The notes under the pieces were generated by a model. The model ran no database searches. It worked only from the letters and a program-made list of their open reading frames with translations, and was not told the DNA's origin. This document shows, one piece after another, positions 1 to 64,000 of a stretch of 64,000 nucleotides of DNA. The translations under genes and the position numbers were made by a program. This stretch comes from Nocardioides pocheonensis (GTDB lineage Bacteria; Actinomycetota; Actinomycetes; Propionibacteriales; Nocardioidaceae): NCBI RefSeq assembly GCF_003725535.1, contig NZ_RJSF01000003.1, positions 124,001-188,000 of the forward strand, in the 5' to 3' direction. Within the stretch, counting starts at the first letter, position 1. Each line of letters begins with the position of its first letter.

Positions 1-421
1 CTACGCGTCCAGCATCGACTCCGGGAACCCGGACGCGCTGTACGACGTGCTGCACCCCGACCTCTGGGCGCAGTACGGCAACGCCGAGCCGGCCGAGAGC
101 GCCGACACCGTGATCGGCTGGATCCGGGACGCGACCAAGAACTGCGTCTGGCAGCACCACCTGCTGAGCGTCTACCACGTCGACGTGCAGGGGGACACCG
201 CGACCGCGCTGGTCTACCACACGTCGTACCAGAAGTTCGAGGGCGACGACGACGTGTGCCTGCTGGTGGGTCGCTACCACGACGAGCTGGTGCGTCACGA
301 GGGCACCTGGAAGATCTCGCGGCTGGTCTTCGAGATCATGTGGGGCGAGCGGCGTGCGGATGCGGCGGGCTACCTCGAGTCCGTCGGAGGGCGCGGGCCG
401 CAGGTCCCGGACTGGCCGTGA
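1..421 (+). CDS. NTF2-like/SnoaL-like protein, 5' truncated
   Basis: The reading frame is open from base 2 of the window to a TGA at 419-421, so the start lies outside and 139 residues are visible. The visible sequence begins with a helix-like stretch around 'GNPDALYDVLHPDLWAQYG'. It continues into alternating strands and ends with 'EGTWKISRLVFEIMWGE', the pattern of the SnoaL-like/NTF2 cone fold, usually about 130-150 residues. Such proteins are small polyketide-cyclase-like or isomerase-like enzymes or binding proteins, and the substrate cannot be told from sequence. The stop codon overlaps the GTG of the next dehydrogenase (GTGA), so the two are translationally coupled. The fold is fairly sure; the function is unknown. 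Confidence 0.75.
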   Translation, partial: YASSIDSGNPDALYDVLHPDLWAQYGNAEPAESADTVIGWIRDATKNCVWQHHLLSVYHVDVQGDTATALVYHTSYQKFEGDDDVCLLVGRYHDELVRHEGTWKISRLVFEIMWGERRADAAGYLESVGGRGPQVPDWP

Positions 422-1494
422 CGGCGACGGTGGAGCGACCGGCACTGATGTCGGCGTACCGGCTGCCCGGCTGGGGCCACCCGGTCGAGCTGGTCGAGCT
501 GCCGGTGCCGGTGCCCCGCGGCACCGAGGTCCTCGTCGAGGTGCAGGCGGTGGGCCTCTGCCACTCCGACCTGTTCGTGATGTCGGTCGAGGAAGGCGTG
601 CTGCCCTACGACCTGCCGCTGACGCTCGGCCACGAGGTGGCCGGCAGGGTGGTCGCGGTCGGCGAGCTCGCGGACTCCTCGCTGGTCGGCAGCGACGGTG
701 TGGTGCACGGTGTCTGGTCGTGCGGCGAGTGCCACAACTGCCAACGTGGGCAGGACAACCACTGCGTCGCGCTCGACGGTCGCGTCGGCTGCGGGCTCGG
801 CCGCGACGGCGGGCTGGCGGACTACGTCGTGCTGCCCCACGGCCGGCACTTCGTCACCGCGACGTCGGTGCCGCCGACGGCGCTGGCGCCCCTCGCGGAC
901 GCGGGTCTCACGGCGTACCACGCGATCCGCCTGCACGCCGATGCCCTGGCCGGCGACTGCGCGGCGCTGGTGATCGGCGTCGGCGGGCTCGGGCACCTGG
1001 CCGTGCAGATCCTGCGGGCGACGACCTCGGCGCGGGTGGTGGCGGTCGACCCCCGGCCGGAGGCGTGTGCGCTGGCCGAGCGGCTCGGCGCCCACCACAC
1101 CGCGATGTCCGTCGACGACGGGCTCGCGCGGCTCACCGCCTCGACCGGTCTCACCGGCATCGACGTGGTCCTCGACTTCGTCGGATCCGACGACACGCTG
1201 CGGCTGGGCGCGTCCGCGCTCACGCCCGGCGGACGGTTGGTCGTCGTCGGCGGTGCGCGGGGCAGCATCACCGTCGGCAAGGGCCTGGACCTGCCGCTCG
1301 GCTGGCAGGTCTCGGCTCCCTTCTGGGGACCACGCTCCGACCTGGTCGCGGTCGTCGAGCTCGCGGAGAAGGGCCTGCTCGACCCGGTGGTCGAGGTGGT
1401 CCCGTACGCCGACGTACCCGCGGCGTACGCACGCCTCCACGACGGTGGCGTCACCGGTCGCATCGTCGTGGTGCCCGACCGGGCCCCGGCATGA
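418..1494 (+). CDS. Zinc-dependent alcohol dehydrogenase (MDR family)
   Basis: A 358-residue medium-chain dehydrogenase that would oxidise an alcohol with NAD(P) in the cytoplasm. From the GTG start, the catalytic zinc ligands are Cys48 ('GLCHSD') and His72-Glu73 ('LGHEVAG'). The structural zinc lobe has four cysteines at about 102, 105, 108 and 116. The Rossmann motif 'GVGGLGHLAVQIL' starts near residue 185. The GTG at 418 overlaps the upstream stop by four bases and suits translational coupling. An ATG at 448 is an alternative that would remove ten residues before 'MSAYRLPGWG'. Its end overlaps the next reductase by four bases, so both belong to one operon. The substrate is unknown. Confidence 0.88.
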   Translation: MTATVERPALMSAYRLPGWGHPVELVELPVPVPRGTEVLVEVQAVGLCHSDLFVMSVEEGVLPYDLPLTLGHEVAGRVVAVGELADSSLVGSDGVVHGVWSCGECHNCQRGQDNHCVALDGRVGCGLGRDGGLADYVVLPHGRHFVTATSVPPTALAPLADAGLTAYHAIRLHADALAGDCAALVIGVGGLGHLAVQILRATTSARVVAVDPRPEACALAERLGAHHTAMSVDDGLARLTASTGLTGIDVVLDFVGSDDTLRLGASALTPGGRLVVVGGARGSITVGKGLDLPLGWQVSAPFWGPRSDLVAVVELAEKGLLDPVVEVVPYADVPAAYARLHDGGVTGRIVVVPDRAPA

Positions 1495-2516
1495 CGCGGC
1501 ACGGCGCCGAGGTCCGCGTCGCGCGCTACCCGGACGGGGCCGTGACGCCGGAGGACTTCGAGATCGTCGAGGTCCCGGTGGGCCATCCAGGGCCCGGCCA
1601 GGTGCTGGTCCGCAACACCTGGACCTCCGTCGACCCCGGTCTCCGGCTGCGGCTGCGCGCCGACGCTCCGGCCGGCTACTTCGCCGCGTTCCCGCTCGGG
1701 AAGGCGATGGACGGCGTGATGGCCGTCGGTGAGGTGGTCGAGTCGCGGGCTGACGGCTTCGCGCCCGGCGACCTGGTCTCGCACGCCCAGGGTTGGCGGG
1801 AGTACGCCGTCGTCGACCCGGCCGCCGTCCAGCTCGGGGGAGTCGGCACGCTGACCCGCCTCGACGCCGGCGTGGCCGAGCCGCAGGTGTTCCTCGGTCC
1901 GCTCGGCGGCATGGGGCTGACGGCGTACGCCGGCCTGCACGTGGTCGATGCGCTGCGGGGCGGTGAGACCGTCTGGGTGTCGGCCGCGGCCGGCGCGGTC
2001 GGGAGCCTGGCCGTGCAGATCGCGAAGCTCTGCGGCAACCGCGTGATCGCCAGCGCAGGGTCGGACGAGAAGGTCGCCTGGCTGCGGGACGAGCTCGGCG
2101 TCGAGGCGTTCAACTACCGCGACGGCCTCGACGATCGGCTGCGTGCGGTCGCGCCGGACGGCATCGACGTGTACTTCGACTCCGTCGGCAGCGACCACCT
2201 CGAGGCCGCTCTCGACCACCTGAACCGCCGCGGCCGGGTCGCGATGTGCGGCTCGATCGCGGAGTACGACTCGGGCCCGAAGGGCCCGCGGAACCTGTTC
2301 CTGGCGGTGTCGAAGGACCTCACCCTGCGTGGGTTCCGGGGGAGCAGCAACCTCCACCTGATGGCCGAGATGCAGGGCCGGATCTCCGCCTGGCTGCGCA
2401 GCGGCGAGCTGGTGCACCGGGAGACGGTCTTCACCGGCCTGGACTCTGCTCCGCGCGCACTCGCCGCGATGATCGCCGGTGACACCACCGGCAAGACGCT
2501 GGTCAGCATCGGCTGA
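1491..2516 (+). CDS. NADP-dependent MDR oxidoreductase (zinc-free)
   Basis: A 341-residue medium-chain reductase without the zinc cysteines of its neighbour. The N-terminal half is a GroES-like domain ('GPGQVLVRNTWTSVDPGLR'). The nucleotide-binding half contains 'VSAAAGAVGSLAVQIAKL', close to the 'AAxGAVG' signature of leukotriene B4 12-hydroxydehydrogenase/CurA-type enoyl or alkenal reductases. It would reduce a C=C bond of an enone with NADPH. The ATG at 1491 overlaps the upstream stop (ATGA), so it is co-translated with the alcohol dehydrogenase. Start choice is firm because of this overlap. The open frame extends far upstream through the alcohol dehydrogenase gene, but that part has no protein-like content. 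The exact substrate is not predictable. Confidence 0.87.
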   Translation: MTRHGAEVRVARYPDGAVTPEDFEIVEVPVGHPGPGQVLVRNTWTSVDPGLRLRLRADAPAGYFAAFPLGKAMDGVMAVGEVVESRADGFAPGDLVSHAQGWREYAVVDPAAVQLGGVGTLTRLDAGVAEPQVFLGPLGGMGLTAYAGLHVVDALRGGETVWVSAAAGAVGSLAVQIAKLCGNRVIASAGSDEKVAWLRDELGVEAFNYRDGLDDRLRAVAPDGIDVYFDSVGSDHLEAALDHLNRRGRVAMCGSIAEYDSGPKGPRNLFLAVSKDLTLRGFRGSSNLHLMAEMQGRISAWLRSGELVHRETVFTGLDSAPRALAAMIAGDTTGKTLVSIG

Positions 2517-2545
2517 CCCGCGGACTCCTACGGAAGAGGTACGAC

Positions 2546-3313
2546 GTGACCGCGATGGACCACCGCACCCGGGACAAGGTCGTCGTCCTCACCGGCGCGA
2601 CCGGCGGCCTCGGGCGCGCGACCGCCGAGCGCCTCGCCGACGAGGGCGCCCGGCTCGTGCTCACCGACCTCGACGAGCAGGCCTGCAAGCAGCTCGCGAC
2701 GAGCATTGCGGGTCATCCGGCGGGCCACCTCACGGCCCGGCTCGACGTCGCCGACGAGCTCGCGTGGAACGAGCTCGCCGCGACGGTCCTGAGCGCGTGC
2801 GGTCGCCTCGACGCCCTGGTGAACAACGCCGGCATCGGCAGCCTCGCCACCGTCGAGGACGAGACCCTCGAGCACTGGGAGACGGTCATGTCGGTCGACT
2901 CGACCGGCGTGTGGCTGGGCATGAAGCACCTCGGCCCGCTGATCGCGACCTCCGGCGGCGGCTCGATCGTCAACCTCTCCTCGATCCTCGGCACCGTCGG
3001 CGGCTTCGGCAACAGCGCGGCGTACCACGCCGCGAAGGGCGCCGTGCGCACGCTGACCAAGAACGCAGCCCTGCACTGGGCGTCGTCCGGCGTCCGCGTG
3101 AACTCGGTGCACCCCGGTTTCATCGGCACCCCCGAGCTGCTCGAGCGGTACGCCGGCACGCCCCGCCACGACGCGATGCTTGCCAACACCCCGGTCGGTC
3201 GCCTCGGACGCGGCGAGGAGATCGCCGCCGTGGTCGCCTTCCTCGTCAGCGACGACTCGACCTTCGTGACCGGCTCGGAGCTGTACGCCGACGGCGGATA
3301 CACCGCGCGCTGA
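2546..3313 (+). CDS. SDR family oxidoreductase
   Basis: A 255-residue classical short-chain dehydrogenase. It shows the cofactor motif 'TGATGGLG', the 'NNAG' strand motif, the catalytic Ser in 'NLSSILG' and the 'YHAAK' Tyr/Lys pair. It ends with the usual 'VTGSELYADGGYTAR'. The start is a GTG at 2546 preceded by GGAAGAGG at about 2532-2539. An in-frame ATG at 2555 is possible. It lies 29 bp behind the MDR reductase and closes the small operon that begins left of the window. The operon looks like a short oxidation/reduction pathway for a hydroxylated or keto compound. The gene lacks any substrate-specific signature. Confidence 0.88.
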   Translation: MTAMDHRTRDKVVVLTGATGGLGRATAERLADEGARLVLTDLDEQACKQLATSIAGHPAGHLTARLDVADELAWNELAATVLSACGRLDALVNNAGIGSLATVEDETLEHWETVMSVDSTGVWLGMKHLGPLIATSGGGSIVNLSSILGTVGGFGNSAAYHAAKGAVRTLTKNAALHWASSGVRVNSVHPGFIGTPELLERYAGTPRHDAMLANTPVGRLGRGEEIAAVVAFLVSDDSTFVTGSELYADGGYTAR

Positions 3314-3487
3314 GCCGTCGAGCAGGTGAGGTGTTCTCGCTGCACACCGCCGCCAGTAGGCGCACTCTCCTGCCCCGATGAGCGGGCAGCCCAACCCAAC
3401 GCGCCCGGGGCCCACAGCTCCGCGGGCGGGTCCTTGTGGTCACCGGATTCCATGCGCGACTGATTCGAGACATGCAAGTGTTCGGCC

Positions 3488-4024
3488 GTGGCTGACGAAC
3501 CAAGGCGGTTGAACTCGACAGTGCTCGGATGGATCTCGCTGTCGTTGCTCTTGCTGGCCGCGGCAGCAGTTGTTGCGCCTCTGGTTCCGTACGTGCTCGC
3601 GGCGAGGGACAACGGCGTCCCCCTCGGGGAGGGGCCTTCCGAAATCGTTGCGCCTGGGGACCGCACGTGGGGGGTCTACTTCGACGACCGTGACAACAGC
3701 GGCTACGGCGAGACGTGCACGGTGACGGACTCGACGGGCCGTCCCATCGCGGTGCGTGATCCCGGCGTGACAGTCAGCTTCTCGAGCACCGAGATGCTCG
3801 GCCACGTCTTCGACACGCCCAGTGACGGCCGCTTCACGATCGCCTGCCACGGTGAGAGCGCGGACGTACGTGTCGGACCGGTGGGGAGCCTCCCGTCACT
3901 CCTGGTCGGCATGGCTGCCGCGGCGCTCCTCGGGCTTGTCGGCGTGATCGCCGGGAGTGTGTGGCTGACTCGCAGATCCGCGGCCCCAGAAGCTGTCGTG
4001 ACGCACTCGTCCAGAGTCAGATGA
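3488..4024 (+). CDS. Two-helix membrane protein with extracytoplasmic domain
   Basis: I do not recognise this 178-residue protein. A hydrophobic helix spans about residues 12-36 and a second one about residues 140-163. Between them lies a segment of roughly 100 residues, probably outside the membrane, rich in short beta-strand patterns ('GETCTVTDSTGRPIAV', 'GRFTIACHGE') with two cysteines that could form a disulfide. The C-terminal tail is short and basic. The topology (cytosolic N-terminus, external middle) is inferred. The GTG start at 3488 is the first plausible one but has no strong ribosome binding site, so the exact start is uncertain. It stands alone between the SDR operon and a convergent chemoreceptor gene. 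Confidence 0.65.
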   Translation: MADEPRRLNSTVLGWISLSLLLLAAAAVVAPLVPYVLAARDNGVPLGEGPSEIVAPGDRTWGVYFDDRDNSGYGETCTVTDSTGRPIAVRDPGVTVSFSSTEMLGHVFDTPSDGRFTIACHGESADVRVGPVGSLPSLLVGMAAAALLGLVGVIAGSVWLTRRSAAPEAVVTHSSRVR

Positions 4025-4222
4025 AGATGCGCACGCTCATGCCGGCGATCCGCACTACTGCCGAGCTGCGTGGATGGGCCGGCGGGATCGACCGGTCGTA
4101 CGTCGCGGATCCCGGTGGATGTGGAAACGTCCGGAGGTCAGCGAGGTCCGGGCCGCCTGAGCCTGCTCACACTCGTCCTTCGTGCCCCGCGACCGTGAGG
4201 AGTGCCAGCTGTCGACTCGGCC

Positions 4223-5806
4223 TCAATAGGTGAAGGTGCCCACGAGCTCGTCGATCCGAGTTGCCAGGTGTGACAGCTCCACGGCCGACTGTTGGGTCAT
4301 CCCGGCACCCTGCGCCGTCGCGTCCGCAGCCTGTGCGACGCCGCCGATGTTCTGGGCGATGTCTCCGGAGCCGACCGCCAGTTGCTCGACGCTCCGGCTG
4401 ATCTCCGCGGCGGTCGCGGACTGCTCCTCCACAGCCGCCGCGATGGTCGTCTGGAGCTCGTCGATCTCGTTGACCACTCTGACGATGACGTCGATGGCTT
4501 CGCCGACCTCGCTCGTCGTGGCCTGGATCGCACCGATCTTGCGGGAGATGTCCTCGGTCGCCTTCGCGGTCTCCTGAGCGAGCTCCTTGACCTCGTTGGC
4601 CACGACCGCGAAGCCCTTGCCGGCCTCCCCGGCACGCGCCGCCTCGATCGTCGCGTTGAGCGCCAGCAGGTTGGTCTGCTCGGCGATCGAGTTGATCACC
4701 CTCGAGATCTCGCCGATCTCCACGCCCGCGGCATCCAGCCGCTCCACCGCCTGAGAGGTGCCCTGCGCGCTTGCGGCGGCTTGGTTGGCCACACCCGCCG
4801 CCGTCGAGGCGCTGCGCGCGATCTCCCGGATGGAGGCGGTCAGCTCCTCGGTCGCGGCGGACATCGACGTGACGTTGCCCGACGCCTGCTCTGCCGCGAC
4901 AGACACGGTGCCTGCTTGCGCTGACGTCTCCTCCGCGTTGGCTCCCAGCTGCGTCGACACGGCGGTGAGCTCCTCGGAGGCGCTGGCCAGTCCGGTCGAG
5001 GTCTCCCCGACCAGCGCGACTGCTCCCCGCATGGCACCCAGGGCGGTGCTGAGCGCGCCGGCCATCTCGCCGATCTCGTCGCGCGCCTTCACCGCGACCT
5101 CCGTGGTGAGGTCGCCGTCGGCGACCCGACCGAGAGCGGTCACCATGTGGCGCAGGGGACGCGTGATCGACCGCGTGATCGCGAGGGAGATGGCCCCCAG
5201 CGCGAGCAGGCCCACCAGCAACCCGACGACGATCGTGGTCCTGAGCGTGCTCATCGCCGCCTCGGACGCATGGAGGGCCGCATCGACCTGCCGCTGGATC
5301 ACGGCGCGGGTGGCGGTGATCTTCTCCTCAGTGGCGGCGGCGCGGGCGGCCTCTGCCTTCAGTGCCTGTTCCGCCTGAGGACTGGCCGGGTCGATGGCTC
5401 CCAGCACAGGCATCTGCTTGGTGACGTCGTCGACGTACGTCGCATAGTCGCCGCGCAGCGCGCTCAGGCTGGTGCCGACCTCTGCCTGGTCGACCTGGAT
5501 GCCGTCCAGCGCCGCCCAGTCGGCGTCGACGCGCTTCTTGACCTCGCCCAGCGAGGCCACAGCTGCGGCTCGGGCCGCATCGTTGGTGGCCAGCAACTGG
5601 TCACGCTCGACGATCTGCAGGTTGCTCTGCTGCATGTCCAGGTCGACGAGCACGGCGTTGGCCCGGTTCAGGGTGACCCGGACGTCACTTGTCGACTTCA
5701 CGTGGCCCATGCTGACCAGGCTCGCCCCGGAGATGCCCAGCGCGACGAGGGCGCCGCAGCTCGCCAGAACCGCCAGCTTCCGGCCGACCGTCATTCGAAT
5801 GCCCAT
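4223..5806 (-). CDS. Methyl-accepting chemotaxis protein
   Basis: A 527-residue transmembrane chemoreceptor. Helix TM1 is near residues 11-32, followed by a mostly alpha-helical extracytoplasmic domain to about 190 (4-helix-bundle type), TM2 near 191-211, a HAMP domain near 211-265 and a long signalling coiled coil to the end. The kinase-control tip 'QTNLLALNATIEAARAGE' is intact, with Thr where Ala is common. I chose ATG 5806, preceded on its strand by AGGAAA. An ATG at 5821 adds five residues and one at 5794 removes four. No che or flagellar genes are in the window, so it is an orphan receptor whose partners must lie elsewhere. The ligand is unknown. Confidence 0.92.
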   Translation of the reverse strand: MGIRMTVGRKLAVLASCGALVALGISGASLVSMGHVKSTSDVRVTLNRANAVLVDLDMQQSNLQIVERDQLLATNDAARAAAVASLGEVKKRVDADWAALDGIQVDQAEVGTSLSALRGDYATYVDDVTKQMPVLGAIDPASPQAEQALKAEAARAAATEEKITATRAVIQRQVDAALHASEAAMSTLRTTIVVGLLVGLLALGAISLAITRSITRPLRHMVTALGRVADGDLTTEVAVKARDEIGEMAGALSTALGAMRGAVALVGETSTGLASASEELTAVSTQLGANAEETSAQAGTVSVAAEQASGNVTSMSAATEELTASIREIARSASTAAGVANQAAASAQGTSQAVERLDAAGVEIGEISRVINSIAEQTNLLALNATIEAARAGEAGKGFAVVANEVKELAQETAKATEDISRKIGAIQATTSEVGEAIDVIVRVVNEIDELQTTIAAAVEEQSATAAEISRSVEQLAVGSGDIAQNIGGVAQAADATAQGAGMTQQSAVELSHLATRIDELVGTFTY

Positions 5807-6237
5807 GGAGTTTCCTGTCATCGGGGAGGCGCACGCCAGCCGGCTCGGGGTCTTGTGTGCAGGATCGGCCTCCGCGGGCTGGGCATGAGAACTTCTGACG
5901 CGCCGATCGGTGCGCGTTGGACCAGCCGCTCGAGGTGCGCGTTCGCATCTCGCACGGCCCTCCCGCGGCGCATGGTGGCCCGTCCGCTCGTGGCCGTCCC
6001 GGTGGCCCCAGTGAGCAGAAGAGGATCGATGTGCCAGCCCGCCGGAGGAAGCCGGGGGCGGGGCGACGTTCGACGGGGGCGGCGACCGGCATCGCGCAAT
6101 CGAACTTCTCGACCAGGTTGCGATGAGCGAAAGTCGAGCAGCCGCCACCGTGGGCGCGGTCCTGCCCCATCCACGATGTACGGATACCCCGACCCTTCCT
6201 GAAAGCAAGGGACTGCGCCACGGTCCGGGCACACGAG
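5807..6237. other. 431-bp intergenic stretch
   Basis: This lies between the start of the chemoreceptor gene and the end of the TetR gene, both on the minus strand. Short open frames exist on both strands, but their translations are Arg/Pro/Gly rich, have no recognisable fold and lack ribosome binding sites. It probably carries the chemoreceptor promoter. I found no clear sigma-28-type or sigma-70-type boxes and no strong palindrome. Confidence 0.5.
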
Positions 6238-6801
6238 CTAGGCGGGCGCCCCCACCGCTCGCGCCACCACTGCCGCCGCACCCTTCACGTCCGGCAGCGC
6301 GCCTCCGGCCCGGCGCGCGTTCGCGTGGTCGAGCATGACCGACACCCACGTCTCCGCTGCCTGGCGACGCAGCGTTCCGGCCAGGGTCCACTCCACAGCC
6401 TGATCGAGGGCTGTCTCTGTGAGCTCGACGAGCGCGCGACGCAGCCGTCGCAGGTGATCCCTGACCTCGGGGTGCGTACCGCTCTCGCGGAAGATGATCG
6501 TGCGCAGCACGAGGGAGTTGTGGGTTTCCAGCCCCAGTCGCCGGTGCAGAGCGAGCAGCGAGCGCGCCGGGTCGCCGCGGTGCACGACGCCGTCGACCGT
6601 CTCCCGGGACGGCGCCGGCAACCGCTCCTGCAGCAGCGTCAGCAAGAGGTCGATCTTGCGCGGGAAGTAGTAGAAGACAAGCCCCTTGGGCACCTCGGCC
6701 TCCTCCGCGATGCGCGAGGTCGGGGTCGCGTCGAACCCGTCTTCGGCGAAGAGCTCCTCGGCGGCATCGAGGATGCGGCTGCGGCGGTCGTCAGCGGTCA
6801 T
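6238..6801 (-). CDS. TetR family transcriptional regulator
   Basis: A 187-residue one-component repressor. The N-terminal helix-turn-helix is clear: 'RILDAAEELFAEDGFDATPTS', then 'EVPKGLVFYYFPRK' as the recognition helix region. The remaining 130 residues are the variable ligand-binding half. It lies 90 bp behind the SPW membrane protein gene on the same strand, so the two are probably co-transcribed. A 16-bp palindrome TTGACCG-CC-CGGTCAA upstream of the SPW gene (7321-7336) is the natural candidate for its binding site, giving autoregulation. The ligand is unknown. Confidence 0.88.
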   Translation of the reverse strand: MTADDRRSRILDAAEELFAEDGFDATPTSRIAEEAEVPKGLVFYYFPRKIDLLLTLLQERLPAPSRETVDGVVHRGDPARSLLALHRRLGLETHNSLVLRTIIFRESGTHPEVRDHLRRLRRALVELTETALDQAVEWTLAGTLRRQAAETWVSVMLDHANARRAGGALPDVKGAAAVVARAVGAPA

Positions 6802-6891
6802 GACTCTCCCGGGCTGGTCGATGGGTGAAGGACGGGCACGGGCACGCCCTCGGGAACCGCGAGCGTGCCCGTCCGGCTCGTCGCCGAACCG

Positions 6892-7248
6892 CTAGTGCGG
6901 GATCGGCGTGCGGTGCATCCGCTGGTCGATCTGGGGCAGGGCCAGCACTCCGAAGATGAGCGTGACGGCACCAACGATCCAGGCCGTCAGGGCCATCCTG
7001 TCGAGGTTGTCGAAGCTCATGACCCAGGGCGAAGCGATGAAGAGCACTCCGAGCAGCACGAGCCCGTACTCGGAGATCCGGTCCTCCGGCATTGCCAGTG
7101 CCCACAGCGACACCGCCACCGTGACGACGCCCAGGACCACCATCGTCCAGGTCGCCTTGTTCTCCGTCTTCGTCCAAAGAGGCGCCAGGGCCGCGTAGGC
7201 GCCCGCAACGAGCGTCACCCAGTCCTGCCATCGCGTCCACTTCTGCAT
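6892..7248 (-). CDS. SPW-repeat membrane protein
   Basis: A 118-residue membrane protein with four hydrophobic helices, matching the SPW family (two helix pairs, each with a Trp/Pro-rich turn). The first turn reads 'AALAPLW' and the second has the typical 'FIASPWVMSF'. The role of the family is not established. I chose ATG 7248, which has GAGGAA eight bases upstream. A frame extension to 7287 adds 13 residues without a ribosome binding site. The gene is followed by a TetR gene and preceded by a strong palindrome, so expression is likely repressed and induced by an unknown ligand. Confidence 0.8.
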   Translation of the reverse strand: MQKWTRWQDWVTLVAGAYAALAPLWTKTENKATWTMVVLGVVTVAVSLWALAMPEDRISEYGLVLLGVLFIASPWVMSFDNLDRMALTAWIVGAVTLIFGVLALPQIDQRMHRTPIPH

Positions 7249-7320
7249 CAGTGATTCCTCACTTTCGCGGTCGGGACCCGTCATCACTGAGGCGGATCTT
7301 TCGTCTTCAGTGTAGATTGA

Positions 7321-7336
7321 TTGACCGCCCGGTCAA
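7321..7336. promoter_or_regulatory. Palindromic operator TTGACCG-CC-CGGTCAA
   Basis: A 16-bp inverted repeat with perfect 7-bp arms and a 2-bp centre lies 73 bp upstream of the SPW gene start. Symmetric sites of this length are typical of TetR dimers, and a TetR gene is second in the operon. A site for the other TetR (7431-8033), whose 3' end faces this spot from 94 bp away, is less likely but possible. Confidence 0.55.
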
Positions 7337-7430
7337 GCCGACCGTACCTTGCTCAACGGGCCTGAGTCACGCCGCCGCCAGTAGCTCGGACTCCAGTGAG
7401 GGGTGGTCCGGCAGCCGGTAGCGGCGCCGC

Positions 7431-8033
7431 TCAGCCTGCCCGGACCAGCAGCGGCATCAGGTCTCGCACCTCGTCGGCGAGCAGGTCGAGCGTCTCCTCG
7501 CCGTCGGCGTAGGCGAGCAAGGTCTGCTGGAAGAGACCGTCGAGCATCCCGTACACCGCTGCCGACTTCGTCGCGATCAGCGGTCGGCCGGCAAGCTCGG
7601 CGTACCGGTCCACGACGCGCCAGACCATCTCCTCCAGGGTCTGGTTGATCGCGGTCACGACGTCGTGCAGCCGGGGTTCGAACATGCTCTGGGAGCGCAG
7701 GTCGTACCAGAGACGGTGCATCGGCGCTTCGTCGCGGATGGTCTCCCCGAGCTTCGCCGCGAAACCCTCGATCAGCTCCTCCGGGGTGGTCGCGCCAGCG
7801 ATCACCCCGTCGTAGCGGTGCACGCACTTGGCCTTGTAGTACTGCACGCAGTAGATGACCAGGTCGATCTTGTCGTCGAAGTAGTCGTGGACGGTCTCCT
7901 GCGAGAACTCCGAGTTGGCCGCGATGTCACGGATGCTGGCGCGCGTGTAGCCGAGCTCCCCCAGGGTGACCAGTGCTGATTCCGCGAGCTGGTCTCGGCG
8001 GGCGTCCTGGTTCGCTGACACGACCTCGGCCAC
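7431..8033 (-). CDS. TetR family transcriptional regulator
   Basis: A 200-residue regulator with an N-terminal TetR domain ('ALVTLGELGYTRASIRDIAAN', then 'EFSQETVHDYFDDKIDLV') and a long ligand domain. The open frame runs upstream to 8336, but the GTG at 8033 is preceded by a strong GGAGGAAGG ribosome binding site and gives a normal family length. An ATG at 8108 has no ribosome binding site. No gene is obviously paired with it: the upstream 380 bp are empty and its 3' end faces the SPW promoter. Recognition-helix residues Gln-Glu-Thr-Val-His are unlike those of the other TetRs here, so it should bind a different site. Confidence 0.85.
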   Translation of the reverse strand: MAEVVSANQDARRDQLAESALVTLGELGYTRASIRDIAANSEFSQETVHDYFDDKIDLVIYCVQYYKAKCVHRYDGVIAGATTPEELIEGFAAKLGETIRDEAPMHRLWYDLRSQSMFEPRLHDVVTAINQTLEEMVWRVVDRYAELAGRPLIATKSAAVYGMLDGLFQQTLLAYADGEETLDLLADEVRDLMPLLVRAG

Positions 8034-8413
8034 GGCTGCCCCTTCCTCCCGAGCGTTCCGGGTGCTGTCCACGGTACTGCCGTGCAAACGCAACGGGGAA
8101 GCGATCATGACGAGTGGCCAGCGACCCACAACGGTCGACCGAACGCGAACGCCCACTGCCCTTCGAGGCGCAGGGAACGGCAGCTCCGACGAGCACGTGG
8201 CGCCGTCTGCACGTCCCTTTGACCGCCACCCATCGCACGATTCCCGGGTACGTCGCGCCGGAGAAGGACAGTTCGGCGGCAGGGCCGAAGCCGTCATCTT
8301 CGGCCACGCCTGCGGCAACCTGGTGTGCAACGACAAGTACCCGGAGCAGAGCGTCCAGCTGGTCAGAGGTCCTGACCGACGGCGACGTCACCGCGCGGCG
8401 AGTGACCCGCGAC
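8034..8413. other. 380-bp intergenic stretch
   Basis: This lies between the TetR start and the end of the GAF-ANTAR gene, both minus strand. Open frames cross it in several phases because of the base composition, but none has a ribosome binding site, a recognisable domain or a natural amino acid mix. It presumably holds the TetR promoter. I see no palindrome strong enough to call an operator. Confidence 0.5.
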
Positions 8414-9112
8414 CTAGGAAGGCAGGCTGCGGGTCCTGATCAGCTCCGCGGCGACGTCGTGGAGCTTCACGTTCGTCTCCTGCGAGATTCGTCTGAGGAC
8501 GGCGAAGGCCCGCACAGCATCGATGTCGTAGCGATCCATGACGATCCCGGTCGCCTGGCCGATGAGCGACCTCGCGTCCAGTGCGATCTCCATGTGTTCT
8601 TCGTGCCGTGCGGTGACCACGGCGATGGCCGTGTGTGCGGCGAGGGAGATGCCGCTGTCGACGTCGGCTCCGGTGAAGGCGTGCGGGTGCGAGGAGTACA
8701 GGCTCAGTGCGCCCACGCGGTCCTTCTGGGTGAACATCCGGAACGAGATCATGCTGCGGATCTCGGTCTCCTGCACCGTCCTCGGAGCCCATGGTCCCCA
8801 CCGGTGCTCGGTCTCGAGATTCGGGCAGGACACGACTTCCTCGTCCCAGATCGCGCTCAGGCACGGCCCTTGTCCGAGTTCGTACTGGATCTGATCGACC
8901 TTCAGTGCACGCTCGCTGGTCGCCGCCGGCGTGTCGACCGTGCGCGAGCGGCTGATCAGCGAGATCGCAGCGTCCTCGGCGTCGGCGATGACGTCGACCG
9001 CGAGCGCCACAGCCAGCTCCATCGTGTCCTTCGAGCTCGCCTCGGCCTGCAGCGAGCGGGCCACGTCGGCAAGGAGGCGAGGGAAGGAATCGGCCCGACT
9101 CATGCTTATCAT
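8414..9112 (-). CDS. GAF and ANTAR domain regulator
   Basis: A protein of 229-232 residues combining an N-terminal GAF sensor domain (about residues 25-165) with a C-terminal ANTAR RNA-binding domain (about 175-230). The ANTAR part contains 'RSLIGQATGIVMDRYDIDAV' and 'AFAVLRRISQETNVKLHDVA', the helical pattern that binds paired hexaloop hairpins and causes transcription antitermination. The GAF ligand is unknown. Two ATGs at 9112 and 9103 are equally plausible, and a TTG at 9130 is less so; none has a clear ribosome binding site. No paired hairpin target was recognised nearby, so its target is probably elsewhere. Neighbours do not suggest a function. Confidence 0.83.
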   Translation of the reverse strand: MISMSRADSFPRLLADVARSLQAEASSKDTMELAVALAVDVIADAEDAAISLISRSRTVDTPAATSERALKVDQIQYELGQGPCLSAIWDEEVVSCPNLETEHRWGPWAPRTVQETEIRSMISFRMFTQKDRVGALSLYSSHPHAFTGADVDSGISLAAHTAIAVVTARHEEHMEIALDARSLIGQATGIVMDRYDIDAVRAFAVLRRISQETNVKLHDVAAELIRTRSLPS

Positions 9113-9344
9113 GCTTGCAGCAAGGCCCAACGTGTGACGCGTCGCACGTCACCGGTCCGTGTGGGGGTCACGCTGTCGGGTACCAGCCGTACAGGTAATC
9201 CGGTTGGATGCATCCCACCGCACGTATCTAGGCCCGTCTCGTCCCGAAGTGTGCGAGGCGGGCTGTCTCTGCGCCGATGCGGCCACGCGGCCGCCGACCA
9301 TGTCGTGCTCCGCGACGTCGACCGCTGTCCCGGCGTACCGAACG

Positions 9345-9887
9345 TCAACGTCGTGGCCGGGCGGTCAGGCCGTCGATGATCAGGTCGAGCATGTATGGCG
9401 CCCGGTCCTTGGGCCTGGATGCTGCTCGCCACAGCGCTCCGGTGAGCTGGAGGAAGTCCGCCGGGTCGGCGTCTTCCCGGACGGACCCTTCACTCTTCCC
9501 GGCGTCGAGCAGCGCGGTGATCGCTCCGATGACCGGACCGTAGGTGGTCTCGGTGATCGACTGGTGCGCGCTCGGCGTCAGCGCATCGCCGAGCCCGTGC
9601 TTGCGCCGCATCGCGGTCACGAGGTCCAGTGTCCAGGCCCGGAGGGCCTCGAGGGGCTGGCGATCGGCGAGGAGGGCGGGCACCGCGTCGACGAGCCGGT
9701 CGACCTCGTGCTGGTAGACGGCCAGGACCAGGGCTTCGCGGGTGGGGAAGTTCCGGTACAAGGTGCCGGCTCCGACCCCCGCGCGCTGGGCGACCTGGTT
9801 CATCGAGGTGGCCCCGTCCTCGGCGAAGGCTTCGCGCGCCGCCTCGAGGATGCGGGCCCTGTTCTCGCGGGCGTCCGAGCGGGTCAC
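9345..9887 (-). CDS. TetR repressor divergent from an aldo/keto reductase
   Basis: A 180-residue TetR protein. The DNA-binding region reads 'ILEAAREAFAEDGATSMNQVA' then 'AGVGAGTLYRNFPTREAL', and the C-terminal half is of the SbtR-like type. The start is a GTG at 9887 with a perfect AAGGAGG five bases upstream; longer frames to 10064 run into the divergent gene. Only 74 bp separate it from the aldo/keto reductase gene, and that gap contains two copies of GYGGAGA-N2-TCTCCAC. By the usual TetR arrangement it represses itself and the reductase until an inducer binds. Confidence 0.9.
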   Translation of the reverse strand: MTRSDARENRARILEAAREAFAEDGATSMNQVAQRAGVGAGTLYRNFPTREALVLAVYQHEVDRLVDAVPALLADRQPLEALRAWTLDLVTAMRRKHGLGDALTPSAHQSITETTYGPVIGAITALLDAGKSEGSVREDADPADFLQLTGALWRAASRPKDRAPYMLDLIIDGLTARPRR

Positions 9888-9903
9888 GATGCCTCCTTGA
9901 TAA

Positions 9904-9943
9904 GCGGAGAACTCTCCACTAACGTAAGTGGAGACCTCTCCAC
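9904..9943. promoter_or_regulatory. Twin operator GYGGAGA-N2-TCTCCAC
   Basis: Two 16-bp palindromes lie in the divergent TetR/reductase promoter: GCGGAGA-AC-TCTCCAC at 9904-9919 and GTGGAGA-CC-TCTCCAC at 9928-9943. Their centres are 24 bp apart, close to two helical turns, so two dimers could sit on one face of the DNA. Position and symmetry point to the adjacent TetR as the binder. Confidence 0.7.
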
Positions 9944-9961
9944 AACCTACCAGGAGCCACC

Positions 9962-11011
9962 ATGCGCTACACCAAGCTCGGCCGCACCGGCCTGGACGTG
10001 TCCCCGATCGCGATCGGAGCGATGACGTACGGCGAGCCGGACCGCGGCCACCCGGTCTGGTCACTCGACGCGGAGACCAGCCGCCCGCTGATCAGGCACG
10101 CACTCGAGGCCGGGATCAACTTCTTCGACACCGCGAACCTGTACTCCTACGGCTCCAGCGAGGAGATCCTCGGCGAGGCGCTGAAGGACTTCGCCGACCG
10201 CGACGAGGTCGTGATCGCGACCAAGCTGCGCCATCCGATGCGTCCGGGGCCGAACGGGAAGGGCCTGTCCCGCAAGGCGATCATGACCGAGGTCGAGCAC
10301 AGCCTGCGTCGTCTCGGCACCGACTACATCGACCTCTACCAGGTGCACCGCAACGACGGCACCACGCCGCTCGAGGAGACGCTCGAGGCGCTGCACGACC
10401 TGGTCAAGGCGGGCAAGGTCCGCTACCTCGGCGCGTCCTCGATGCACGCCTGGGAGTTCGCGAAGGCACTCCATCTGCAGCGCGACCACGGGTGGGCTCG
10501 GTTCGCGACGATGCAGCACCACTACAACCCCCTCGCCCGTGAGGAGGAGCGCGAGATGATCCCCCTCTGCGTCGACGAAGGTGTCGGCACCCTGATCTGG
10601 AGTCCACTGGCCCGCGGGCGCCTCGCCCGCCCCTGGGACGAGGCGAGGTCCACGGCGCGCTCGGCGACCGACGCCGGGTACGCCGACCTGTTGTACAGCC
10701 CCGCCACCGAGGCGAGCGACCGGTTGATCGTCGACGCGGTCGGCGCCGTCGCGGAGGCCCGCGGAGTCAGCCGGGCCCGGGTGGCCCTCGCCTGGCTGCA
10801 CGGCAAGGCAGTGGTCACCGCACCCATCGTGGGCGCCAACTCGGTGAGCCAGATCGACGACGCCGTCGCCTCGCTGGACATCGAGCTCACTGCCGAGGAG
10901 GTCCGGATGATCGAGCTGCCGTACACCCCTCGCGCCGACTGGCAGGGCATCTCGGACGAAGGTCAGCTCCAGAAGATCCGCGACAGCGTCGCCGGCTACG
11001 CACGCGCGTGA
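9962..11011 (+). CDS. Aldo/keto reductase
   Basis: A 349-residue NADPH-dependent reductase of the AKR superfamily (potassium-channel-beta/YghZ-like branch by length). It shows the N-terminal strand 'RYTKLGRTGLDVSPIAIGAM', the Asp/Tyr catalytic region 'GINFFDTANLYSYGSSEE' and 'IATKL' with the catalytic Lys. 'VHRNDGTTPLEETLEALHDL' holds the His. Near the end, 'APIVGANSVSQIDDAVASL' is the cofactor-binding segment. It would reduce aldehydes or ketones. CAGGAG lies a few bases before the ATG. It faces its presumed TetR repressor, so it is probably an inducible detoxification or catabolic enzyme; the substrate is unknown. Confidence 0.92.
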   Translation: MRYTKLGRTGLDVSPIAIGAMTYGEPDRGHPVWSLDAETSRPLIRHALEAGINFFDTANLYSYGSSEEILGEALKDFADRDEVVIATKLRHPMRPGPNGKGLSRKAIMTEVEHSLRRLGTDYIDLYQVHRNDGTTPLEETLEALHDLVKAGKVRYLGASSMHAWEFAKALHLQRDHGWARFATMQHHYNPLAREEEREMIPLCVDEGVGTLIWSPLARGRLARPWDEARSTARSATDAGYADLLYSPATEASDRLIVDAVGAVAEARGVSRARVALAWLHGKAVVTAPIVGANSVSQIDDAVASLDIELTAEEVRMIELPYTPRADWQGISDEGQLQKIRDSVAGYARA

Positions 11012-11027
11012 GCCGGTGCGGTCGGCG

Positions 11028-11044
11028 CGAGCGGAGCCCGCTCG
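11028..11044. terminator. Hairpin between convergent genes
   Basis: CGAGCGG-AGC-CCGCTCG forms a 7-bp GC-rich stem with a 3-nt loop in the 59-bp gap between the aldo/keto reductase (plus) and the NTF2-like gene (minus). There is no T-run on either side. It is a candidate bidirectional terminator of the actinobacterial type. Confidence 0.45.
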
Positions 11045-11070
11045 GCCGGTGATCGTCGGGGCGATGCCCG

Positions 11071-11445
11071 TCAGGCCTCGGGGAACTCCAGGTGCGGCGT
11101 GCGGCCGATCAGCAGGCGGCGGCAGCGCTTGCCCTCGGCGTCGAGCAGCGCAGAGGCGTTGAAGGAGGCCTCGAAGGCGCCGTCGCGGGTCGTGCGGCCG
11201 AGCACGAGCTCGACGCCGTCGAGCCGCGCACCTCTCGTCAGGTGGTGGACGAGCACGCTCTTCTCGCGCTGTGCGAGGTAGGCGACCAGGCCGGCTCGGT
11301 CGCCGACGAACTCGGCGGACTCGCCTCCACCCTTGGCGAACTGGACCGACATCACGAAGTCGTCGGTGATCAGGTCGAGCACGCGGTCGGGGTCATCGGA
11401 GTCCATGATCGCGAACCATTGCTCGAGGAACGGCGTCGCGCTCAT
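11071..11445 (-). CDS. NTF2-like/SnoaL-like protein
   Basis: A 124-residue cone-fold protein. The first half carries 'FLEQWFAIMDSDDPDRVLDLI', typical of the opening helix of SnoaL-like proteins, and the second half is strand-rich ('ASFNASALLDAEGKRCRRLLIGR'). Its ATG overlaps the stop of the upstream NTF2-like gene by four bases, so the two are a co-translated pair and may form a heteromer. The pair is divergent from the acyl-CoA dehydrogenase operon and shares its promoter region, with two TGAA-N5-TTCA-type elements. That suggests a role in the same acyl-CoA pathway, for example an isomerase or hydratase-like step. Function is not shown by sequence. Confidence 0.72.
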   Translation of the reverse strand: MSATPFLEQWFAIMDSDDPDRVLDLITDDFVMSVQFAKGGGESAEFVGDRAGLVAYLAQREKSVLVHHLTRGARLDGVELVLGRTTRDGAFEASFNASALLDAEGKRCRRLLIGRTPHLEFPEA

Positions 11446-11801
11446 CGGTCCTCCACCAGCACGTGCTCGGTGTCGAAGGTGACCTCGTAGCTGGCGATCA
11501 GCCCGTCGGCCCCGAGGCGTACGCCGGACAGGAAGCGACCGGTCGTGACGCCGCCGTCGGTGACCTTGCCGTAGAGGAACTCGACGTCGCCGTCGCGAGA
11601 CTCCCGCAGCACGAGGTGGCGCCGGTCGGGCACGCCGCGACCGGAGATGTAGGTGCCCATGTCCGCGCGGCTCTCGCCGCGCCGGGTCCCGGCCGGCAGC
11701 ACCATGACGAACCGGATCTCCGGGTCGAGCATCGCGAGCGCGTCGTCGATCCGGTCCTCGTCCAGGGCCCGGTAGTAGCGGGAGAGGGTGGTCTCGGCCA
11801 T
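11442..11801 (-). CDS. NTF2-like/SnoaL-like protein
   Basis: A 119-residue protein of the same fold as its downstream partner, with 'YYRALDEDRIDDALAMLDPEI' at the start and 'GLIASYEVTFDTEHVLVEDR' at the end. Sequence similarity between the two is low apart from the fold pattern. It is the first gene of a two-gene minus-strand operon. The element TGAAGTTAGTTCA (11807-11819) sits immediately before its ATG, where a bound repressor would block initiation. Such proteins are often small enzymes with a charged pocket, but catalytic residues cannot be assigned here. Confidence 0.72.
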   Translation of the reverse strand: MAETTLSRYYRALDEDRIDDALAMLDPEIRFVMVLPAGTRRGESRADMGTYISGRGVPDRRHLVLRESRDGDVEFLYGKVTDGGVTTGRFLSGVRLGADGLIASYEVTFDTEHVLVEDR

Positions 11802-11806
11802 GAAAC

Positions 11807-11874
11807 TGAAGTTAGTTCAAATTGGGGGTTGCCGCAAGACGGGAAGGCTCTTAACCTGAACTCAAGTCAGTTCA
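11807..11874. promoter_or_regulatory. Two TGAA-N5-TTCA-type operator elements in a divergent promoter
   Basis: TGAAGTTAGTTCA at 11807-11819 lies just before the minus-strand NTF2-like gene. TCAAGTCAGTTCA at 11862-11874 lies 28 bp before the plus-strand dehydrogenase. The second one is embedded in a longer palindrome, CTGAACT-N6-AGTTCAG, at 11856-11875. The same core recurs at 15895, 15945, 24866 and 26053, always before a gene of this island. The likely binder is the TetR at 24933-25556. Confidence 0.6.
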
Positions 11875-11901
11875 GTTTGCCTCGACCTCCCTGGAGGAGC
11901 C

Positions 11902-13032
11902 GTGACCGCGCAGCCGTGGCCCGTCGCCGACGCCTCGGTGCTCGCCCCCGTGCCCGAGCACGAGGACCTGCGCAAGGTCCTGCGCGACCTCCTCGCCGCG
12001 CACGCCGACCACGAGGCCGTGCGCCGGGCCGCCGACGGGCCCGACGGCTACTCGACCGAACTGTGGACCCTCCTCAACGACGAGATGAACGTCGGCTCGC
12101 TCGCGGTGCCGGAGGCCCGCGGGGGCCTCGGGTTCGGTCTCGGCGAGCTGGCCGTGGTGCTCGAGGAAGCCGGCCGCGCGCTCCTGCCCGAGCCCCTGCT
12201 CACCTCGGCGGTCCTCGGCGTCGCAGCGGTGCTGGCCGCGCCGGTCGGTGACGTCCCCGACCGGATCGTCCGCGACGTGATCGGGGGCCGGCTCGTCGCG
12301 ACCGTCGCCATCCGGCACCGGGTCGCCGGCGACCTCAGCGTCTCTGAGTCCGACGGCTGGCTGTCCGTGACGGGCACGATCGACCGCGTGCTGCTCGGCG
12401 CGACCGCCGACGTGGTGGTCGTCCGCGGAGGCGTCGTCGGCGGCGAGTCGATCTACCTGGTCGACCTGCGCGGCGAGGTGGCCGAACGCACGCCGCTCGA
12501 GGTCCTCGACCTCACGCGCCGCCAGGCACGGGTGCAGGTCAGCGGCGCGCCGGCGTACCTGGTCGCGGGGCCCGAGCAGGCGGACGCGGTCTGCGCCCGG
12601 CTGGCCACGCTCGCCCGCGTCGCGCTCGCCGCTGAGCAGGTCGGGATGATCGAGGCGATGCTCGACCTGCTCCGGACGTACGCCGGGCAGCGCCACCAGT
12701 TCGGTCGGCCGCTGGCGTCGTTCCAGGTGATCAAGCACCGCCTCGCCGACATCCTCGTCGACCTCGAACGCGCACGCTCGGCGGCCCGCTACGCCGCCGC
12801 CGCGTTCGACCAAGACCCGGCCACGGCGGTACTCCCTTCCGCCGTGGCCGGTGCCATCTGCACCGACGCCGTGATCCGGGTCGCCCACGAGTGCGTCCAG
12901 CTCCACGGCGGCATCGGCTTCACCTGGGAGCACCCGGCGCACTACTACCTGCGGCGCGCGCTCGGCGACGAGGCGGTCTTCGGGTCGGCCGCGGCGCACC
13001 GGGCCCTGGTCGCGGACCTGCTCGGCCTGTGA
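11902..13032 (+). CDS. Acyl-CoA dehydrogenase, FadE28/ChsE-like subunit
   Basis: A 376-residue flavin acyl-CoA dehydrogenase. The N-terminal helical domain ('MNVGSLAVPEARGGLGFGLGEL') is recognisable, the middle strand domain is divergent, and the C-terminal helical domain has 'GQRHQFGRPLASFQVIKHRLAD' and 'VQLHGGIGFTWEHPAHYYLRR'. The last motif is the form seen in actinobacterial FadE subunits that pair with a second subunit as an alpha2beta2 enzyme. It would introduce a 2,3-double bond in an acyl-CoA. A possible partner is the dehydrogenase at 18288-19502. GTG start at 11902 with GGAGGA upstream. The stop overlaps the following kinase ATG. Confidence 0.87.
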   Translation: MTAQPWPVADASVLAPVPEHEDLRKVLRDLLAAHADHEAVRRAADGPDGYSTELWTLLNDEMNVGSLAVPEARGGLGFGLGELAVVLEEAGRALLPEPLLTSAVLGVAAVLAAPVGDVPDRIVRDVIGGRLVATVAIRHRVAGDLSVSESDGWLSVTGTIDRVLLGATADVVVVRGGVVGGESIYLVDLRGEVAERTPLEVLDLTRRQARVQVSGAPAYLVAGPEQADAVCARLATLARVALAAEQVGMIEAMLDLLRTYAGQRHQFGRPLASFQVIKHRLADILVDLERARSAARYAAAAFDQDPATAVLPSAVAGAICTDAVIRVAHECVQLHGGIGFTWEHPAHYYLRRALGDEAVFGSAAAHRALVADLLGL

Positions 13033-14177
13033 TGAGTAGCGTCTCGGCAGGCTCGACGACCGAGGGCCGGTCGACGACCGAGGGCCGGTCGACGGCCGAG
13101 GGCCGGTCGACGATCGGGCACCGTCCGACCGAGCGCCCCGAGGTCGCGCCGGTGCGGCCGGGGGAGGAGCTCGACTGGGTCGCGCTCGAGCGCCACCTGC
13201 GCCGCCACCTCGAGGACGCCGACGGCGCGTTCTCGGTGCTGCAGTTCCCCAACGGCTCGGCCAACCTGACCTACCTGGTCCGGATCGGCGAGCGCGCCGT
13301 CGTGGTCCGTCGGCCGCCCTTCGGCGTGATCGCGACCGGCGCGCACGACATGCGTCGCGAGCACGCCGTGCTGGCCCGCCTGCACGCGGCGTACCCGCGC
13401 GCTCCTCGCGCCCTGCACTACTGCGCCGACGAGAGCGTGATCGGGGCGCACTTCCTGGTCTCGGAGTACCGCTCCGGCGTCGTGGTCTGGGACCACGTTC
13501 CCGCGGAGCTGGCGATCGGCGACCGCCCCGGCCACCGGATCGGCCTCGCGGTCGTCGATGCCCTCGCCGACCTGCATCTCGTCGACCCGGAGGCGTGCGG
13601 GCTCGGTGACCTGGGCCGTCCGGACGGCTACCTCGAGCGCCAGCTCCGTGGCTGGCGGCAGCGCTGGGACGCGGTCGCGCCGGAGGGCGGGCACGCGCTC
13701 GAGCGCGTCGCTGACCTGCTGGCCCTGCACCTCCCGCAGTCGGGCGCTCCCACGCTCGTGCACAACGACTTCAAGGTCGACAACTGCCAGTTCGCCCCGG
13801 GCGACCCGGACACGGTCGCGACGGTCTTCGACTGGGACATGGCGACGCTCGGCGACCCGCTCACCGACCTCGGCACCCTGCTCAACTACTGGCCCGACGG
13901 GACGACTGCGGCCGACGGCGTACCGGGGCTCGAGCACGTCGGCCTGCCCAGCCGAGCCGAGGCGGTCGCGCGCTACGCCGAGCGGACCGGCCGGCACCTC
14001 ACCCACGCGGACGTCGCCTGGTACGAGGCGTTCGGCTGCTGGAAGACCGCGGTGATCATGCAGCAGCTCTACGTCCGCCACCTGCGCGGCGAGAGCACCG
14101 ACGACCGGATGAGCACCCGCGGGGAGCAGGTCGGCCGCATCGCCGACCGCGCCCTGGCGCTGGCCGAGACCCTGTGA
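13032..14177 (+). CDS. APH-like phosphotransferase (ACAD10/11 N-domain, LvaA-like)
   Basis: A 381-residue aminoglycoside-phosphotransferase-fold kinase. The catalytic loop 'LVHNDFKVDN' has Asp at about 246 and the metal-binding 'VFDWDMATLGDP' has Asp at about 267. Homologues fused or linked to acyl-CoA dehydrogenases phosphorylate 4-hydroxyacyl-CoA (LvaA in levulinate breakdown; the kinase half of ACAD10/ACAD11). The gene directly after it is a dehydrogenase of the matching subfamily. The ATG overlaps the upstream stop (TGATG). The first 30 residues are odd: they are translated from an 18-bp tandem repeat that reads STTEGR three times with variation, and look like a disordered extension. Confidence 0.85.
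   Translation: MSSVSAGSTTEGRSTTEGRSTAEGRSTIGHRPTERPEVAPVRPGEELDWVALERHLRRHLEDADGAFSVLQFPNGSANLTYLVRIGERAVVVRRPPFGVIATGAHDMRREHAVLARLHAAYPRAPRALHYCADESVIGAHFLVSEYRSGVVVWDHVPAELAIGDRPGHRIGLAVVDALADLHLVDPEACGLGDLGRPDGYLERQLRGWRQRWDAVAPEGGHALERVADLLALHLPQSGAPTLVHNDFKVDNCQFAPGDPDTVATVFDWDMATLGDPLTDLGTLLNYWPDGTTAADGVPGLEHVGLPSRAEAVARYAERTGRHLTHADVAWYEAFGCWKTAVIMQQLYVRHLRGESTDDRMSTRGEQVGRIADRALALAETL
13053..13124 (+). repeat. 18-bp tandem repeat at the 5' end of the kinase gene
   Basis: Copies at 13053-13070 and 13071-13088 are identical (TCGACGACCGAGGGCCGG). A third at 13089-13106 has one change and a fourth at 13107-13124 is degenerate. The repeat is in frame and encodes a Ser/Thr/Glu/Gly/Arg hexapeptide, so copy number can change without shifting the frame. 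Confidence 0.85.
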
Positions 14178-14206
14178 CCGATCAGACCTGTGAACCGAGG
14201 ACGGAC

Positions 14207-15424
14207 ATGAGCATCGAGCTGACCCCCGACCCGTACGTCGCCGACCTGGCCGCACGCACCGCGACCTTCGTGCGCACTGTCGTCGCTCCCGAGGAGCAGC
14301 GCTACGCCGGCGTCGCGACCTCGGGCGGCGAGGAGCTGCGCCAGCGGCTCCAGCAGGCGGCCCGTGACGCCGGCGTCTTCGCGCCGCACGTGGCGAAGGA
14401 GTACGGCGGCCACGGCCTGGGCATGCGCGACCGGGCCGTGGTCTTCGAGGAGGCCGGCTGGTCGCTGCTCGGCCCGCTGGCGCTCAACATCGCCGCGCCC
14501 GACGAGGGCAACATGCACCTGCTCGAGGCGGTCGCGACCGAGGACCAGAAGGAGCGCTACCTCCGGCCGCTCGCCGAGGGCGCGGTGCGGTCGTGCTTCG
14601 CGATGACCGAGCCGGCCCCCGGCGCCGGCTCCGACCCGGCTGCGCTCTCCACGACGGCGACGCCGACCCCCGGCGGCTGGCTGGTCAACGGCCGCAAGTG
14701 GTTCATCACCGGCGCCGACGGGGCTGCGTACACGATCTGCATGGCGCGCACCTCCGGTCGGCCCGGCGACCGCGGCGGGGCCACGATGTTCCTGATCGAC
14801 ATGGACGCCCCCGGTCTGCGGATCGTGCGGCACATCGACACCCTCGACGAGGGGTTCTTCGGCGGCCACTGCGAGCTCGACTTCGAGGACGTGTTCGTCG
14901 GCGAGGAGTCGGTGCTCGGCGAGGTCGACCGGGGCTTCGAGTACGCCCAGGTCCGGCTCGCGCCCGCGCGGCTCACGCACTGCATGCGGTGGCTCGGGAT
15001 CGCCCGGCACGCGCAGGAGATCGCGGTGGCCCGTGCCACCGAGCGCGAGCTCTTCGGGTCCCGACTCGGCGACCTCGGCATGGTGCAGGCGATGATCGCC
15101 GACTCCGAGATCGACCTCAGTGCCTCGCGGCTGCTGATCTGGCAGGCCTGTGCCGAGCTCGACGACGGTCGCAGCGCCGCGCAGTCGAGCTCGATCGCGA
15201 AGACGTTCGTCGCCGAGGCCGTGGGCCGGGTGGTCGACCGCGCGCTCCAAGTGTGTGGTGCCCTCGGCGTCTCCGGCGACACCCAGCTCTCGCGCTACCA
15301 CCGCGAGGTGCGCCCGTTCCGGATCTACGACGGCCCTTCCGAGACGCACCGGTGGGCGATCGCCAAGCGCCGGCTGCGCCAGTCGTCTGCCGCCACCCCC
15401 GAGAAGAGGACCGTCCATGCCTGA
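14207..15424 (+). CDS. Acyl-CoA dehydrogenase, ACAD10/11-like
   Basis: A 405-residue acyl-CoA dehydrogenase with all three domains. It shows 'CFAMTEPAPGAGSDPAAL' in the FAD/substrate region, 'GRKWFITGADGAAYTIC' in the strand domain and the C-terminal 'RPFRIYDGPSETHRWAIAKRRL'. The 'DGPxExH' ending is characteristic of the ACAD10/ACAD11 branch, where the partner kinase phosphorylates a 4-hydroxyacyl-CoA and the dehydrogenase fold helps eliminate phosphate to give an enoyl-CoA. It directly follows an APH-like kinase, which supports that reading. I prefer ATG 14207 (GAGG upstream); GTG 14174 overlapping the kinase stop is an alternative adding 11 residues. Confidence 0.88.
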   Translation: MSIELTPDPYVADLAARTATFVRTVVAPEEQRYAGVATSGGEELRQRLQQAARDAGVFAPHVAKEYGGHGLGMRDRAVVFEEAGWSLLGPLALNIAAPDEGNMHLLEAVATEDQKERYLRPLAEGAVRSCFAMTEPAPGAGSDPAALSTTATPTPGGWLVNGRKWFITGADGAAYTICMARTSGRPGDRGGATMFLIDMDAPGLRIVRHIDTLDEGFFGGHCELDFEDVFVGEESVLGEVDRGFEYAQVRLAPARLTHCMRWLGIARHAQEIAVARATERELFGSRLGDLGMVQAMIADSEIDLSASRLLIWQACAELDDGRSAAQSSSIAKTFVAEAVGRVVDRALQVCGALGVSGDTQLSRYHREVRPFRIYDGPSETHRWAIAKRRLRQSSAATPEKRTVHA

Positions 15425-15887
15425 GGTGATCGCACCCTCCCGCACCATCGCGTACGCCGACCTGGCCGGCTCGCTCGGCGTACGGTTCGGGCCGACGCCG
15501 TGGACGATGGTCACGCAGCCGCAGGTCGACGCGTTCGCCGACGTCACCCACGACCACCAGTGGATCCACGTGGACGAGCAGCGGGCGAGCGCCGGGCCGT
15601 TCGGCACCACGATCGCCCACGGCTACCTCACCTTGTCCCTGGTGCCGTTCCTGCTCGGCCAGCTGCTCGAGGTCACCGGCGTCTCGATGGCCGTGAACTA
15701 CGGCCTGGAGAAGGTCCGGTTCCCGGCTCCCGTCCCGGTGGGGGCGAGCCTGCAGGCGTCCGCCGAGATCGTGGGCGTGCAGCCACGGGTCCGGTCGACG
15801 CAGGTGACCGTGCAGGTCACCGTGCGCTGCGACGCCGCCGAGCGCCCCGTCTGCGTGGCCGACGTGGTGATCCTCTTCGTCGGCTGA
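15417..15887 (+). CDS. MaoC-like (R)-specific enoyl-CoA hydratase
   Basis: A 156-residue hot-dog-fold hydratase. The hydratase-2 motif is clear: 'ADVTHDHQWIHVDEQRAS' followed by 'GPFGTTIAHGYLTLSLVP', giving the Asp/His catalytic pair. In the usual motif an Asn follows the Asp by about four residues; here that position is Asp-His. It would add water to a 2-enoyl-CoA. The ATG at 15417 overlaps the dehydrogenase end by eight bases, so the four genes 11902-15887 form one operon. Single-domain MaoC proteins act as homodimers or with a partner; no second MaoC gene is present in the island. Confidence 0.88.
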   Translation: MPEVIAPSRTIAYADLAGSLGVRFGPTPWTMVTQPQVDAFADVTHDHQWIHVDEQRASAGPFGTTIAHGYLTLSLVPFLLGQLLEVTGVSMAVNYGLEKVRFPAPVPVGASLQASAEIVGVQPRVRSTQVTVQVTVRCDAAERPVCVADVVILFVG

Positions 15888-15894
15888 CGGCGTT

Positions 15895-15962
15895 CGAAGT
15901 CAGTTCAGCTGATGCCTTGACTTCCCCTCTCGTATCCCCCAAACTGAAGTGGATTCAGTTCA
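15895..15962. promoter_or_regulatory. TGAA-N5-TTCA-type operator elements before the hydratase operon
   Basis: CGAAGTCAGTTCA at 15895-15907 starts eight bases after the MaoC stop. TGAAGTGGATTCA at 15945-15957, overlapped by a second TTCA ending at 15962, ends just before the ribosome binding site GGAAAGGA (15968-15975). The 94-bp gap is the only real break in the 11.9-24.9 kb gene run before the TetR gene, so it is a genuine second promoter. Confidence 0.58.
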
Positions 15963-15981
15963 AATCTGGAAAGGACCGGTC

Positions 15982-16770
15982 ATGGTTGACACCGACCACA
16001 TCGTGCTCGAGAAGGACGGCGAGATCGCCCGCGTGTGGCTGAACCGGCCGCACAAGCTCAACGCCGTCACCACCGAGCTGCTCCACCGACTCGACGAGAT
16101 CATCGTCGAGGTCGACAACGACCCGAACCTGAAGGTCCTGGTCCTCCGCGGCCGCGGCGGCACCTTCTGCTCGGGCTTCGACCTCGACGAGCTGCTGGCC
16201 GACTACGTCGGCAGCACCACCGCGATGGAGGTGGCGGTCCTGTCGGCCAAGGTGTGCGACCGGCTGTACTCCATGAACACCCCGTCGGTCGCGGTCCTCG
16301 AGGGCTACGTCACCGCCGGCGGCTTCGAGCTGATGATCTCCTGCGACTTCGCGGTCGCCGCGGACGACGCCAAGATCGGCGACTTCCACATCCGCCGCGC
16401 GCTGTTCGGCGGTGCCGGCCCGATCTACCGGCTGCCCCGCATGATCGGCATCCGCAAGACCAAGGAGCTGATGCTCACCGGCAAGCTCCTGTCCGGCAGC
16501 GAGGCGGTCGACTTCGACCTGATCAACGCGTCGGCCCCGGCCGAGGAGCTCGACCAGCTGGTCACCGACTTCGTCGCGCCGATCATCGACAAGAGCCCCT
16601 TCGCGATGCGGCTCACCAAGATGACCATCGACCGCGGCCTCGACGCCGACATCCAGTCGCTGATGGTCATGGAGCACCTCGCCGTCGGCAACGCGCTCCA
16701 GTCCGAGGACGCGCGCGAGGGCGTCAACGCCTTCCTCGAGAAGCGTGAACCCAAGTGGGTCGGTCGCTGA
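15982..16770 (+). CDS. Enoyl-CoA hydratase/isomerase (crotonase family)
   Basis: A 262-residue crotonase-fold enzyme. The oxyanion-hole segments are present: 'RGRGGTFCSGFDLDELL' and 'GYVTAGGFELMISCDFAVA'. The usual catalytic Glu position in 'GDFHIRRALFGGAGP' is replaced by other residues, so hydratase, isomerase or lyase activity cannot be decided. The ATG at 15982 has GGAAAGGA six bases upstream. It is the first gene of a long operon that continues through DUF35, thiolase, dehydrogenases, SDRs and the CoA ligase, and its end overlaps the DUF35 gene by 16 bases. Confidence 0.88.
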   Translation: MVDTDHIVLEKDGEIARVWLNRPHKLNAVTTELLHRLDEIIVEVDNDPNLKVLVLRGRGGTFCSGFDLDELLADYVGSTTAMEVAVLSAKVCDRLYSMNTPSVAVLEGYVTAGGFELMISCDFAVAADDAKIGDFHIRRALFGGAGPIYRLPRMIGIRKTKELMLTGKLLSGSEAVDFDLINASAPAEELDQLVTDFVAPIIDKSPFAMRLTKMTIDRGLDADIQSLMVMEHLAVGNALQSEDAREGVNAFLEKREPKWVGR

Positions 16771-17123
16771 CCGGCAGCCGCTGCCGGAACTGCGGGAACG
16801 TCGCGTTCCCTCCGGCCCGCGGGTGCCAGAGCTGCGGTGGCTCCGACCAGGAGACGCTCGAGCTCGGCACCTGCGGGACGGTGTGGGGCTTCACCGTGCA
16901 GCGGTTCGCCCCCAAGTCACCCCCGTACGTCGTGCCGGAGGGCGGATTCGTCCCGTTCGCCGTCGGCTACGTCGAGCTGCCCGAAGGAGTGAAGGTGGAG
17001 GCCGTCCTCGACTGCACCGACTTCGCCCGGCTCGACGGCGCCGAGGTGACCCTGGTCGCGACCGAGCCGGTGCCGCGCTTCGCCACCGACGCGGCGCTCG
17101 TGAGTGAGGGAGCGACCTCATGA
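16755..17123 (+). CDS. Zn-ribbon OB-fold protein (DUF35)
   Basis: A 122-residue protein with an N-terminal rubredoxin-like zinc ribbon ('CRNCG' then 'CQSCG') and a C-terminal OB-fold ('TVWGFTVQRFAPKSPPYVVP', 'GFVPFAVGYVELPEGVKVEA'). DUF35 proteins partner thiolase-fold enzymes; in steroid side-chain breakdown the DUF35 part of ChsH2 is required by the aldolase Ltp2. Its GTG lies inside the end of the hydratase gene and its stop overlaps the thiolase ATG (ATGA), so it is produced together with the thiolase-fold protein. It is likely the accessory subunit that presents the acyl-CoA. Confidence 0.88.
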   Translation: MGRSLTGSRCRNCGNVAFPPARGCQSCGGSDQETLELGTCGTVWGFTVQRFAPKSPPYVVPEGGFVPFAVGYVELPEGVKVEAVLDCTDFARLDGAEVTLVATEPVPRFATDAALVSEGATS

Positions 17124-18280
17124 GCGGCGACGTCTCGATCATCGGCGCCGGGCTCTCGAAGTTCGGCCGCCAGCCCGGCAGGACCGGTCGCGACCTCGCC
17201 CTCGAGGCGATCGCCGCCGCCCTCGCCGACGCCGGCCTGGCCTGGCCCGACGTGCAGGTCGCGTTCGGCGGCAGCGACGGCTCCGGTCTGGCCGACACCC
17301 TGGTCGCCGACCTCGGGCTCACCGGCATCCCGTTCACCAACGTCAAGAACGGCTGCGCCACCGGCGGCAGCGCGCTCATGTCGGCGATGAACGCGATCCG
17401 CTCCGGCGCCGCCGAGATCGCCCTGGCGGTCGGGTTCGACAAGCACCCCCGCGGCGCCTTCGACCCCCGTCCCGAGGACTGGGGCCTGCCCGCGGCGTAC
17501 GGCGAGGCCGGGCTGATGGTGACCACGCAGTTCTTCGGCATCAAGATCGCCCGCTACCTGCGTGAGCACGGCATCAGCGAGCGCACGCTCGCCCTGGTCG
17601 CCGAGAAGGCCTACCGCAACGGGTCGCTCAACCCGAACGCCTGGCGCCGCGAGCCGATCTCCGCCGACGAGATCGCCGCCGCCGACATGGTCAACGACCC
17701 GCTCACTCGGTTCATGTTCTGCTCGCCCGGCGAGGGCGGAGCCGCGATCGTGCTCGCGAGCGAGTCGGTCGCCGCCGGCAACGGTCGGGCCGTGCGCGTC
17801 CTCGGAGCGGCCACGCGCACCCGTCGCTTCGGCTCGTTCGAGGTCTTCAGCCCCTCGATCCAGGGCAGCGGACGGCCCTCGAGCGTCAGCTCCGACGCCG
17901 CCGCGGCGGCCTTCGCCGCCGCCGGCGTCACGCCCGACGAGGTCGACGTCGCGCAGCTGCAGGACACCGAGAGCGGCGCCGAGATCATGCACCTCGCCGA
18001 GTGCGGGTTCTGCAAGGACGGCGAGCAGGAGGCGATGATCGCCGCCGGCGAGACCGAGATCGGCGGCCGCCTCCCGGTCAACACCGACGGCGGGTGCATC
18101 GCCAACGGCGAGCCGATCGGCGCGTCCGGTCTCCGCCAGGTGCACGAGATCGTCACCCAGCTGCGCGGGGAGGCCGGCGACCGGCAGGTTCGTCGGGGGC
18201 ACAGCGCGGACCCGCGGGTCGGGTTCACCCACGTCTACGGGGCTCCGGGCATCAGCGCGTGCACGGTGCTCGCGGTCTAG
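17120..18280 (+). CDS. Thiolase-fold protein, Ltp2-like aldolase candidate
   Basis: A 386-residue thiolase-superfamily protein. A Cys sits at about 79 in 'VKNGCATGGSAL', where thiolases have their nucleophile. However, the 'GHP' histidine motif reads 'NGEPIGASG' with Glu at about 331, and the C-terminal 'CxG' loop reads 'HVYGAPG' with Tyr at about 373. Loss of the thiolase His and second Cys and gain of Tyr are features of the Ltp2-type steroid side-chain aldolases. These split a 3-hydroxyacyl-CoA by retro-aldol cleavage together with a DUF35 partner, encoded here immediately upstream. A true thiolase is the alternative. ATGA overlap fixes the start. Confidence 0.8.
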   Translation: MSGDVSIIGAGLSKFGRQPGRTGRDLALEAIAAALADAGLAWPDVQVAFGGSDGSGLADTLVADLGLTGIPFTNVKNGCATGGSALMSAMNAIRSGAAEIALAVGFDKHPRGAFDPRPEDWGLPAAYGEAGLMVTTQFFGIKIARYLREHGISERTLALVAEKAYRNGSLNPNAWRREPISADEIAAADMVNDPLTRFMFCSPGEGGAAIVLASESVAAGNGRAVRVLGAATRTRRFGSFEVFSPSIQGSGRPSSVSSDAAAAAFAAAGVTPDEVDVAQLQDTESGAEIMHLAECGFCKDGEQEAMIAAGETEIGGRLPVNTDGGCIANGEPIGASGLRQVHEIVTQLRGEAGDRQVRRGHSADPRVGFTHVYGAPGISACTVLAV

Positions 18281-18287
18281 GAGAGTC

Positions 18288-19502
18288 ATGGACACGCCCA
18301 CGCTCGAGGAGTTCACCGCCGCGGCTCGTGGCTGGCTCGCCACGATGGCCGAGCCGCGGTCCGCCCTCGCGTGGGGTGTCGGCCCCGACTCGTCGGCCGT
18401 CTTCGAGAACTGGACGCCGGTGCAGGAGCGCGCCGAGACCGACCGGATCCGCGCCTACGAGCAGGCCAAGTACGACGCCGGCTGGGGTGCCCTCACCTGG
18501 CCGGAGGAGTACGGCGGCCGCAACCTGCCGATGGCCCATGCGCTCGCCTTCCGCCAGGAGGAGGAGGCGTACGACGTGCCCCGGCGCACCGAGATGTTCT
18601 CGGTGACCCAGCAGCTCGTCGCACCGACCGTCGCCCAGTGGGGCACTCCCGAGCAGCGGGAGCGCTTCGTCGCCGCGATGCTGCGCACCGACCTGATCGC
18701 CTGCCAGCTCTTCTCCGAGACCGAGGCCGGCTCCGACCTCGCGGCCGTGCGCACGCGCGCGGTCCGGGACGGCGACCACTGGGTGCTCGACGGCCACAAG
18801 GTCTGGACCTCCGGAGCGACCGTCGCCGACTACGGCGTCGCGGTGACCCGCACCGACCCGTCCGTGGCCAAGCACGCCGGGCTCACGGTCTTCCTGGTGC
18901 CGATGGACGCACCCGGTGTCGAGGTCAGGCCGATCCGGCAGATGACCGGGGGCAGCTCCTTCAACGAGGTCTACCTCGACGGCGTCGAGATCTCCGACGA
19001 CCTCCGGCTCGGGCCGGTCGGCCAGGGCTGGAAGGTCGCCCTCACGGTCCTGGCGGCCGAGCGCCTGGACTCCGGCAACCTCGGGCTCGCGAACGCCGAC
19101 CGGGCCGTCGAGCTGGCCCGCCACCTCGGCCGCCCGCTGGGCGAGCTCGAGCGTGACCGGGTCGCCGACCTGGTCACCCGCAGCTACGTCCAGCGGCTCA
19201 CCGGGATGCGGGTCGCGGCGGCGGTCGTCTCCGGCCAGGACCCGGGTCCCGAGGCGTCGGTCGGCAAGCTGCTCGCCACCGACACCCTCGCCCGCACCTC
19301 GGAGGTGGCACGCCTCCTGCTCGGCGCCGACCTCGCCGCGGACAGCGGCCGCTGGGGGACCTGGTCGTGGACCGAGCACGTGCTCGGCGCACCGGGCTAC
19401 CGGATCGCCGGTGGCACCGACGAGATCCAGCACAACATCATCGCCGAGCGGGTGCTCGGCCTGCCCCGCGAGCCTCGCCCGGAGACAGGGGCGACGTCAT
19501 GA
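18288..19502 (+). CDS. Acyl-CoA dehydrogenase, FadE-like
   Basis: A 404-residue acyl-CoA dehydrogenase. Visible motifs are 'GALTWPEEYGGRNLPMAHAL', 'CQLFSETEAGSDLAAVRTRA', 'DGHKVWTSGATVADYG' and the C-terminal 'GGTDEIQHNIIAERVLGLP'. The ending is typical of actinobacterial FadE subunits of the alpha2beta2 class. It may pair with the subunit encoded at 11902-13032, although the two are in different operons of the same proposed regulon. It probably oxidises a branched or bulky acyl-CoA. The ATG lies seven bases behind the thiolase stop, and its end overlaps the second kinase gene (ATGA). Confidence 0.88.
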   Translation: MDTPTLEEFTAAARGWLATMAEPRSALAWGVGPDSSAVFENWTPVQERAETDRIRAYEQAKYDAGWGALTWPEEYGGRNLPMAHALAFRQEEEAYDVPRRTEMFSVTQQLVAPTVAQWGTPEQRERFVAAMLRTDLIACQLFSETEAGSDLAAVRTRAVRDGDHWVLDGHKVWTSGATVADYGVAVTRTDPSVAKHAGLTVFLVPMDAPGVEVRPIRQMTGGSSFNEVYLDGVEISDDLRLGPVGQGWKVALTVLAAERLDSGNLGLANADRAVELARHLGRPLGELERDRVADLVTRSYVQRLTGMRVAAAVVSGQDPGPEASVGKLLATDTLARTSEVARLLLGADLAADSGRWGTWSWTEHVLGAPGYRIAGGTDEIQHNIIAERVLGLPREPRPETGATS

Positions 19503-20470
19503 GCCCCGACTTGCTCGAGTCCCACCTGGCCGCGCGCGTCGCGCTGGTGCTGCGGCGCGAGCGTCCGGGTCTCGAGGTCGGCCGGCTGGCCCGGCTCCCC
19601 GGCGGCCACTCGGGCCTGACCTACCGGCTCGAGACCGGCGAAGGGCCGCTGGTCGTGAAGTCGGTCCCCTCGGGCCAGAAGGCGATCGGTCGGCACGACA
19701 TGCTGCGCCAGGCGCGGATGATCGCGGCGCTGGCCCCGACCGGCATGCCGGTGCCCGCCGTCGTCGCGACCGACGACGCGGAGCCGGCCTGGTTCGCGAT
19801 GGAGCTGGTCGCGGGCGAGTCGCTCGAGCCCGTGCTCGACGACCCCGAGGTGCCGCCCGCACTCGCAGCGTCCCGGATGCTGCGTGCAGCCGAGATCCTG
19901 CCGGCCCTGCACGACGTGCCCCTGGACAAGGTCCCGGTCGACGCCGCTCCGCTGTCGCCGCTCGACGAGCTGGGCCGGTGGGCCCGCACGATGGCCGCGG
20001 TGCCGCCCGACCTGGTGCCCGACGCCGAGCGGCTGCACGCCCGGCTCCTGGCGTCGGTCCCGGCCGCGGTCGCGCCGACGCTGGTGCACGGCGACTACCG
20101 GCTCGGCAACCTGCTCTGCCACGGGGCCGAGCCCGCCGCCCTGATCGACTGGGAGATCTGGAGCGTCGGCGACCCCCGGGTCGAGCTCGGGTGGTTCCTG
20201 GTCTTCGCCGACGGGTCCAACTTCCCCGGAGTCGGCCGCGAGGTGCCGGGTCTGCCCAGCGCCGACGAGCTGGTCTCGGCGTACGCCGCGGACGGCCGGG
20301 CGGTCGACGAGCTCGCGTGGTTCGAGGCGCTGGGTCGCTACAAGATGGCCGCGATCATGGGCCACAACCTGCGCCGCCACCTCGAGGGTCGCCACCACGA
20401 CCCGGACCAGGAGCGGCTGCCCGACACGATCCGCCGGCTGATCGAGACCGGTCTGTCGATCGCCCCCTGA
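19499..20470 (+). CDS. APH-like phosphotransferase (second copy)
   Basis: A 323-residue APH-fold kinase, without the repetitive N-terminal extension of the first copy. The catalytic loop 'LVHGDYRLGN' has Asp at about 199 and the metal site is 'LIDWEIWSVGDP'. The N-lobe has 'LPGGHSGLTYRLETGEGPLVV' with the phosphate-binding turn and Lys. It is followed 25 bp later by an ACAD10/11-type dehydrogenase, repeating the kinase-dehydrogenase pairing seen at 13032-15424. I infer phosphorylation of a hydroxyl group on an acyl-CoA. General APH homology alone would not prove this, because the fold also covers antibiotic and choline kinases. Confidence 0.85.
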   Translation: MSPDLLESHLAARVALVLRRERPGLEVGRLARLPGGHSGLTYRLETGEGPLVVKSVPSGQKAIGRHDMLRQARMIAALAPTGMPVPAVVATDDAEPAWFAMELVAGESLEPVLDDPEVPPALAASRMLRAAEILPALHDVPLDKVPVDAAPLSPLDELGRWARTMAAVPPDLVPDAERLHARLLASVPAAVAPTLVHGDYRLGNLLCHGAEPAALIDWEIWSVGDPRVELGWFLVFADGSNFPGVGREVPGLPSADELVSAYAADGRAVDELAWFEALGRYKMAAIMGHNLRRHLEGRHHDPDQERLPDTIRRLIETGLSIAP

Positions 20471-20495
20471 ACTCACCACCATCGAGAGGACTGCC

Positions 20496-21737
20496 GTGGA
20501 CTTCGAGCTCACCGCCCGGACGCGCGACCTGCTGGACCGGCTGCAGGTGTTCATGGACGACCACGTGTACCCCGCCGAGACGGTGTACGACGCGCAGGTC
20601 GCCGCGGCCGCGAACCGCCACGAGCAGCCGCAGGTGATGCGCGACCTGCAGGCGAAGGCGCGCGAGCTCGGCCTCTGGAACCTCTTCATGACCCACGGCT
20701 CCTGGGGCGCGGGCCTGACCAACCTCGAGTACGCGCCGCTCATGGAGCTCGCCGGCCGGTCGATCATCGGCCCCGAGGCACTGAACTGCTCGGCACCCGA
20801 CACCGGCAACATGGAGATCCTCGCCATGTACGGCACGCCCGAGCAGCAGGAGCAGTGGCTGCGACCGCTGCTGGACTGCGAGATCCGCTCGGCGTTCGCG
20901 ATGACCGAGCCCGCGGTCGCGAGCTCCGACGCCCGCAACATCACCGCGACGATCCGGCGCGACGGCGACGACTACGTGCTCAACGGCCGCAAGTGGTACA
21001 CCTCCGGGATCCTCGACCCGGACTGCAAGCTCGTCATCTTCATGGGCAAGTCCGATCCCTCGGCCTCGACGTACCGGCAGCAGAGCATGATCCTGGTGCC
21101 GGCCGACGCTCCCGGTGTCGAGGTGCTCCGGGACCTGACCATGTTCGGCTACGAGGACCGGCTCGGCCACGGTGAGGTGCAGTTCACCGACGTCCGGGTG
21201 CCGGCGTCGAACATGCTCGGCGCGGAGGGCGACGGTTTCGCGATCGCCCAGGGCCGCCTCGGTCCGGGCCGGATGCACTACGCCATGCGGGCGATCGGAT
21301 TCGCCGAGCGGGCGCTGTCGATGATGTGCCGTCGGGCGGTCGACCGCGAGGCCTTCGGCGGCCCGCTCGCCGACCAGGGCGTCGTGCGCGAGTGGATCGC
21401 CCGCAGCCGCGTCGAGATCGACCAGGCGCGGCTGCTCACGCTCAAGGCCGCCTGGCTGATGGACACCCAGGGCAACGCCGCGGCGCGCTCCGAGGTGGCG
21501 GCGATCAAGGTGGTCGCGATGGAGGTGGCGCACAAGGTCGTCGACCGCGCGGTGCAGACGTACGGCGCCGCCGGGGTCAGCGAGGACACCGTGCTGGCGC
21601 GCCTGTTCGCGATCACCCGTGCGCTGCAGATCGCCGACGGCCCCAACGAGGTGCACCTGCGCACGATCGGCAATCTCGAGCTGGCCGGCTACCGCAAGCC
21701 GGCGGACGCCGCCACCTATCAGGGTGGCCGAGCATGA
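20496..21737 (+). CDS. Acyl-CoA dehydrogenase, ACAD10/11-like (second copy)
   Basis: A 413-residue acyl-CoA dehydrogenase. It shows 'NMEILAMYGTPEQQEQWLRPLL', 'SAFAMTEPAVASSDARNI', 'GRKWYTSGILDPDCKLVIF' and the ending 'ALQIADGPNEVHLRTIGNLEL'. The 'ADGPxEVHL' motif is nearly that of human ACAD11, whose partner kinase domain phosphorylates 4-hydroxyacyl-CoA. It directly follows the second APH-like kinase. The GTG start at 20496 has GAGAGGA upstream. The stop overlaps the next SDR (ATGA). With the first pair it gives the island two copies of the same module, probably for different chain lengths or stereochemistry. Confidence 0.89.
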   Translation: MDFELTARTRDLLDRLQVFMDDHVYPAETVYDAQVAAAANRHEQPQVMRDLQAKARELGLWNLFMTHGSWGAGLTNLEYAPLMELAGRSIIGPEALNCSAPDTGNMEILAMYGTPEQQEQWLRPLLDCEIRSAFAMTEPAVASSDARNITATIRRDGDDYVLNGRKWYTSGILDPDCKLVIFMGKSDPSASTYRQQSMILVPADAPGVEVLRDLTMFGYEDRLGHGEVQFTDVRVPASNMLGAEGDGFAIAQGRLGPGRMHYAMRAIGFAERALSMMCRRAVDREAFGGPLADQGVVREWIARSRVEIDQARLLTLKAAWLMDTQGNAAARSEVAAIKVVAMEVAHKVVDRAVQTYGAAGVSEDTVLARLFAITRALQIADGPNEVHLRTIGNLELAGYRKPADAATYQGGRA

Positions 21738-22486
21738 CCCGGCTCGACGGCAAGGTCGCACTGGTCACGGGGGCGACCCGGGGCCTGGGCTTCGCGATCG
21801 CCCAGGGCCTCGCCGAGGCCGGCGCCACGGTCGTCGTCTCCAGCCGCAAGGAGGACGCCTGCCGCACGGCGGCCGAGGCGGTCACCAAGGCCACCGGCGT
21901 CGCGGCCGTGCCGCTCGCCCTGCACGTCGGGCAGTGGGACGCGATCGAGCCGGCGGTCGACCGGATCCACCGCGAGCTGGGCGGCCTGGACGTGCTGGTC
22001 AACAACGCCGGCATCGCGCCGCTCTCGCCGACGCTCGAGGGCGTCTCCGAGGCGCTGTTCGACAAGACCATGGAGGTCAACCTCAAGGGCCCGTTCCGGC
22101 TGATGGCCGTCGTCGGTGCCCGGATGGCCGCGGCCGGCGGCGGCTCGATCGTGAACATCTCCAGCATCGGCGCGGTGCGGCCGAGCCCGCCCGAGGCGAT
22201 GTACGCCGCGTCGAAGAGCGGCCTGAATGCACTGACGATGGCGTTCGCCCAGGAGTACGCACCGCACGTGCGCGTGAACTGCGTGATGCCCGGCGCGTTC
22301 GCCACCGACATGGCCGAGGCCTGGGACGAGGACTTCGTCGGCAAGGTGGTCGACCGGCTTCCGGCCGGTCGCCTGGGCCGCCCCGACGAGGTGGTCGGCA
22401 TGGTGCTGCACCTCGCCGGCGACTCCGCGGGCTACACGACCGGGGCGGTCATCCCCGTCGACGGCGGCCGGACCGCGGTCTACTGA
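21734..22486 (+). CDS. SDR family oxidoreductase
   Basis: A 250-residue classical SDR. It has 'TGATRGLG' for cofactor, 'NNAGIAP', 'NISSIGAV' with the catalytic Ser and 'YAASKSG' with Tyr/Lys. The C-terminus is 'TTGAVIPVDGGRTAVY'. An Arg in 'SSRKEDA' after the second strand suggests NADP preference. It is likely a hydroxyacyl-CoA or ketoacyl-CoA dehydrogenase of the pathway, or the equivalent of LvaD, which reduces a 4-keto acyl-CoA. ATGA overlap with the upstream dehydrogenase fixes the start. Confidence 0.88.
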   Translation: MTRLDGKVALVTGATRGLGFAIAQGLAEAGATVVVSSRKEDACRTAAEAVTKATGVAAVPLALHVGQWDAIEPAVDRIHRELGGLDVLVNNAGIAPLSPTLEGVSEALFDKTMEVNLKGPFRLMAVVGARMAAAGGGSIVNISSIGAVRPSPPEAMYAASKSGLNALTMAFAQEYAPHVRVNCVMPGAFATDMAEAWDEDFVGKVVDRLPAGRLGRPDEVVGMVLHLAGDSAGYTTGAVIPVDGGRTAVY

Positions 22487-22499
22487 AACGGAGCCCGAG

Positions 22500-23294
22500 A
22501 TGACCCACCATCCCCACGTGCACGAGCTGTTCGACCTCGACGGCAGGGTCGCGATCGTCACCGGCGCGTCCTCCGGGCTCGGCGAGAGCTTCGCCCGCGT
22601 GCTGGTCTCCGCCGGCGCGACCGTCGTGGCGGCGGCCCGCCGGCTCGACCGCCTCGAGGTGCTCGCCAAGGAGCTCGACGGCACGACGGCGGGCCAGGGC
22701 CGGGTCGTGCCGGTGCGGTGCGACGTGACCAGCGAGCAGGACCGCTCCGACCTGGTCGAGCTCGCCCGCGCGATCACGGGGCAGATCGACGTGCTGGTCA
22801 ACAACGCCGGCATGCCCGGCGTACCGCACGCCGAGGAGGAGACCGTCGAGGGCTTTGCGGCGCTGCTCGACCTCAACCTGGCCTCCGGCTTCCACCTCGC
22901 GGCCCGCGTGGCGGCCACCGTGGAAGAGGGGCAGGCGCTCTCGATCATCAACATCTCCTCGGTGATCGGGCTGGTCTCGACCGCCCCGATCGGCGGGGCC
23001 AGCTACGCCGCGTCGAAGTCGGGGGTCATGGGCCTCACCCGCGAGCTCGCCGGGCAGTGGGGGCGCCGCGGGATCCGCGTCAACGCGATCGTGCCGGGCT
23101 GGTTCGACACCGAGATGACCGACGGCCTGTTCACCAACGACAAGTCGGCCGGCTGGGTGCGCCGCAACACCATGCTCGGCCGCGGCGGCGCCGAGGGTGA
23201 GGTCGACGGAGCCCTCCTCTTCCTCGCCTCGCCCGCGTCGAGCTACGTGACCGGCCACGCGCTCGTGGTCGACGGGGGCTGGATCGCCCGGTGA
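22500..23294 (+). CDS. SDR family oxidoreductase
   Basis: A 264-residue classical SDR starting with an unusual His-rich leader 'MTHHPHVHELFDLDG'. It contains 'TGASSGLG', 'NNAGMPG', 'NISSVIG', 'YAASKSG' and the ending 'VTGHALVVDGGWIAR'. 'AARRLDRLEVLAKEL' indicates an NADP-type second strand. It lies 13 bp behind the previous SDR, and the two are only moderately alike, so they probably act on different intermediates. A GGAG lies about seven bases before the ATG. Confidence 0.88.
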   Translation: MTHHPHVHELFDLDGRVAIVTGASSGLGESFARVLVSAGATVVAAARRLDRLEVLAKELDGTTAGQGRVVPVRCDVTSEQDRSDLVELARAITGQIDVLVNNAGMPGVPHAEEETVEGFAALLDLNLASGFHLAARVAATVEEGQALSIINISSVIGLVSTAPIGGASYAASKSGVMGLTRELAGQWGRRGIRVNAIVPGWFDTEMTDGLFTNDKSAGWVRRNTMLGRGGAEGEVDGALLFLASPASSYVTGHALVVDGGWIAR

Positions 23295-23369
23295 GCGCGC
23301 ACCGCCCAGCGGCCGGACCCCTGTCCGTGGTCCCACCGGATCGTCGACACTGAAACCCAGGAGGACACA

Positions 23370-24863
23370 ATGCAGACACTCGCGCGGGAGTTCGCCGAGC
23401 GCGCGGAGCGGGCACCCGGTGACGTGGCCGTCATCGACGCGCTCGGTGAGCACACCGTCGCCGAGGTGATGCAGGCCGCGCGCGACCTGGCCGTCGCCCT
23501 CGAGGAGTCGCTGGGCGGCTCCCCGACCGTGCTCGTCCAGGCCGACAACACGTGGCGGACGCTCGCGACGGCGCTCGCGGTCGGGCTGCGCGGAGGCATG
23601 GTGGCGGTGTTCAGCAGCCACGCGGTCGCCAGCGAGTTCGCGCTGGCGATGGAGGACGTCGAGCCGGACGCCGTGATCGCCTCCGCAGGGGCTCTCGACC
23701 ACTGGGCCGTGCCGCTCGAGGCGTTCCCGGACAAGCGGACCGTCCTCGACGGCTGGACCCTCCTGACCACCGGCCGGCCCGCCAGCGACGTGGCGCGCTG
23801 GCGCGGCGGCGTCGCCGTCGCGATGACCTCGGGCTCGACCGGTCGTCCCAAGAGCGTCGTGCAGTCCGAGGAGTCCCTCCGGTACGCCGGCCGCGCGACG
23901 ATCGACGCGATCGGCCTCGAGCCGGGCGACGCGGTGGGCGCGTTCGTGCCGCTGTCGTCGGTCGCGGCGTACTGCTTCGGGATGTACCTCCCGGCGATGC
24001 TCGGCTCCCCGATGGTCTCGATCGCGTCGTGGAACCCGGACGACGCGCTCGAGGCGATGGCGCAGCACGACGTGCGCTGGACGATGCTGGTGCCGACCAT
24101 GGCCCTGCAGCTGTCGGTGCGACCGTCCGGTGCGGGCAAGCTCTCCGGCCTGCGGGCGATGACCGTCGGCGGCGGGCCGATGGACGCCGGCGCCCTCGAG
24201 CGCGCCGAGCAGTTCCTGGGCACGAGGTTCATCCGCGTCTTCGGCATGTCGGAGTGCCTCGGCCACACCACCACCAGTCCCGGTGAGGACGCCGCCACCC
24301 GGCTGGGCTGCGACGGCCGCCCCTTCCCGGGCACCGAGGTGCGGGCCGTCGGCGACGGCGGCCGGACGCTGCCGCCGGGGGAGGTCGGTGCCGCCCAGGT
24401 CCGGGGACCGAGCATGTTCGTCGGCTATGCGCGACGGGGCGAGCCGCAGCCGCCGGAGCTGACGGCCGACGGGTTCCTGCCGACCGGCGACCTCGTCCGG
24501 CTCAACCCGGACGGCACGATCACGATCCTGGGCCGCGAGAAGCAGATCATCATCCGGGGCGGCCGCAACATCGACATCAACGAGGTCGAGGCGGCGGTGG
24601 CCCGGGTGCCCGGTGTCGCCCAGGTCTGCGTCGTACCCGTGCCCGACGAGATGCTCGGCGAGCGCGTCGCCGCGCTGGTGGTCAGCAGCGGCACCGACCT
24701 CGGTCTGGCCGACGTCACCGGCAACCTCGAGGCCGCGGGCTTCCCGAAGCAGAAGTGGCCGGAGTTCGTGTTCAGCGTGCCCGACCTGCCGCAGAACCGT
24801 GTGGGCAAGCTGTCCCGCCCGGACGCCGTCCGGATCGCCGCCGAGCTGGCCGCCTCCGAGTGA
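23370..24863 (+). CDS. Acyl-CoA synthetase (class I adenylate-forming)
   Basis: A 497-residue AMP-forming ligase that would activate a carboxylic acid to its CoA ester, the entry step of the island. It carries the P-loop 'MTSGSTGRPKSV', 'RVFGMSECLGHTT', 'GFLPTGDLVRLNPDGTITI', 'REKQIIIRGGRNIDINEVE' and the C-terminal Lys in 'NRVGKLSR'. Similarity of layout is to cyclohexanecarboxylate-CoA or medium-chain acyl-CoA ligases. AGGAGG at 23359-23364 precedes the ATG by five bases. It is the last gene of the operon from 15982, after a 75-bp gap. The N-terminal domain is short for the family, so the substrate class is open. Confidence 0.9.
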   Translation: MQTLAREFAERAERAPGDVAVIDALGEHTVAEVMQAARDLAVALEESLGGSPTVLVQADNTWRTLATALAVGLRGGMVAVFSSHAVASEFALAMEDVEPDAVIASAGALDHWAVPLEAFPDKRTVLDGWTLLTTGRPASDVARWRGGVAVAMTSGSTGRPKSVVQSEESLRYAGRATIDAIGLEPGDAVGAFVPLSSVAAYCFGMYLPAMLGSPMVSIASWNPDDALEAMAQHDVRWTMLVPTMALQLSVRPSGAGKLSGLRAMTVGGGPMDAGALERAEQFLGTRFIRVFGMSECLGHTTTSPGEDAATRLGCDGRPFPGTEVRAVGDGGRTLPPGEVGAAQVRGPSMFVGYARRGEPQPPELTADGFLPTGDLVRLNPDGTITILGREKQIIIRGGRNIDINEVEAAVARVPGVAQVCVVPVPDEMLGERVAALVVSSGTDLGLADVTGNLEAAGFPKQKWPEFVFSVPDLPQNRVGKLSRPDAVRIAAELAASE

Positions 24864-24865
24864 CC

Positions 24866-24878
24866 TGAACTCATCTCA
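24866..24878. promoter_or_regulatory. TGAA-N5-TTCA-type operator before the TetR gene
   Basis: TGAACTCATCTCA begins two bases after the CoA ligase stop and lies 55 bp before the TetR ATG. On the other strand it reads TGAG-ATGAG-TTCA, one mismatch from the consensus. It implies that the TetR regulates its own gene. A possible -10-like TAGCAT follows at 24885-24890. Confidence 0.52.
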
Positions 24879-24932
24879 TTTTGCTAGCATGGCGGAGCGA
24901 GCTTCCACCAGACATCGAACGGGGTGCGACTC

Positions 24933-25556
24933 ATGGTGCAGACGCTGTTGCCGGAGACCGAAGGTCCGCGCTCCAAGCGCGCCCTGATCCTCGCGGCCGC
25001 GATCGAGAGCTTCGGCAAGGACGGCTACGAGCACACCAAGTGGGCCAAGATCGCCGACGAGGTGGGGATCGGTCAGACCGCGCTCTACCACTACTTCGAG
25101 TCCAAGGCGCACTGCCTGCTCACGATCATGAGCCTGGAGCTCTCCCGCTCCCTGGAGCGCTTCCGCGAGGTCACGGCCGACGTGACCCCGGCCGACAAGG
25201 CCCTCGAGGCGGCCATCGCGGCGGCGTACGACGTGACGCCGCGCGAGGTGCTCCAGATGCGCATCCTGCAGAGCCACATGGACCTCCTGGCCACGCCCCG
25301 CCCCTCCGAGCGGGAGGAGGCCGAGCGCCAGCGGGCCCGCGGCCTGGTGCGCGAGATCGAGCAGGAGTGGACGGGGCTGCTGGCCCGGGGCATGAAGGCC
25401 AAGGACTTCCCCAAGCGCGACCCGCACGCGATGGCCACCCTCGTGCTGGCCCTGGTGGTCAGCGTCTGGCGCTGGTACCGCCCGGGCGGACCGATGACGC
25501 TCGATGACGTGCGCGAGCTGATCTCGGGCGCGTGCCTGCGGCTCGTCGGCCCCTGA
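24933..25556 (+). CDS. TetR family regulator of the acyl-CoA island (proposed)
   Basis: A 207-residue TetR protein. The DNA-binding domain reads 'ALILAAAIESFGKDGYEHTKW' then 'EVGIGQTALYHYFESKAHCL', and the C-terminal domain is long and helical, as in TetR proteins that sense acyl-CoA (KstR and FadR-like). It stands after the CoA ligase and is preceded by a TGAA-N5-TTCA element shared with the three other promoters of the island, so it is the best candidate for their repressor. GTG 24924 is an alternative start three codons upstream. The ligand is probably an acyl-CoA intermediate; this is inference. Confidence 0.87.
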   Translation: MVQTLLPETEGPRSKRALILAAAIESFGKDGYEHTKWAKIADEVGIGQTALYHYFESKAHCLLTIMSLELSRSLERFREVTADVTPADKALEAAIAAAYDVTPREVLQMRILQSHMDLLATPRPSEREEAERQRARGLVREIEQEWTGLLARGMKAKDFPKRDPHAMATLVLALVVSVWRWYRPGGPMTLDDVRELISGACLRLVGP

Positions 25557-25591
25557 TCGTTCCGCTGCTCGTGTCCTGTGCCACGTGCGTG

Positions 25592-26024
25592 GGTTCGAGG
25601 CTCGCTGGCGTGGTTCCTGAGCTGCTGAAGGGCTCGCACCTCAACCACCGGTGGTTGAGGTGCGGTTGCGCAGCAAGCGCCTCGAAACCCGGTGAGGCGG
25701 TCGCGGGCACCCACGGACAGGCAGTTCGAAGCGGCGCAGTCGTGATCCGCGCTCGACCAGCGCTCCTGGATCACGAACTGCCTGTTGGCAGGACCGATAC
25801 GGCCTCGTGGTCGATGGCGTGCGTGGCGAGCGCGACGGATGGGTCGGGGTAGCACTGACACGCTCGTGCCGGTGAGTGGTTTCGGCAAGCTCAACCACCG
25901 GTGGTTGAGGTGCGGTTGCGCAGCAACCGCCTCGAAACCTGGTGAGTCAAGGCGCGGGAGTGGTTTCGAGGCTCGCTGGCGTGGTTCCTGAGCCTGCCGA
26001 AGGGCTCGCACCTCAACCATCGCT
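25592..26024. repeat. Dispersed palindromic repeats in a 524-bp gene-free stretch
   Basis: The 25557-26080 region holds no gene. It contains three related elements: 25592-25694, about 25871-25948 and about 25958-26024. They share segments such as 'GAGGCTCGCTGGCGTGGTTC' and 'CTCAACCACC-GGTGGTTGAG'. The palindrome is perfect over 30 bp at 25635-25664 and over 20 bp at 25890-25909; the third copy ends in a half. Flanks read 'TGCGGTTGCGCAGCAA' in two copies. There is no transposase, so these look like REP/MITE-like dispersed repeats. A shorter relative lies inside icmF at 28968-29010. Confidence 0.8.
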
Positions 26025-26052
26025 GGACGGATTTCGATTCGTCGCTTAACCT

Positions 26053-26065
26053 GAAGTGAGTTCAA
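26053..26065. promoter_or_regulatory. TGAA-N5-TTCA-type operator before the EthD gene
   Basis: TGAAGTGAGTTCA lies 15 bp before the EthD ATG, with CAGGAAGG as ribosome binding site between. It matches the element at 11807 in 12 of 13 positions and shares the flank CAAAT, so the EthD/MBL pair probably belongs to the same regulon. Confidence 0.6.
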
Positions 26066-26080
26066 ATCAGGAAGGCTGCC

Positions 26081-26416
26081 ATGTACAACCTCATCGTCCT
26101 CGCGGCGCGTCCGAGCGACTGGACCCACGAGCAGTTCATCGACTGGTGGCGCGGCGAGCACGCCGAGGTGACCTACCCGCTGCCCGGCCTCCGGCGCTGG
26201 CTGCACACCGAGCTGTCCGAGTCTGCCGACGAGAGGTCGGGGGGATGGGACGGGCTGTCGATCCTGAGCTTCGACTCCAAGGAGGACCTCGACGCCGCCC
26301 TGGCCAGTCCGGAGTGGGACGCGGCGGTCGCGCACGTCGGTGACATGCGCGGGCGGCGGATGATCTTCACCGGGGACGAGCGGACGATGGTGGCTGCGTC
26401 GCACCAGGCCGTCTGA
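26081..26416 (+). CDS. EthD-domain protein
   Basis: A 111-residue ferredoxin-fold protein of the EthD type (dimeric alpha-beta barrel). It begins 'MYNLIVLAARPSDWTHEQF' with 'WWRGEHAEVTYPLPGLRRWL', the usual family pattern in which a conserved 'W...H' segment follows the first strand. EthD-like proteins occur beside oxygenase and acyl-degradation genes, and their chemical role is mostly unknown. The gene starts a two-gene operon; its stop overlaps the MBL hydrolase ATG (TGATG). The shared operator links it to the acyl-CoA island. Confidence 0.82.
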   Translation: MYNLIVLAARPSDWTHEQFIDWWRGEHAEVTYPLPGLRRWLHTELSESADERSGGWDGLSILSFDSKEDLDAALASPEWDAAVAHVGDMRGRRMIFTGDERTMVAASHQAV

Positions 26417-27429
26417 TGGCGGGCTGGGCGGACCCGGGCGCGTGGGAGGTCGCCGACGGCGTCTTCCGGATCCCGCTCGCGATGCCCGGCGACGCCCTGA
26501 AGGCCGTGAACGTCTACGCCCTGGAGACCGGCGACGGGCTCGCCCTGGTGGATGCCGGCTGGCGCACGGCGACCAGCCTGGACGAGCTCGCCACTGCCCT
26601 GGCCCGCGTGGGCCACGAGGTGTCGTCGGTCCACGACGTGTACGTCACGCACATCCACCGCGACCACTACACGCTCGCCGTCGAGCTGCGGCGCAGGTTC
26701 GGCACCCGGATCGGGCTGGGACGCGACGAGGCGCCCGGGCTGCACGAGCTGCTCGAGATCGCCAGCAACGTGCCGGTCACGTCGCTGCGCGAGCTGCGGC
26801 GCTCGGGCGACCCGGCGCTGGCCGACGCGATCGAGGCCATGACCGCAGCCGCGGAGTTCGACGCCGACGCCTGGGAGAAGCCGGACAGCTGGCTCGCGCC
26901 GGGCCCGTACGACGTCGGCACCCGCGTGCTCGACGCGGTGGCCACGCCCGGCCACACCCGGGGCCACCTGGTGTTCCACGACCTCGACGCCGGCCTGCTG
27001 TTCGCCGGTGACCACGTGCTGCCGACGATCTCGCCGTCGATCGGGTTCGAGCTCGGGGAGTGGGACCTGCCGCTGGGGGACTACCTCTGGTCGCTCGAGC
27101 GCATCCTCGAACGACCCGACGCGATGCTGCTGCCGGCCCACGGCGCACCGGGCCCGAGCGCCCGCGCCCGGGCCGCCGAGCTGCTCGAGCACCACGAGGT
27201 GCGCCTGGCCGAGACCGTGCAGGCGGTCGACCGGTGCGGCGCCGCGACCGCCTCCGAGGTGGCCCGGATCCTGACCTGGACCCGTCGGCGGGTGCCGTAC
27301 GCCGACCTCGACGACTTCAACCGGATGATCGCCACGTGCGAGACGATCGCGCACCTCGACGTGCTCGTCAGGCGCGGGACCGCGACGGTCGCCGACCATC
27401 CGGAGGGCGCGCTCTTCTCCCTGGTGTGA
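26416..27429 (+). CDS. Metallo-beta-lactamase-fold hydrolase
   Basis: A 337-residue MBL-fold enzyme. The metal motif is 'THIHRDHYT' (HxHxDH), with later ligands in 'TPGHTRGHLVF', 'FAGDHVLPT' and 'LLPAHGAPG'. The C-terminal 90 residues form a winged-helix-like extension ('EVARILTWTRRRVPYADLDDF'), as in the LACTB2/glyoxalase-II-like group. It may hydrolyse a thioester or lactone formed in the pathway. An RNase-type role is less likely given the context. The ATG overlaps the EthD stop by one base. Confidence 0.87.
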   Translation: MAGWADPGAWEVADGVFRIPLAMPGDALKAVNVYALETGDGLALVDAGWRTATSLDELATALARVGHEVSSVHDVYVTHIHRDHYTLAVELRRRFGTRIGLGRDEAPGLHELLEIASNVPVTSLRELRRSGDPALADAIEAMTAAAEFDADAWEKPDSWLAPGPYDVGTRVLDAVATPGHTRGHLVFHDLDAGLLFAGDHVLPTISPSIGFELGEWDLPLGDYLWSLERILERPDAMLLPAHGAPGPSARARAAELLEHHEVRLAETVQAVDRCGAATASEVARILTWTRRRVPYADLDDFNRMIATCETIAHLDVLVRRGTATVADHPEGALFSLV

Positions 27430-27480
27430 GCCGCGGCGTGAGCCGGCCCCGTGTGGATCGGGTCACACGATGACGCTCGA

Positions 27481-27520
27481 TTTACTAGGACGTCCTACTA
27501 TTTACTAGGACGTCCTGCTA
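27481..27520. promoter_or_regulatory. Tandem 20-bp operator repeat before icmF
   Basis: TTTACTAGGACGTCCTACTA (27481-27500) is repeated directly with one change (27501-27520). Each copy contains a palindrome centred on AGGACGTCCT (TAGGACGTCCTA in the first). Two identical dimer sites spaced exactly 20 bp fit cooperative binding by a TetR or similar repressor. The second copy ends 19 bp before the icmF ATG, so binding would block initiation. No regulator gene adjoins. Confidence 0.6.
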
Positions 27521-27539
27521 TCTGATCGGAAGACCCCTG

Positions 27540-30500
27540 ATGACCGACCTCCACCAGCCGCGCAACCCGGTCCGCCTGGTCACCGCCTCGAGCCTGTTCG
27601 ACGGTCACGACGCCTCGATCAACATCATGCGGCGGATCTTCCAGTCGCAGGGCGCGGAGGTGATCCACCTCGGGCACAACCGCTCGGTGCGCGAGGTCGT
27701 CGACGCGGCGCTGGAGGAGGACGTCCAGGGGGTCGCGATCTCGTCGTACCAGGGCGGGCACGTGGAGTACTTCGAGTACCTCGTCGAGTCGCTGCGCGAG
27801 CACGGTGCCGGTCACGTGCGCGTCGTCGGTGGGGGTGGCGGCGTCATCGTGCCCGACGAGATCGCCCGGCTCCGCAGCAGCGGGGTGACGATCTTCTCGC
27901 CCGAGGACGGCCAGCGCATGGGGCTGGTCGGGATGGTGAACTCCGTGGTCGCCGACTGCGACTTCGACCTGTGGGAGAGCGGCGCGGTCGGCGCCGAGGC
28001 CGTGCTCTCCGGTGACCGGACCGCGGTCGCCCGGGCGATCACCGGAGCCGAGCAGGGCTCGCTGCCCGCCGGGATGAGGGCGGAGCTGCACGCCGCGGCG
28101 CAGGCCCGGCGGGTGCCGGTGCTCGGCATCACCGGCACCGGCGGATCGGGCAAGTCGTCGCTGACCGACGAGCTGGTTCGCCGCTTCCGCGTCGACCAGC
28201 AGGACAAGCTCCGGATCGCGGTGATCGCGGTCGACCCGACCCGGCGCAGGGGCGGCGGCGCGCTGCTGGGCGACCGGATCCGGATGAACTCCCTCGACGG
28301 CGACCGGGTCTTCTTCCGCAGCCTGGCCACGCGGGGCGCGCGGGAGCTGCCCGAGCACTTGGCCGACGTGGTCGACGTGGTCAAGGCGGCCGGTTTCGAC
28401 CTGGTGGTCGTCGAGACCCCCGGCATCGGGCAGGGCGACGCGGCGATCGTGCCGTTCGTCGACACCGCGATGTACGTGATGACGCCCGAGTTCGGCGCCG
28501 CCTCGCAGCTGGAGAAGATCGACATGCTCGACTTCGCCGACACCGTCGCGATCAACAAGTTCGAGCGTCGCGGTGCCAAGGACGCGCTCCGCGACGTCGG
28601 CCGGCAGCTGGTCCGCAACCGCGGCGAGTTCGGCAAGCAGCCGGCCGACATGCCGGTCTTCGGCACCTCGGCGGCGACGTTCAACGACGACGGCGTGACC
28701 GCGCTCTACCAGCACCTGCGCGACCGGCTGGCCGGGCTCGGGCTCGAGGTGGGCGAGGGCACCCTCGCGCCCGTCGACGTCCGGCACTCCTCCGGGATCC
28801 GGCAGGTGGTGCCGGCCGAACGGGTGCGCTACCTGGCCGAGATCGCCGAGTCCGTGCGCGAGTACCACGCCGAGACCGAGCGCCTCGCGGACGCGGCTCG
28901 GCGGGCCCAGGCGTTCGATGTCGTCACCGCGGAGGTCGCGGCCGCAGGCTCGGACGACGGCGACGTGGTCTCGAGGCTTGCTGCGCTCGCACCTCGACCA
29001 CCGGAGTGGGTGCGCGACCAGCTCGACGGCTGGCCGGCCGTCGTGGCGGCGTACTCGGGCGACGAGCAGGTCGTCAAGGTCCGCGACAAGGAGATCCGCA
29101 CCGCGCTGACCCGTGAGTCGCTCTCGGGCAACAAGATCCCCCGGGTGGCGCTGCCGAGGTTCACCGACCACGGCGAGCTGGTGCGGTTCTGGCGCCGCGA
29201 GAACCTGCCCGGCTACTTCCCCTTCACCGCGGGGGTGTTCCCGTTCAAGCGCGACGGGGAGGACCCGGCACGCATGTTCGCCGGCGAGGGCGACCCCTTC
29301 CGGACCAACCGCCGGTTCAAGCTGCTCTCGGCCGACGGCGAGGCCACCCGGCTCTCCACCGCGTTCGACTCCGTCACGCTCTACGGGCGCGACCCCGACC
29401 TGCGCCCGGACATCTACGGCAAGGTCGGCACCTCGGGGGTCTCGGTCGCGACGCTGGCCGACATGAAGGCGCTGTACGACGGCTTCGACCTGGTCGCGCC
29501 GAGCACGAGCGTCTCGATGACCATCAACGGCCCGGCGCCGACCGTGCTGGCGTTCTTCCTCAACACCGTGATCGACCAGGCGGTGGCCACCTTCACCGAG
29601 AGCGAGGGCCGCCCGCCCTCGGACGCCGAGCGCGAGGAGCTCGCGGCGTACGCGCTGGCGCACGTGCGCGGCACGGTGCAGGCCGACATCCTCAAGGAGG
29701 ACCAGGGCCAGAACACCTGCCTGTTCTCGACGGAGTTCTCGCTGCGGATGATGGCCGACATCCAGGAGTGGTTCATCGCCCACCAGGTGCGGAACTTCTA
29801 CTCGGTCTCGATCTCCGGCTACCACATCGCCGAGGCCGGGGCGAACCCGATCAGCCAGCTCGCGTTCACGCTGGCCAACGGGTTCACCTACGTCGAGGCC
29901 TACCTCGCCCGGGGCATGGACATCGACGACTTCGCCCCGAACCTGTCGTTCTTCTTCTCCAACGGCATGGACCCCGAGTACTCCGTGCTCGGCCGCGTCG
30001 CCCGCCGGATCTGGGCGGTCGCGATGAAGGAGAAGTACGGCGCCAACGAGCGCTCGCAGAAGCTGAAGTACCACGTCCAGACGAGCGGCCGGTCGCTGCA
30101 CGCGCAGGAGATGGACTTCAACGACATCCGCACCACCCTGCAGGCCCTGATCGCGATCTACGACAACGCCAACAGCCTGCACACCAACGCCTTCGACGAG
30201 GCGGTCACGACCCCGAGCGAGGACTCGGTGCGCCGGGCCCTCGCGATCCAGCTGATCATCAACCGCGAATGGGGCCTGGCGATGAACGAGAACCCCCTGC
30301 AGGGGTCGTTCATCATCGACGAGCTCACCGACCTCGTGGAGACCGCCGTGCTCGCGGAGTTCGACGCGATCAACGAGCGCGGGGGCGTGCTCGGCGCGAT
30401 GGAGACCGGCTACCAGCGCGGCCGGATCCAGGACGAGTCGATGCTCTACGAGCACCGCAAGCACGACGGCAGCCTGCCGATCATCGGCGTCAACACCTTC

Positions 30501-30770
30501 CGCCGCCCCCGGGCCGAGGACGAGGAGCCGCAGAAGATCGAGCTCGCCCGCGCGACGGAGGAGGAGAAGGCCTCCCAGCTCGAGCGGCTGCAGTCCTTCC
30601 AGGCCGAGCACGCCGACGAGGCGGCCGCGGCGATCGCGCGGCTCAAGGAGGCGGCGGTCACCGACCAGAACGTCTTCGCGGTGCTCATGGAGGCCGCCCG
30701 CGTCTGCTCGCTGCAGCAGGTCACGGAGGCGTTCTTCGAGGTCGGCGGGCAGTACCGCCGTAACGTCTGA
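27540..30770 (+). CDS. icmF: Fused isobutyryl-CoA mutase
   Basis: A 1076-residue adenosylcobalamin mutase that interconverts isobutyryl-CoA and butyryl-CoA (some also isovaleryl/pivalyl-CoA). Domain order is as in IcmF. A B12-binding domain comes first, with 'DGHDAS' giving the base-off ligand His23. A MeaI-type GTPase chaperone follows, with the P-loop 'GTGGSGKSS' near 199, then the linker and the large substrate-binding barrel from about 560 to the end. AGGAC-containing repeats lie in the promoter and GGAAGA precedes the ATG. Residues about 477-490 in the linker are translated from a dispersed repeat. It links to branched acyl-CoA (valine) metabolism. Confidence 0.95.
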   Translation: MTDLHQPRNPVRLVTASSLFDGHDASINIMRRIFQSQGAEVIHLGHNRSVREVVDAALEEDVQGVAISSYQGGHVEYFEYLVESLREHGAGHVRVVGGGGGVIVPDEIARLRSSGVTIFSPEDGQRMGLVGMVNSVVADCDFDLWESGAVGAEAVLSGDRTAVARAITGAEQGSLPAGMRAELHAAAQARRVPVLGITGTGGSGKSSLTDELVRRFRVDQQDKLRIAVIAVDPTRRRGGGALLGDRIRMNSLDGDRVFFRSLATRGARELPEHLADVVDVVKAAGFDLVVVETPGIGQGDAAIVPFVDTAMYVMTPEFGAASQLEKIDMLDFADTVAINKFERRGAKDALRDVGRQLVRNRGEFGKQPADMPVFGTSAATFNDDGVTALYQHLRDRLAGLGLEVGEGTLAPVDVRHSSGIRQVVPAERVRYLAEIAESVREYHAETERLADAARRAQAFDVVTAEVAAAGSDDGDVVSRLAALAPRPPEWVRDQLDGWPAVVAAYSGDEQVVKVRDKEIRTALTRESLSGNKIPRVALPRFTDHGELVRFWRRENLPGYFPFTAGVFPFKRDGEDPARMFAGEGDPFRTNRRFKLLSADGEATRLSTAFDSVTLYGRDPDLRPDIYGKVGTSGVSVATLADMKALYDGFDLVAPSTSVSMTINGPAPTVLAFFLNTVIDQAVATFTESEGRPPSDAEREELAAYALAHVRGTVQADILKEDQGQNTCLFSTEFSLRMMADIQEWFIAHQVRNFYSVSISGYHIAEAGANPISQLAFTLANGFTYVEAYLARGMDIDDFAPNLSFFFSNGMDPEYSVLGRVARRIWAVAMKEKYGANERSQKLKYHVQTSGRSLHAQEMDFNDIRTTLQALIAIYDNANSLHTNAFDEAVTTPSEDSVRRALAIQLIINREWGLAMNENPLQGSFIIDELTDLVETAVLAEFDAINERGGVLGAMETGYQRGRIQDESMLYEHRKHDGSLPIIGVNTFRRPRAEDEEPQKIELARATEEEKASQLERLQSFQAEHADEAAAAIARLKEAAVTDQNVFAVLMEAARVCSLQQVTEAFFEVGGQYRRNV
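28968..29010 (+). repeat. Dispersed repeat copy inside icmF
   Basis: The stretch 'GTCTCGAGGCTTGCTGCGCT' followed by CGCACCTCGACCACCGGAG resembles one arm and the centre of the intergenic repeats at 25592-26024. It is read in frame as 'VVSRLAALAPRPPEW' within the linker between the GTPase and the mutase domains, a place tolerant of insertions. Confidence 0.55.
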
Positions 30771-30773
30771 GGG

Positions 30774-31532
30774 GTGCCCTCCCTGCGTGACGACCTCGAC
30801 CACCCGGTGGACCTGCCCGACCCGCCGCGCCGCCTGGTCTCGTTGGTGCCCTCGCTGACCGAGGCCGTCGCCGGCACCGGCCTGCTCGTGGGTGCGACCG
30901 ACTGGTGCACCCATCCCGCCGACCTCGAGGTGACCCGGGTCCGCGGCACCAAGAACCCGAACGTGAAGGCGATCGTCGACCTGCGGCCCGACCTGGTGCT
31001 CGCCAACAAGGAGGAGAACCGCGAGCTCGACGTACGCCGGCTCCGCGAGGCCGGTGTGCCGGTGTGGGTCACCGACATCGAGACCGTGCCGCAGTCGCTC
31101 CGATCCCTCGAGCGGATCTTCACCGAGGCGCTTCGGCGTGACGTGCCGGCGTGGCTCGTCGAGGCCGACCGGTCGTGGTCCGGCCCGATCCCGCCACCGG
31201 TGGCCCGGGTGGCCGTCCCGATCTGGCGCGACCCGTGGATGGTCGTCGGCAGCCACACCTTCACCGGTGACCTGGTCGCCCGCCTCGGCCTGCACAACGT
31301 GTTCGCCGACCCCGAGCACAACCCAGGGGGCGAGCGGTACCCGCACGTCGACCTGGCGGAGCTCGACCGCGACGACGTCGACCTGGTGCTGCTGCCCGAC
31401 GAGCCCTACGTGTTCACCGCGGAGGACGGTCCCGAGGCCTTCACCCGTACGCCGGTCCGGCTGGTCAGCGGCCGCCTGCTGACCTGGTACGGGCCGTCGC
31501 TGATCGAGGCACGTGAGCTCGTCCTGCGATGA
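30774..31532 (+). CDS. BtuF-like helical-backbone metal receptor, cytoplasmic
   Basis: A 252-residue protein with the fold of ABC-type cobalamin/siderophore binding proteins: 'RLVSLVPSLTEAVAGTGLLVG' at the start and 'NPNVKAIVDLRPDLVLANKEEN' as the second strand-helix unit. It has no signal peptide or lipobox, so it should stay in the cytoplasm. It starts (GTG) three bases after the icmF stop and is surely co-transcribed. An attractive inference is handling of cobalamin or another corrinoid for the mutase, but ligand residues cannot be assigned. The usual transporter genes (btuC/btuD) are absent. Confidence 0.78.
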   Translation: MPSLRDDLDHPVDLPDPPRRLVSLVPSLTEAVAGTGLLVGATDWCTHPADLEVTRVRGTKNPNVKAIVDLRPDLVLANKEENRELDVRRLREAGVPVWVTDIETVPQSLRSLERIFTEALRRDVPAWLVEADRSWSGPIPPPVARVAVPIWRDPWMVVGSHTFTGDLVARLGLHNVFADPEHNPGGERYPHVDLAELDRDDVDLVLLPDEPYVFTAEDGPEAFTRTPVRLVSGRLLTWYGPSLIEARELVLR

Positions 31533-31571
31533 ACGCTGCGGTCGGCCCGTTCGCGCTCGTGACGGCGCGCG

Positions 31572-33572
31572 TCAGCGCCAGCGGCCGTCGCAGCGCACCA
31601 GCTCGGACGTGAGGTGGCCGGAGCCGTCGAGGACGGGACAACGCACCCCCGAGGGCGCGCCCGGCACGGGCACGGGCTCGAGCAGGGCGACGTCGAGGAA
31701 GGCCAGTCCGTCCAGGCACAGGTGGTCGGCGCCCTCGGTGAGCACGAGCGCCAGCCCGTCGGCGCGGGCGTTGCGGAGGCGGACCACGCGCGCCTCGTGG
31801 CCCGGCGCGAGCGACACCGGGGTGAAGTTGAAGTGCAGCTGACCGCTGTCGTACACGACCGGCTGCACGGCCACCGACGTGGGGCTGTCGTACTCGATCG
31901 AGGCGAACAGCCCGTCCGACCAGACCGGGTGCGACAGCGTGAGGCTGACGACTCCGCCCTTCGGGGCCGACACGCAGGGACGGCCGCCGGTCATGCTCAT
32001 GGTCGCACCGCCCGACAGGTGCGCCTTCGCGAGCTGCTCGGGTGACAGCCGGACGAGCTCCCGCGGCGCCACTCGCCCGACGCGGCCGGAGGCCGTCACC
32101 ACGACCTTGTTCGGCGAGCTGACGTCGAGCCGGCTGCGGAGGCGCCCGTCGATGCCGATCACGCCCGGCACGTCGTCGTACCCGTTGACGTAGAACGGGT
32201 TGACCTTCACCGGCAGCGTGAGCTCGAGCAGATCGACGCGTTGCTGCTCGGTCAGGTGGCGGAGGTCGGTGAGCGCCCAGGCGAGGTAGCTCTTCGACGG
32301 CAGGCTGTTGCTGTCGTCGGTCTGCCCCTTCCAGCTGACCAAGGTGGAGACGAGGACGAACGCGAGGGTTGCGCCCACCACCGCCCGCACCACCCGTCGT
32401 GCTCGCGGGTCGGCGCGCGACCATGCCGGTCGCGGTGGCAGCGAGATCGCGATCGCCAGCGTGACGATGAGCAGCACGTGGGCGTCGACGAAGTACTGCT
32501 GGTCGCGGGCGTAGTAGGCCGCATTCCTCGGGTCGCCCGTGATGCCCAGCCGGCCGAGCACCAGGACCACGAGGTTGACCAGGAGGCAGGGCGCGTAGAA
32601 GACCCAGGGACGCCAGCTCTCGCGTCGCGACCAGGTGATCAGCCCGATCGCCACGAGCGCGACCACGATCGAGACGAGAACCATGCCGGTCAGCGCGACC
32701 GACGTGTCCTCGCGGGGCCGGATCACGCGCGCCCCCAGCGACCCGGGGAGCAGGTTGTCGAGGGTGCCGTGGACGGTGAAGGCGGCCAGGTCGCCCATGC
32801 CGCCGGGTCGAGGGTGCCCCGGGAAGACGAGCAGCCGGTACCAGAGGTACACGGCGGTGATCGCGACGTACCCGGCCCAGAGCGGAAGGTCGGCCCGGAG
32901 CTCCCGCGCGAGCCCCCGGATCGCCGGACCTCGGCGGAGGCCGACGTAGCGCAGCAGCACGAGGAAGCCGAGGGTGAGCACCGGCCGCTCCTGCACCGAG
33001 AGCCCGATCACCAGGGCGAGCCACGACGCGAGCAGCCAGCGCAGGCGTCGGGTGCGCAGGTGGACGACGAAGCACCACATGCAGAGGAGCTCGGCCGCCA
33101 GCGCTCCCATCACGTGCACGCCGGCGCCCCACCAGAGCACGACGCGCATCACGAACACCGAGAGCACGCCGGCGGCGGCCAGCGCGACGGTCATCGGGCG
33201 GCGGCCCGCGATCTCGCCGAGGAGGCTGACCAAGGCGAACGCCGCGCCTACGGTGAGGCCGACGGGGACGATGACCCCGAACGCGTGGTCGAGCCCACCC
33301 ACGCGCTGGACGAACAGGTAGGCGAGCCGCGTGAAGGGCGCGAAGTGCCCGTAGCTGTCGGTCGCCAACCACGAGGGAGTCGGCTTCCCCCAGCGCGCGA
33401 GCTGGAGGTAGAGGAAGTCGTCGGCGAACCAGCCCGACCTCAGGGTTGCCGCGAGGTAGTAGACCAGCGCGACGACGACCGCGAACCAGGCGCGCAGCTG
33501 CGTCCAGGCCCGGTCCGGGGACAGGCGACTCTCGAGGTCACGCGCCCGGGACCCGTCCGTGCCGAGATCCAC
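31572..33572 (-). CDS. Large multi-pass membrane protein, GT-C-like
   Basis: A 666-residue protein. Residues about 25-410 hold 10-12 hydrophobic helices; the last about 240 residues are strand-rich and probably outside the membrane. After the first helix comes 'SGWFADDFLYLQLARWG', which resembles the Asp-Asp loop of GT-C glycosyltransferases that use polyprenyl-phosphate sugars. This is the only family hint. It may glycosylate or otherwise modify a cell-surface polymer. The gene is alone, convergent with the BtuF-like gene and 107 bp downstream of the Nudix regulator end. The exact start is uncertain. Confidence 0.68.
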   Translation of the reverse strand: MDLGTDGSRARDLESRLSPDRAWTQLRAWFAVVVALVYYLAATLRSGWFADDFLYLQLARWGKPTPSWLATDSYGHFAPFTRLAYLFVQRVGGLDHAFGVIVPVGLTVGAAFALVSLLGEIAGRRPMTVALAAAGVLSVFVMRVVLWWGAGVHVMGALAAELLCMWCFVVHLRTRRLRWLLASWLALVIGLSVQERPVLTLGFLVLLRYVGLRRGPAIRGLARELRADLPLWAGYVAITAVYLWYRLLVFPGHPRPGGMGDLAAFTVHGTLDNLLPGSLGARVIRPREDTSVALTGMVLVSIVVALVAIGLITWSRRESWRPWVFYAPCLLVNLVVLVLGRLGITGDPRNAAYYARDQQYFVDAHVLLIVTLAIAISLPPRPAWSRADPRARRVVRAVVGATLAFVLVSTLVSWKGQTDDSNSLPSKSYLAWALTDLRHLTEQQRVDLLELTLPVKVNPFYVNGYDDVPGVIGIDGRLRSRLDVSSPNKVVVTASGRVGRVAPRELVRLSPEQLAKAHLSGGATMSMTGGRPCVSAPKGGVVSLTLSHPVWSDGLFASIEYDSPTSVAVQPVVYDSGQLHFNFTPVSLAPGHEARVVRLRNARADGLALVLTEGADHLCLDGLAFLDVALLEPVPVPGAPSGVRCPVLDGSGHLTSELVRCDGRWR

Positions 33573-33678
33573 CGATCCACCTCACCCGTTCGTCAGGTCG
33601 TCGATCCACTGAACGGTCGCGTCCCTGCAAGGGATCGCGGTCGACACAGTACCCGCGTTCGCGCCGGTGACCGGCGGG

Positions 33679-34404
33679 TCAGGTGCGCGTCTGCGCGTCG
33701 TGGGCCGGCCGGATCAGCGGCGGGTGGAGGAGCTCTGCCGCCCCGCGCCGGTACAGCTGCGCGGGGCGCCCGCCGTCGCGCGTCGTGGTGGTGCCCGTGG
33801 GCTCGAGGAAGCCGGTGGCCCCGGTGGCCTTGCGGTGGAAGTTGCGGGCGTCCAGGGAGTCTCCCCAGACCACCTCGTAGACCCGGCGCAGCTCGGCGAC
33901 GGTGAACTCGGGACCGCAGAACGCTGCCGCGAGCGAGGTGTACTCGAGCTTGGAGCGCGCCCGCTCGAGCCCGTCGCCCAGGATCAGCTCGTGGTCGAAC
34001 GCGAGCCGGTCGTTCCCGGCGAGGGCGTCGACCGCCGGTGCCCACCGCGCTGCCGCCGCGTCGGACCCCGAGCGCGGCCCGGGGAGGTCGGGGGCGAGCG
34101 CGAGGTAGGCCACGCTGACGACCCGCATGCGCGGGTCGCGACGCGGGGCGCCGTACGTCGCCAGCTGCTCGACGTGGACGTCGTCGCGGGAGAGGCCGGT
34201 CTCCTCGTGCAGCTCGCGCGCCGCCGCCCGGTCGAGGTCCTCGTCCGGGCGGACGAATCCGCCCGGCAGGGCCCACCGCCCCTTGTACGGAGCCTCGCCG
34301 CGGCGGATCAGCAGCACGCACAGCTCGTCCGCACGGATCGTGAGGACGACCAGGTCGACGGTCACCGCGACCGCCGGGTACCGGGACGGGTCGTAGCCGC
34401 TCAT
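33679..34404 (-). CDS. NrtR-type Nudix regulator
   Basis: A 241-residue protein with an N-terminal Nudix domain and a C-terminal winged helix ('FTVAELRRVYEVVWGDSLDA', then 'NFHRKATGATGFLE'). That arrangement is the NrtR family, whose members bind ADP-ribose or related NAD products and control NAD genes. The Nudix box (residues 49-71) matches G-x5-E-x7-RE-x2-EE-x-G completely, so hydrolase activity is possible. It is divergent from an SPFH gene. Two 21-bp TTATCGTCA-type sites lie in the 87-bp gap, the natural operators. The neighbours include an NAD-kinase-like protein, consistent with a nucleotide-linked role. Confidence 0.88.
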   Translation of the reverse strand: MSGYDPSRYPAVAVTVDLVVLTIRADELCVLLIRRGEAPYKGRWALPGGFVRPDEDLDRAAARELHEETGLSRDDVHVEQLATYGAPRRDPRMRVVSVAYLALAPDLPGPRSGSDAAAARWAPAVDALAGNDRLAFDHELILGDGLERARSKLEYTSLAAAFCGPEFTVAELRRVYEVVWGDSLDARNFHRKATGATGFLEPTGTTTTRDGGRPAQLYRRGAAELLHPPLIRPAHDAQTRT

Positions 34405-34421
34405 GTCGCCACCCTATCTCT

Positions 34422-34476
34422 TTATCGTCATCTTGACGAGAACGAAGAAACGGAGTTATCGTCATAGCGACGATAA
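34422..34476. promoter_or_regulatory. Paired 21-bp operators in the Nudix/SPFH divergent promoter
   Basis: Site 2 (34456-34476) is TTATCGTC-N5-GACGATAA with perfect 8-bp arms. Site 1 (34422-34442) has the same left half TTATCGTCA and an imperfect right half TGACGAGAA. They lie 34 bp apart. Site 2 ends 15 bp before the SPFH ATG and site 1 starts 18 bp from the Nudix start, so one regulator could control both genes. Confidence 0.68.
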
Positions 34477-34491
34477 ATGGAGGTGGTCCCC

Positions 34492-35505
34492 ATGGCCGAC
34501 ATCACCCGCTACCCGTTCGTGCGACACCTGCGCGGCAGCACGACCATGCACGTCGAGCACGTGCGCAACGGCCGCGCCCTGCACGCGGGCACCGGCGCCT
34601 CGTTCTGGTTCCGCCCGCTCAGCGCGGTCCTCTCCGAGGTGCCGATGGACGACCGGGAGCTGCCGCTGCTGTTCCACGCCCGCACCGCCGACTTCCAGGA
34701 CGTGACCGTGCAGGCCACGGTGACGTTCCGGATGACCGACCCCTCGATCGCCACACGCCGCATCGACTTCTCGATCGACCCGGAGACCGGCCTGTGGCGC
34801 AGTGCGCCGCTGGACCAGGTGGCGGGCCTGCTGACGGAGACGGCCCAGCAGTACGCGATGGACATGCTGGCGCTCGTCGACCTGGCGCAGGCCCTGGCCG
34901 GCGGCGTCGGCCCGGTGCGCGACGCGATCAGTGACGGCCTCGCCCACGACGGCCGGCTGGTCGACATCGGCATCGCGGTCGTCGGGGTGCGCGTCGTGGC
35001 CTTGCGCCCGGAGCCCGAGGTCGAGAAGGCGCTGCGCACGCCGACCCGCGAGCAGGTGCAGCAGGAGGCGGACAAGGCGACCTACGAGCGCCGCGCGGTC
35101 GCGGTCGAGCGGGAGCGGGCGATCGGCGAGAACGAGCTGCAGACCCAGATCGAGCTGGCCCGCCGGGAGGAGCAGCTGGTCGCGCAGCGCGGGGCGAACG
35201 CGCGCCGGGAGGCCGAGGAGAGGGCGGCGGCCAACCGGATCGCCACCGAGGCCGAGGCCCAGCGCGCGCAGCGCCTCGCCGAGGCACAGGCCGAGGGGAC
35301 CCGTGTCACCGGACTCGCCGAGGGCGACGCCGAGGCGGCGCGGCTCGCGGCGTACCGGGACCTGCCCGAGGCGATCCTGCTCGGGCTGGCGCTCAAGGAG
35401 CTCGCCTCGAACCTGCCCAGCATCAACAGCCTGGTGCTCACGCCCGACCTCCTCGCGCCCGTGCTCGCGCGGCTCGGGACCACGTCGGAGGCGATCTCGT
35501 CATGA
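34492..35505 (+). CDS. SPFH/band-7 domain protein
   Basis: A 337-residue SPFH protein without a membrane helix. The SPFH core is residues about 5-190 ('HAGTGASFWFRPLSAVLSEVP', 'DFQDVTVQATVTFRMTDPSIA'). A charged coiled coil follows from about 195 to 290 (Glu/Arg/Ala rich), and then a short hydrophobic end ('EAILLGLALKELASNLPSINS'). SPFH proteins form large oligomers that organise membranes or sequester partners. I chose ATG 34492 with GGAGGTGG at 34479-34486; an in-frame ATG at 34477 lies within the operator edge. The stop overlaps the next gene (ATGA), so the NAD-kinase-like protein is its likely partner. Confidence 0.88.
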   Translation: MADITRYPFVRHLRGSTTMHVEHVRNGRALHAGTGASFWFRPLSAVLSEVPMDDRELPLLFHARTADFQDVTVQATVTFRMTDPSIATRRIDFSIDPETGLWRSAPLDQVAGLLTETAQQYAMDMLALVDLAQALAGGVGPVRDAISDGLAHDGRLVDIGIAVVGVRVVALRPEPEVEKALRTPTREQVQQEADKATYERRAVAVERERAIGENELQTQIELARREEQLVAQRGANARREAEERAAANRIATEAEAQRAQRLAEAQAEGTRVTGLAEGDAEAARLAAYRDLPEAILLGLALKELASNLPSINSLVLTPDLLAPVLARLGTTSEAISS

Positions 35506-36383
35506 GCACGCTGCCTCCGCGCGCGGTCGTCGTGCACCGGCGCACCGAGCTCGAGGAGCTGGTCGCGCGCCACGGGACCAAGGGACAGGCGGAGTTCTTC
35601 CTTTCCACCCGGGAGCGCAGCATCGAGGAGCTCGAGGAGCGCCACCGCGCGAACCAGCGTGCGCTCGACGCCGTGGCCGCCGCGATCCCGCCCGACTGGC
35701 GGTCCGGCCGGGTGGAGCGCGCCGACCTGGACCGGTTCCTGTTCGCGCCCGAGGACGTGGTCGTCGTCGTCGGGCAGGACGGCCTGGTCGCCAACGTCGC
35801 GAAGAACCTCTCCGGACAGCCTGTCGTCGGGATCGACCCCGAGCCCGACCGCAACCCCGGTGTCCTGGTCACGCACCCGCCGACGGCGACCGCCGAGCTG
35901 CTCCGCACGCTGTCGGTCGCCCAGCGCCGGACCATGGTGGCGGCCACCGCCGACGACGGTCAGGAGCTGGTCGCGCTCAACGAGGTGTACGTCGGCCAGC
36001 CCAGCCACCAGACCGCCCGGTACGCGATCCGGCCACCGGAAGGCACGCGCGAGCGCCAGGCCTCGTCCGGGATCATCGTGGCCACCGGCACGGGCGCCAC
36101 GGGGTGGTGCCGGTCGACCTGGCTCGAGCGGCACAGCCACCTCGTGCTCCCTGCTCCGGAGGAGCAGCGGCTCGCCTGGTTCGTCCGCGAGGCGTGGCCC
36201 TCGCCCGCGACCGGGACCGAGCTGACCGAGGGTGAGCTCGTCGACGGCCGGCTGCAGGTCGACGTCGAGGCCGACGGCCTGGTCGCGTTCGGCGACGGGA
36301 TGGAGGACGACCGACTCGTCCTCAGCTGGGGCCAGACGCTGACCATCGGCGTCGCCCGGCAGACGCTGTGCCTGGTCGGGTAG
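35502..36383 (+). CDS. NAD-kinase-like protein
   Basis: A 293-residue protein that aligns in motif order with NAD kinases. It has 'VVVVVGQDGLVANVA' (the GGDG site, here GQDG, residues 91-94), 'LNEVYVG' in place of the NE motif and 'GIIVATGTGATGW', close to the 'TPTGSTAY' loop. The changes in GGDG and the loop mean catalysis is not certain, and it may bind NAD without phosphorylating it. The N-terminal 80 residues are helical and unlike housekeeping enzymes. The ATG overlaps the SPFH stop. Together with the NrtR-type regulator this is a three-gene NAD-linked cassette. It is unlikely to be the housekeeping NAD kinase. Confidence 0.8.
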   Translation: MSTLPPRAVVVHRRTELEELVARHGTKGQAEFFLSTRERSIEELEERHRANQRALDAVAAAIPPDWRSGRVERADLDRFLFAPEDVVVVVGQDGLVANVAKNLSGQPVVGIDPEPDRNPGVLVTHPPTATAELLRTLSVAQRRTMVAATADDGQELVALNEVYVGQPSHQTARYAIRPPEGTRERQASSGIIVATGTGATGWCRSTWLERHSHLVLPAPEEQRLAWFVREAWPSPATGTELTEGELVDGRLQVDVEADGLVAFGDGMEDDRLVLSWGQTLTIGVARQTLCLVG

Positions 36384-36471
36384 GCGTCGTCGGCGGCCCT
36401 GCGACGGCTTCACGATTTTCCTGCGGGCGGCGCGATCTCTCGCAACACTCGTCCCGGGAGGAGAGGCACGC

Positions 36472-36873
36472 ATGGGATCAGGAGAGCTCGCAAGGACGGC
36501 GGTGCTGGCCCTGGTGGTCGGTGCCGTCCTCATGGTGCTGGTCGTGCGGGTGCGCCGCGACTCCGCCCGCGAGATGCAGCGCACCCTGCCGAACCCCTGG
36601 GCCGACAGCCCGGCCGTCTCGGCCACCCTGGCGGCCCTCGGTTCGCAGCTGGCCCCCGGAGGCACCGCCGGCTGGCTCGTGGTCGTCCTCGGCAGCGAGC
36701 GCGCCGCCGCGGAGGCCCTCGTCGCCAGCCTGCACCCCGGCCTCCCCGATGACGGCCCGTTCTCGGTCAACCGGCTGGTCGGCGGAGCGCCGGTCCGGCT
36801 CACCGGGAAGGTCAGCCAGGGAGTGGCCGCGGTGACGACGGTCGAGCGGCTGGCCGGGCCCGATCTCTCCTGA
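36472..36873 (+). CDS. Single-pass membrane protein, unknown
   Basis: I do not recognise this 133-residue protein. A hydrophobic helix spans residues about 8-26, followed by basic residues ('RVRRDSAREMQR'). The rest is a small soluble domain ('LAPGGTAGWLVVVLGSERAAA') with no known motif. It probably has the domain on the cytoplasmic side. AGGAG lies before the ATG. It follows the NAD-kinase-like gene after 88 bp and could be a distal member of that operon or independent. Confidence 0.6.
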   Translation: MGSGELARTAVLALVVGAVLMVLVVRVRRDSAREMQRTLPNPWADSPAVSATLAALGSQLAPGGTAGWLVVVLGSERAAAEALVASLHPGLPDDGPFSVNRLVGGAPVRLTGKVSQGVAAVTTVERLAGPDLS

Positions 36874-36910
36874 GCAGGCCTCCGGGCGTCGTGCCCGGCA
36901 TACTCCGTCC

Positions 36911-37429
36911 ATGGCCACGTTGTCGCGGGAGAGCGACCACGTCGTGGCGCGCACCCTCGGCGCCCTCGGGCTGCTGCTGGTCTGCGGCTGGGGTGTGGTC
37001 GCCCTGGCGGTGGCCTCGGTCCGGACGTACGACGACGTGGCCGGCCACCGGGCGGTGCTCGCCGGGCACGACTGGTCGGCGCTGCTCCCGCTGCCGGTCG
37101 CCCTCGCCCTGTCGGCGATCTGGGCGGTGGCGTTCCTCGCGGTCGGGCTGGGCCTGGCGCTCGGCGCTGCCGGCCTCGCGGTCGCGGGCCGGCAGCGCGC
37201 CGCCGCCGCGTTCTTCGGGGTCGTCACGGTCTGCGTGTCGGCGGACTACCTGCTCGAGGTGCTGCGCAGCGGGCCGACCTGGCAGGTCCAGCCCGATCGT
37301 GTGGCCGCCCTGTCGACCACGGCAGGGATCTTCGCGGCCCCGCTGGCGGGTGTGGTCGCCGCCGTCGTGCTGCTCGGCCCGATGCTCAGAACGGGGAGAT
37401 CGATCCCGGAGCCCGCTGCGGCCGGCTGA
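36911..37429 (+). CDS. Four-helix membrane protein, unknown
   Basis: A 172-residue integral membrane protein with hydrophobic segments near residues 15-37, 55-82, 85-115 and 135-160, and no family motif that I recognise. It lies 37 bp behind the previous small membrane protein gene. Its 3' end overlaps the convergent maleylpyruvate-isomerase-like gene by 44 bp, so the two transcripts are antisense at their ends. Function unknown. Confidence 0.6.
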   Translation: MATLSRESDHVVARTLGALGLLLVCGWGVVALAVASVRTYDDVAGHRAVLAGHDWSALLPLPVALALSAIWAVAFLAVGLGLALGAAGLAVAGRQRAAAAFFGVVTVCVSADYLLEVLRSGPTWQVQPDRVAALSTTAGIFAAPLAGVVAAVVLLGPMLRTGRSIPEPAAAG

Positions 37430-38039
37430 GCGTCCGCACGACCGCGTCCTGGCCGTGGCGCACGACGGCCAGCGCGGTCAGCGTCCCGAGCACCGGCTCG
37501 AGCACGGCGTCGTCGAACGCAGGCACCGGCACGTCGACGCTGGCGGCGAGGTCGTCGGAGTGCACCACCATCTCCAGCAGCCGGGTGACCACGAAGTCGT
37601 CGCTCGCCATCCGTCGCGCCTGCCACGGGACGAGGACGGTCGCGGGCGGATCGGCCAGGACGGCCGGCAGCGCCGCGAGGGCCTCGGCCTGCAGTGACAC
37701 CGCGACCTGGTGGCCCTCGGTCGCCTGCGCGTCGGACCTCTCACGGAGCAGTCGGTGGCTCTCGCCGTCGACGCCCTCGAGCCAGGCCGGGTGGGCGTAG
37801 TGGTCCAGGAGGCTCGCCGCCGGCGCGTCGGAGGAGGTCGGTTCGGCGCCCAGCAGGCTGACGACGTACGCCGACTGCGCGACCAGGTGCCGGGCCAGTC
37901 CGCCGACGGTCATCCCGGCGCAGCTCGACTCGCGGGTCCAGGCGGCCTCGACCTCGGTTCGGGCGACGAGTCCGTGGACGAGCGCCGCGGCGCGCACGAC
38001 GGCGGGCCGGTCGAGCCTGCCGGCGTAGCTCAACGTCAC
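37386..38039 (-). CDS. Mycothiol-dependent maleylpyruvate isomerase-like (DinB fold)
   Basis: A 217-residue protein of the TIGR03083/DinB-like group: an N-terminal four-helix domain with 'SSCAGMTVGGLARHLVAQSAYV' (one metal His) and later 'LLEMVVHSDDLAASV' with a second His and Asp. Such proteins use mycothiol or bacillithiol as cofactor for isomerisation or conjugation. The GTG at 38039 gives the usual N-terminus; the open frame continues upstream to 38537, but that part has no homology-like content and runs antisense to the HPF-like gene. No strong ribosome binding site precedes the GTG, so the start is moderately sure. The substrate is unknown. Confidence 0.75.
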   Translation of the reverse strand: MTLSYAGRLDRPAVVRAAALVHGLVARTEVEAAWTRESSCAGMTVGGLARHLVAQSAYVVSLLGAEPTSSDAPAASLLDHYAHPAWLEGVDGESHRLLRERSDAQATEGHQVAVSLQAEALAALPAVLADPPATVLVPWQARRMASDDFVVTRLLEMVVHSDDLAASVDVPVPAFDDAVLEPVLGTLTALAVVRHGQDAVVRTLSRPQRAPGSISPF

Positions 38040-38095
38040 GGCAGGAGTCTGGCACGTCCGGCCGACGGGCCGGAGGCCCCGCGTGCAGTGGCTTT

Positions 38096-38111
38096 GGGCC
38101 CTGTTCGGCCC
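38096..38111. promoter_or_regulatory. Inverted repeat GGGCC-N6-GGCCC before the HPF-like pair
   Basis: This perfect 5-bp-arm inverted repeat is 55 bp before the first HPF-like ATG. Its form and spacing resemble DosR/DevR-type boxes, which control hypoxia genes including HPF-like proteins in actinobacteria. The short GC arms could also arise by chance in DNA of this composition. Confidence 0.35.
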
Positions 38112-38166
38112 CGCGCGCCGGCGGCGAGACTCGAGACACAGAGGGCGACCAGCGTGAGGGAGAGCC

Positions 38167-38511
38167 GTGGAGATCCTGGTGGGAACCGACCGGCAGGTCC
38201 CGGGACGTGAGGAGCTGCTGTCCTTCATCGGGTTCGAGGTCCTCGCCGGGCTCGGGCCGTGCGCCTCGCGGGTGAGCAACGTGCACGTGCACCTGTCCGC
38301 GGAGACCGGCGGCCGGATCGGTCCCGTCTCGATGCGCTGCCGGCTCGAGGTGCGACCCGAGGGGCACGAGCCGCTCGCGGTCATGCACCGCGCCCTGAGC
38401 AAGGACGACGCGGTGCGCGGCGCGGTCGGGGACATGCGCGGCGTGCTCGAGCGGATGTTCCGTCGCATCGACGCACACGGTGCGACCGAGACCACGCGCC
38501 GTTCGGCGTGA
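38167..38511 (+). CDS. HPF/RaiA-like ribosome-associated protein
   Basis: A 114-residue protein with the beta-alpha-beta-beta-beta-alpha pattern of the S30AE/HPF domain: 'EILVGTDRQVPGREELLSFI' then 'VSNVHVHLSAETGG' and 'MRCRLEVRPEGHEPLAVMHR', ending in a basic helix. It lacks the C-terminal dimerisation domain of long HPF, so it is of the short type. It is followed 24 bp later by a paralogue. It likely binds the ribosome and protects it in stasis or low oxygen. The translated N-terminus (ATG at 38167) is preceded by GGGAGAG. Confidence 0.72.
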   Translation: MEILVGTDRQVPGREELLSFIGFEVLAGLGPCASRVSNVHVHLSAETGGRIGPVSMRCRLEVRPEGHEPLAVMHRALSKDDAVRGAVGDMRGVLERMFRRIDAHGATETTRRSA

Positions 38512-38535
38512 GGGCCCCAACCGAGGAGGTGTGTC

Positions 38536-38895
38536 ATGGACGTCCAGGTCCGGACCGACTACCACGTGAACGGTGACGAAGGGCTGATCGCCCACGTCGA
38601 GGCCGAGGTCAGCAAGGGGCTCGAGCCGTTCGCGCGGCGGATCACCAGCGTGCAGGTCCACCTCACCGAGGAGAGCGGCGCCCGCAAGGGGCCGCCCGAG
38701 CTGCGCTGCGTGCTCGAGGTGCGCACGACCGGGCGCGCGCCCGTCGTGGTCACGCACCGGGCGACGACGAAGGACGCCCTGCTGCGCGGCGCGATCAGCG
38801 ACATGCGCACCGCCCTGGAGCGCACCTTCGGCCGCACCGACGCGCCCCACATCGGTGGCGACACGATCCGGCGGCCCGCGTCACCTCGTCGCTGA
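38536..38895 (+). CDS. HPF/RaiA-like protein (tandem paralogue)
   Basis: A 119-residue protein aligned end to end with its upstream neighbour ('ITSVQVHLTEESGARKGPPE' here against 'VSNVHVHLSAETGGRIGPVS' there; 'LRCVLEVRTTGRAPVVVTHR' against 'MRCRLEVRPEGHEPLAVMHR'). It has an extra basic C-terminal tail. GAGGAGG precedes the ATG. The pair arose by tandem duplication and has diverged strongly in the remaining residues, which suggests different roles, perhaps a heterodimer. Both are shorter than housekeeping HPF. Confidence 0.72.
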   Translation: MDVQVRTDYHVNGDEGLIAHVEAEVSKGLEPFARRITSVQVHLTEESGARKGPPELRCVLEVRTTGRAPVVVTHRATTKDALLRGAISDMRTALERTFGRTDAPHIGGDTIRRPASPRR

Positions 38896-38935
38896 CAGGT
38901 CGCGCCGTACGCCGTGAGCACCAGCCCGGGCCCAG

Positions 38936-38949
38936 CGCCGCCGGCGGCG
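38936..38949. terminator. GC palindrome between convergent genes
   Basis: CGCCGCC-GGCGGCG lies in the 100-bp gap between the HPF-like gene (plus) and the DsrE-like gene (minus). It is a candidate bidirectional terminator, without a T-run; its loop would have to take bases from the stem. Confidence 0.3.
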
Positions 38950-38995
38950 GACCCTGGACCCGGGCGACGGGCGGCTCCCGTCCAACCGACTCGTC

Positions 38996-39505
38996 CTAGA
39001 TGAACAGCAGCTGGGCGCCCTCGGTCTTCTCGATGAAGTCGGACGCGCTGATGATCCCCTCGACCTCGTCGTAGAGGTCGTCCTCGGTCAGGTGGTTCAT
39101 GTCCGCGGACATCCGGCACGCCCACAGGTGGCCGCCGGAGTCGACGATCTGCTGCAGGAACTCCGGGACCTCCGGTACGCCGAGCTCGGCGATCGACTTC
39201 TTCATCATGTGCGTGGCCATCGCGGTCATGCCCGGCATCGGGGTCAGCCCCTGCGGCATGTGCGCCGCAGTGTTGCCGACGGGCGTGAACTTCAGGTCGG
39301 CCATCGTCTTCTTGTTGATCATGTCGAAGCCCCAGAACGTGAAGAACAGGTGCGTCTCCACGCCCTCGCCGAGGGCGGCGTTGGCCAGGATCAGGCCCGG
39401 GTAGGCCATGTCGAGGTTGCCCTTCGAGCAGATGATCGCGAGCTTGCGGTCGGTCGAGGCCGAACCGAAGTCCGGGACGACCGGGGCGGTCTGGGTGGTG
39501 GTCAT
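38996..39505 (-). CDS. DsrE/DsrF-like sulfur carrier protein
   Basis: A 169-residue protein of the DsrE-like fold: 'DRKLAIICSKGNLDMAYPGLI' at the start with Cys at about 28, then 'VETHLFFTFWGFDMINK', and 'GHLWACRMSADMNHLTEDD' with a second Cys. DsrE3-type proteins carry persulfide sulfur and pass it to TusA or DsrC. GGAGGA is placed six bases before the ATG. It lies 20 bp behind the DsrC/TusE-like gene and completes an operon with an SQR-like oxidoreductase. It likely handles sulfane sulfur from sulfide oxidation. Confidence 0.82.
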   Translation of the reverse strand: MTTTQTAPVVPDFGSASTDRKLAIICSKGNLDMAYPGLILANAALGEGVETHLFFTFWGFDMINKKTMADLKFTPVGNTAAHMPQGLTPMPGMTAMATHMMKKSIAELGVPEVPEFLQQIVDSGGHLWACRMSADMNHLTEDDLYDEVEGIISASDFIEKTEGAQLLFI

Positions 39506-39525
39506 GATGGTCCTCCTGTGAGTGG

Positions 39526-39840
39526 TCAGACGCAGCCGTGCGGCTTGGGGAGGCCCGCGACGTACGCGAGCTTCTTGGCCGGCTTCTGCGGGAACAGCAC
39601 GAACAGCTGCTTGGTGGGGATGCCGCCGACCGTGCTGATCCGGCGCAGCGTGGCGGTCTCGCCCTGCGCGGCGTAGTCCTCGCGCAGGAACCGGATCGCC
39701 TTCCAGTGCTCGTCGGTGAGGTCGATGCCGATCTGCGCCGCGAGGGACTTCGCGAGGTCCTCGTCCCACTCGGACGGGTCGGTCAGGAACCCCTCCTCGT
39801 TCACGTGGACGGTGTGGCCGTCGATCGTGGTCGTGGTCAT
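39526..39840 (-). CDS. DsrC/TusE family sulfur relay protein
   Basis: A 104-residue DsrC-fold protein. It opens with 'VHVNEEGFLTDPSEWDEDLA' and ends 'GLPKPHGCV', with the reactive Cys at 103 as next-to-last residue. The second Cys that true DsrC proteins have about ten residues earlier is absent, so it is of the TusE/DsrC-like single-Cys kind, a persulfide carrier. It is encoded four bases after the SQR-like gene and before the DsrE-like gene. It probably accepts sulfur from one and delivers to the other. Confidence 0.88.
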   Translation of the reverse strand: MTTTTIDGHTVHVNEEGFLTDPSEWDEDLAKSLAAQIGIDLTDEHWKAIRFLREDYAAQGETATLRRISTVGGIPTKQLFVLFPQKPAKKLAYVAGLPKPHGCV

Positions 39841-39844
39841 GGCG

Positions 39845-41107
39845 TCATGCCTCCCTGCTGTCGGTGTTCGGTGCGTCGGGGACCTCTTTGCCCGCCATCG
39901 ACATGAGCGCGGGCAGCGGGATCGGGTGCCCGGGAAGCAGGACGTTCCAGTAGATGTGCCGGAACGCGAGCTTGCCGAGGTGGTTCGCGTGGGTCTCCTT
40001 GAGCAGGCTCATCGGCCCCACGTGCGGGATCGGGTACTTGCCGGGCAGTGGCTCCGTGTCGTAGTTGAAGTCGATCAGCAACGCCTTGTCGTCACCGGAC
40101 TCGACGAAGCAGTTCGCGTGGCCGTCGAACGCACCCGTCATCGGCAGCCCCGCCACGTGCTCGAGGAAGTTGTCCACGAAGACCTCGACCGCGAAGTGCG
40201 CGACCGAGCCCGCCTTGGACGCCGGGATGTTGCTCGCGTCACCGATCGCGAAGATCGTGTCGTACGCCGTCGAGAGCAGCGTGTGCTTGTCGACCGGCAC
40301 GTAGTTGAGCTCGTCGCCGAGCCCCGAGCGGGCGACGAACTCGGCACCCATGTTGACCGGGACCGTGACGAGCAGGTCGAAGGGCACCTCGCGCTCGTCG
40401 TACGAGACCAGCACCTTGCGGTCCGGATCGACGCTCTCGACCATGAAGTCGGTCACCACCTCGACCTTGCGCTCCTCGAGCATGCCGCCCAGGTGCGCCG
40501 ACGCCACCGGCTTGGTGAACGTGCCGTCGAGCGGCGTGACGTAGGTGAGCTCGACCCGGTCGCGCAGGCCCTGCTCGCGCAGCCACGCCTCGGCGAGGAA
40601 GGTGAACTCCAGCGGCGCCACCGGGCACTTGATCGGCATCTCGCAGATGTGCACGACGAGGCGCCCGTGGTCGAAGTGGTCCAGGGCCTTCTCGAGTCCT
40701 GTTGCTCCCTCGAGGGTGTAGAAGTCGAAGACGCTCTTGTGCCACTCCGACCCGAGCATGCCGGGCGTCTGGTCCGGTCGCGGGGACGTGCCCGTCGCGA
40801 TCACCAGGTAGTCGTAGTCGAGCTCGCGGCCGTCCTCGAGGTGGACGACCCGGTCGTCGGGGGAGACCCGGTCGATCTCGCCGTACACCAGCGTGACGCC
40901 GTCGGCGATGAAGTGGTGCCGGCTGCGGACGATCTCGTCGCTCTCGTAGGTGCCGAACGGCACGAACAGGAACCCGGGCTGGTAGGGGTGGTCGTCGTCG
41001 CGATCGACGACCGTGATCGTCCACTCGTCGCGGGGAAGCCGCTTGTGCAGCTTGTTCGCGACCATCGTGCCCGCGGTGCCGCCGCCGAGGATGAGCAGGG
41101 TGCGCAT
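39845..41107 (-). CDS. Sulfide:quinone oxidoreductase-like flavoprotein
   Basis: A 420-residue pyridine-nucleotide-disulfide-family flavoprotein with the FAD motif 'LLILGGGTAGTMVANKLHKRL', 'LVIATGTSPRPDQTPGM' and 'DTIFAIGDASNIPASKAGSVA'. A Cys lies at 'HICEMPIKCPVAPLEF' (two Cys, five apart), where SQR-type enzymes carry a redox pair. It would oxidise sulfide and pass electrons to quinone at the membrane. It is the first gene of the sulfur operon. The palindrome ATACCCC-GT-GGGGTAA lies 56 bp upstream. A different sulfur flavoprotein function is possible. Confidence 0.83.
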   Translation of the reverse strand: MRTLLILGGGTAGTMVANKLHKRLPRDEWTITVVDRDDDHPYQPGFLFVPFGTYESDEIVRSRHHFIADGVTLVYGEIDRVSPDDRVVHLEDGRELDYDYLVIATGTSPRPDQTPGMLGSEWHKSVFDFYTLEGATGLEKALDHFDHGRLVVHICEMPIKCPVAPLEFTFLAEAWLREQGLRDRVELTYVTPLDGTFTKPVASAHLGGMLEERKVEVVTDFMVESVDPDRKVLVSYDEREVPFDLLVTVPVNMGAEFVARSGLGDELNYVPVDKHTLLSTAYDTIFAIGDASNIPASKAGSVAHFAVEVFVDNFLEHVAGLPMTGAFDGHANCFVESGDDKALLIDFNYDTEPLPGKYPIPHVGPMSLLKETHANHLGKLAFRHIYWNVLLPGHPIPLPALMSMAGKEVPDAPNTDSREA

Positions 41108-41162
41108 GGTGACCTCCTGACCTGCTGGCCGACCAGCTGTCGGCTGCGGTCAGTTCCACTCA

Positions 41163-41178
41163 ATACCCCGTGGGGTAA
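41163..41178. promoter_or_regulatory. ATACCCC-GT-GGGGTAA operator (CstR/CsoR-like)
   Basis: This near-perfect palindrome lies 56 bp before the SQR-like gene. CsoR-family persulfide sensors (CstR) bind sites of the form ATACCCC-N2-GGGGTAT in front of sulfide-oxidation genes. No CsoR-family gene is in this window, so the regulator must be encoded elsewhere. Confidence 0.6.
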
Positions 41179-41280
41179 TCGCGCAGGAGGCGGAGGGCCC
41201 GGTCTCGCAGGACTCACGTCCCGCTCGCGGGAGGCGACGAGATTTCGTCCGGTCGGGGGTGTCCCCAACGAATGCCCTCG

Positions 41281-41316
41281 TTCGTCGTCCGGGTGAGACT
41301 CTGTTTCGACGACGAA
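41281..41316 (+). promoter_or_regulatory. Inverted repeat before the YCII/ECF operon
   Basis: TTCGTCGTC (41281-41289) and GACGACGAA (41308-41316) form perfect 9-bp arms with an 18-nt gap, ending 10 bp before the YCII ATG and touching its GAAAGGA ribosome binding site. It could be an operator or an mRNA hairpin that hides the ribosome binding site. Confidence 0.4.
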
Positions 41317-41326
41317 AGGACGCACC

Positions 41327-41671
41327 ATGCAGTACGCGCTGATGATCTACGTCGACCCCACGGCACCGATGGGGTCCAGCGAGGACGAGACGGCCGCGAT
41401 CACCGCGGAGTACATGGCCATCCGGGAGGATCCGCGGTGCCTCGATGGCGCGTCGCTGGCACCGGTCGAGGCGGTGTCCACCGTGCGGGTGCAGGCCGGC
41501 GACGCCATGGTCACCGACGGACCGTTCGCCGACACCAAGGAAGTGCTGGGCGGCTACTACCTCGTCGACGTCGACGACCTGGACGCGGCGCTCGAGTTCG
41601 CCGGGCGGATCCCGGCGGCGCGCATGGGCGGCGCCGTCGAGGTGTGGCCAGTGGCCTTCCGGCGCGAGTGA
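41327..41671 (+). CDS. YCII-related (DGPF) protein
   Basis: A 114-residue dimeric alpha-beta-barrel protein. It opens 'MQYALMIYVDPTAPM' and includes 'DAMVTDGPFADTKEVLGGYYL', the DGPF motif. YCII-like proteins of this kind are very often encoded next to ECF sigma factors of the ECF42 group and are thought to feed into their regulation; the biochemical function is unknown. The stop overlaps the sigma gene GTG by four bases, confirming the pairing. Confidence 0.88.
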   Translation: MQYALMIYVDPTAPMGSSEDETAAITAEYMAIREDPRCLDGASLAPVEAVSTVRVQAGDAMVTDGPFADTKEVLGGYYLVDVDDLDAALEFAGRIPAARMGGAVEVWPVAFRRE

Positions 41672-42849
41672 TCGACCAGGTCTTCCGCGAGGAGTGGGGC
41701 CGAGTCCTGGCCTCCCTGGTGGGCTTCCTCGGCGACGTCGACCTTGCCGAGGAGGCCACCCAGGAGGCCTTCGCCGCCGCCGTCGAACGCTGGCCGAGCG
41801 AGGGCGCCCCGCGCAACCCCGGCGCGTGGCTCACCACCACCGCACGCAACCGGGCGATCGACCGGATCCGCCGCGACCGGGTCCTGCGCGCGAAGCTGCC
41901 TCTCGTCGCCGTGCCGGAGGTGGACGACGTGATGACCCCCGACTCGACCATCCCGGACGAGCGTCTCGAGCTGCTGTTCACCTGCTGCCACCCGGCGCTG
42001 TCTCTCGAGGCCCAGGTCGCGCTGACGCTACGCGCGCTGGGCGGCCTCTCCACCGAGGAGATCGCCCGGGCCTTCCTCGTCCCTGCGGAGACCATGAAGC
42101 GCCGGCTGTCGCGGGCGAAGAACAAGATCCGCACGGCGGGAGTGCCGTTCCGGGTGCCTCCGGACCACGTGCTGCCCGAGCGTCTGTCCGCGGTGCTCGG
42201 CGTGATCTACCTGATCTACAACCAGGGGTACGCCGCCCGCGACGACCTCGCGAGCGAGGCGATCAGCCTCGGACGGGTGCTCGTCTCGCTGATGCCCGAC
42301 GAGCCCGAGGCGTCCGGCCTGCTGGCGCTGATGCTCTGCCACCACGCCCGGCGCGAGGCCCGAGCGCCCGGGGGTGAGCTGGTCCGGCTCGAGGAGCAGG
42401 ACCGGTCGCGGTGGGACCACGCGATGATCGCCGAGGGCCGTGACCTCGTCGACCGTGCGCTCGGCCGGCCGAGCCGCGGCCCCTACGCCGTTCAGGCGGC
42501 GATCGCGGTCCTCCAGACTGAGCCCGAGATCGACTGGCCCCAGGTGGTCGCCCTCTACGACGAGCTCGTCCTGCTCACCGGCTCCCCGGTGGTCCGGCTG
42601 AACCGCGCGGCGGCGGTCGCCGCGACCGGCGCGACGGAGCGGGCCCTCGCCATCGTCGACGGCCTCGAGCTGGACGGCTACCAGTACCTCCACTCCACGC
42701 GCGCCGAGCTGCTGCGCCGCCTCGACCGCCCGGCCGAGGCGCTCGCGGCGTACCGGTCGGCGCTCGAGCTCGCCGCGGCCGAGCACGAGCGCCGCTTCCT
42801 GCAGCAAAGGATCGCCGAGCTCCTCGAGGCGGGTGCGGAGTCCTCCTGA
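41668..42849 (+). CDS. ECF sigma factor, ECF42-like with C-terminal extension
   Basis: A 393-residue ECF sigma factor, about twice the normal length. Sigma-2 is within residues 5-75 ('DLAEEATQEAFAAAVERWPS') and sigma-4 is near 110-165 ('LRALGGLSTEEIARAFLVPA', 'TMKRRLSRAKNKI'). The remaining roughly 220 residues are helical TPR-like repeats ('EARAPGGELVRLEEQDRSRW', 'LDRPAEALAAYRSALELAA') typical of the ECF42/SigJ-like group. No anti-sigma gene is present, as expected for this group, where the extension is thought to control activity. The GTG start overlaps the YCII stop. Confidence 0.9.
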   Translation: MIDQVFREEWGRVLASLVGFLGDVDLAEEATQEAFAAAVERWPSEGAPRNPGAWLTTTARNRAIDRIRRDRVLRAKLPLVAVPEVDDVMTPDSTIPDERLELLFTCCHPALSLEAQVALTLRALGGLSTEEIARAFLVPAETMKRRLSRAKNKIRTAGVPFRVPPDHVLPERLSAVLGVIYLIYNQGYAARDDLASEAISLGRVLVSLMPDEPEASGLLALMLCHHARREARAPGGELVRLEEQDRSRWDHAMIAEGRDLVDRALGRPSRGPYAVQAAIAVLQTEPEIDWPQVVALYDELVLLTGSPVVRLNRAAAVAATGATERALAIVDGLELDGYQYLHSTRAELLRRLDRPAEALAAYRSALELAAAEHERRFLQQRIAELLEAGAESS

Positions 42850-42877
42850 GCTCCCGTCCGTCGCGGGGCCCACGACG

Positions 42878-43294
42878 TCACGCGACGCTGAGCGTGACCT
42901 CCATGTTGCCGCGCGTGGCGTTCGAGTACGGGCACACCTGGTGGGCCCGGGCGACGAGCTGCTGGGCTGTCTCCGGGTCCAGGGCCGGCAGGCTCACCTC
43001 GAGGTGCGCGGTCAGGCCGAAGCCACCGGTGCCGAGCGCGCCCAGGGAGACGTCGGCCACGACCTCGGAGTCGGTGGTGTCTGCCTTCGCCTCGGCAGCG
43101 ACCAGCTTGAGGGCGGAGTGGAAGCACGCGGCGTAGCCCGCGGCGAAGAGCTGCTCCGGGTTGGTGGCGCCGCCCTCGCCTCCGAGCTCCTTGGGCACCC
43201 GCACCGGGGCGACGAGGAGGCCGTCGATCGTCTGGACCTGGCCGTTGCGGCCGTCGCCGGTGGCGACCGCCGTGGTCGTGTAGAGAGGTGTCAT
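42878..43294 (-). CDS. ohr: Organic hydroperoxide resistance protein (Ohr)
   Basis: A 138-residue OsmC-superfamily thiol peroxidase. The two catalytic cysteines are at 57 ('GYAACFHSAL') and 121 ('VCPYSNATRGNMEV'), and 'PEQLFAAGYAAC' and 'NGQVQTIDGLLVAPV' are typical of Ohr rather than OsmC. It reduces organic hydroperoxides in the cytoplasm. The ATG is at 43294. It is divergent from a MarR/OhrR-type gene across 51 bp holding the palindrome TATTGCG-CGCAATA, a standard peroxide-sensing arrangement. Confidence 0.93.
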   Translation of the reverse strand: MTPLYTTTAVATGDGRNGQVQTIDGLLVAPVRVPKELGGEGGATNPEQLFAAGYAACFHSALKLVAAEAKADTTDSEVVADVSLGALGTGGFGLTAHLEVSLPALDPETAQQLVARAHQVCPYSNATRGNMEVTLSVA

Positions 43295-43305
43295 GTGGGC
43301 AACTA

Positions 43306-43319
43306 TATTGCGCGCAATA
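43306..43319. promoter_or_regulatory. OhrR-type operator TATTGCG-CGCAATA
   Basis: A perfect 14-bp palindrome lies in the 51-bp divergent promoter of ohr and ohrR, 11 bp from the ohr ATG. A partial half-site GTGCAAT follows at about 43325-43331. Confidence 0.7.
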
Positions 43320-43345
43320 GAATCGTGCAATGTAGGATGGGTCAC

Positions 43346-43792
43346 ATGAGGACGTCCTTTCCCCAGCTCGAGCTGGACGCGCAGATCTGCTTCCCGCTCT
43401 ACGCCGCGACGAGAGCCGTGACGCAGACCTACGGCCGGCTGCTCTCCGACGTCGGCCTCACCTACCCGCAGTACCTCACGATGCTGGCGCTCTGGGGTGC
43501 AGAGGAGCCGTTGACCGTGGGCGAGGTCGGTGCCCGCCTCCGCCTCGACTCGGGCACGCTGACGCCGCTGCTCAAACGACTGGAGGCGGCCGGGTTCGTC
43601 GTCCGTCGTCGCGACCCCGGTGACGAGCGCCGGGTGCTGCTCGAGGTCTCCGACCAGGGCTGGGAGCTGCGCGAGCGAGTCGCCCACGTGCCCGGTGCGC
43701 TGGTGGAGTCTCTCTCGATGAGCGCGAAGGAGGGCGCGGAGCTGCGCCGGCTCCTCCACGAGCTGCTCGAGCACCTCGACGCCGACGGCTGA
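43346..43792 (+). CDS. ohrR: Organic-peroxide-sensing MarR regulator (OhrR)
   Basis: A 148-residue MarR protein. The peroxide-sensing Cys is Cys15 in 'LDAQICFPLYAATRAVTQTY', the position of the redox Cys in OhrR. The winged helix is 'TVGEVGARLRLDSGTLTPLL' and 'RRRDPGDERRVLLEVSDQG'. No other Cys is present, so it is of the one-Cys type. The start at 43346 follows AGGATGG at about 43334. It is divergent from ohr, with a 14-bp palindrome between, so it represses ohr until oxidised. Confidence 0.92.
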   Translation: MRTSFPQLELDAQICFPLYAATRAVTQTYGRLLSDVGLTYPQYLTMLALWGAEEPLTVGEVGARLRLDSGTLTPLLKRLEAAGFVVRRRDPGDERRVLLEVSDQGWELRERVAHVPGALVESLSMSAKEGAELRRLLHELLEHLDADG

Positions 43793-43844
43793 ACCCTGCT
43801 CGCGGACCGGTTTCGGCCGGGGCGCTCGTGGGCACTCCAGGAGG

Positions 43845-44201
43845 ATGGCGAAGTACCTGCTCAACCAGGCAGCGGTCGAGGCCGCGCGCAGCCTGATCGG
43901 CTCGCGGCAGTACGTCCTGGACAGCGACTGGGGTGAGGTCCAGCCGCGAGCTGCGGACGAGAACGCCTTCCTCGAGCGGCACTCGTGGGAGGAGTACGCC
44001 GCCTGGCACCTCGCCCTCACCGACGGCTCCCACGACGAGACCAAGGCGCGCTACGGGTTCGTCTACGGCGACCTGCGCCGGGTGCACCGCACGGGTCTGA
44101 TCGCCTGCGTGTACCGCGCGTCCGAGTGGCGCCACAAGGAGATCGAGCTCGCGGCCCACGACCTGCTCCAGGAGCTGGACGCGAAGGCCGGGATCGCCTG
44201 A
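43845..44201 (+). CDS. Conserved-looking hypothetical protein
   Basis: I do not recognise this 118-residue protein as a named family. It is soluble, mixed alpha/beta and rich in Trp and His ('ERHSWEEYAAWHLALTDGSH', 'GFVYGDLRRVHRTGLIACVY'). The amino acid mix and codon use are normal for the region, so it is a real gene. The AGGAGG ribosome binding site (43839-43844) abuts the ATG with no spacer, which is unusual; no other start fits better. It is followed by the convergent pdxY gene after 26 bp. Confidence 0.68.
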   Translation: MAKYLLNQAAVEAARSLIGSRQYVLDSDWGEVQPRAADENAFLERHSWEEYAAWHLALTDGSHDETKARYGFVYGDLRRVHRTGLIACVYRASEWRHKEIELAAHDLLQELDAKAGIA

Positions 44202-44227
44202 ACGACGCGCCGGTCGCGACCGCGGCT

Positions 44228-45088
44228 CTAGCGGACCCGACCGACCTCGAACTGCATCCGCGGGTCGGCGTACGCGTCCTGGGACTCGACGAGCAACAGC
44301 TCGCGGGCGCCTGCGTCCAGCGTGTTCACGAGCAGGTCGAAGACGCTGGAGGCCGTGCGTGCCAGCGCCGCCGCCGGGTCGCCGCCGGCCAGCAGGTGGG
44401 CGGAGAACAGCGCCGCCGTGACGTCGCCGGACCCGTTCGCGTGCATCGCGAGCCGGGGAGTGCGCACGCTCCAGGCGCCCGCGGACGTGACCGCCACCAT
44501 CTCCAGCGTCTCCGGCGGCTGGTCGGCGTGCAGGACGCTCGTGACCAGGACGGTCTCGGGGCCGAGGGCGCGGGCGGCGTCCGCCGCGTCGAGCACCGTC
44601 GCGAGGTCCGCGCTCGCGGGGAGCGGGCTGCCGGTCAGCTCGCCGAGCTCGAACTGGTTGGGCGTGATCACGTCCGCGCGCGGGACGACCTGCTCGCGGA
44701 TCAGCGGCGGGATCGCGGGGTCGACGAAGCAGCCGCTGTCGGCGTTGCCCATCACCGGGTCGCAGGCGTACGCCGCGGCCGGGTTGGCCGCCTTGACGCG
44801 GTCGACCGCGTCGAGGACCACCGACGCGATCTCCGGGCTGCCCTGGTATCCGGAGAGCACCAGGTCGACCTGGGCCAGGGCGCCGCGCTCCTCCATGCCG
44901 AGGACCACCTCGTGCACGTCGGCGCCGGGGACGACCGGGCCGCGCCAGGCGCCGTACCCGGTGTGGTTGGAGAACAGCACGGTGTGCACCGGCCAGACCT
45001 CGTGGCCGAGGCGCTGCAGCGGGAAGACGGCGGCGCTGTTGCCGACGTGGCCGTAGGAGACGCAGGACTGGATGGAGAGGATGCGCAC
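44228..45088 (-). CDS. pdxY: Pyridoxal kinase PdxY
   Basis: A 286-residue ribokinase-fold enzyme that phosphorylates pyridoxal in the salvage of vitamin B6. It starts 'MRILSIQSCVSYGHVGNSAA', the pyridoxal-kinase N-terminus. 'YQGSPEIASVVLDAVDRVKA' and 'VMGNADSGCFVDPAIP' follow. The anion-hole/catalytic segment 'HANGSGDVTAALFSAHLL' carries the Asp base (GSGD). It is of the PdxY rather than ThiD type by length and N-terminus. It is transcribed towards the hypothetical gene and away from the GMC oxidoreductase. Confidence 0.93.
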   Translation of the reverse strand: MRILSIQSCVSYGHVGNSAAVFPLQRLGHEVWPVHTVLFSNHTGYGAWRGPVVPGADVHEVVLGMEERGALAQVDLVLSGYQGSPEIASVVLDAVDRVKAANPAAAYACDPVMGNADSGCFVDPAIPPLIREQVVPRADVITPNQFELGELTGSPLPASADLATVLDAADAARALGPETVLVTSVLHADQPPETLEMVAVTSAGAWSVRTPRLAMHANGSGDVTAALFSAHLLAGGDPAAALARTASSVFDLLVNTLDAGARELLLVESQDAYADPRMQFEVGRVR

Positions 45089-45145
45089 CCGGCCAGTCTG
45101 CCGGTCGCCCGGGTCTGCCCGGGACGTGAGCCCTATGGTCGGCGA

Positions 45146-45165
45146 AACTAGAACGCGTTATAGTT
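45146..45165. promoter_or_regulatory. KstR-like operator before the GMC oxidoreductase
   Basis: AACTAGAACGCGTTATAGTT is a 20-bp palindrome with one mismatched pair. Its core TAGAACGCGTTATA (45149-45162) fits the KstR consensus TnnAACnnGTTnnA exactly. It lies 53 bp before the gene's ATG, between it and pdxY. KstR controls cholesterol-uptake and degradation genes in mycobacteria and rhodococci; no kstR gene is in this window. Confidence 0.52.
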
Positions 45166-45217
45166 CCATCGCCGGGAGGTGACGCGGGTCACCAGTGCGC
45201 GGACGAGTGAGGGAACC

Positions 45218-46840
45218 ATGGGCAAGCAGCAGTCGAACGAGGCCGACTACGTGGTGGTCGGGTCCGGGAGCTCGGGCAGCGCGGTGGCGGGCCGCCTCGC
45301 CGAGGCAGGACACAGCGTGATCCTGCTCGAGGCCGGCAAGACCGACGAGAAGTACCTGGTCAAGAAGCCCGGCATGATCGGACCGATGCACTCGGTCCCG
45401 GAGATCAAGAAGACCGTCGACTGGGGCTTCTACTCGACCCCGCAGAAGCACCTCCTCGACCGCAAGATGCCGGTGCCGCGCGGCAAGGTCGTCGGTGGGT
45501 CGAGCTCGATCAACGGCATGGTCTACGTGCGCGGCAACCGCGCCAACTTCGACTCCTGGGCCGCCGAGGGCAACACCGGTTGGGACGCCGACTCCGTCAA
45601 CGCGGCGTACAAGCGGATGGAGGACTTCGAGGACGGCGAGAACGCCTACCGCGGCGCCGGCGGCCCGATCCGGGTCACCCGCAACAAGGCTCCGCAGGAA
45701 GGCACGCTGCAGTTCATCCAGGCCACCTCCGACACCCTCGGGGTGAAGATCCTCGACGACTACAACGGTGAGTCGCAGGAGGGCATCTCGCGGATGCAGC
45801 AGAACGCCGCGGACGGTCTGCGCTACAGCGCCTCACGCGGCTACGTGCACAACCTCGCGCCGGCTCGGCTCGAGCTGCAGAGCGAGGTGCTGGTCACCAA
45901 GGTGGTGATCGACAACGGCCGGGCCACCGGCGTCGAGGTCACCGACAAGGACGGCACGCGACGCACCATCCGGGCGGGCAAGGAGGTCATCCTCTCCGCC
46001 GGCTTCGTGGGGTCCGCGCAGCTGCTCATGCTCTCGGGCATCGGGCACGCCCAGCACCTGCGCGACCACGGCATCGCCGTCCTCGCCGACCTCCCCGTCG
46101 GCGACAACCTGCACGACCACATGTTCCACGCGATGACCTTCCACGCCACGTCGGCCAAGATGAAGGGCAAGGCGTCCTTCTTCGCGCGCGGGCTGGCCAA
46201 GGAGCTGATGCGTCCGGGCACGACCTTCCTCGCGAACTCGGTCTTCGAGTCGGTGGGCTTCGTGCGCACGTCGCAGGCGACCGACGTACCGGACCTGCAG
46301 CTGCACCTGCTGCCCTGGGCCTACGTGTCGCCGAACCAGGACGAGCCGATCCGGCACAAGGTCGACCCCCGGACCGCGCTGACCGTGCTGGTCACGCTGA
46401 TCTACCCGAAGAGCCGCGGCACGCTGCGGCTCGCGTCGACCGACCCGGCCGCCGCGCCGCTGATCGACTTCCAGTACCTCGCCGACCGCTCCGACCTCGA
46501 GGTGCTCGCCGAGGGATCGGAGATGGTGCGGGAGATCATGTCCGCGGCGGCCTTCGGCGGCTCGGTCAAGGAGGAGATCCACCCCGGTACGTCGCTGAAG
46601 GGCACCGACCTGCGGGACGCGATCCTGAACCGCGCGACCTCGGTCTACCACGGCGTCGGCACCTGCCGGATGGGCGTCGACGAGCTCGCGGTGGTCTCGC
46701 CGGACCTGAAGGTGCGCGGCATCGAGGGCCTGCGCGTCGCGGACGCCTCGATCATGCCGTCGATCACCGGGGGCAACACGAACGCTCCGGCGATCATGAT
46801 CGGCGAGATGGCGGCGGGGCTCATCCTGGGCTCTGCTTGA
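45218..46840 (+). CDS. GMC family oxidoreductase
   Basis: A 540-residue FAD-dependent glucose-methanol-choline oxidoreductase. FAD binding is 'VVVGSGSSGSAVAGRLAEAG' (residues 12-31), the first GMC signature is near 'PRGKVVGGSSSINGMVYVRG', the second is 'ILSAGFVGSAQLLMLSGIG', and the catalytic His is in 'VYHGVGTCRMG'. It oxidises a primary or secondary alcohol such as choline or a sterol. The ATG at 45218 follows GTGAGGGA; a GTG at 45179 is possible. A KstR-like operator precedes it, so a sterol-type substrate is possible but unproven. Confidence 0.9.
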   Translation: MGKQQSNEADYVVVGSGSSGSAVAGRLAEAGHSVILLEAGKTDEKYLVKKPGMIGPMHSVPEIKKTVDWGFYSTPQKHLLDRKMPVPRGKVVGGSSSINGMVYVRGNRANFDSWAAEGNTGWDADSVNAAYKRMEDFEDGENAYRGAGGPIRVTRNKAPQEGTLQFIQATSDTLGVKILDDYNGESQEGISRMQQNAADGLRYSASRGYVHNLAPARLELQSEVLVTKVVIDNGRATGVEVTDKDGTRRTIRAGKEVILSAGFVGSAQLLMLSGIGHAQHLRDHGIAVLADLPVGDNLHDHMFHAMTFHATSAKMKGKASFFARGLAKELMRPGTTFLANSVFESVGFVRTSQATDVPDLQLHLLPWAYVSPNQDEPIRHKVDPRTALTVLVTLIYPKSRGTLRLASTDPAAAPLIDFQYLADRSDLEVLAEGSEMVREIMSAAAFGGSVKEEIHPGTSLKGTDLRDAILNRATSVYHGVGTCRMGVDELAVVSPDLKVRGIEGLRVADASIMPSITGGNTNAPAIMIGEMAAGLILGSA

Positions 46841-47080
46841 TTGCCCTCGCTCCGCTCGGGCGGGTGCGCCGCCTTCCGGGGTCCGTCTTCCCTCCCCCCT
46901 CGGCTCGCTGCGCTCGCCTGCGGTCGTCAGTCCAGACGGACCCGGCGGCGCACCGCCTGATTGCCCTCGCTCCGCTCGGGCGGGTGCGCCGCCCTCCGGG
47001 GTCCGTCTTCCCTCCTCCCTCGGCTCGCTGCGCTCGCCTGCGGTCGTCAGTCCAGACGGACCCGGCGGCGCACCGTGCGG
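46841..47080. repeat. 120-bp sequence in two direct tandem copies
   Basis: 46841-46960 and 46961-47080 are near-identical direct repeats. Each holds an inverted repeat: GGTGCGCCGCC plus GGGTCCGTCT on the left, complemented by AGACGGACCC and GGCGGCGCACC on the right. It fills the gap between the convergent GMC and dioxygenase genes. The long hairpins could end transcription from both sides. No open frame or transposase is present. Confidence 0.85.
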
Positions 47081-47081
47081 G

Positions 47082-47870
47082 CTAGGCGACGAGCAGGCTC
47101 CGCTTCGACAGCCCCATCCAGTAGCCGTCGATCACCTGGTCGCCCGGCGCCTCGGGGTCGGTCGCAGCCCCCAGGGTGACGAACAGCGGCGTGTAGTGCT
47201 CGACGGTGGGGTGCGCGTAGGGCATGCCCGGCGCGTTCGTCCGGTACGCCGCCAGCTCGGCGACGTCGCCGCGGGCGAGAGCCTCGGCCGCCCAGTGGTC
47301 GAAGTCCTTCGACCAGCCGGGTGCCTCGGCGTCGATCCGGAACTCCCGCAGGAAGGGGAGTCCGTGGGTCAGGAAGCCCGAGCCGACGACGAGCACGCCC
47401 TCGTCGCGGAGCTCGCGCAGCCGGCTGCCGAGGGTCAGCAGGCGATAGGGTTCCTGGGTCGGCAGCGACATCTGCAGCACGGGGATGTCCGCCTCGGGGT
47501 ACATGATCCGCAGCGGCACCCACGCCCCGTGGTCCAGGCCGCGCGAGGGGTGCTGGTGGACGCGATCGGTGTCGGGCATCATCGCCGCGACCCGCTGCGC
47601 GAGCGCGCTCGCGTCGGGGCTGTCGTAGCGCATCCGGTAGTACTTCGGGTCGAAGCCGCCGAAGTCGTAGACCAGCTCGGTGCCCGGGCCGCTGGCGCTG
47701 AGCGCGAGCGGCGCCGACTCCCAGTGCGCGCTGACGACCAGGATCGCCGTGGGTCGGGGCAGCTCCGCGGCGAGCGCGCGCAGCTCGCCCGACCACTGGG
47801 GGTCGTCGAGCAGCGGGGGCGCGCCGTGGCCGATGTAGAGCGCGGGCATGCGGGCGGTCATGGAGGTCAT
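47082..47870 (-). CDS. LigB-type extradiol dioxygenase (YgiD/DODA-like)
   Basis: A 262-residue class III extradiol ring-cleavage dioxygenase-like protein. The metal-binding signature is 'ALYIGHGAPPLLDDPQW' (His), with 'ILVVSAHWES', 'RGLDHGAWVPLRIMYPEADI' and 'VVGSGFLTHGLPFL' as the other His-containing strands. By length it belongs to the DODA/YgiD group acting on catechols such as DOPA; the natural substrate is unknown. The stop lies next to the tandem 120-bp repeat. ATGs at 47870 and 47861 both lack a ribosome binding site, and a perfect palindrome abuts the start. Confidence 0.88.
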   Translation of the reverse strand: MTSMTARMPALYIGHGAPPLLDDPQWSGELRALAAELPRPTAILVVSAHWESAPLALSASGPGTELVYDFGGFDPKYYRMRYDSPDASALAQRVAAMMPDTDRVHQHPSRGLDHGAWVPLRIMYPEADIPVLQMSLPTQEPYRLLTLGSRLRELRDEGVLVVGSGFLTHGLPFLREFRIDAEAPGWSKDFDHWAAEALARGDVAELAAYRTNAPGMPYAHPTVEHYTPLFVTLGAATDPEAPGDQVIDGYWMGLSKRSLLVA

Positions 47871-47872
47871 GA

Positions 47873-47890
47873 TAGTTCAACTTTGAACTA
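47873..47890. promoter_or_regulatory. Palindrome TAGTTCAA-CT-TTGAACTA at the dioxygenase start
   Basis: An 18-bp palindrome with perfect 8-bp arms begins three bases before the dioxygenase ATG on its strand. It is likely an operator for a MarR/HxlR-type regulator that blocks initiation. No matching regulator gene is close by. Confidence 0.58.
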
Positions 47891-47908
47891 CCCGGAAGCA
47901 TTCCCGAC

Positions 47909-48241
47909 TCAGCGGTTCGGGCCTCGCCCGCGGTCCCGGCTCCGGGAGCGGGCGCGAAGGCCGAGCCAGAGGCCGACCGGCACGAGGGCGACGGCAACGG
48001 CGAGGAGGACGTCACCCGCGGTCGCGGGAGTGCGGGCAACCCGGTGGTCGATGCCGTAGTCGCCGCCGCCCATGAGGGCGTAGCCGCGCAGGTTGGTCAC
48101 GATGCTGAAGAGGCAGCCGGCGACGAAGACCAGCGACCCGGCGATCCAGCTCCGGTCGCGGCGGAACGCCTGGACCACGCCCCACAGGCCGATCGGCAGC
48201 AGGAACGAGAAGATCAGCAGCTCCGACAGTGATGCGCTCAC
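47909..48241 (-). CDS. Three-helix membrane protein, unknown
   Basis: I do not recognise this 110-residue protein. Hydrophobic segments near residues 5-25, 32-50 and 75-95 suggest three membrane helices, and the C-terminus is strongly basic ('RARSRSRDRGRGPNR'). It lies 38 bp upstream of the dioxygenase gene, same strand, so it may share a transcript, though the palindrome at 47873-47890 sits between them. The ATG at 48241 is the plausible start. Confidence 0.55.
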   Translation of the reverse strand: MSASLSELLIFSFLLPIGLWGVVQAFRRDRSWIAGSLVFVAGCLFSIVTNLRGYALMGGGDYGIDHRVARTPATAGDVLLAVAVALVPVGLWLGLRARSRSRDRGRGPNR

Positions 48242-48361
48242 GGGTCCGGCCGCCGCCCGACGGTGCTCGCGGCGCTCTCCATGTCGTCCTCCCGAGACGG
48301 TCGCCCTGGTGCGGGCGTGCGACGCCGATCGTACGACGAGGGGTCGACTGCCGACGACCGG

Positions 48362-49048
48362 CTACGGCAGCTGCCACCGCACCGGCGTACCGCCCTGCTG
48401 CTCGAGCAACCGGTCGACCCGGCTGAACGGCCGGGAGCCGAAGAATCCGCGGTGCGCCGAGAGCGGGCTGGGGTGCGGCGACTCGACCCACGGCACCGGT
48501 CCGAGCATCGGCTTGAGCGACTGGGCGTCGCGGCCCCAGAGGATCGCGGCGAGCGGGCCGCCGCGCTTGGCGAGCGCCGTGATCGCGCACTCCGTGACCG
48601 GCTCCCAGCCCTTGCCACGGTGCGAGTTCGCGCGACCGGGGCTGACCGTGAGCGACCGGTTGAGCAGCAGCACACCGGCGTCGGCCCACGGCGTCAGGTC
48701 GCCGCAGGACGGCGCCGGCAGCCCGAGGTCGTCACCGAGCTCCTTGAAGATGTTGAGCAGGCTCGGTGGCAGCGGCCGCACGTCGGGCGCGACCGAGAAG
48801 CTCAGGCCGACCGGGTGTCCGGGCGTCGGGTACGGGTCCTGCCCCACGATCAGCACCTTGACGTCGGCCAGCGGTCGCTGGAACGCCCGCAGGACGTGCT
48901 CTCCGGCCGGGAGGTAGCCCCGACCGGCCGCGATCTCGGCTCGCAGGAAGACACCCATGCGGGCGATGTCCTCGTCGACCGGCGCCAGGGCCTCGGCCCA
49001 GTCCTCGGCCACCAGGCCCTTCGCCACGAGTCCGGCCAGTGCGCTCAC
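48362..49048 (-). CDS. ung: Uracil-DNA glycosylase
   Basis: A 228-residue family-1 uracil-DNA glycosylase that removes uracil from DNA. The water-activating motif is '[17 protein letters not shown]' and the minor-groove loop is '[13 protein letters not shown]'. '[17 protein letters not shown]' is the third conserved strand. The start is a GTG at 49048; the open frame continues far upstream through the LigD gene but this is a coincidence of composition. It is 20 bp downstream of the LigD-like gene, same strand, giving a small DNA repair operon. Confidence 0.95.
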
Positions 49049-49068
49049 GGCGCCGAGTTTCGCACGCC

Positions 49069-50787
49069 CTACCGGAAGTCCGGGAGCACCTGGTCGTGCA
49101 CGAGGGCGCCGCGGAACGGGTCGCCCCGCTCCGCGAGGCGGTCGAAGACCGTCCGGATCGTCCACCGGTCGGGCCGCAGCTCGGGGTCCTCGAGCTCGTG
49201 CCAGCCGATCGGCACGCTCACCGGGGCGCCCGGCGCCGGCCGGGTCGAGTACGGCGCGACGAGCGTCTTGTTGATCGCGTTCTGGGTGTAGTCGAGCCGG
49301 GCCCGCCCCTTGCGCTCGGCCTTCTGCCACTTCCAGCTGACCAGGTCGGGGACGAGCTTGCCGATCGTCCGCGACACCTGCTCGACCCACGCACGGGTCT
49401 CGTCGAAGGTCGGTCCCGGCGCGATCGGCACCCAGATCTGGATGCCGCGCTTCCCGGTGACCTTCACCTGGCTGCGCACCCGCAGCCGTTCGAACGCGGT
49501 GCGGTGCAGCCGCGCCATCATGACCAGCTCGTCCCAGGAGGTCCGCTCGCCGGGGTCGAGGTCGAACAGCGCGTACGTCGGGCACTCGGGCGCCTCGGTC
49601 CGCGACGTCCACGGGTGCCACTCGAGCGCGCCGAAGTTCGCCGCCCACACCAGCGCGGCCGGCTCGTCGGCGACGAGGTAGGTCTGGGTCTCGTCGGCGG
49701 CGGCGAGCGGGTTGTCCCAGCGGCCCAGCCACGACGGGGCGTGCTTGGGCAGCTCCTTGTGCCAGAACCCCTTCGCGGCCGCTCCGTCCGGGTAGCGGTG
49801 CAGGTTCAGTGCCCGGCCCTCGAGGTAGGGCACCACGACGGGGGCGATCCGGGCGGCGTACCGGAGGAACTCGCGCTTGGTGACCGGCTCCTCGCCCTCC
49901 CGTGCAGGGAACAGCACCTTGTCGAGGTTCGTGACCACCAGCTCGCGGCCGTGGACCGGCCAGGTGCCACCCTCGGCGGGCAGCTCGTCGAGCACCGCGA
50001 GCGCGTCGTCGTCCTCGGCCAGGGGCTCCGGAGTGGTCACCTGCTCGGCCGCCTCGGCGGCCGGACGGTCGGAGTGCCAGTGCCGATCGGGATCGGCCTT
50101 CACCTCGTCGTTGGTGCGTCCGCTGACCACTGACCGCGGGTGCTCCTCCGGGTCCCAGCCGTCGACCGCCGCGTCGTCGTGCTTGTGGAGCAGGAGCCAG
50201 GACGCGCCGACGCCCTCGGTCTGCCCGCGTACGTCGCCGCGCGGCCGTTGTTCTTTCTCGCCGTCCTGCGCCCTGGTGCGCACGAGCACGAAACGACCGC
50301 GCAGCTTCTGCCCGTGCACGTCGGCGTGCAGCTCGCCGTCGGCGACCGCGCGCGCCGGGTCGTCGGTGTCGTACGGCTCCCACGTCCCGTGGTCCCAGAC
50401 GATCACGTCGCCGCCGCCGTACTCGCCGCTCGGGATCACGCCCTCGAAGTCGGCGTACTCCAGCGGGTGGTCCTCGACGTGCACCGCCAGGCGGCGTGCC
50501 GAGGGGTCGAGGGTCGGGCCCTTCGGCACGGCCCAGGAGGCCAGCACCCCGTCGATCTCGAACCGGAGGTCGTAGTGCAGCGAGCTGGCACGGTGGCGCT
50601 GGACCACGAAGCGGCGGGCGCCGTCGCCGTGGGGAGCCTCGCCGCCACCGGACGGCTCCGGGGTGGCCCCGAAGTCGCGCATCCGGCGGTACGACGCCAG
50701 CCGCTGGGCCGGCGCGTTCTGGGCCGGCGCGTCCTGGTCCACGCTCTCTGCCGAGGTGTCGGCCGCACGACGCTTCCGCGGGCTCAT
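49069..50787 (-). CDS. ligD: LigD-like protein: phosphoesterase plus primase-polymerase, no ligase
   Basis: A 572-residue protein. Residues about 40-200 form the LigD 3'-phosphoesterase domain ('[20 protein letters not shown]', with His and Arg, and '[20 protein letters not shown]'). Residues about 265-570 form the polymerase domain (Asp-Asp pair in '[17 protein letters not shown]', and '[11 protein letters not shown]'). The ATP-dependent ligase domain of full LigD is missing, so it needs a separate ligase. It acts in non-homologous end joining, with Ku, which is not in this window. The ATG at 50787 has no clear ribosome binding site. Ung follows. Confidence 0.9.
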
Positions 50788-50848
50788 GTCGCGCGCGGTA
50801 CCCGGGCGTGGCACTCCGCATCCGCGACCGGTGTCCTGGCGCCTGGTG

Positions 50849-52279
50849 TCATCGCACCGCACGCACCGGTCGGGTCAGCCGGTCCAGGAACGCGACCAGC
50901 AGGGCCTCGCGCAGGGCCGGCGTCGCGAGGTCGAGGAGCGCATTGATCTGGGCCATCGACTCCGGCAGGCCGACCCCTCCGCCTCCGGCCATCCCGACCG
51001 CGGCGAGCAGCCCGTCGAAGTCGTCGTCGCTCAGGTCGTCGGGGTCGAGCGCCCGCACGAAGGCCGCGATGTCGGGGGTCACCTCGATCGGCCCCGCCGC
51101 GACGGCCTCGTCGACGGCCGCCCCCAGCGCGGTGAGGAACTCCTCGACCAGCGGCGCCGTGGCGGCACTGAGCGACAGGTGGATCGTGGGGCGTCCTGCC
51201 CGGAACGACAGCTGCGGCTGGACGTACCAGCCTGCGCGCGTCATCGCGTCCGTGATCGTGAAGACGTCGCAGCTGTCGTCGGTCGTGAGCGCGACCAGCG
51301 TCGAGTCGGGGGCGGCGACGACCGACAGCGGGCCGATCTCCCCGATCCCGGCGACGAGGCGGTCGACCGCGTCGAGCACGAGACGGGTGAGCTCGAGGTA
51401 GCCGTCGTCGCCGATCGTGTTCACGACCGCCCACGCGCCGGCCAGGGGACCCCCGGACTTCGTCGACTGGATCGTGGAGTTCAGCATCGTGTAGCCCGGC
51501 CAGTCCGCGCTCGCGAAGAACTGCGGCCGCCGCAGGTGCGGGTCGCGGTGGAGCAGCACCGAGGTCCCCTTCGGTGCGTACCCGTACTTGTGCAGGTCCA
51601 CCGAGATGCTGGTCACGCCCTCGACCGAGAACGTCCACGGCGGCACCGGCCGGCCGAGCCGTGCGGCGTACGGGAGCACCCAGCCGCCGATGCATGCGTC
51701 CACGTGGCAGCGCACCCCGCGTGCCGCGGCGGCACCGGCGATCTCGCGGACCGGGTCGACCACGCCGTGCGCGTACGACGGCGCGCTCACCACCACCAGC
51801 ACCGTGCTGTCGCCGATGGCGTCGGCCATCGCGGCGGGTCGGGCGCGGAAGTCCGCCCCGACGTCGACGAGGACGGGCCGGACGCCGAAGTAGTGGGCGG
51901 CCTTGTGGAACGCCGCGTGCGCCGTGGTCGGCAGCACCATCTCGGGACGCTCCACCTCGGGCCGCGCGTCTCGCGCGGCCTGCACCGCGAGCAGCACCGA
52001 CTCGGTGCCACCGGAGGTGACCGTGCCGACGGCGTCAGGCGGGGCGTCGAGCAGGTCGCACGCGCGGCCCACCAGGTCGTTCTCCATCTGCAGCAGGGAC
52101 GGGAACGCGGTCGGGTCGAGCCCGTTCGAGCCGGCGTACGCCGCCACGGCGGCCCGGCCCACCTCGTCGGTCTCGGCCAGCCCCGAGTCGTAGACGTAGG
52201 CAAGCGTGCGCCCGCCGTGGACGGGCACGTCGGCGGCCTGCATCTGGTGCAGCCGCGCGAGCAGGTCGCTGGTGGTCAC
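50849..52279 (-). CDS. PLP-dependent lyase/decarboxylase, sphingosine-1-phosphate-lyase-like
   Basis: A 476-residue fold-type-I PLP enzyme. The cofactor Lys is in 'SVDLHKYGYAPKGTSVLLHR', the form seen in S1P lyases, and 'VTSGGTESVLLAVQAARDAR' and 'HVDACIGGWVLPYAARLG' bind PLP. The C-terminal 80 residues are an extra Asp/Gly-rich segment. It may cleave phosphorylated amino alcohols or decarboxylate an amino acid. The GTG start overlaps the stop of the upstream transporter gene by four bases, so the two act together, perhaps on an imported substrate. Confidence 0.83.
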   Translation of the reverse strand: MTTSDLLARLHQMQAADVPVHGGRTLAYVYDSGLAETDEVGRAAVAAYAGSNGLDPTAFPSLLQMENDLVGRACDLLDAPPDAVGTVTSGGTESVLLAVQAARDARPEVERPEMVLPTTAHAAFHKAAHYFGVRPVLVDVGADFRARPAAMADAIGDSTVLVVVSAPSYAHGVVDPVREIAGAAAARGVRCHVDACIGGWVLPYAARLGRPVPPWTFSVEGVTSISVDLHKYGYAPKGTSVLLHRDPHLRRPQFFASADWPGYTMLNSTIQSTKSGGPLAGAWAVVNTIGDDGYLELTRLVLDAVDRLVAGIGEIGPLSVVAAPDSTLVALTTDDSCDVFTITDAMTRAGWYVQPQLSFRAGRPTIHLSLSAATAPLVEEFLTALGAAVDEAVAAGPIEVTPDIAAFVRALDPDDLSDDDFDGLLAAVGMAGGGGVGLPESMAQINALLDLATPALREALLVAFLDRLTRPVRAVR

Positions 52280-53604
52280 GGGGTGAGTGCCTCCTCGACG
52301 ACGTCGGCCCCGAGGTCGTAGCGGCGCAGCCAGAGCAGGCTGACCATCGTGAGGACCGCGGGCAGCGCCGAGAACCCGAGCACGATCGCCGTGATCGCGG
52401 AGGACGGCTGGGCCGCCCCTCCCGTGGTGGACGAGTGGTAGCCGCCCAGGGCGAGCACCAGGCCGTAGACGCCCGGGCCGAGCGCGAGGCCGAGGGTCTC
52501 GCCGGCGGTCCAGACGCCGGTGTACACACCGGCGCGGTTGACCCCGGTCCGGCGGGCGTCGACGGCGGCCGTGTCGGGCAGCATCGCCATCGGGAACATC
52601 TGCGCGCCGGCGTAGCCGGCGCCGACCAGGGCGGTGGCCACGAAGACCAGCGCGTGCGGGGCGCTCCGAGCGCCGATGAGCACGCACGCACCGGTGGCGA
52701 GCACGAGCGAGGCGGCGATGTAGCCGCGCTTCTTCCCGATCCGCTGGCCGACGAGGTTCCACACCGGCGTCAGCACGAGCGCCGGGCCGACGAAGCAGAC
52801 GAACAGGATCGTCGAGAGCTCCTTGTCGCCGAGGACCCAGCGCGAGACGTAGTCGACGCCGGCGAGCATCGCTCCGGTCGCCAGCGCCTGCAGCACGAAC
52901 GTCGTCAGCAGCAGCCGGAAGTCCCGCGCCTCGGCCACCACGCGCAGCTGGTCGCGCAGGGTGCCCTCGCCGGCGGTCGCCCGGCCGACGCGGGCCGGTA
53001 CGGTGCCGACGTACGCGCCGACGACCCCGACGACCAGGATCACCGCGACCACCAGCCCCATCACCCGGTAGCCGGCCCGACCGTCGAACGCGTTGCGGAT
53101 CGCCGGCGCGCTGGCGCCGCTGAGCAGGATCGCGAACGCGAGGATCGCGACCCGCCAGGTCATCAGGCGGGTGCGCTCGGCGTACGAGTCGGTGATCTCG
53201 GCCGGCATCGCGACGTACGGGACCTGGAAGAACGCGTACGCCGTCGCGCAGCCGACGAACAGCACCAGCACCCACAGCGCGTCGAGTGCCGTCGATCCCA
53301 GGTCGGGCCCGGCGAACAGCAGCGCGAAGCAGGCCGCCAGGAGCAGCCCGCCCCGCAGCAGGAACGGGCGGCGTGGGCCGCGCGGGTCGTCGGTGCGGTC
53401 GCTGATCCGCCCGGCGATCGGGTTCAGCACGACGTCCCAGGCCTTCGGGAGCAGCACGATCAGGCCGGCCACCGCTGCCGCCACGCCCAGCGTGTCGGTC
53501 AGGTAGGGCAGCAGCATGAGACCGGGCACGGTGCCGAAGGTGCCGGTGGCCACCGACCCGAGCCCGTAGCCCACCCGGACGCGACGGGGGAGCAGGTCGG
53601 TCAC
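52276..53604 (-). CDS. MFS (GPH-type) transporter
   Basis: A 442-residue membrane transporter with about 12 helices. 'YGLGSVATGTFGTVPGLMLL' near the start, 'DRTDDPRGPRRPFLL' after helix 2 and 'YAFFQVPYVAMPAEITDSYA' are typical of the glycoside-pentoside-hexuronide (MFS_2) group, which use sodium or proton symport. It is the first gene of a two-gene operon with the S1P-lyase-like enzyme. The substrate is unknown; a sugar or a lysolipid-like molecule would both fit the family. Confidence 0.87.
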   Translation of the reverse strand: MTDLLPRRVRVGYGLGSVATGTFGTVPGLMLLPYLTDTLGVAAAVAGLIVLLPKAWDVVLNPIAGRISDRTDDPRGPRRPFLLRGGLLLAACFALLFAGPDLGSTALDALWVLVLFVGCATAYAFFQVPYVAMPAEITDSYAERTRLMTWRVAILAFAILLSGASAPAIRNAFDGRAGYRVMGLVVAVILVVGVVGAYVGTVPARVGRATAGEGTLRDQLRVVAEARDFRLLLTTFVLQALATGAMLAGVDYVSRWVLGDKELSTILFVCFVGPALVLTPVWNLVGQRIGKKRGYIAASLVLATGACVLIGARSAPHALVFVATALVGAGYAGAQMFPMAMLPDTAAVDARRTGVNRAGVYTGVWTAGETLGLALGPGVYGLVLALGGYHSSTTGGAAQPSSAITAIVLGFSALPAVLTMVSLLWLRRYDLGADVVEEALTP

Positions 53605-53647
53605 CCTCGCAATCTAGGCCACACCGACGTGTCGCGGGGCCGAGTGA

Positions 53648-54544
53648 CTAGCCCTGCTTCAGCAGCGTCACGATCTTCTTCGCCACGGCCTCGTGGAAGG
53701 CCTCGAACGGGTGCAGGGCGACCGCCCTGCCCGGCTGCTCCTGCGAGCCGTTCACCCAGGGGTCGGCCGAGCAGACGTCGTGCCCCTTGCTCATCGCGTA
53801 GGTGTCGACGTAGTCGGCCCCGGCGGCGGCCGCGGCGGCCTTCCACTTCTGGTTGACGACCCTCAGCGCGCTGCGCAGCCGTGGCTCCATCGCGGCGACC
53901 ACCGAGTACCGGTCGGGGCAGCTGCCGGAGTCGGGCAGGTAGCGCGGGTAGCCGACCAGCACGACCCGGGCGTGCGGCGCCGCCTTGCGGATCGCCCGCA
54001 ACGTGTCGCGGACCCGGACCGCCGCCTTGCTGAGCTGCTGGTCGACCTGGGCCGTGGTGGCCTGGAGCACCGGTGCGCAGAGCGGCGTCGGCTGGGCGGC
54101 CGGCACGCACGCCGCCAGCAGGCCGTAGGCGAGCTTGTCGTCGTTCAGGCCGATGGTCAGCGTGACCAGCTTGGTGCGCGACCCCAGGGCGTCGAGCTGG
54201 GGGTCGTTGGTCGAGCCCTGCGTGAGCTGGGGCCGGAGCAGGTTCGTGGTCATCGCACCCGAGCAGCTGACGTCCTCGAAGGAGGAGTAGTGCAGCGTGC
54301 GCTGCACCAGCGACGGGTAGTTGCGCTTGGACCGCAGGCAGCCGCTGTCGGCGATCGGGGCGATCCCCGCGCCGGCGCTCTCGGAGTCGCCGAGCGCGGC
54401 GTAGACCGCGCCGTGCGGGACGGGTGCGGTGCCGCTGCCGCAGCCGGCCACCGCGACCAGGGCCACGACGGCTAGCACCGTGAGCACAGCGCGTGCCGGG
54501 TGCTGCCCACGGCGACGCGTGCGGGGAAGGGGAGTGGGGTTCAT
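53648..54544 (-). CDS. SGNH/GDSL-family lipoprotein hydrolase
   Basis: A 298-residue secreted lipoprotein. The signal peptide ends in the lipobox 'VAVAGC' (Cys35). The SGNH blocks are present: block I 'YAALGDSESAGAG' with Ser54, block III 'TIGLNDDKL' with Asn-Asp and block V 'VALHPFEAFHEAVA' with His. It probably hydrolyses an ester of the cell envelope or an external lipid. It lies 26 bp after the paralogue at 54571-55452 on the same strand. The ATG 54544 is at the start of the signal peptide. Several Cys pairs suggest disulfides outside the membrane. Confidence 0.86.
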   Translation of the reverse strand: MNPTPLPRTRRRGQHPARAVLTVLAVVALVAVAGCGSGTAPVPHGAVYAALGDSESAGAGIAPIADSGCLRSKRNYPSLVQRTLHYSSFEDVSCSGAMTTNLLRPQLTQGSTNDPQLDALGSRTKLVTLTIGLNDDKLAYGLLAACVPAAQPTPLCAPVLQATTAQVDQQLSKAAVRVRDTLRAIRKAAPHARVVLVGYPRYLPDSGSCPDRYSVVAAMEPRLRSALRVVNQKWKAAAAAAGADYVDTYAMSKGHDVCSADPWVNGSQEQPGRAVALHPFEAFHEAVAKKIVTLLKQG

Positions 54545-54570
54545 CGTGCCGGACGTCCTGGGATCGCCGT

Positions 54571-55452
54571 TCAACGCTGCTCGACCTGGGCGACGAGCTG
54601 GTCGGCGACCGCCCGCTGCTCGGCCTCGAGCGGGTGGTAGGCGACCGCCTTCCCCGGCTGGTCGCTCATCCCGTGCACCCACGGCTCCGCCGAGCAGAGC
54701 TGGTGGCCGTCGGAGAGCTTCGCGACGTCGACGTACCCCGAGCCGGTCTGGAGCGCAGCCGAGCGGACCTTCTCGTTGAGCTGGTCGAGCAGGTAGTTGA
54801 CGACGTCCCGGTCGGCCCCGGCCGGTTGCGACGGGAAGTCCTTGCAGCCGCTCTCCGGCGGCGGGGTCAGACGCGGGTAGCCGACCACCACGATGTAGGC
54901 CTGCGGCGCCTTCGCCTGGATCGCGCGGATCGCCCGGGTGAGGGCGTCGCCGGCCTGGCCCACCTCGTCGAGCACCTGCGTGTAGAAGGTCGTGCCGGGG
55001 GCGCACGGCTGGACGAGGCAGATCCGGAACATCTCGTGCAGCAGGTCGTGGTCCTCGATGCCGGCGCCGATCGAGACCAGGTCGGTGTCCTTGGCGACCG
55101 CGTCGAGCTGCGCCGGCAGGGCCGGCTTGCCCTTGACGGCCTTGAACGTCGCGGTCAGGGCGTTGGTGGTCGCGTGGGTGCAGGACACGTCCTTGACCTC
55201 GGTGAGGCCCATCTTCTGCGCTGCGAGCGCCGGGTAGTTCTCCGCCGAGCGGAGGCAGCCGTCCTCGCCGGCGCCCTGGCCGGCGTACGGCGCCGCGGTG
55301 AAGCCGTCACCGAGCGCGACGTAGCTGCGGATCGCCGTGTCCGGCGGCGTCGGCGGTGCCGAGCTGAACCCGCCTCCGCCGCAGGCCGCGAGCGCCCCCG
55401 CGAGCACGAGCGTCAGGAGCAGGCCGGCGGCCTGCCGGACCCGGGCGCTCAC
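54571..55452 (-). CDS. SGNH-like lipoprotein with the catalytic serine replaced by glycine
   Basis: A 293-residue lipoprotein (lipobox 'LAAC', Cys24) of the same family as its downstream neighbour. Block I reads 'YVALGDGFTAAP': the nucleophile Ser of GDS is Gly50 (codon GGC at 55303-55305, one base from AGC). Block III is 'SIGAGIEDHD' without the Asn-Asp, while block V 'VAYHPLEAEQRAV' keeps the His. It should therefore be catalytically dead and may act as a binding or regulatory subunit. Its ATG overlaps the stop of the upstream hydrolase gene. Confidence 0.84.
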   Translation of the reverse strand: MSARVRQAAGLLLTLVLAGALAACGGGGFSSAPPTPPDTAIRSYVALGDGFTAAPYAGQGAGEDGCLRSAENYPALAAQKMGLTEVKDVSCTHATTNALTATFKAVKGKPALPAQLDAVAKDTDLVSIGAGIEDHDLLHEMFRICLVQPCAPGTTFYTQVLDEVGQAGDALTRAIRAIQAKAPQAYIVVVGYPRLTPPPESGCKDFPSQPAGADRDVVNYLLDQLNEKVRSAALQTGSGYVDVAKLSDGHQLCSAEPWVHGMSDQPGKAVAYHPLEAEQRAVADQLVAQVEQR

Positions 55453-56807
55453 CGCTTCGGGGCCAGGCTGCGCGAGGCGTCGGACCCGAAGCGGCGTGCC
55501 CGGTTCGAGCCGATCGCTCCGCGGTCGGGCGCCACCTCGGGCTGCGTCGTCGAGGACTCGGGAGGGGAGGTCTTCGTGGTGGATGTCGATGCCTTCTTCG
55601 TCGTCGCTGCGGACTTCGCGGTCGCCTTCCCAGGGGCGGCCTTCCGTGCTGTTTTCTTCGCGGCCGTCTTCTTGGCCGTCTTCTTGGCCGTCTTGGTCGC
55701 CCGGGTGCGGGCGGGGGTCGGCTGGGCGTCCTCGCGGTCATCGGGCGTGGAGTGCTGCGCGATCCACTCGTCCATGACGACCCAGGTCGTACGCCGGGCC
55801 GCCCGGCCGGTCAGCATGCCGAGGTGGCCGCCGGGCACGATCTCGAAGCGCACCTCGCGGGCGTTCGGGAGCAGCGGCAGGAGCGCCTTGACCGCGGGGA
55901 TCGGGGCGATCCCGTCGGTGTTGCCGGCGAACACGAGCACCGGCACGGTGATCGCCGCCAGGTCGACCTCGTGGCCGCCGATGCTCACCTTGCCGGTGCG
56001 CAGCTGGTTGTGCTTGAGCATCCGGTGGTAGAGCTGGCCGAAGGTCCGGCCCGGGTAGGCGATCATGTTCGCGGTGAACCGGTCGACCGCCTCGATCTGC
56101 GCGAGCCACTCGCTGTCGTCGAGGTGCTGCACGATCGCGAGCGGCTTGGTGATCACCTTCGTGCCGCTGCTCAGCTGGAACGCCCGGCGTACGAGCGGCT
56201 TCGGCGCGCCACCGAGCATCCGGTAGAGGCGGGTCACGATGCCGCCGTCGGTGAGCCGCAGGATCGGGCGCAGGGGCGCGACCAGGGGCACCTGGCTGAC
56301 GTCGAACGGCGACCCCACGACGGTGAGGGAGGCGATCGGCAGGTCGGGGTCGTCCGCGGCGACCAGGGTCGCGAAGATGCCGCCGAGCGACCAGCCGATC
56401 ACGTGCACGGGCCGTCCGCCGGCGTGCTCGCTGACCACCCGCACGGCCTCGGGCACGACCTCCTCGACCCAGTGCTCCATGCCGAGGTTGCGGTCCTTGA
56501 AGGAGATCTCGCCGTACTCGACCAGGTACGTCGGCCGCCCGGCCTTGAGGAAGTGCTCGACCAGCGAGCAGTCGCGACGCAGGTCGTAGCAGGTGGCCGG
56601 CGCGGCCAGCGGCGTCACCAGCAGCACCGGGTCGCCGGTCGCGCGGACCTGCTTCTGGGGGCGGTAGTGGTAGACCTCGCGCAGCGGCCCGTCGTCGATC
56701 AGCGTGCGGGGCATCGGGCGGAGATCGGCCAGCCCGCCGTACAGCATCTTGTGTGCGACGTTGCTGGCAGCGGAGGCGACCTGGTCCGGCTTCGGGATCA
56801 GATCCAT
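55449..56807 (-). CDS. PHA-synthase-like alpha/beta hydrolase with Lys/Ala-rich tail
   Basis: A 452-residue protein. Residues about 1-365 align with the class III-like PhaC/acyltransferase fold ('DPVLLVTPLAAPATCYDLRR', 'HVIGWSLGGIFATLVAADD', 'VLVFAGNTDGIAPIPAVKAL', 'VPGGHLGML'). The nucleophile is Ser in GWSLGG where PHA synthases have Cys, so polymerase activity is doubtful and an esterase or acyltransferase is likely. Residues about 370-452 are low-complexity Lys/Ala/Thr ('KTAKKTAKKTAAKKTARKAA'), like histone-H1-like DNA-binding tails. It is the first gene of a three-gene operon with the two SGNH lipoproteins. Confidence 0.82.
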   Translation of the reverse strand: MDLIPKPDQVASAASNVAHKMLYGGLADLRPMPRTLIDDGPLREVYHYRPQKQVRATGDPVLLVTPLAAPATCYDLRRDCSLVEHFLKAGRPTYLVEYGEISFKDRNLGMEHWVEEVVPEAVRVVSEHAGGRPVHVIGWSLGGIFATLVAADDPDLPIASLTVVGSPFDVSQVPLVAPLRPILRLTDGGIVTRLYRMLGGAPKPLVRRAFQLSSGTKVITKPLAIVQHLDDSEWLAQIEAVDRFTANMIAYPGRTFGQLYHRMLKHNQLRTGKVSIGGHEVDLAAITVPVLVFAGNTDGIAPIPAVKALLPLLPNAREVRFEIVPGGHLGMLTGRAARRTTWVVMDEWIAQHSTPDDREDAQPTPARTRATKTAKKTAKKTAAKKTARKAAPGKATAKSAATTKKASTSTTKTSPPESSTTQPEVAPDRGAIGSNRARRFGSDASRSLAPKR

Positions 56808-56982
56808 GCTCGGAAAACTACCAAGCGGTAGTGGACGTTACGGCGGGCCGCCGTGCATTGCGACACAGGGGCGACCCACGGGCCGACACCGGGGGCCACG
56901 CCGCGGGCCGGCGCCGGGGGGCGATCGGGCTGTGACGTCCGTGACCATGGACACCGGCCTCCCCTGCCGGTAGGCATGCCCC

Positions 56983-57816
56983 ATGACTCAGCCCTCCCAG
57001 GTCGCCCTCGTCACCGGCGGCTCCTCCGGCATCGGCGCGTGCGCGGTGCGCGAGCTGCTCGACGCCGGCTTCACCGTCTACACCGTCGCCCGCCGGGTCG
57101 ACCGGATGCAGGCGCTGGCCGACCGCGGCGCTCACGTGTTCGCGATGGACGTCACCGACGACGACTCGATGGTCTCGGGGGTCCAGCGGATCCTGGACGA
57201 GCAGGGGCGGATCGACGTGCTGGTCAACAACGCGGGCTACGGCTCGTACGGCGCCGTCGAGGACGTGCCGATCGACGAGGCGCGCCGGCAGTTCGAGGTG
57301 AACGTCTTCGGGCTCGCCCGGCTGACCCAGCTGGTCACCCCGCACATGCGCGCCCAGGGATCCGGGCGGATCATCAACATCAGCTCGATCGGCGGGAGGT
57401 TCTACGAGCCGTTCGGTGCGTGGTACCACGCCACCAAGTTCGCCGTCGAGGGCTTCAGCGACAGCCTGCGGATGGAGCTCAAGCCCTTCGGGATCGACGT
57501 GGTGATCATCCAGCCGGGACCGGTCGCCACCGAGTGGAACGAGATCGCGCGCGACTCGCTGCTCGAACGCTCGGGTGACACCGACTACGGCCGGTACGCC
57601 CGCCGGGCGCACAAGGTGCTGGTCGAGTTCGACAAGCCGAGCCGGGCGGCGACGCCCGAGGACGTGGCCCGCAAGATCCGCAAGGCCGCAACCACGCGGC
57701 GACCGGCCGCGCGCTACCCGGTGGGTCGCGGCGCCCGCGCGATCACGAGCAGCCGGGATCACCTGCCCGACCGGTTCTTCGACCAGGTCGTCAGCCGGAT
57801 GTACGGGTCGCGCTGA
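56983..57816 (+). CDS. SDR family oxidoreductase
   Basis: A 277-residue classical SDR with 'TGGSSGIG', 'NNAGYGSYG', 'NISSIGGR' and 'YHATKFAVEGFSDSLRMEL'. The last segment, with 'KPFGIDVVIIQPGPVATEW', is typical of the retinol/17-beta-hydroxysteroid-dehydrogenase-like branch, and 'VARRVDRM' suggests NADP. Its 3' end overlaps the convergent WS/DGAT gene by 26 bp. It may act on fatty alcohols or ketones in storage-lipid metabolism, which the neighbour suggests, but this is only inference. Confidence 0.88.
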   Translation: MTQPSQVALVTGGSSGIGACAVRELLDAGFTVYTVARRVDRMQALADRGAHVFAMDVTDDDSMVSGVQRILDEQGRIDVLVNNAGYGSYGAVEDVPIDEARRQFEVNVFGLARLTQLVTPHMRAQGSGRIINISSIGGRFYEPFGAWYHATKFAVEGFSDSLRMELKPFGIDVVIIQPGPVATEWNEIARDSLLERSGDTDYGRYARRAHKVLVEFDKPSRAATPEDVARKIRKAATTRRPAARYPVGRGARAITSSRDHLPDRFFDQVVSRMYGSR

Positions 57817-59302
57817 CGGGAGCATCCTTCGCCGCCACGGGCTCCACCGGGTCGTCGAGCCGGCCGCCGGTCGACCGCCCACGACGGGCCGAGCGCGCGC
57901 TCCGGCGCTCGATCGCCGCCTCGAGGGCGTCGAGCTCCTCGCCGGCGTACACGGCGATCCGCTGCAGGGACGGGATCGAGTCGCGGCAGCCGGTGAAGCC
58001 GATGTTGAACTGGCCGTCGTAGGAGACCGCGGTGATGTTGAGCGCCTGACCGTTGAAGAGCAGCGACACCGGGTAGATCTCCTCGAGCCGGCTGCCGTCG
58101 AGGTAGCGGGTCTCGGCCGGCCCGGGGACGTTCGAGATCACGACGTTCGACGCCGGTCGGCCGCGCCCGCCGATGCCGAGGATCGCCTGGCTCAGGAACG
58201 GCGCCATGAGCACGGCCGTGTAGGCGTCCATGGCGAGACCGCCGACGTGGGGGAGTCGCTGCTTGCCCAGCCGGGTCGACGCCTTGATCGCACGCATCCG
58301 CTCGACGGGGTCGGCGATGTCCGTGCCCAGCGTCGAGTAGAGGAACGTGATCGCGTTGCCGACCCCGTCGCCCTCCTCGGCGCGCACGGAGACCGGGACG
58401 TTCGCGATCAGCGGCTCCGGGGGGAGCGCGTCCAGCTCGTCGAGGTAGCGGCGGAGCGCACCGCCGCACACGGTCAGGAACACGTCGTTCAGGCTGCCGC
58501 CGGTCGCGTTCGCGGCCTTTCGCAACCGGTCGATCGGGTAGTGCTGGGTGGCGAACCGGCGCGGCGTGTGGATCCGCCCGTTGAACAGGGTCTTCGGTGC
58601 GCGGAACGGTACGGCGCGGGCGGACTCGTTCGTGCCGACCAGGCTCTCGGCGTACGTCCGGCCGAGGGACGACGCGACCTCCACGCCCTCGCCCGCGAGC
58701 CGGAGCAGGGACGGGCCGTCGTGCCGCTCGGCCGCCCGCTGCTCGGGCACCTTCGGCCGGTCCGGCAGGCCCGACTGGTCGGGGCCGCGGGTGCCGACCG
58801 CCCAGGGCGGGAGCATCTCGCGGGCCTCGGGATCGGCGCTCAGGATGCGCTTGAGCAGGCGCACACCGCCCACGCCGTCGATCTGCGAGTGGTGCACCTT
58901 CATGTACATCGACCACTGGCCGCCCTCGAGGCCCTCGATGAGGTGGCACTCCCACAGGGGGTAGCGGCGGTCCATCTTCGCGGAGTGCAGCCGCGAGACC
59001 AGCACGCCGAGCTCCCGCTGGGACCCCGGGCGCGGCAGCGCGGAGTGCCGCAGGTGGTAGTCCAGGTCGATCTCGTCGTCCCCGAGCTCCTGCCAGCTCG
59101 GGACGGGCGTGGCCCGCAGCAGGTAGTTGAACGGCGGCTGGAACTGGTGCACGTCGCGCCAACGGGCGTAGAGCTCCCCGACGAATTCGGGCCGGTCCTC
59201 CGGCACGCTGAACGTGGCCAGCATCGCCACCTGCATCGGCGTGCGGTGCGACTCGGCGTACAGCCAGGCGGAGTCGTTGATCTTCAGGAGTCTGCGGCCC
59301 AC
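57791..59302 (-). CDS. Wax ester synthase/diacylglycerol acyltransferase (WS/DGAT)
   Basis: A 503-residue enzyme that joins acyl-CoA to fatty alcohol or diacylglycerol to make storage lipid. The catalytic motif HHxxxDG is 'HHSQIDG' at residues 137-143, and the second family motif is 'NVVISNVPGPAETRYLDGSR'. The C-terminal tail of about 40 residues is Arg/Ser/Asp rich and variable. ATG at 59302, first codons 'MGRRLLKINDSAWLYAE'. It stands opposite the SDR. It likely localises to the inner membrane face and lipid droplets, as in Mycobacterium and Rhodococcus. Confidence 0.94.
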   Translation of the reverse strand: MGRRLLKINDSAWLYAESHRTPMQVAMLATFSVPEDRPEFVGELYARWRDVHQFQPPFNYLLRATPVPSWQELGDDEIDLDYHLRHSALPRPGSQRELGVLVSRLHSAKMDRRYPLWECHLIEGLEGGQWSMYMKVHHSQIDGVGGVRLLKRILSADPEAREMLPPWAVGTRGPDQSGLPDRPKVPEQRAAERHDGPSLLRLAGEGVEVASSLGRTYAESLVGTNESARAVPFRAPKTLFNGRIHTPRRFATQHYPIDRLRKAANATGGSLNDVFLTVCGGALRRYLDELDALPPEPLIANVPVSVRAEEGDGVGNAITFLYSTLGTDIADPVERMRAIKASTRLGKQRLPHVGGLAMDAYTAVLMAPFLSQAILGIGGRGRPASNVVISNVPGPAETRYLDGSRLEEIYPVSLLFNGQALNITAVSYDGQFNIGFTGCRDSIPSLQRIAVYAGEELDALEAAIERRSARSARRGRSTGGRLDDPVEPVAAKDAPVSATRTSG

Positions 59303-59413
59303 AGCCGCACCCTAGGGCGGATGCGTCTCGCTGGACAGGCCCGGAAGGCGTTTGACCCCCGCCGGCACACACCGCGATTCTGGCGGGGTCCCGACCAGAC
59401 CCTGGAGGCCGCC

Positions 59414-59776
59414 GTGGCCGTGTGCCGCTACCTCGTCACCGACGTCGACGCGTCCGTCGCCTTCTACACGAAGCTCGGGTTCGCGGCCGAGCAGCAGTTC
59501 GGTCCGGCGATGGCGATCATGCGCCGCGACGACCTCGTGCTGTGGCTCGCCGGCCCGGACGCCTCGGCTGCCCGGCCGATGCCCGACGGCCGCCGGCCCG
59601 AGCCGGGCGGCTGGAACCGCTTCGTCGTCACCGTCGACGACCTCCCCGCCACGGTCGAGGAGCTGCGGGCCGCGGGCGTGGCCTTCCGCAACGACGTCGT
59701 CACCGGCCCGGGCGGCAAGCAGATCCTCTGCGAGGACCCGTCGGGCAACGTCGTGGAGCTCTTCCAGCCGGCCTGA
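59414..59776 (+). CDS. VOC family (glyoxalase/bleomycin-resistance fold) protein
   Basis: A 120-residue vicinal-oxygen-chelate protein with two beta-alpha-beta-beta-beta modules: 'VDASVAFYTKLGFAAEQQFG' and 'VVTVDDLPATVEELRAAGVA', ending 'CEDPSGNVVELFQ' with the usual metal-ligand Glu. Function is unknown; the fold covers dioxygenases, isomerases and antibiotic-binding proteins. GTG 59414 follows GGAGG at 59404-59408; a GTG at 59420 is possible. Its stop is four bases from the convergent otsA stop. Confidence 0.8.
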   Translation: MAVCRYLVTDVDASVAFYTKLGFAAEQQFGPAMAIMRRDDLVLWLAGPDASAARPMPDGRRPEPGGWNRFVVTVDDLPATVEELRAAGVAFRNDVVTGPGGKQILCEDPSGNVVELFQPA

Positions 59777-59780
59777 CCGG

Positions 59781-61262
59781 TCAGGCGCGCTTGACCGGGC
59801 GGAGGTGCTTGTCGTGCGCGGGCCGCGGCGTGGTGAGCTCGGTGAGGAACGCGTTCGCCCAGTTGGCGACGTCGTTCTCGGCGACCGTGCGGCGCATCGC
59901 GCGCATCCGGCGGCCCAGGTCCTTCGGGTCGGCGCGGTACGCCGCCAGCATCTGGGCCTTCATGCCGTTGATGTCGTAGGGGTTCACGAGGAACGCCTGC
60001 CGGAGCTCCTCGGCGGCCCCGGCGAACTCCGAGAGCACCAGCGCGCCGTCCTCGTGGAGGCGGCAGGCGACGTATTCCTTCGCGACGAGGTTCATGCCGT
60101 CGCGGAACGGCGTGACCACCATGATGTCGCAGGCGACGAAGAGCGCGGCCATCTCCGACTGCGGGAAGGACGCGTTGAGGTAGGAGATCGCCGGGCGGCC
60201 GATCCGGCCGAGGTCGCCGTTGATGTGGCCGACCAGCCGGTCGGTCTCGTCGCGGAGCTTGCGGTACTGGTCCACCCGCTCGCGCGAGGGGCTCGCCACC
60301 TGCACGAACGTCGCCTCCTCGACGCTGAAGTGGCCGTCGTGGATCAGCTCGCTGAACGCGCGCATGCGGGCGTAGATGCCCTTGGTGTAGTCGAGCCGGT
60401 CGATGCCGAGGAAGATCCGGCGCGGGTTGCCCAGGTCGTCGCGGATCTGTTTCGCCCGTGCCTGGACGCCCGGTGACGCCGCCAGCTTCTCGAACTGGGC
60501 GGTGTCGATCGAGATCGGAAACGCCTTGGCGACGACGGTGCGGCCGTCGGGGAGGTACACCGTGTCGCGGTGGGTCTTGTGCCCGACGCGTTGCCGCACC
60601 AGCCTGATGAAGTTCTGAGCGGCGCCGGAGAGCTGGAAGCCGACCAGGTCCGCGCCGAGCAGGCCCTCGAGCAGCTCGCGCCGCCACGGGAGCTGGGAGA
60701 ACAGCTCGGCCGGCGGGAACGGGATGTGCAGGAAGAAGCCGATCCGCAGGTCGCTGCGGAGCTCGCGCAGCAGGCTCGGCACGAGCTGGAGCTGGTAGTC
60801 CTGGACCCAGACGGTCGCGCCCTCGGCCGCCACCTCGGCGGCGGTCTCGGCGAAGCGGCGGTTCACCGCGACGTACGCGTCCCACCACTCGCGGTGGAAC
60901 TCCGGCTTCGCGACCAGGTCGTGGTACAGCGGCCAGAGGGTGGCGTTGGAGAACCCCTCGTAGTACTCCTCGTACTCCTGCTGGGAGATCCCGATCGGCA
61001 CCAGCGTGATGCCGTCGTGCTCGAAGATCTCGCACTCCTCCATGACGTCGCCGGGCCAGCCGATCCAGGCGCCGCGGTTCGCGGCCATGACCGGCGCGAG
61101 CGCGCTCACGAGACCGCCGGGCGACCGGCGCCAGTCCTCGGAGCCGTCGGCGTGGACCACGCGGTCGACCGGGAGACGGTTGGCCAGGACGACGAGCTCG
61201 GCACGCACGTCGCCGGGGCTGCGTCGCCGCCGAGACCTCGTCACGACCCCCACCCTATGCAT
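59781..61262 (-). CDS. otsA: Trehalose-6-phosphate synthase
   Basis: A 493-residue GT-B glycosyltransferase that joins glucose from UDP- or ADP-glucose to glucose-6-phosphate. Hallmarks are 'VVLANRLPVDRVV', 'VWVQDYQLQLVPSLLRELR', 'GFFLHIPFPPAELF', 'GIDRLDYTKGIYARMRAF' and 'VVTPFRDGMNLVAKEYVA', all intact. It is encoded near otsB (62228-63070, plus strand) but divergent from the intervening DUF3263 gene. The ATG at 61262 has no ribosome binding site; a GTG at 61244 is preceded by AGGGTGGGG and is a strong alternative. Trehalose protects against osmotic and drying stress. Confidence 0.95.
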   Translation of the reverse strand: MHRVGVVTRSRRRRSPGDVRAELVVLANRLPVDRVVHADGSEDWRRSPGGLVSALAPVMAANRGAWIGWPGDVMEECEIFEHDGITLVPIGISQQEYEEYYEGFSNATLWPLYHDLVAKPEFHREWWDAYVAVNRRFAETAAEVAAEGATVWVQDYQLQLVPSLLRELRSDLRIGFFLHIPFPPAELFSQLPWRRELLEGLLGADLVGFQLSGAAQNFIRLVRQRVGHKTHRDTVYLPDGRTVVAKAFPISIDTAQFEKLAASPGVQARAKQIRDDLGNPRRIFLGIDRLDYTKGIYARMRAFSELIHDGHFSVEEATFVQVASPSRERVDQYRKLRDETDRLVGHINGDLGRIGRPAISYLNASFPQSEMAALFVACDIMVVTPFRDGMNLVAKEYVACRLHEDGALVLSEFAGAAEELRQAFLVNPYDINGMKAQMLAAYRADPKDLGRRMRAMRRTVAENDVANWANAFLTELTTPRPAHDKHLRPVKRA

Positions 61263-61306
61263 CGCCGCGCCGGCCGCGACCGGCCCGCCCCGACTCGGCG
61301 GTTCAA

Positions 61307-61336
61307 ATGACATCGTTGTTGTTTGTCGCCTACGAT
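61307..61336 (+). promoter_or_regulatory. Sigma-A-type promoter before the DUF3263 gene
   Basis: ATGACA (61307-61312), an 18-bp spacer, and TACGAT (61331-61336) fit the TTGACA/TANNNT primary sigma pattern, 42 bp before the ATG at 61378. The -35 matches five of six bases and the -10 is common in actinobacteria. Confidence 0.5.
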
Positions 61337-61377
61337 GAACACAGCCCCGCAGTACCCAGCCCGAGGAGTCGACGACC

Positions 61378-61671
61378 ATGGTCGCCAGTCACGCACTCAA
61401 CTCCCAACCCGATGAGTCGGGTCGGCTGTCCGAGCGTGACCGCAGCATCCTCGACTTCGAGCGCCAGTGGTGGAAGTACGCCGGCGCGAAGGAGAGCGCG
61501 GTCCGCGAGAAGTTCGACATGAGCTCGACCCGCTACTACCAGGTGCTGAACGCCCTGATCGACCGTCCCGAGGCGCTCGAGCACGACCCGCTGCTGGTCC
61601 GCCGGCTCCGCCGCCTGCGCGCGACCCGCCAGCGTCAGCGCTCGGCCCGCCGACTCGGCTTCGAGCTCTGA
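61378..61671 (+). CDS. DUF3263 protein
   Basis: A 97-residue small actinobacterial protein. The body is 'LSERDRSILDFERQWWKYAG' followed by 'KFDMSSTRYYQVLNALIDRP' and a basic end ('RRLRRLRATRQRQRSARR'). The middle is helix-turn-helix-like, so DNA binding is possible, but the role of the family is unknown. GAGGAG precedes the ATG. It lies between otsA and otsB, and it is followed nine bases later by the LytR_C gene, probably one transcript. A plausible role is transcription or nucleoid regulation of envelope genes. Confidence 0.82.
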   Translation: MVASHALNSQPDESGRLSERDRSILDFERQWWKYAGAKESAVREKFDMSSTRYYQVLNALIDRPEALEHDPLLVRRLRRLRATRQRQRSARRLGFEL

Positions 61672-61679
61672 GCCTGCCG

Positions 61680-62198
61680 ATGGCATCGGGCCGGGGCGAG
61701 CACAGGCGCGACGAGCGCGGGCTCGTCCTGCCGACCCGGCTCATGGTGTTCAGCATCTCCGCGGTGGTCCTGGCCGGCCTCGCCTTCGTGGCGACCCAGC
61801 ACGACCGCGGCCCCGACACCGCGACCCCGGCGGCGGTGACCCGCCCGAAGCCGACCCCGTCCGCGGTCACCACCACGGTCCCGGTCGCGCCGACCACCAC
61901 GCCGGCGGCCAAGCCGGCCGTCCGGCGCGGCTCGGTGTACGTCGTGGTCTTCAACAACTCCAACGTCAAGGGCCTCGCCGGCAAGACCGCCACCCGGGCC
62001 CAGCGTGCCGGCTGGAACGTCGTGGCGACGGACAACTGGTACGGCACCGTCGACACCAGCACGGTGTACTTCCCGCCCCGTCTCAAGGCGGCGGGCGCGC
62101 TCCTTGCGAAGGACCTCGGGATCACCCGCGTGAAGCCGGCGATCGCCCCGATGCGCACCGACCGGCTCACGGTGATCCTGACCGGCGACTTCCACTGA
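61680..62198 (+). CDS. LytR C-terminal-domain membrane protein
   Basis: A 172-residue protein: a short charged N-terminus, one membrane helix at about residues 23-42 ('LMVFSISAVVLAGLAFVAT'), a Pro/Thr-rich linker and an external LytR_C domain ('VYVVVFNNSNVKGLAGKTAT', ending 'RTDRLTVILTGDF'). LytR_C domains are found at the end of LytR-CpsA-Psr cell-wall ligases; alone, their function is unknown. It is likely part of the cell envelope machinery. It follows the DUF3263 gene by eight bases and precedes otsB by 29 bp. Confidence 0.8.
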   Translation: MASGRGEHRRDERGLVLPTRLMVFSISAVVLAGLAFVATQHDRGPDTATPAAVTRPKPTPSAVTTTVPVAPTTTPAAKPAVRRGSVYVVVFNNSNVKGLAGKTATRAQRAGWNVVATDNWYGTVDTSTVYFPPRLKAAGALLAKDLGITRVKPAIAPMRTDRLTVILTGDFH

Positions 62199-62227
62199 TC
62201 CCGGCCCGCTCTGGTTGAGTGGACCTC

Positions 62228-63070
62228 ATGGAGCAGCCCCACTCCGCCTCGGCGAGCCCGGAGTACGCCGCGCTCCTCCGGGCCGGCGACCGGCTCCTGG
62301 TCGCCCTCGACTTCGACGGCACGCTCGCGCCGATCGTCGAGAACCCCGACGTGGCGCTGATCCACCCCGAGGCGCCCGAGGTCCTCGCCGGCCTGTCCGC
62401 GCAGGTCCGCGCGGTCGCGGTGGTGACCGGCCGCCCCGCCCGACAGGTGCTCGCGCTCGGCGGCCTCGACGACGTCGGCGACGCGATCGGCGAGTCCGGT
62501 CGTGAGCTGGTCGTGCTCGGCCAGTACGGCAACGAGCGCTGGTCCTCGAACGCCCGCCGCGTGGTCTCCCCGAAGCCGCCGGCCGGGCTGGCCAGCCTGA
62601 TCGGCGACCTGCCCCGGCTGCTGCGGCGCGCCGACGCCGCGGAGGCCTGGATCGAGGAGAAGGGCCTGGCCGTGGCGGTGCACACCCGCCGCATGGCCGA
62701 CCCGCGAGGCGCCTTCGAACGCCTGCTCCCCGTGCTCACCGACGCCGCCAAGACGCGCAACCTCACCCTGGAGCCGGGGCGCATGGTGATCGAGATCCGC
62801 TCCAGCGGCATGGACAAGGGCGTGGCCCTGCGCCGCCTCGTCGAGGAGTACGACGCGCAGGGCGTGCTGTTCGTCGGCGACGACCTCGGCGACGTACCGG
62901 CGTTCGAGGCGGTCGCCGCGCTCCGTCGCGAGGGCATGCCGACCCTGCTCGTCTGCTCCGGCTCGGACGAGGAGTCCACCCTGCGCGACCTCGCCGACCT
63001 GGTCGTCGCAGGGCCGGACGGCGTCATGGAATTCCTGCGGCGGCTGACCGCCGACCTGGCCCGGGACTGA
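62228..63070 (+). CDS. otsB: Trehalose-6-phosphate phosphatase
   Basis: A 280-residue HAD-superfamily phosphatase that releases trehalose from trehalose-6-phosphate. The nucleophile motif is 'VALDFDGTLAPIVENP' (DxDGT). The Lys motif is in 'RSSGMDKGVALRRLVEEYDA' and the last Asp pair is in 'VLFVGDDLGDVPAFEAV'. A GTG at 62219 would add three residues; ATG 62228 is my choice. It completes the otsA/otsB pathway, although otsA is on the other strand, with the DUF3263 and LytR_C genes between. It ends 91 bp before the riboswitch. Confidence 0.93.
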   Translation: MEQPHSASASPEYAALLRAGDRLLVALDFDGTLAPIVENPDVALIHPEAPEVLAGLSAQVRAVAVVTGRPARQVLALGGLDDVGDAIGESGRELVVLGQYGNERWSSNARRVVSPKPPAGLASLIGDLPRLLRRADAAEAWIEEKGLAVAVHTRRMADPRGAFERLLPVLTDAAKTRNLTLEPGRMVIEIRSSGMDKGVALRRLVEEYDAQGVLFVGDDLGDVPAFEAVAALRREGMPTLLVCSGSDEESTLRDLADLVVAGPDGVMEFLRRLTADLARD

Positions 63071-63092
63071 GCTCCGCGGCCTGCCCGCGGTC

Positions 63093-63108
63093 CGAGACAT
63101 GCGTCTCG
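63093..63108 (+). terminator. Hairpin after otsB
   Basis: CGAGAC-ATGC-GTCTCG forms a 6-bp stem with a 4-nt loop, 23 bp past the otsB stop and 54 bp before the riboswitch. It may end the otsB transcript, though no T-run follows; it could also be an operator. Confidence 0.35.
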
Positions 63109-63161
63109 AATGTCGGAATCGATGTGCACATTCTGAGACGGATCTCTACGCTGGAGCACAG

Positions 63162-63307
63162 CTCATCGAGAGGGACTGAGGGATACGGCCCGTTGAAGTC
63201 CCGGCAACCGCCGCGCGAGCCTCCGACCGCCACCGTCGTGGCCCGGATCCGCGGGGTGTGGTGCCAAATCCGTCCCGAGCCGAGAGTCGGCCCCCGGGGA
63301 AGATGAG
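63162..63307 (+). ncRNA. SAM-I riboswitch (S box) before thrC
   Basis: The SAM-I core is visible in order: P1 left arm CTCATC (63162-63167), GAGAGGGA, CGGCCCGTTGAAG (63187-63198), CCGGCAACC (63201-63209), GGTGCCAAATCC (63260-63271), GAAGATGAG with P1 right arm GATGAG (63302-63307). This matches the S-box consensus, not SAM-IV. It is followed at once by AAGGAGGCCTCCTT (63308-63321), a perfect palindrome that contains the ribosome binding site and the first two bases of the TTG start. That suggests SAM control of thrC translation rather than transcription. Confidence 0.88.
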
Positions 63308-63321
63308 AAGGAGGCCTCCTT
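63308..63321 (+). promoter_or_regulatory. Ribosome binding site in a palindrome
   Basis: AAGGAGG-CCTCCTT overlaps the Shine-Dalgarno sequence (63308-63314) and reaches into the thrC TTG start (63320-63322). A hairpin with stem AAGGA/TCCTT and loop GGCC would hide it. The downstream half can also pair with the ribosome binding site, so it is a likely expression platform for the adjoining riboswitch. Confidence 0.6.
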
Positions 63322-64000
63322 GAGCACGGGAACATCGAAAACCGGCACCACGACTCAGGTCCACGAGACCTCGGGGGGCACCGTCCTCCGTGAGGGCGCG
63401 TTCGGCAACGCGAGAGGCCTGGTCTGTCGCGAGTGCGGCGCGACCCAGCCGCTCGGGCCGCACTACGCCTGTCTGGAGTGCTTCGGACCCCTGGAGATCG
63501 CCTACGACTTCCCCGAGGTCACCCGCGAGCAGATCGAGGCCGGCCCGCGCAACATCTGGCGCTACAAGGCGCTGCTGCCCGTGCCCGACGACATCGAGTC
63601 CTCCCCGAACACCGAGCCGGGGTTCACCCGGCTGCTCTGGGCCGAGAACCTCGGCCGCGAGCTCGGCATCACGACCCTGTGGGTCAAGGACGACTCGACC
63701 AACCCGACCAACTCCTTCAAGGACCGGGTCGTGGCGTGCGCGCTGAGCGCGGCGGTGGAGTTCGGCTCGAAGGTGTTCGCCTGTCCCTCGACGGGCAACC
63801 TCGCCAACGCGGTGGCCGCGGCCGGCGCGCGGGCCGGGATCAAGACGGTCGTGTTCATCCCGAGCAACCTCGAGCACCCCAAGCAGGTCAACTCCGCGAT
63901 CTTCACCGACTCCCTGGTCGCCGTCGAGGGCAACTACGACGACGTCAACCGGCTCGCGTCGGAGATCGCCGGCGAGGAGGACGGCTGGGCGTTCGTGAAC
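63320..64000 (+). CDS. thrC: Threonine synthase, 3' truncated
   Basis: The first 227 residues of a PLP-dependent threonine synthase, which converts O-phosphohomoserine to threonine. A zinc-ribbon-like N-terminus ('LVCRECGATQPLG', 'YACLECFGPLEIAYDFPEVT') is typical of this family, followed by 'LWVKDDSTNPTNSFKDRVVA' with the PLP Lys and 'CPSTGNLANAVAAAGARAGI' for phosphate binding. The window ends within the PLP domain. The start is a TTG at 63320, with no in-frame ATG or GTG before the conserved part; AAGGAGG lies five bases upstream. The gene is controlled by a SAM-I riboswitch. Confidence 0.93.
   Translation, partial: MSTGTSKTGTTTQVHETSGGTVLREGAFGNARGLVCRECGATQPLGPHYACLECFGPLEIAYDFPEVTREQIEAGPRNIWRYKALLPVPDDIESSPNTEPGFTRLLWAENLGRELGITTLWVKDDSTNPTNSFKDRVVACALSAAVEFGSKVFACPSTGNLANAVAAAGARAGIKTVVFIPSNLEHPKQVNSAIFTDSLVAVEGNYDDVNRLASEIAGEEDGWAFVN

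What the first reader, a model, noticed from the sequence alone, without database searches (positions are those of the whole stretch)
33679..36383. Nudix-regulator / SPFH / NAD-kinase-like cassette with matched operators
Seen: an NrtR-type protein with an intact Nudix box and a C-terminal winged helix is divergent from a co-translated SPFH plus NAD-kinase-like pair, with two 21-bp TTATCGTCA-type sites between. The kinase-like protein has GQDG for GGDG and a changed phosphate loop. Known: NrtR proteins sense NAD breakdown products such as ADP-ribose, and SPFH proteins form large membrane or soluble assemblies. Inference: an NAD-responsive unit in which the SPFH oligomer holds or gates a modified NAD kinase, perhaps for stress or phage defence. 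No NAD biosynthesis genes are here, unlike the usual NrtR targets.
Basis: partly seen in the sequence, partly recalled or inferred. Interest (0 to 1): 0.78.

Follow-up and report, generated by a model that had tools for sequence, protein, structure and literature searches.

The report
NrtR-switched SPFH and NAD-kinase-like pair
A dedicated NAD-related switch protein appears to control two always-paired genes, a scaffold protein and an unusual relative of the enzyme that turns NAD into NADP, in a compact unit shared by distantly related bacteria but, as far as we found, not yet described.

Summary
At 33679-36383 a Nudix + NrtR-winged-helix regulator is divergent from an SPFH gene and a kinase-like gene that overlap by ATGA. 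The kinase-like protein has the NAD-kinase fold (closest: human mitochondrial NADK2). It keeps the acceptor-site and catalytic residues but has GQDG for GGDG, a near-fixed signature (Q in 102 of 105 distinct loci). SPFH and kinase-like genes occur in the same 19 of 149 Nocardioidaceae genomes, always adjacent. The trio also occurs in alpha-, beta- and gammaproteobacteria; a spirochaete has the pair. Two operators lie side by side in 88 of 102 distinct loci (no shuffle gave this) and nowhere else in this genome. They enclose the operon's likely promoter: -35 in one operator, -10 in the other. In six Streptomyces-like genomes an NrtR-type gene lies elsewhere with such a site upstream; the one read is 71% identical to this regulator. 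Paralogous regulators sit beside NAD-synthesis, NAD-salvage and ADP-ribosylglycohydrolase genes. Best reading: an NAD/ADP-ribose-responsive repressor controls an SPFH assembly carrying a variant NAD kinase. The switch is well supported; complex and activity are inferred. Phage defence has no support here. I found no description in the open papers searched.

The parts
33679..34404 (-). NrtR-family repressor (Nudix domain + NrtR winged helix), 241 aa, intact Nudix box
   Evidence: Pfam NUDIX 1e-21, NrtR_WHD 3.2e-15; only NrtR_WHD match in the genome
34422..34442 (.). distal operator TTATCGTCATCTTGACGAGAA, 17/18 consensus positions
   Evidence: paired sites in 88 of 102 distinct loci
34433..34438 (+). 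predicted -35 box TTGACG of the SPFH operon, inside the distal operator
   Evidence: TTGAC at this place in 86 of 89 distal versus 13 of 89 proximal operators; 85 and 13 of 88 without the duplicate
34456..34476 (.). proximal operator TTATCGTCATAGCGACGATAA, 17/18 consensus positions
34457..34462 (+). predicted -10 box TATCGT, 18 bp after the -35, inside the proximal operator
   Evidence: TAnnnT at spacer 17 or 18 in 83 of the 86 loci with TTGAC
34479..34483 (+). GGAGG ribosome-binding site of the SPFH gene
   Evidence: read directly
34492..35505 (+). SPFH/Band 7 protein, 337 aa, no transmembrane segment seen, long C-terminal helix
   Evidence: Band_7 2.4e-9; AF2 mean pLDDT 86, helix 175-288; Foldseek top hit an SPFH (HflK/C) structure, E 4e-12; hydropathy
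35502..36383 (+). NAD-kinase-fold protein with GQDG in place of GGDG, 293 aa, ATGA overlap with the SPFH gene
   Evidence: AF2 mean pLDDT 93.6; Foldseek top hit human NADK2 E 3.6e-19; profile E 5.4e-18 to NADK2

Best explanation
This is a self-contained, NAD-linked switch and effector unit. The NrtR-type repressor binds two palindromes that cover the -35 and -10 boxes of the SPFH operon and lie just upstream of its own gene, so it represses the operon and probably itself. When its Nudix domain binds an NAD-derived ligand (ADP-ribose is the ligand reported for a studied relative, MsNrtR), it lets go. The two co-translated products are then made together. The SPFH protein forms a membrane-anchor-free oligomer, and the NAD-kinase-fold protein docks on it. 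That protein binds NAD(H) and most likely phosphorylates it with an altered phosphoryl-donor loop, changing NADP(H) supply when NAD is being broken down. Shown: gene order, pairing, operators, promoter-like boxes inside them, predicted fold and residue conservation. Inferred: DNA binding and repression, ligand, oligomer, physical complex, enzymatic activity and physiological role.
For: SPFH and kinase-like genes occur in the same 19 of 149 Nocardioidaceae genomes (strong hits) and are adjacent in all of them. SPFH lies beside the kinase-like gene in all 109 loci examined (105 distinct); in two, L079 and L102, the contig end cuts the SPFH gene. Their overlap is exactly 4 bp in 85 of 109 (81 of 105 distinct). 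Of nine plasmid stretches read out, seven have the trio: Providencia, two Rhizobium, Methylomonas, Moraxella (annotated), Cupriavidus and Proteus (tblastn). Twin operators: 89 of 103 loci, 0 of 4,120 shuffles; only two sites in the genome; no side-by-side pair in the 16 of 18 cassette-free same-genus genomes that I searched. Promoter boxes inside the operators. An NrtR_WHD gene lies elsewhere with such a site upstream in 6 genomes, five of unnamed genus g4 (Streptomyces-like, inferred) and one Kitasatospora; the one read out, L164, is 71% identical to this regulator. NrtR paralogues sit beside NadA, QPRTase, NMN transporter, ADP-ribosylglycohydrolase, NAPRTase and NAD synthase genes. NAD-kinase fold. 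Residues aligned with the essential Asp85, Asn159, Glu160 and Thr200 of M. tuberculosis NAD kinase are kept, with Trp for Tyr202 (essential set from passages of PMC8553519). Pairwise distances of the three proteins over 59 loci correlate at r about 0.95.
Against: No binding, expression or activity data. The second Gly of the GGDG motif, described as conserved in NAD kinases, is Gln, so catalysis may be lost. Nine Nocardioidaceae genomes of one genus have the pair with neither adjacent NrtR nor operators, and L096, L101, L111, L112 and L129 lack a good operator pair, so NrtR control is not universal; the Treponema and Roseomonas pairs show no NrtR relative within the stretch read. Some other genomes have more site matches than the pair (0 to 9 per genome over 36 genomes), so the regulon is not always this small. 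The Nudix box is degenerate in 5 of 5 proteobacterial regulators checked, so ligand hydrolysis cannot be essential to the conserved function. The correlated distances partly reflect shared ancestry.
Confidence: 0.55

Rival explanations
1. The kinase-like protein is a pseudokinase: it binds NAD(P)(H) as a sensor and controls assembly or partner binding of the SPFH oligomer, without transferring phosphate.
For: GQDG is near-fixed (Q in 106 of 109 loci; also in Rhizobium, Providencia, Treponema, Methylomonas, Moraxella, Roseomonas and Cupriavidus), and the residue after the motif is Leu rather than Thr/Ser/Asn. Score to Pfam NAD_kinase is below cut-off (14.7 versus 25.5 bits).
Against: The catalytic Asp, the NE/D motif and the Thr of conserved region II are kept; a pure sensor need not keep the catalytic base. 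Leu after GGDG occurs in alphaproteobacterial NAD kinases (passage of PMC8553519).
Confidence: 0.3
2. It is an anti-phage system in which NAD breakdown induces the unit.
For: Patchy distribution (strong hits in 6 of 24 same-genus genomes), spread across phyla and presence on plasmids. Related NrtR regulators are proposed for ADP-ribosylglycohydrolase conflict systems (section 31 of PMC9503650).
Against: No PADLOC match for the SPFH protein or the 52 aligned kinase-like proteins; the regulator has one Nudix-region hit, PDC-S07 at 1.5e-6. No phage or confirmed viral-contig relatives. Among 127 neighbouring proteins from 32 of 80 loci, 98 PADLOC models matched at least one member but none more than 3 (no control set was run, so enrichment was not tested).
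Confidence: 0.08
3. The SPFH and kinase-like proteins work separately; they are merely co-regulated parts of an NAD regulon.
For: NrtR paralogues sit at dispersed NAD genes.
Against: Strict pairing, 4-bp overlap in 85 of 109 and adjacency across phyla even where NrtR is absent or unlinked point to a shared assembly.
Confidence: 0.2

Closest known systems
NrtR family of Nudix-related NAD regulators (e.g. MsNrtR of M. smegmatis; the solved NrtR-type protein 3gz5)
   Same: Nudix domain plus NrtR winged helix; palindromes between divergent genes; paralogues in related genomes sit at NAD genes
   Different: The target is an SPFH/kinase-like operon, not nadABC; two operators; operator TTATCGTCA-N3-TGACGATAA rather than GTTTTCGA-N7-TCGAAAAC; Nudix box intact, whereas MsNrtR's is changed at three residues and no hydrolase activity was detected (passages of PMC6800001)
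Human mitochondrial NAD kinase NADK2
   Same: Best sequence and fold match; same SSG and TGTG-x-x-W substrate loop
   Different: GQDG for GGDG; obligate neighbour of an SPFH protein; below Pfam NAD_kinase cut-off
HflK/C, stomatin, flotillin and other SPFH scaffolds; vault shoulder region
   Same: SPFH fold and long helix
   Different: No N-terminal membrane segment seen; paired with an NAD-kinase fold instead of a protease or NfeD (partners recalled)
NrtR-controlled ADP-ribosylglycohydrolase systems (PMC9503650)
   Same: NrtR-type Nudix regulator, NAD/ADP-ribose theme; seen here as paralogous loci L174 and L196
   Different: No SPFH or NAD-kinase component described (terms absent from the main text of that paper)

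Membership tests
NrtR regulators | N-terminal Nudix domain with C-terminal NrtR winged helix | tested here: met
   both over cut-off
NrtR regulators | palindromic operator between the regulator and its divergent target | tested here: met
   (sequence only; binding not tested)
NrtR regulators | NCBIfam equivalog NF050029 cut-off (ADPR-responsive repressor) | tested here: not met
   140.6 bits versus 400; the equivalog is narrower than the family
NrtR regulators | controls NAD synthesis or salvage genes | tested here: not met
   only two operator sites (up to 3 mismatches) in the genome, both here
NrtR regulators | ADP-ribose releases it from DNA | not testable with these tools
   needs binding assay
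NAD kinase | NAD-kinase fold | tested here: met
   of the 50 Foldseek rows listed, 46 are titled NAD or NADH kinase and 4 (2an1) 'putative kinase'; top 7r4l E 3.6e-19 (137 matches at E<=0.001 in all)
NAD kinase | GGDG motif | tested here: not met
   GQDG; the catalytic Asp is invariant, 109 of 109
NAD kinase | NE/D motif | tested here: met
   N160 109 of 109, E161 108 of 109, the other D; ND in six aligned proteobacterial sequences and Treponema, NE in Roseomonas
NAD kinase | conserved region II, Thr and aromatic residue | tested here: met
   T200 106 of 109, W202 109 of 109; the usual Tyr is Trp and the Asp of this region is Ser, as in NADK2
NAD kinase | Pfam PF01513 gathering score | tested here: not met
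   14.7 versus 25.5 bits
NAD kinase | converts NAD(H) to NADP(H) | not testable with these tools
   needs assay
SPFH / Band 7 | Band_7 domain over cut-off | tested here: met
   37.9 versus 23.6 bits
SPFH / Band 7 | N-terminal membrane anchor | tested here: not met
   highest 19-residue hydropathy 1.48, inside the SPFH domain (hydropathy only)
SPFH / Band 7 | forms ring or cage oligomers | not testable with these tools
   single-chain model only
Anti-phage defence system | match to a defence model | tested here: not met
   only PDC-S07 over the Nudix region of the regulator

The most novel reading that the evidence does not exclude
A previously undescribed NAD(P) homeostasis machine. A new, near-invariantly GQDG-bearing branch of the NAD-kinase fold, with a changed phosphoryl donor or a sensing role, is carried or enclosed by a soluble SPFH cage and switched on by NAD breakdown through a repressor sitting on both promoter boxes. 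The same machine has been kept in actinobacteria, three classes of proteobacteria and, without the regulator, a spirochaete.
Probability: 0.35. Interest if true: 0.82.

Novelty: new variant of a known kind. Interest (0 to 1): 0.64.

Why it matters
What SPFH proteins do for their partners in bacteria is a standing question, and here is an SPFH protein with one constant, small, assayable partner. The kinase-like proteins scanned here fall below the Pfam NAD-kinase cut-off (window; three others without any Pfam hit) and are mostly annotated 'hypothetical protein' or 'sugar kinase' in the plasmid records, so a possible second NAD(H)-phosphorylating or NAD-sensing protein may have gone unseen in many genomes. 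The regulator, its two operators and the likely promoter are defined to the base, which makes the ADP-ribose response directly testable.

Tried and rejected
Housekeeping NAD kinase: rejected; the canonical GGDGT enzyme is at G000:C49:95115; a second PF01513 hit in C43 was not pursued. Phage origin or defence: no support. Conserved fourth gene: none; beyond the trio and ORFs that I judged by eye to be shadow frames of it, the largest clusters are a short-chain dehydrogenase in 10 and a DinB-type polymerase in 9 of 80 loci (names by eye), and among 127 neighbours the commonest Pfam family is in 4. Cooperative binding as the reason for the 33/34- or 44/45-bp operator spacing: I first read it as helical phasing, but the embedded promoter explains it better; in the 44/45-bp group a separate TAnnnT box keeps the 17/18-bp spacer in 14 of 14. 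'Nudix hydrolysis resets the switch': weakened, since 5 of 5 proteobacterial regulators checked have a degenerate box. Rows dropped before counts: L050, L051 and L067 (duplicates of L006, L008, L010), L079 and L102 (cut upstream) and L117 (under 300 bases upstream) were left out of the 103; a fourth duplicate, L058 = L038, stayed in, hence 88 of 102 when removed. The 109 loci hold 105 distinct ones. Of the 26 of 396 phylum genomes with E<=0.001, 12 are strong family members; G282 is a divergent 39% relative and the other 13 I take, unchecked, as ordinary NAD kinases. G018 and G005 are weak hits and were not counted among the 19. E. coli: no match to the Proteus cassette DNA.
Full report
What is there. 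The window lies in a Nocardioidaceae-type actinobacterium (whole genome G000, contig C3; a same-genus genome, G010, is the record named Nocardioidaceae bacterium BIN47). At 33679-34404 on the minus strand is a 241-aa regulator with a Nudix domain and an NrtR winged helix. Divergent from it is an SPFH gene, 34492-35505. Its start is better placed at 34492 than at 34477 because the GGAGG site lies at 34479-34483. The SPFH stop overlaps the start of a 293-aa ORF, 35502-36383, by ATGA. Two 21-bp palindromic sites lie between the divergent genes.

The kinase-like protein. It scores below the Pfam NAD-kinase cut-off (14.7 versus 25.5 bits), but its nearest solved relative is human NADK2 (single sequence 1.3e-9; profile 5.4e-18). 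An AlphaFold2 model from 52 sequences has mean pLDDT 93.6. The 50 Foldseek rows listed are NAD(H) kinases or, for four rows, a 'putative kinase' (2an1); NADK2 is first (E 3.6e-19). Over 109 loci the motif is G-Q-D-G with Q in 106 and P in 3; the Asp, the Asn of NE, SSG, the GTG of TGTG and the Trp that replaces the usual Tyr are invariant. Without four duplicate loci the count is 102 of 105. GQDG is also present in Rhizobium, Providencia, Methylomonas, Moraxella, Treponema, Roseomonas and Cupriavidus. A review lists Asp85, Asn159, Glu160, Thr200 and Tyr202 of the M. tuberculosis enzyme as vital for activity (passages of PMC8553519). By my alignment the matching residues here are D93, N160, E161 (D in most proteobacterial members and Treponema; Roseomonas keeps E), T200 and W202, so the acceptor side and the catalytic base are kept while the second Gly of GGDG is not. 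This is not the housekeeping enzyme, which has GGDGT and lies on another contig.

The SPFH protein. Band_7 is over cut-off. The model (mean pLDDT 86, pTM 0.56) shows an N-terminal SPFH region and a helix from 175 to 288; Foldseek lists HflK/C, stomatin, flotillin, erlin, prohibitin and vault structures. The most hydrophobic 19-residue window scores 1.48 and lies within the SPFH domain, so no membrane anchor is evident.

How tightly the genes go together. In a sample of 149 Nocardioidaceae genomes, strong hits to the kinase-like protein (19) and to the SPFH protein (19) fall in the same genomes and are adjacent in each (one further weak hit in each search was set aside). In the own genus, 6 of 24 genomes have a strong hit, and in a phylum sample 12 of 396. 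Of 290 relatives found in the species-genome collection the best 80 were kept. With the loci from whole genomes, all 109 examined (105 distinct) have an SPFH gene next to the kinase-like gene, two of them cut by a contig end, and the overlap is exactly 4 bp in 85 of 109 (81 of 105). A complete adjacent regulator was extracted in 56 of the 80; one more, L060, is cut by the contig end. Plasmid records give 62 with relatives. Of the nine stretches read out, seven hold the trio: five as annotated (Providencia, R. binae, Methylomonas, Moraxella, R. etli) and two by tblastn (Cupriavidus, Proteus). Roseomonas and Treponema show the pair without an NrtR relative nearby. Pfam confirms NrtR_WHD in the Providencia, R. 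binae and Moraxella regulators, the three scanned. Some Chloroflexi MAG loci are as similar to the window as other actinobacteria are, so I do not count that phylum. Beyond the trio no gene recurs often: the largest clusters are in 10 and 9 of 80 loci, and the commonest Pfam family among 127 neighbours is in 4.

The switch. In 89 of 103 loci two copies of TTATCGTCA-N3-TGACGATAA (best at least 14, second at least 12 of 18 positions) lie side by side within 140 bp of the SPFH start; 4,120 dinucleotide shuffles gave none. Without one duplicate it is 88 of 102, with spacing 33 or 34 bp in 69, 44 or 45 bp in 14 and other values in 5. The reason for the spacing appears to be a promoter: TTGAC occurs at one fixed place in 86 of 89 distal operators but in 13 of 89 proximal ones, and a TAnnnT box follows 17 or 18 bp later in 83 of those 86. 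In the window the -35 is 34433-34438 and the -10 is 34457-34462. A repressor dimer on each operator would therefore cover both boxes. In the window's genome these are the only two such sites. Sixteen of the 18 cassette-free same-genus genomes were searched and none has a side-by-side pair; four of them have isolated matches at 3 mismatches. Elsewhere the count is not always two: over 36 genomes that carry the pair it runs from 0 to 9.

Unlinked regulators. Several named Streptomyces loci lack the neighbouring regulator but keep the operators. Six genomes, five of unnamed genus g4 (Streptomyces-like, inferred) and one Kitasatospora, carry an NrtR_WHD gene elsewhere with a TTATCGTCA-type site 550-565 bp upstream of the winged-helix match, that is, near the gene start. 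One was read out (L164): the site lies directly upstream and the product is 71% identical to the window's regulator. Regulator and operator thus stay matched when unlinked. Paralogous NrtR genes were found beside NadA, quinolinate phosphoribosyltransferase, an NMN transporter, ADP-ribosylglycohydrolases, nicotinate phosphoribosyltransferase and NAD synthase. Other relatives read out had no recognisable NAD gene next to them, so the tie to NAD holds for part of the family only.

Limits. Nine genomes of one Nocardioidaceae genus, and L096, L101, L111, L112 and L129, lack the operator pair. In actinobacterial and similar loci the Nudix box is canonical in 53 of 56 adjacent regulators, but it is degenerate in 5 of 5 proteobacterial ones checked. 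The loci are related to one another, so the counts are not independent events. DNA binding, ligand, complex and activity are untested. Pairwise distances over 59 loci correlate at 0.95 (0.84-0.89 without the proteobacteria), part of which is shared ancestry.

Literature. In the open library no paper holds SPFH together with NrtR or with NAD kinase: the two papers holding at least two of these terms lack SPFH, and the three-term searches returned none. Wider searches gave long lists of which at most 20 rows were shown; I judged by listings. The original NrtR regulon paper (Rodionov 2008, known from recall and a reference list) is not held, so earlier mention there cannot be excluded. MsNrtR differs in operator and Nudix box (passages of PMC6800001). 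Section 31 of PMC9503650, read in full, treats NrtR-type regulators of ADP-ribosylglycohydrolase systems; SPFH, flotillin and NAD kinase do not occur in its main text. Passages of PMC8553519, PMC6675116 and PMC12052686 on NAD kinases were seen.

Odds. The check changed counts and added Cupriavidus and Proteus to the trio; none of the probabilities was changed.

Noticed in passing
27540-31529: Large fused B12-binding / MeaB / methylmalonyl-CoA-mutase-type protein (IcmF-like, name recalled) followed directly by a small periplasmic-binding-fold protein.
   Followed up: partly
39529-41107: DsrC-like protein beside a pyridine-nucleotide-disulphide oxidoreductase-type flavoprotein on the minus strand: a small sulfur-relay-like cluster in an actinobacterium.
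   Followed up: partly
38167-38892: Two tandem small ORFs; the second is a borderline match to the S30AE ribosome-hibernation family (23.6 versus cut-off 23.7 bits); the first looks similar by eye but has no Pfam hit.
   Followed up: no
L186, L187: In Moraxella osloensis (plasmid) and a Proteus mirabilis record the unit lies beside tet(H) or tet(J); partial matches to the kinase-like gene also occur on small Pasteurellaceae and Psychrobacter plasmids. Described only.
   Followed up: no
L174, L196, L197: NrtR paralogues beside ADP-ribosylglycohydrolase genes (Pfam in L174 and L196, by eye in L197), with an NMN transporter and a NadR-like gene (by eye) in L174: apparent ADP-ribose regulons parallel to this one.
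   Followed up: partly
L195 (G016 contig 79): An NrtR with similar neighbours and operator to the unlinked regulator of L164, on a small contig of a same-genus genome: possible binning contamination or transfer.
   Followed up: no
L092, L108: SPFH ORFs end early at an in-frame stop in my extraction, which explains the two apparent gaps of 651 and 703 bp: pseudogene or sequencing error.
   Followed up: no
L023, L037 (G282): A divergent (39%) relative of the kinase-like protein, split over two frames.
   Followed up: no
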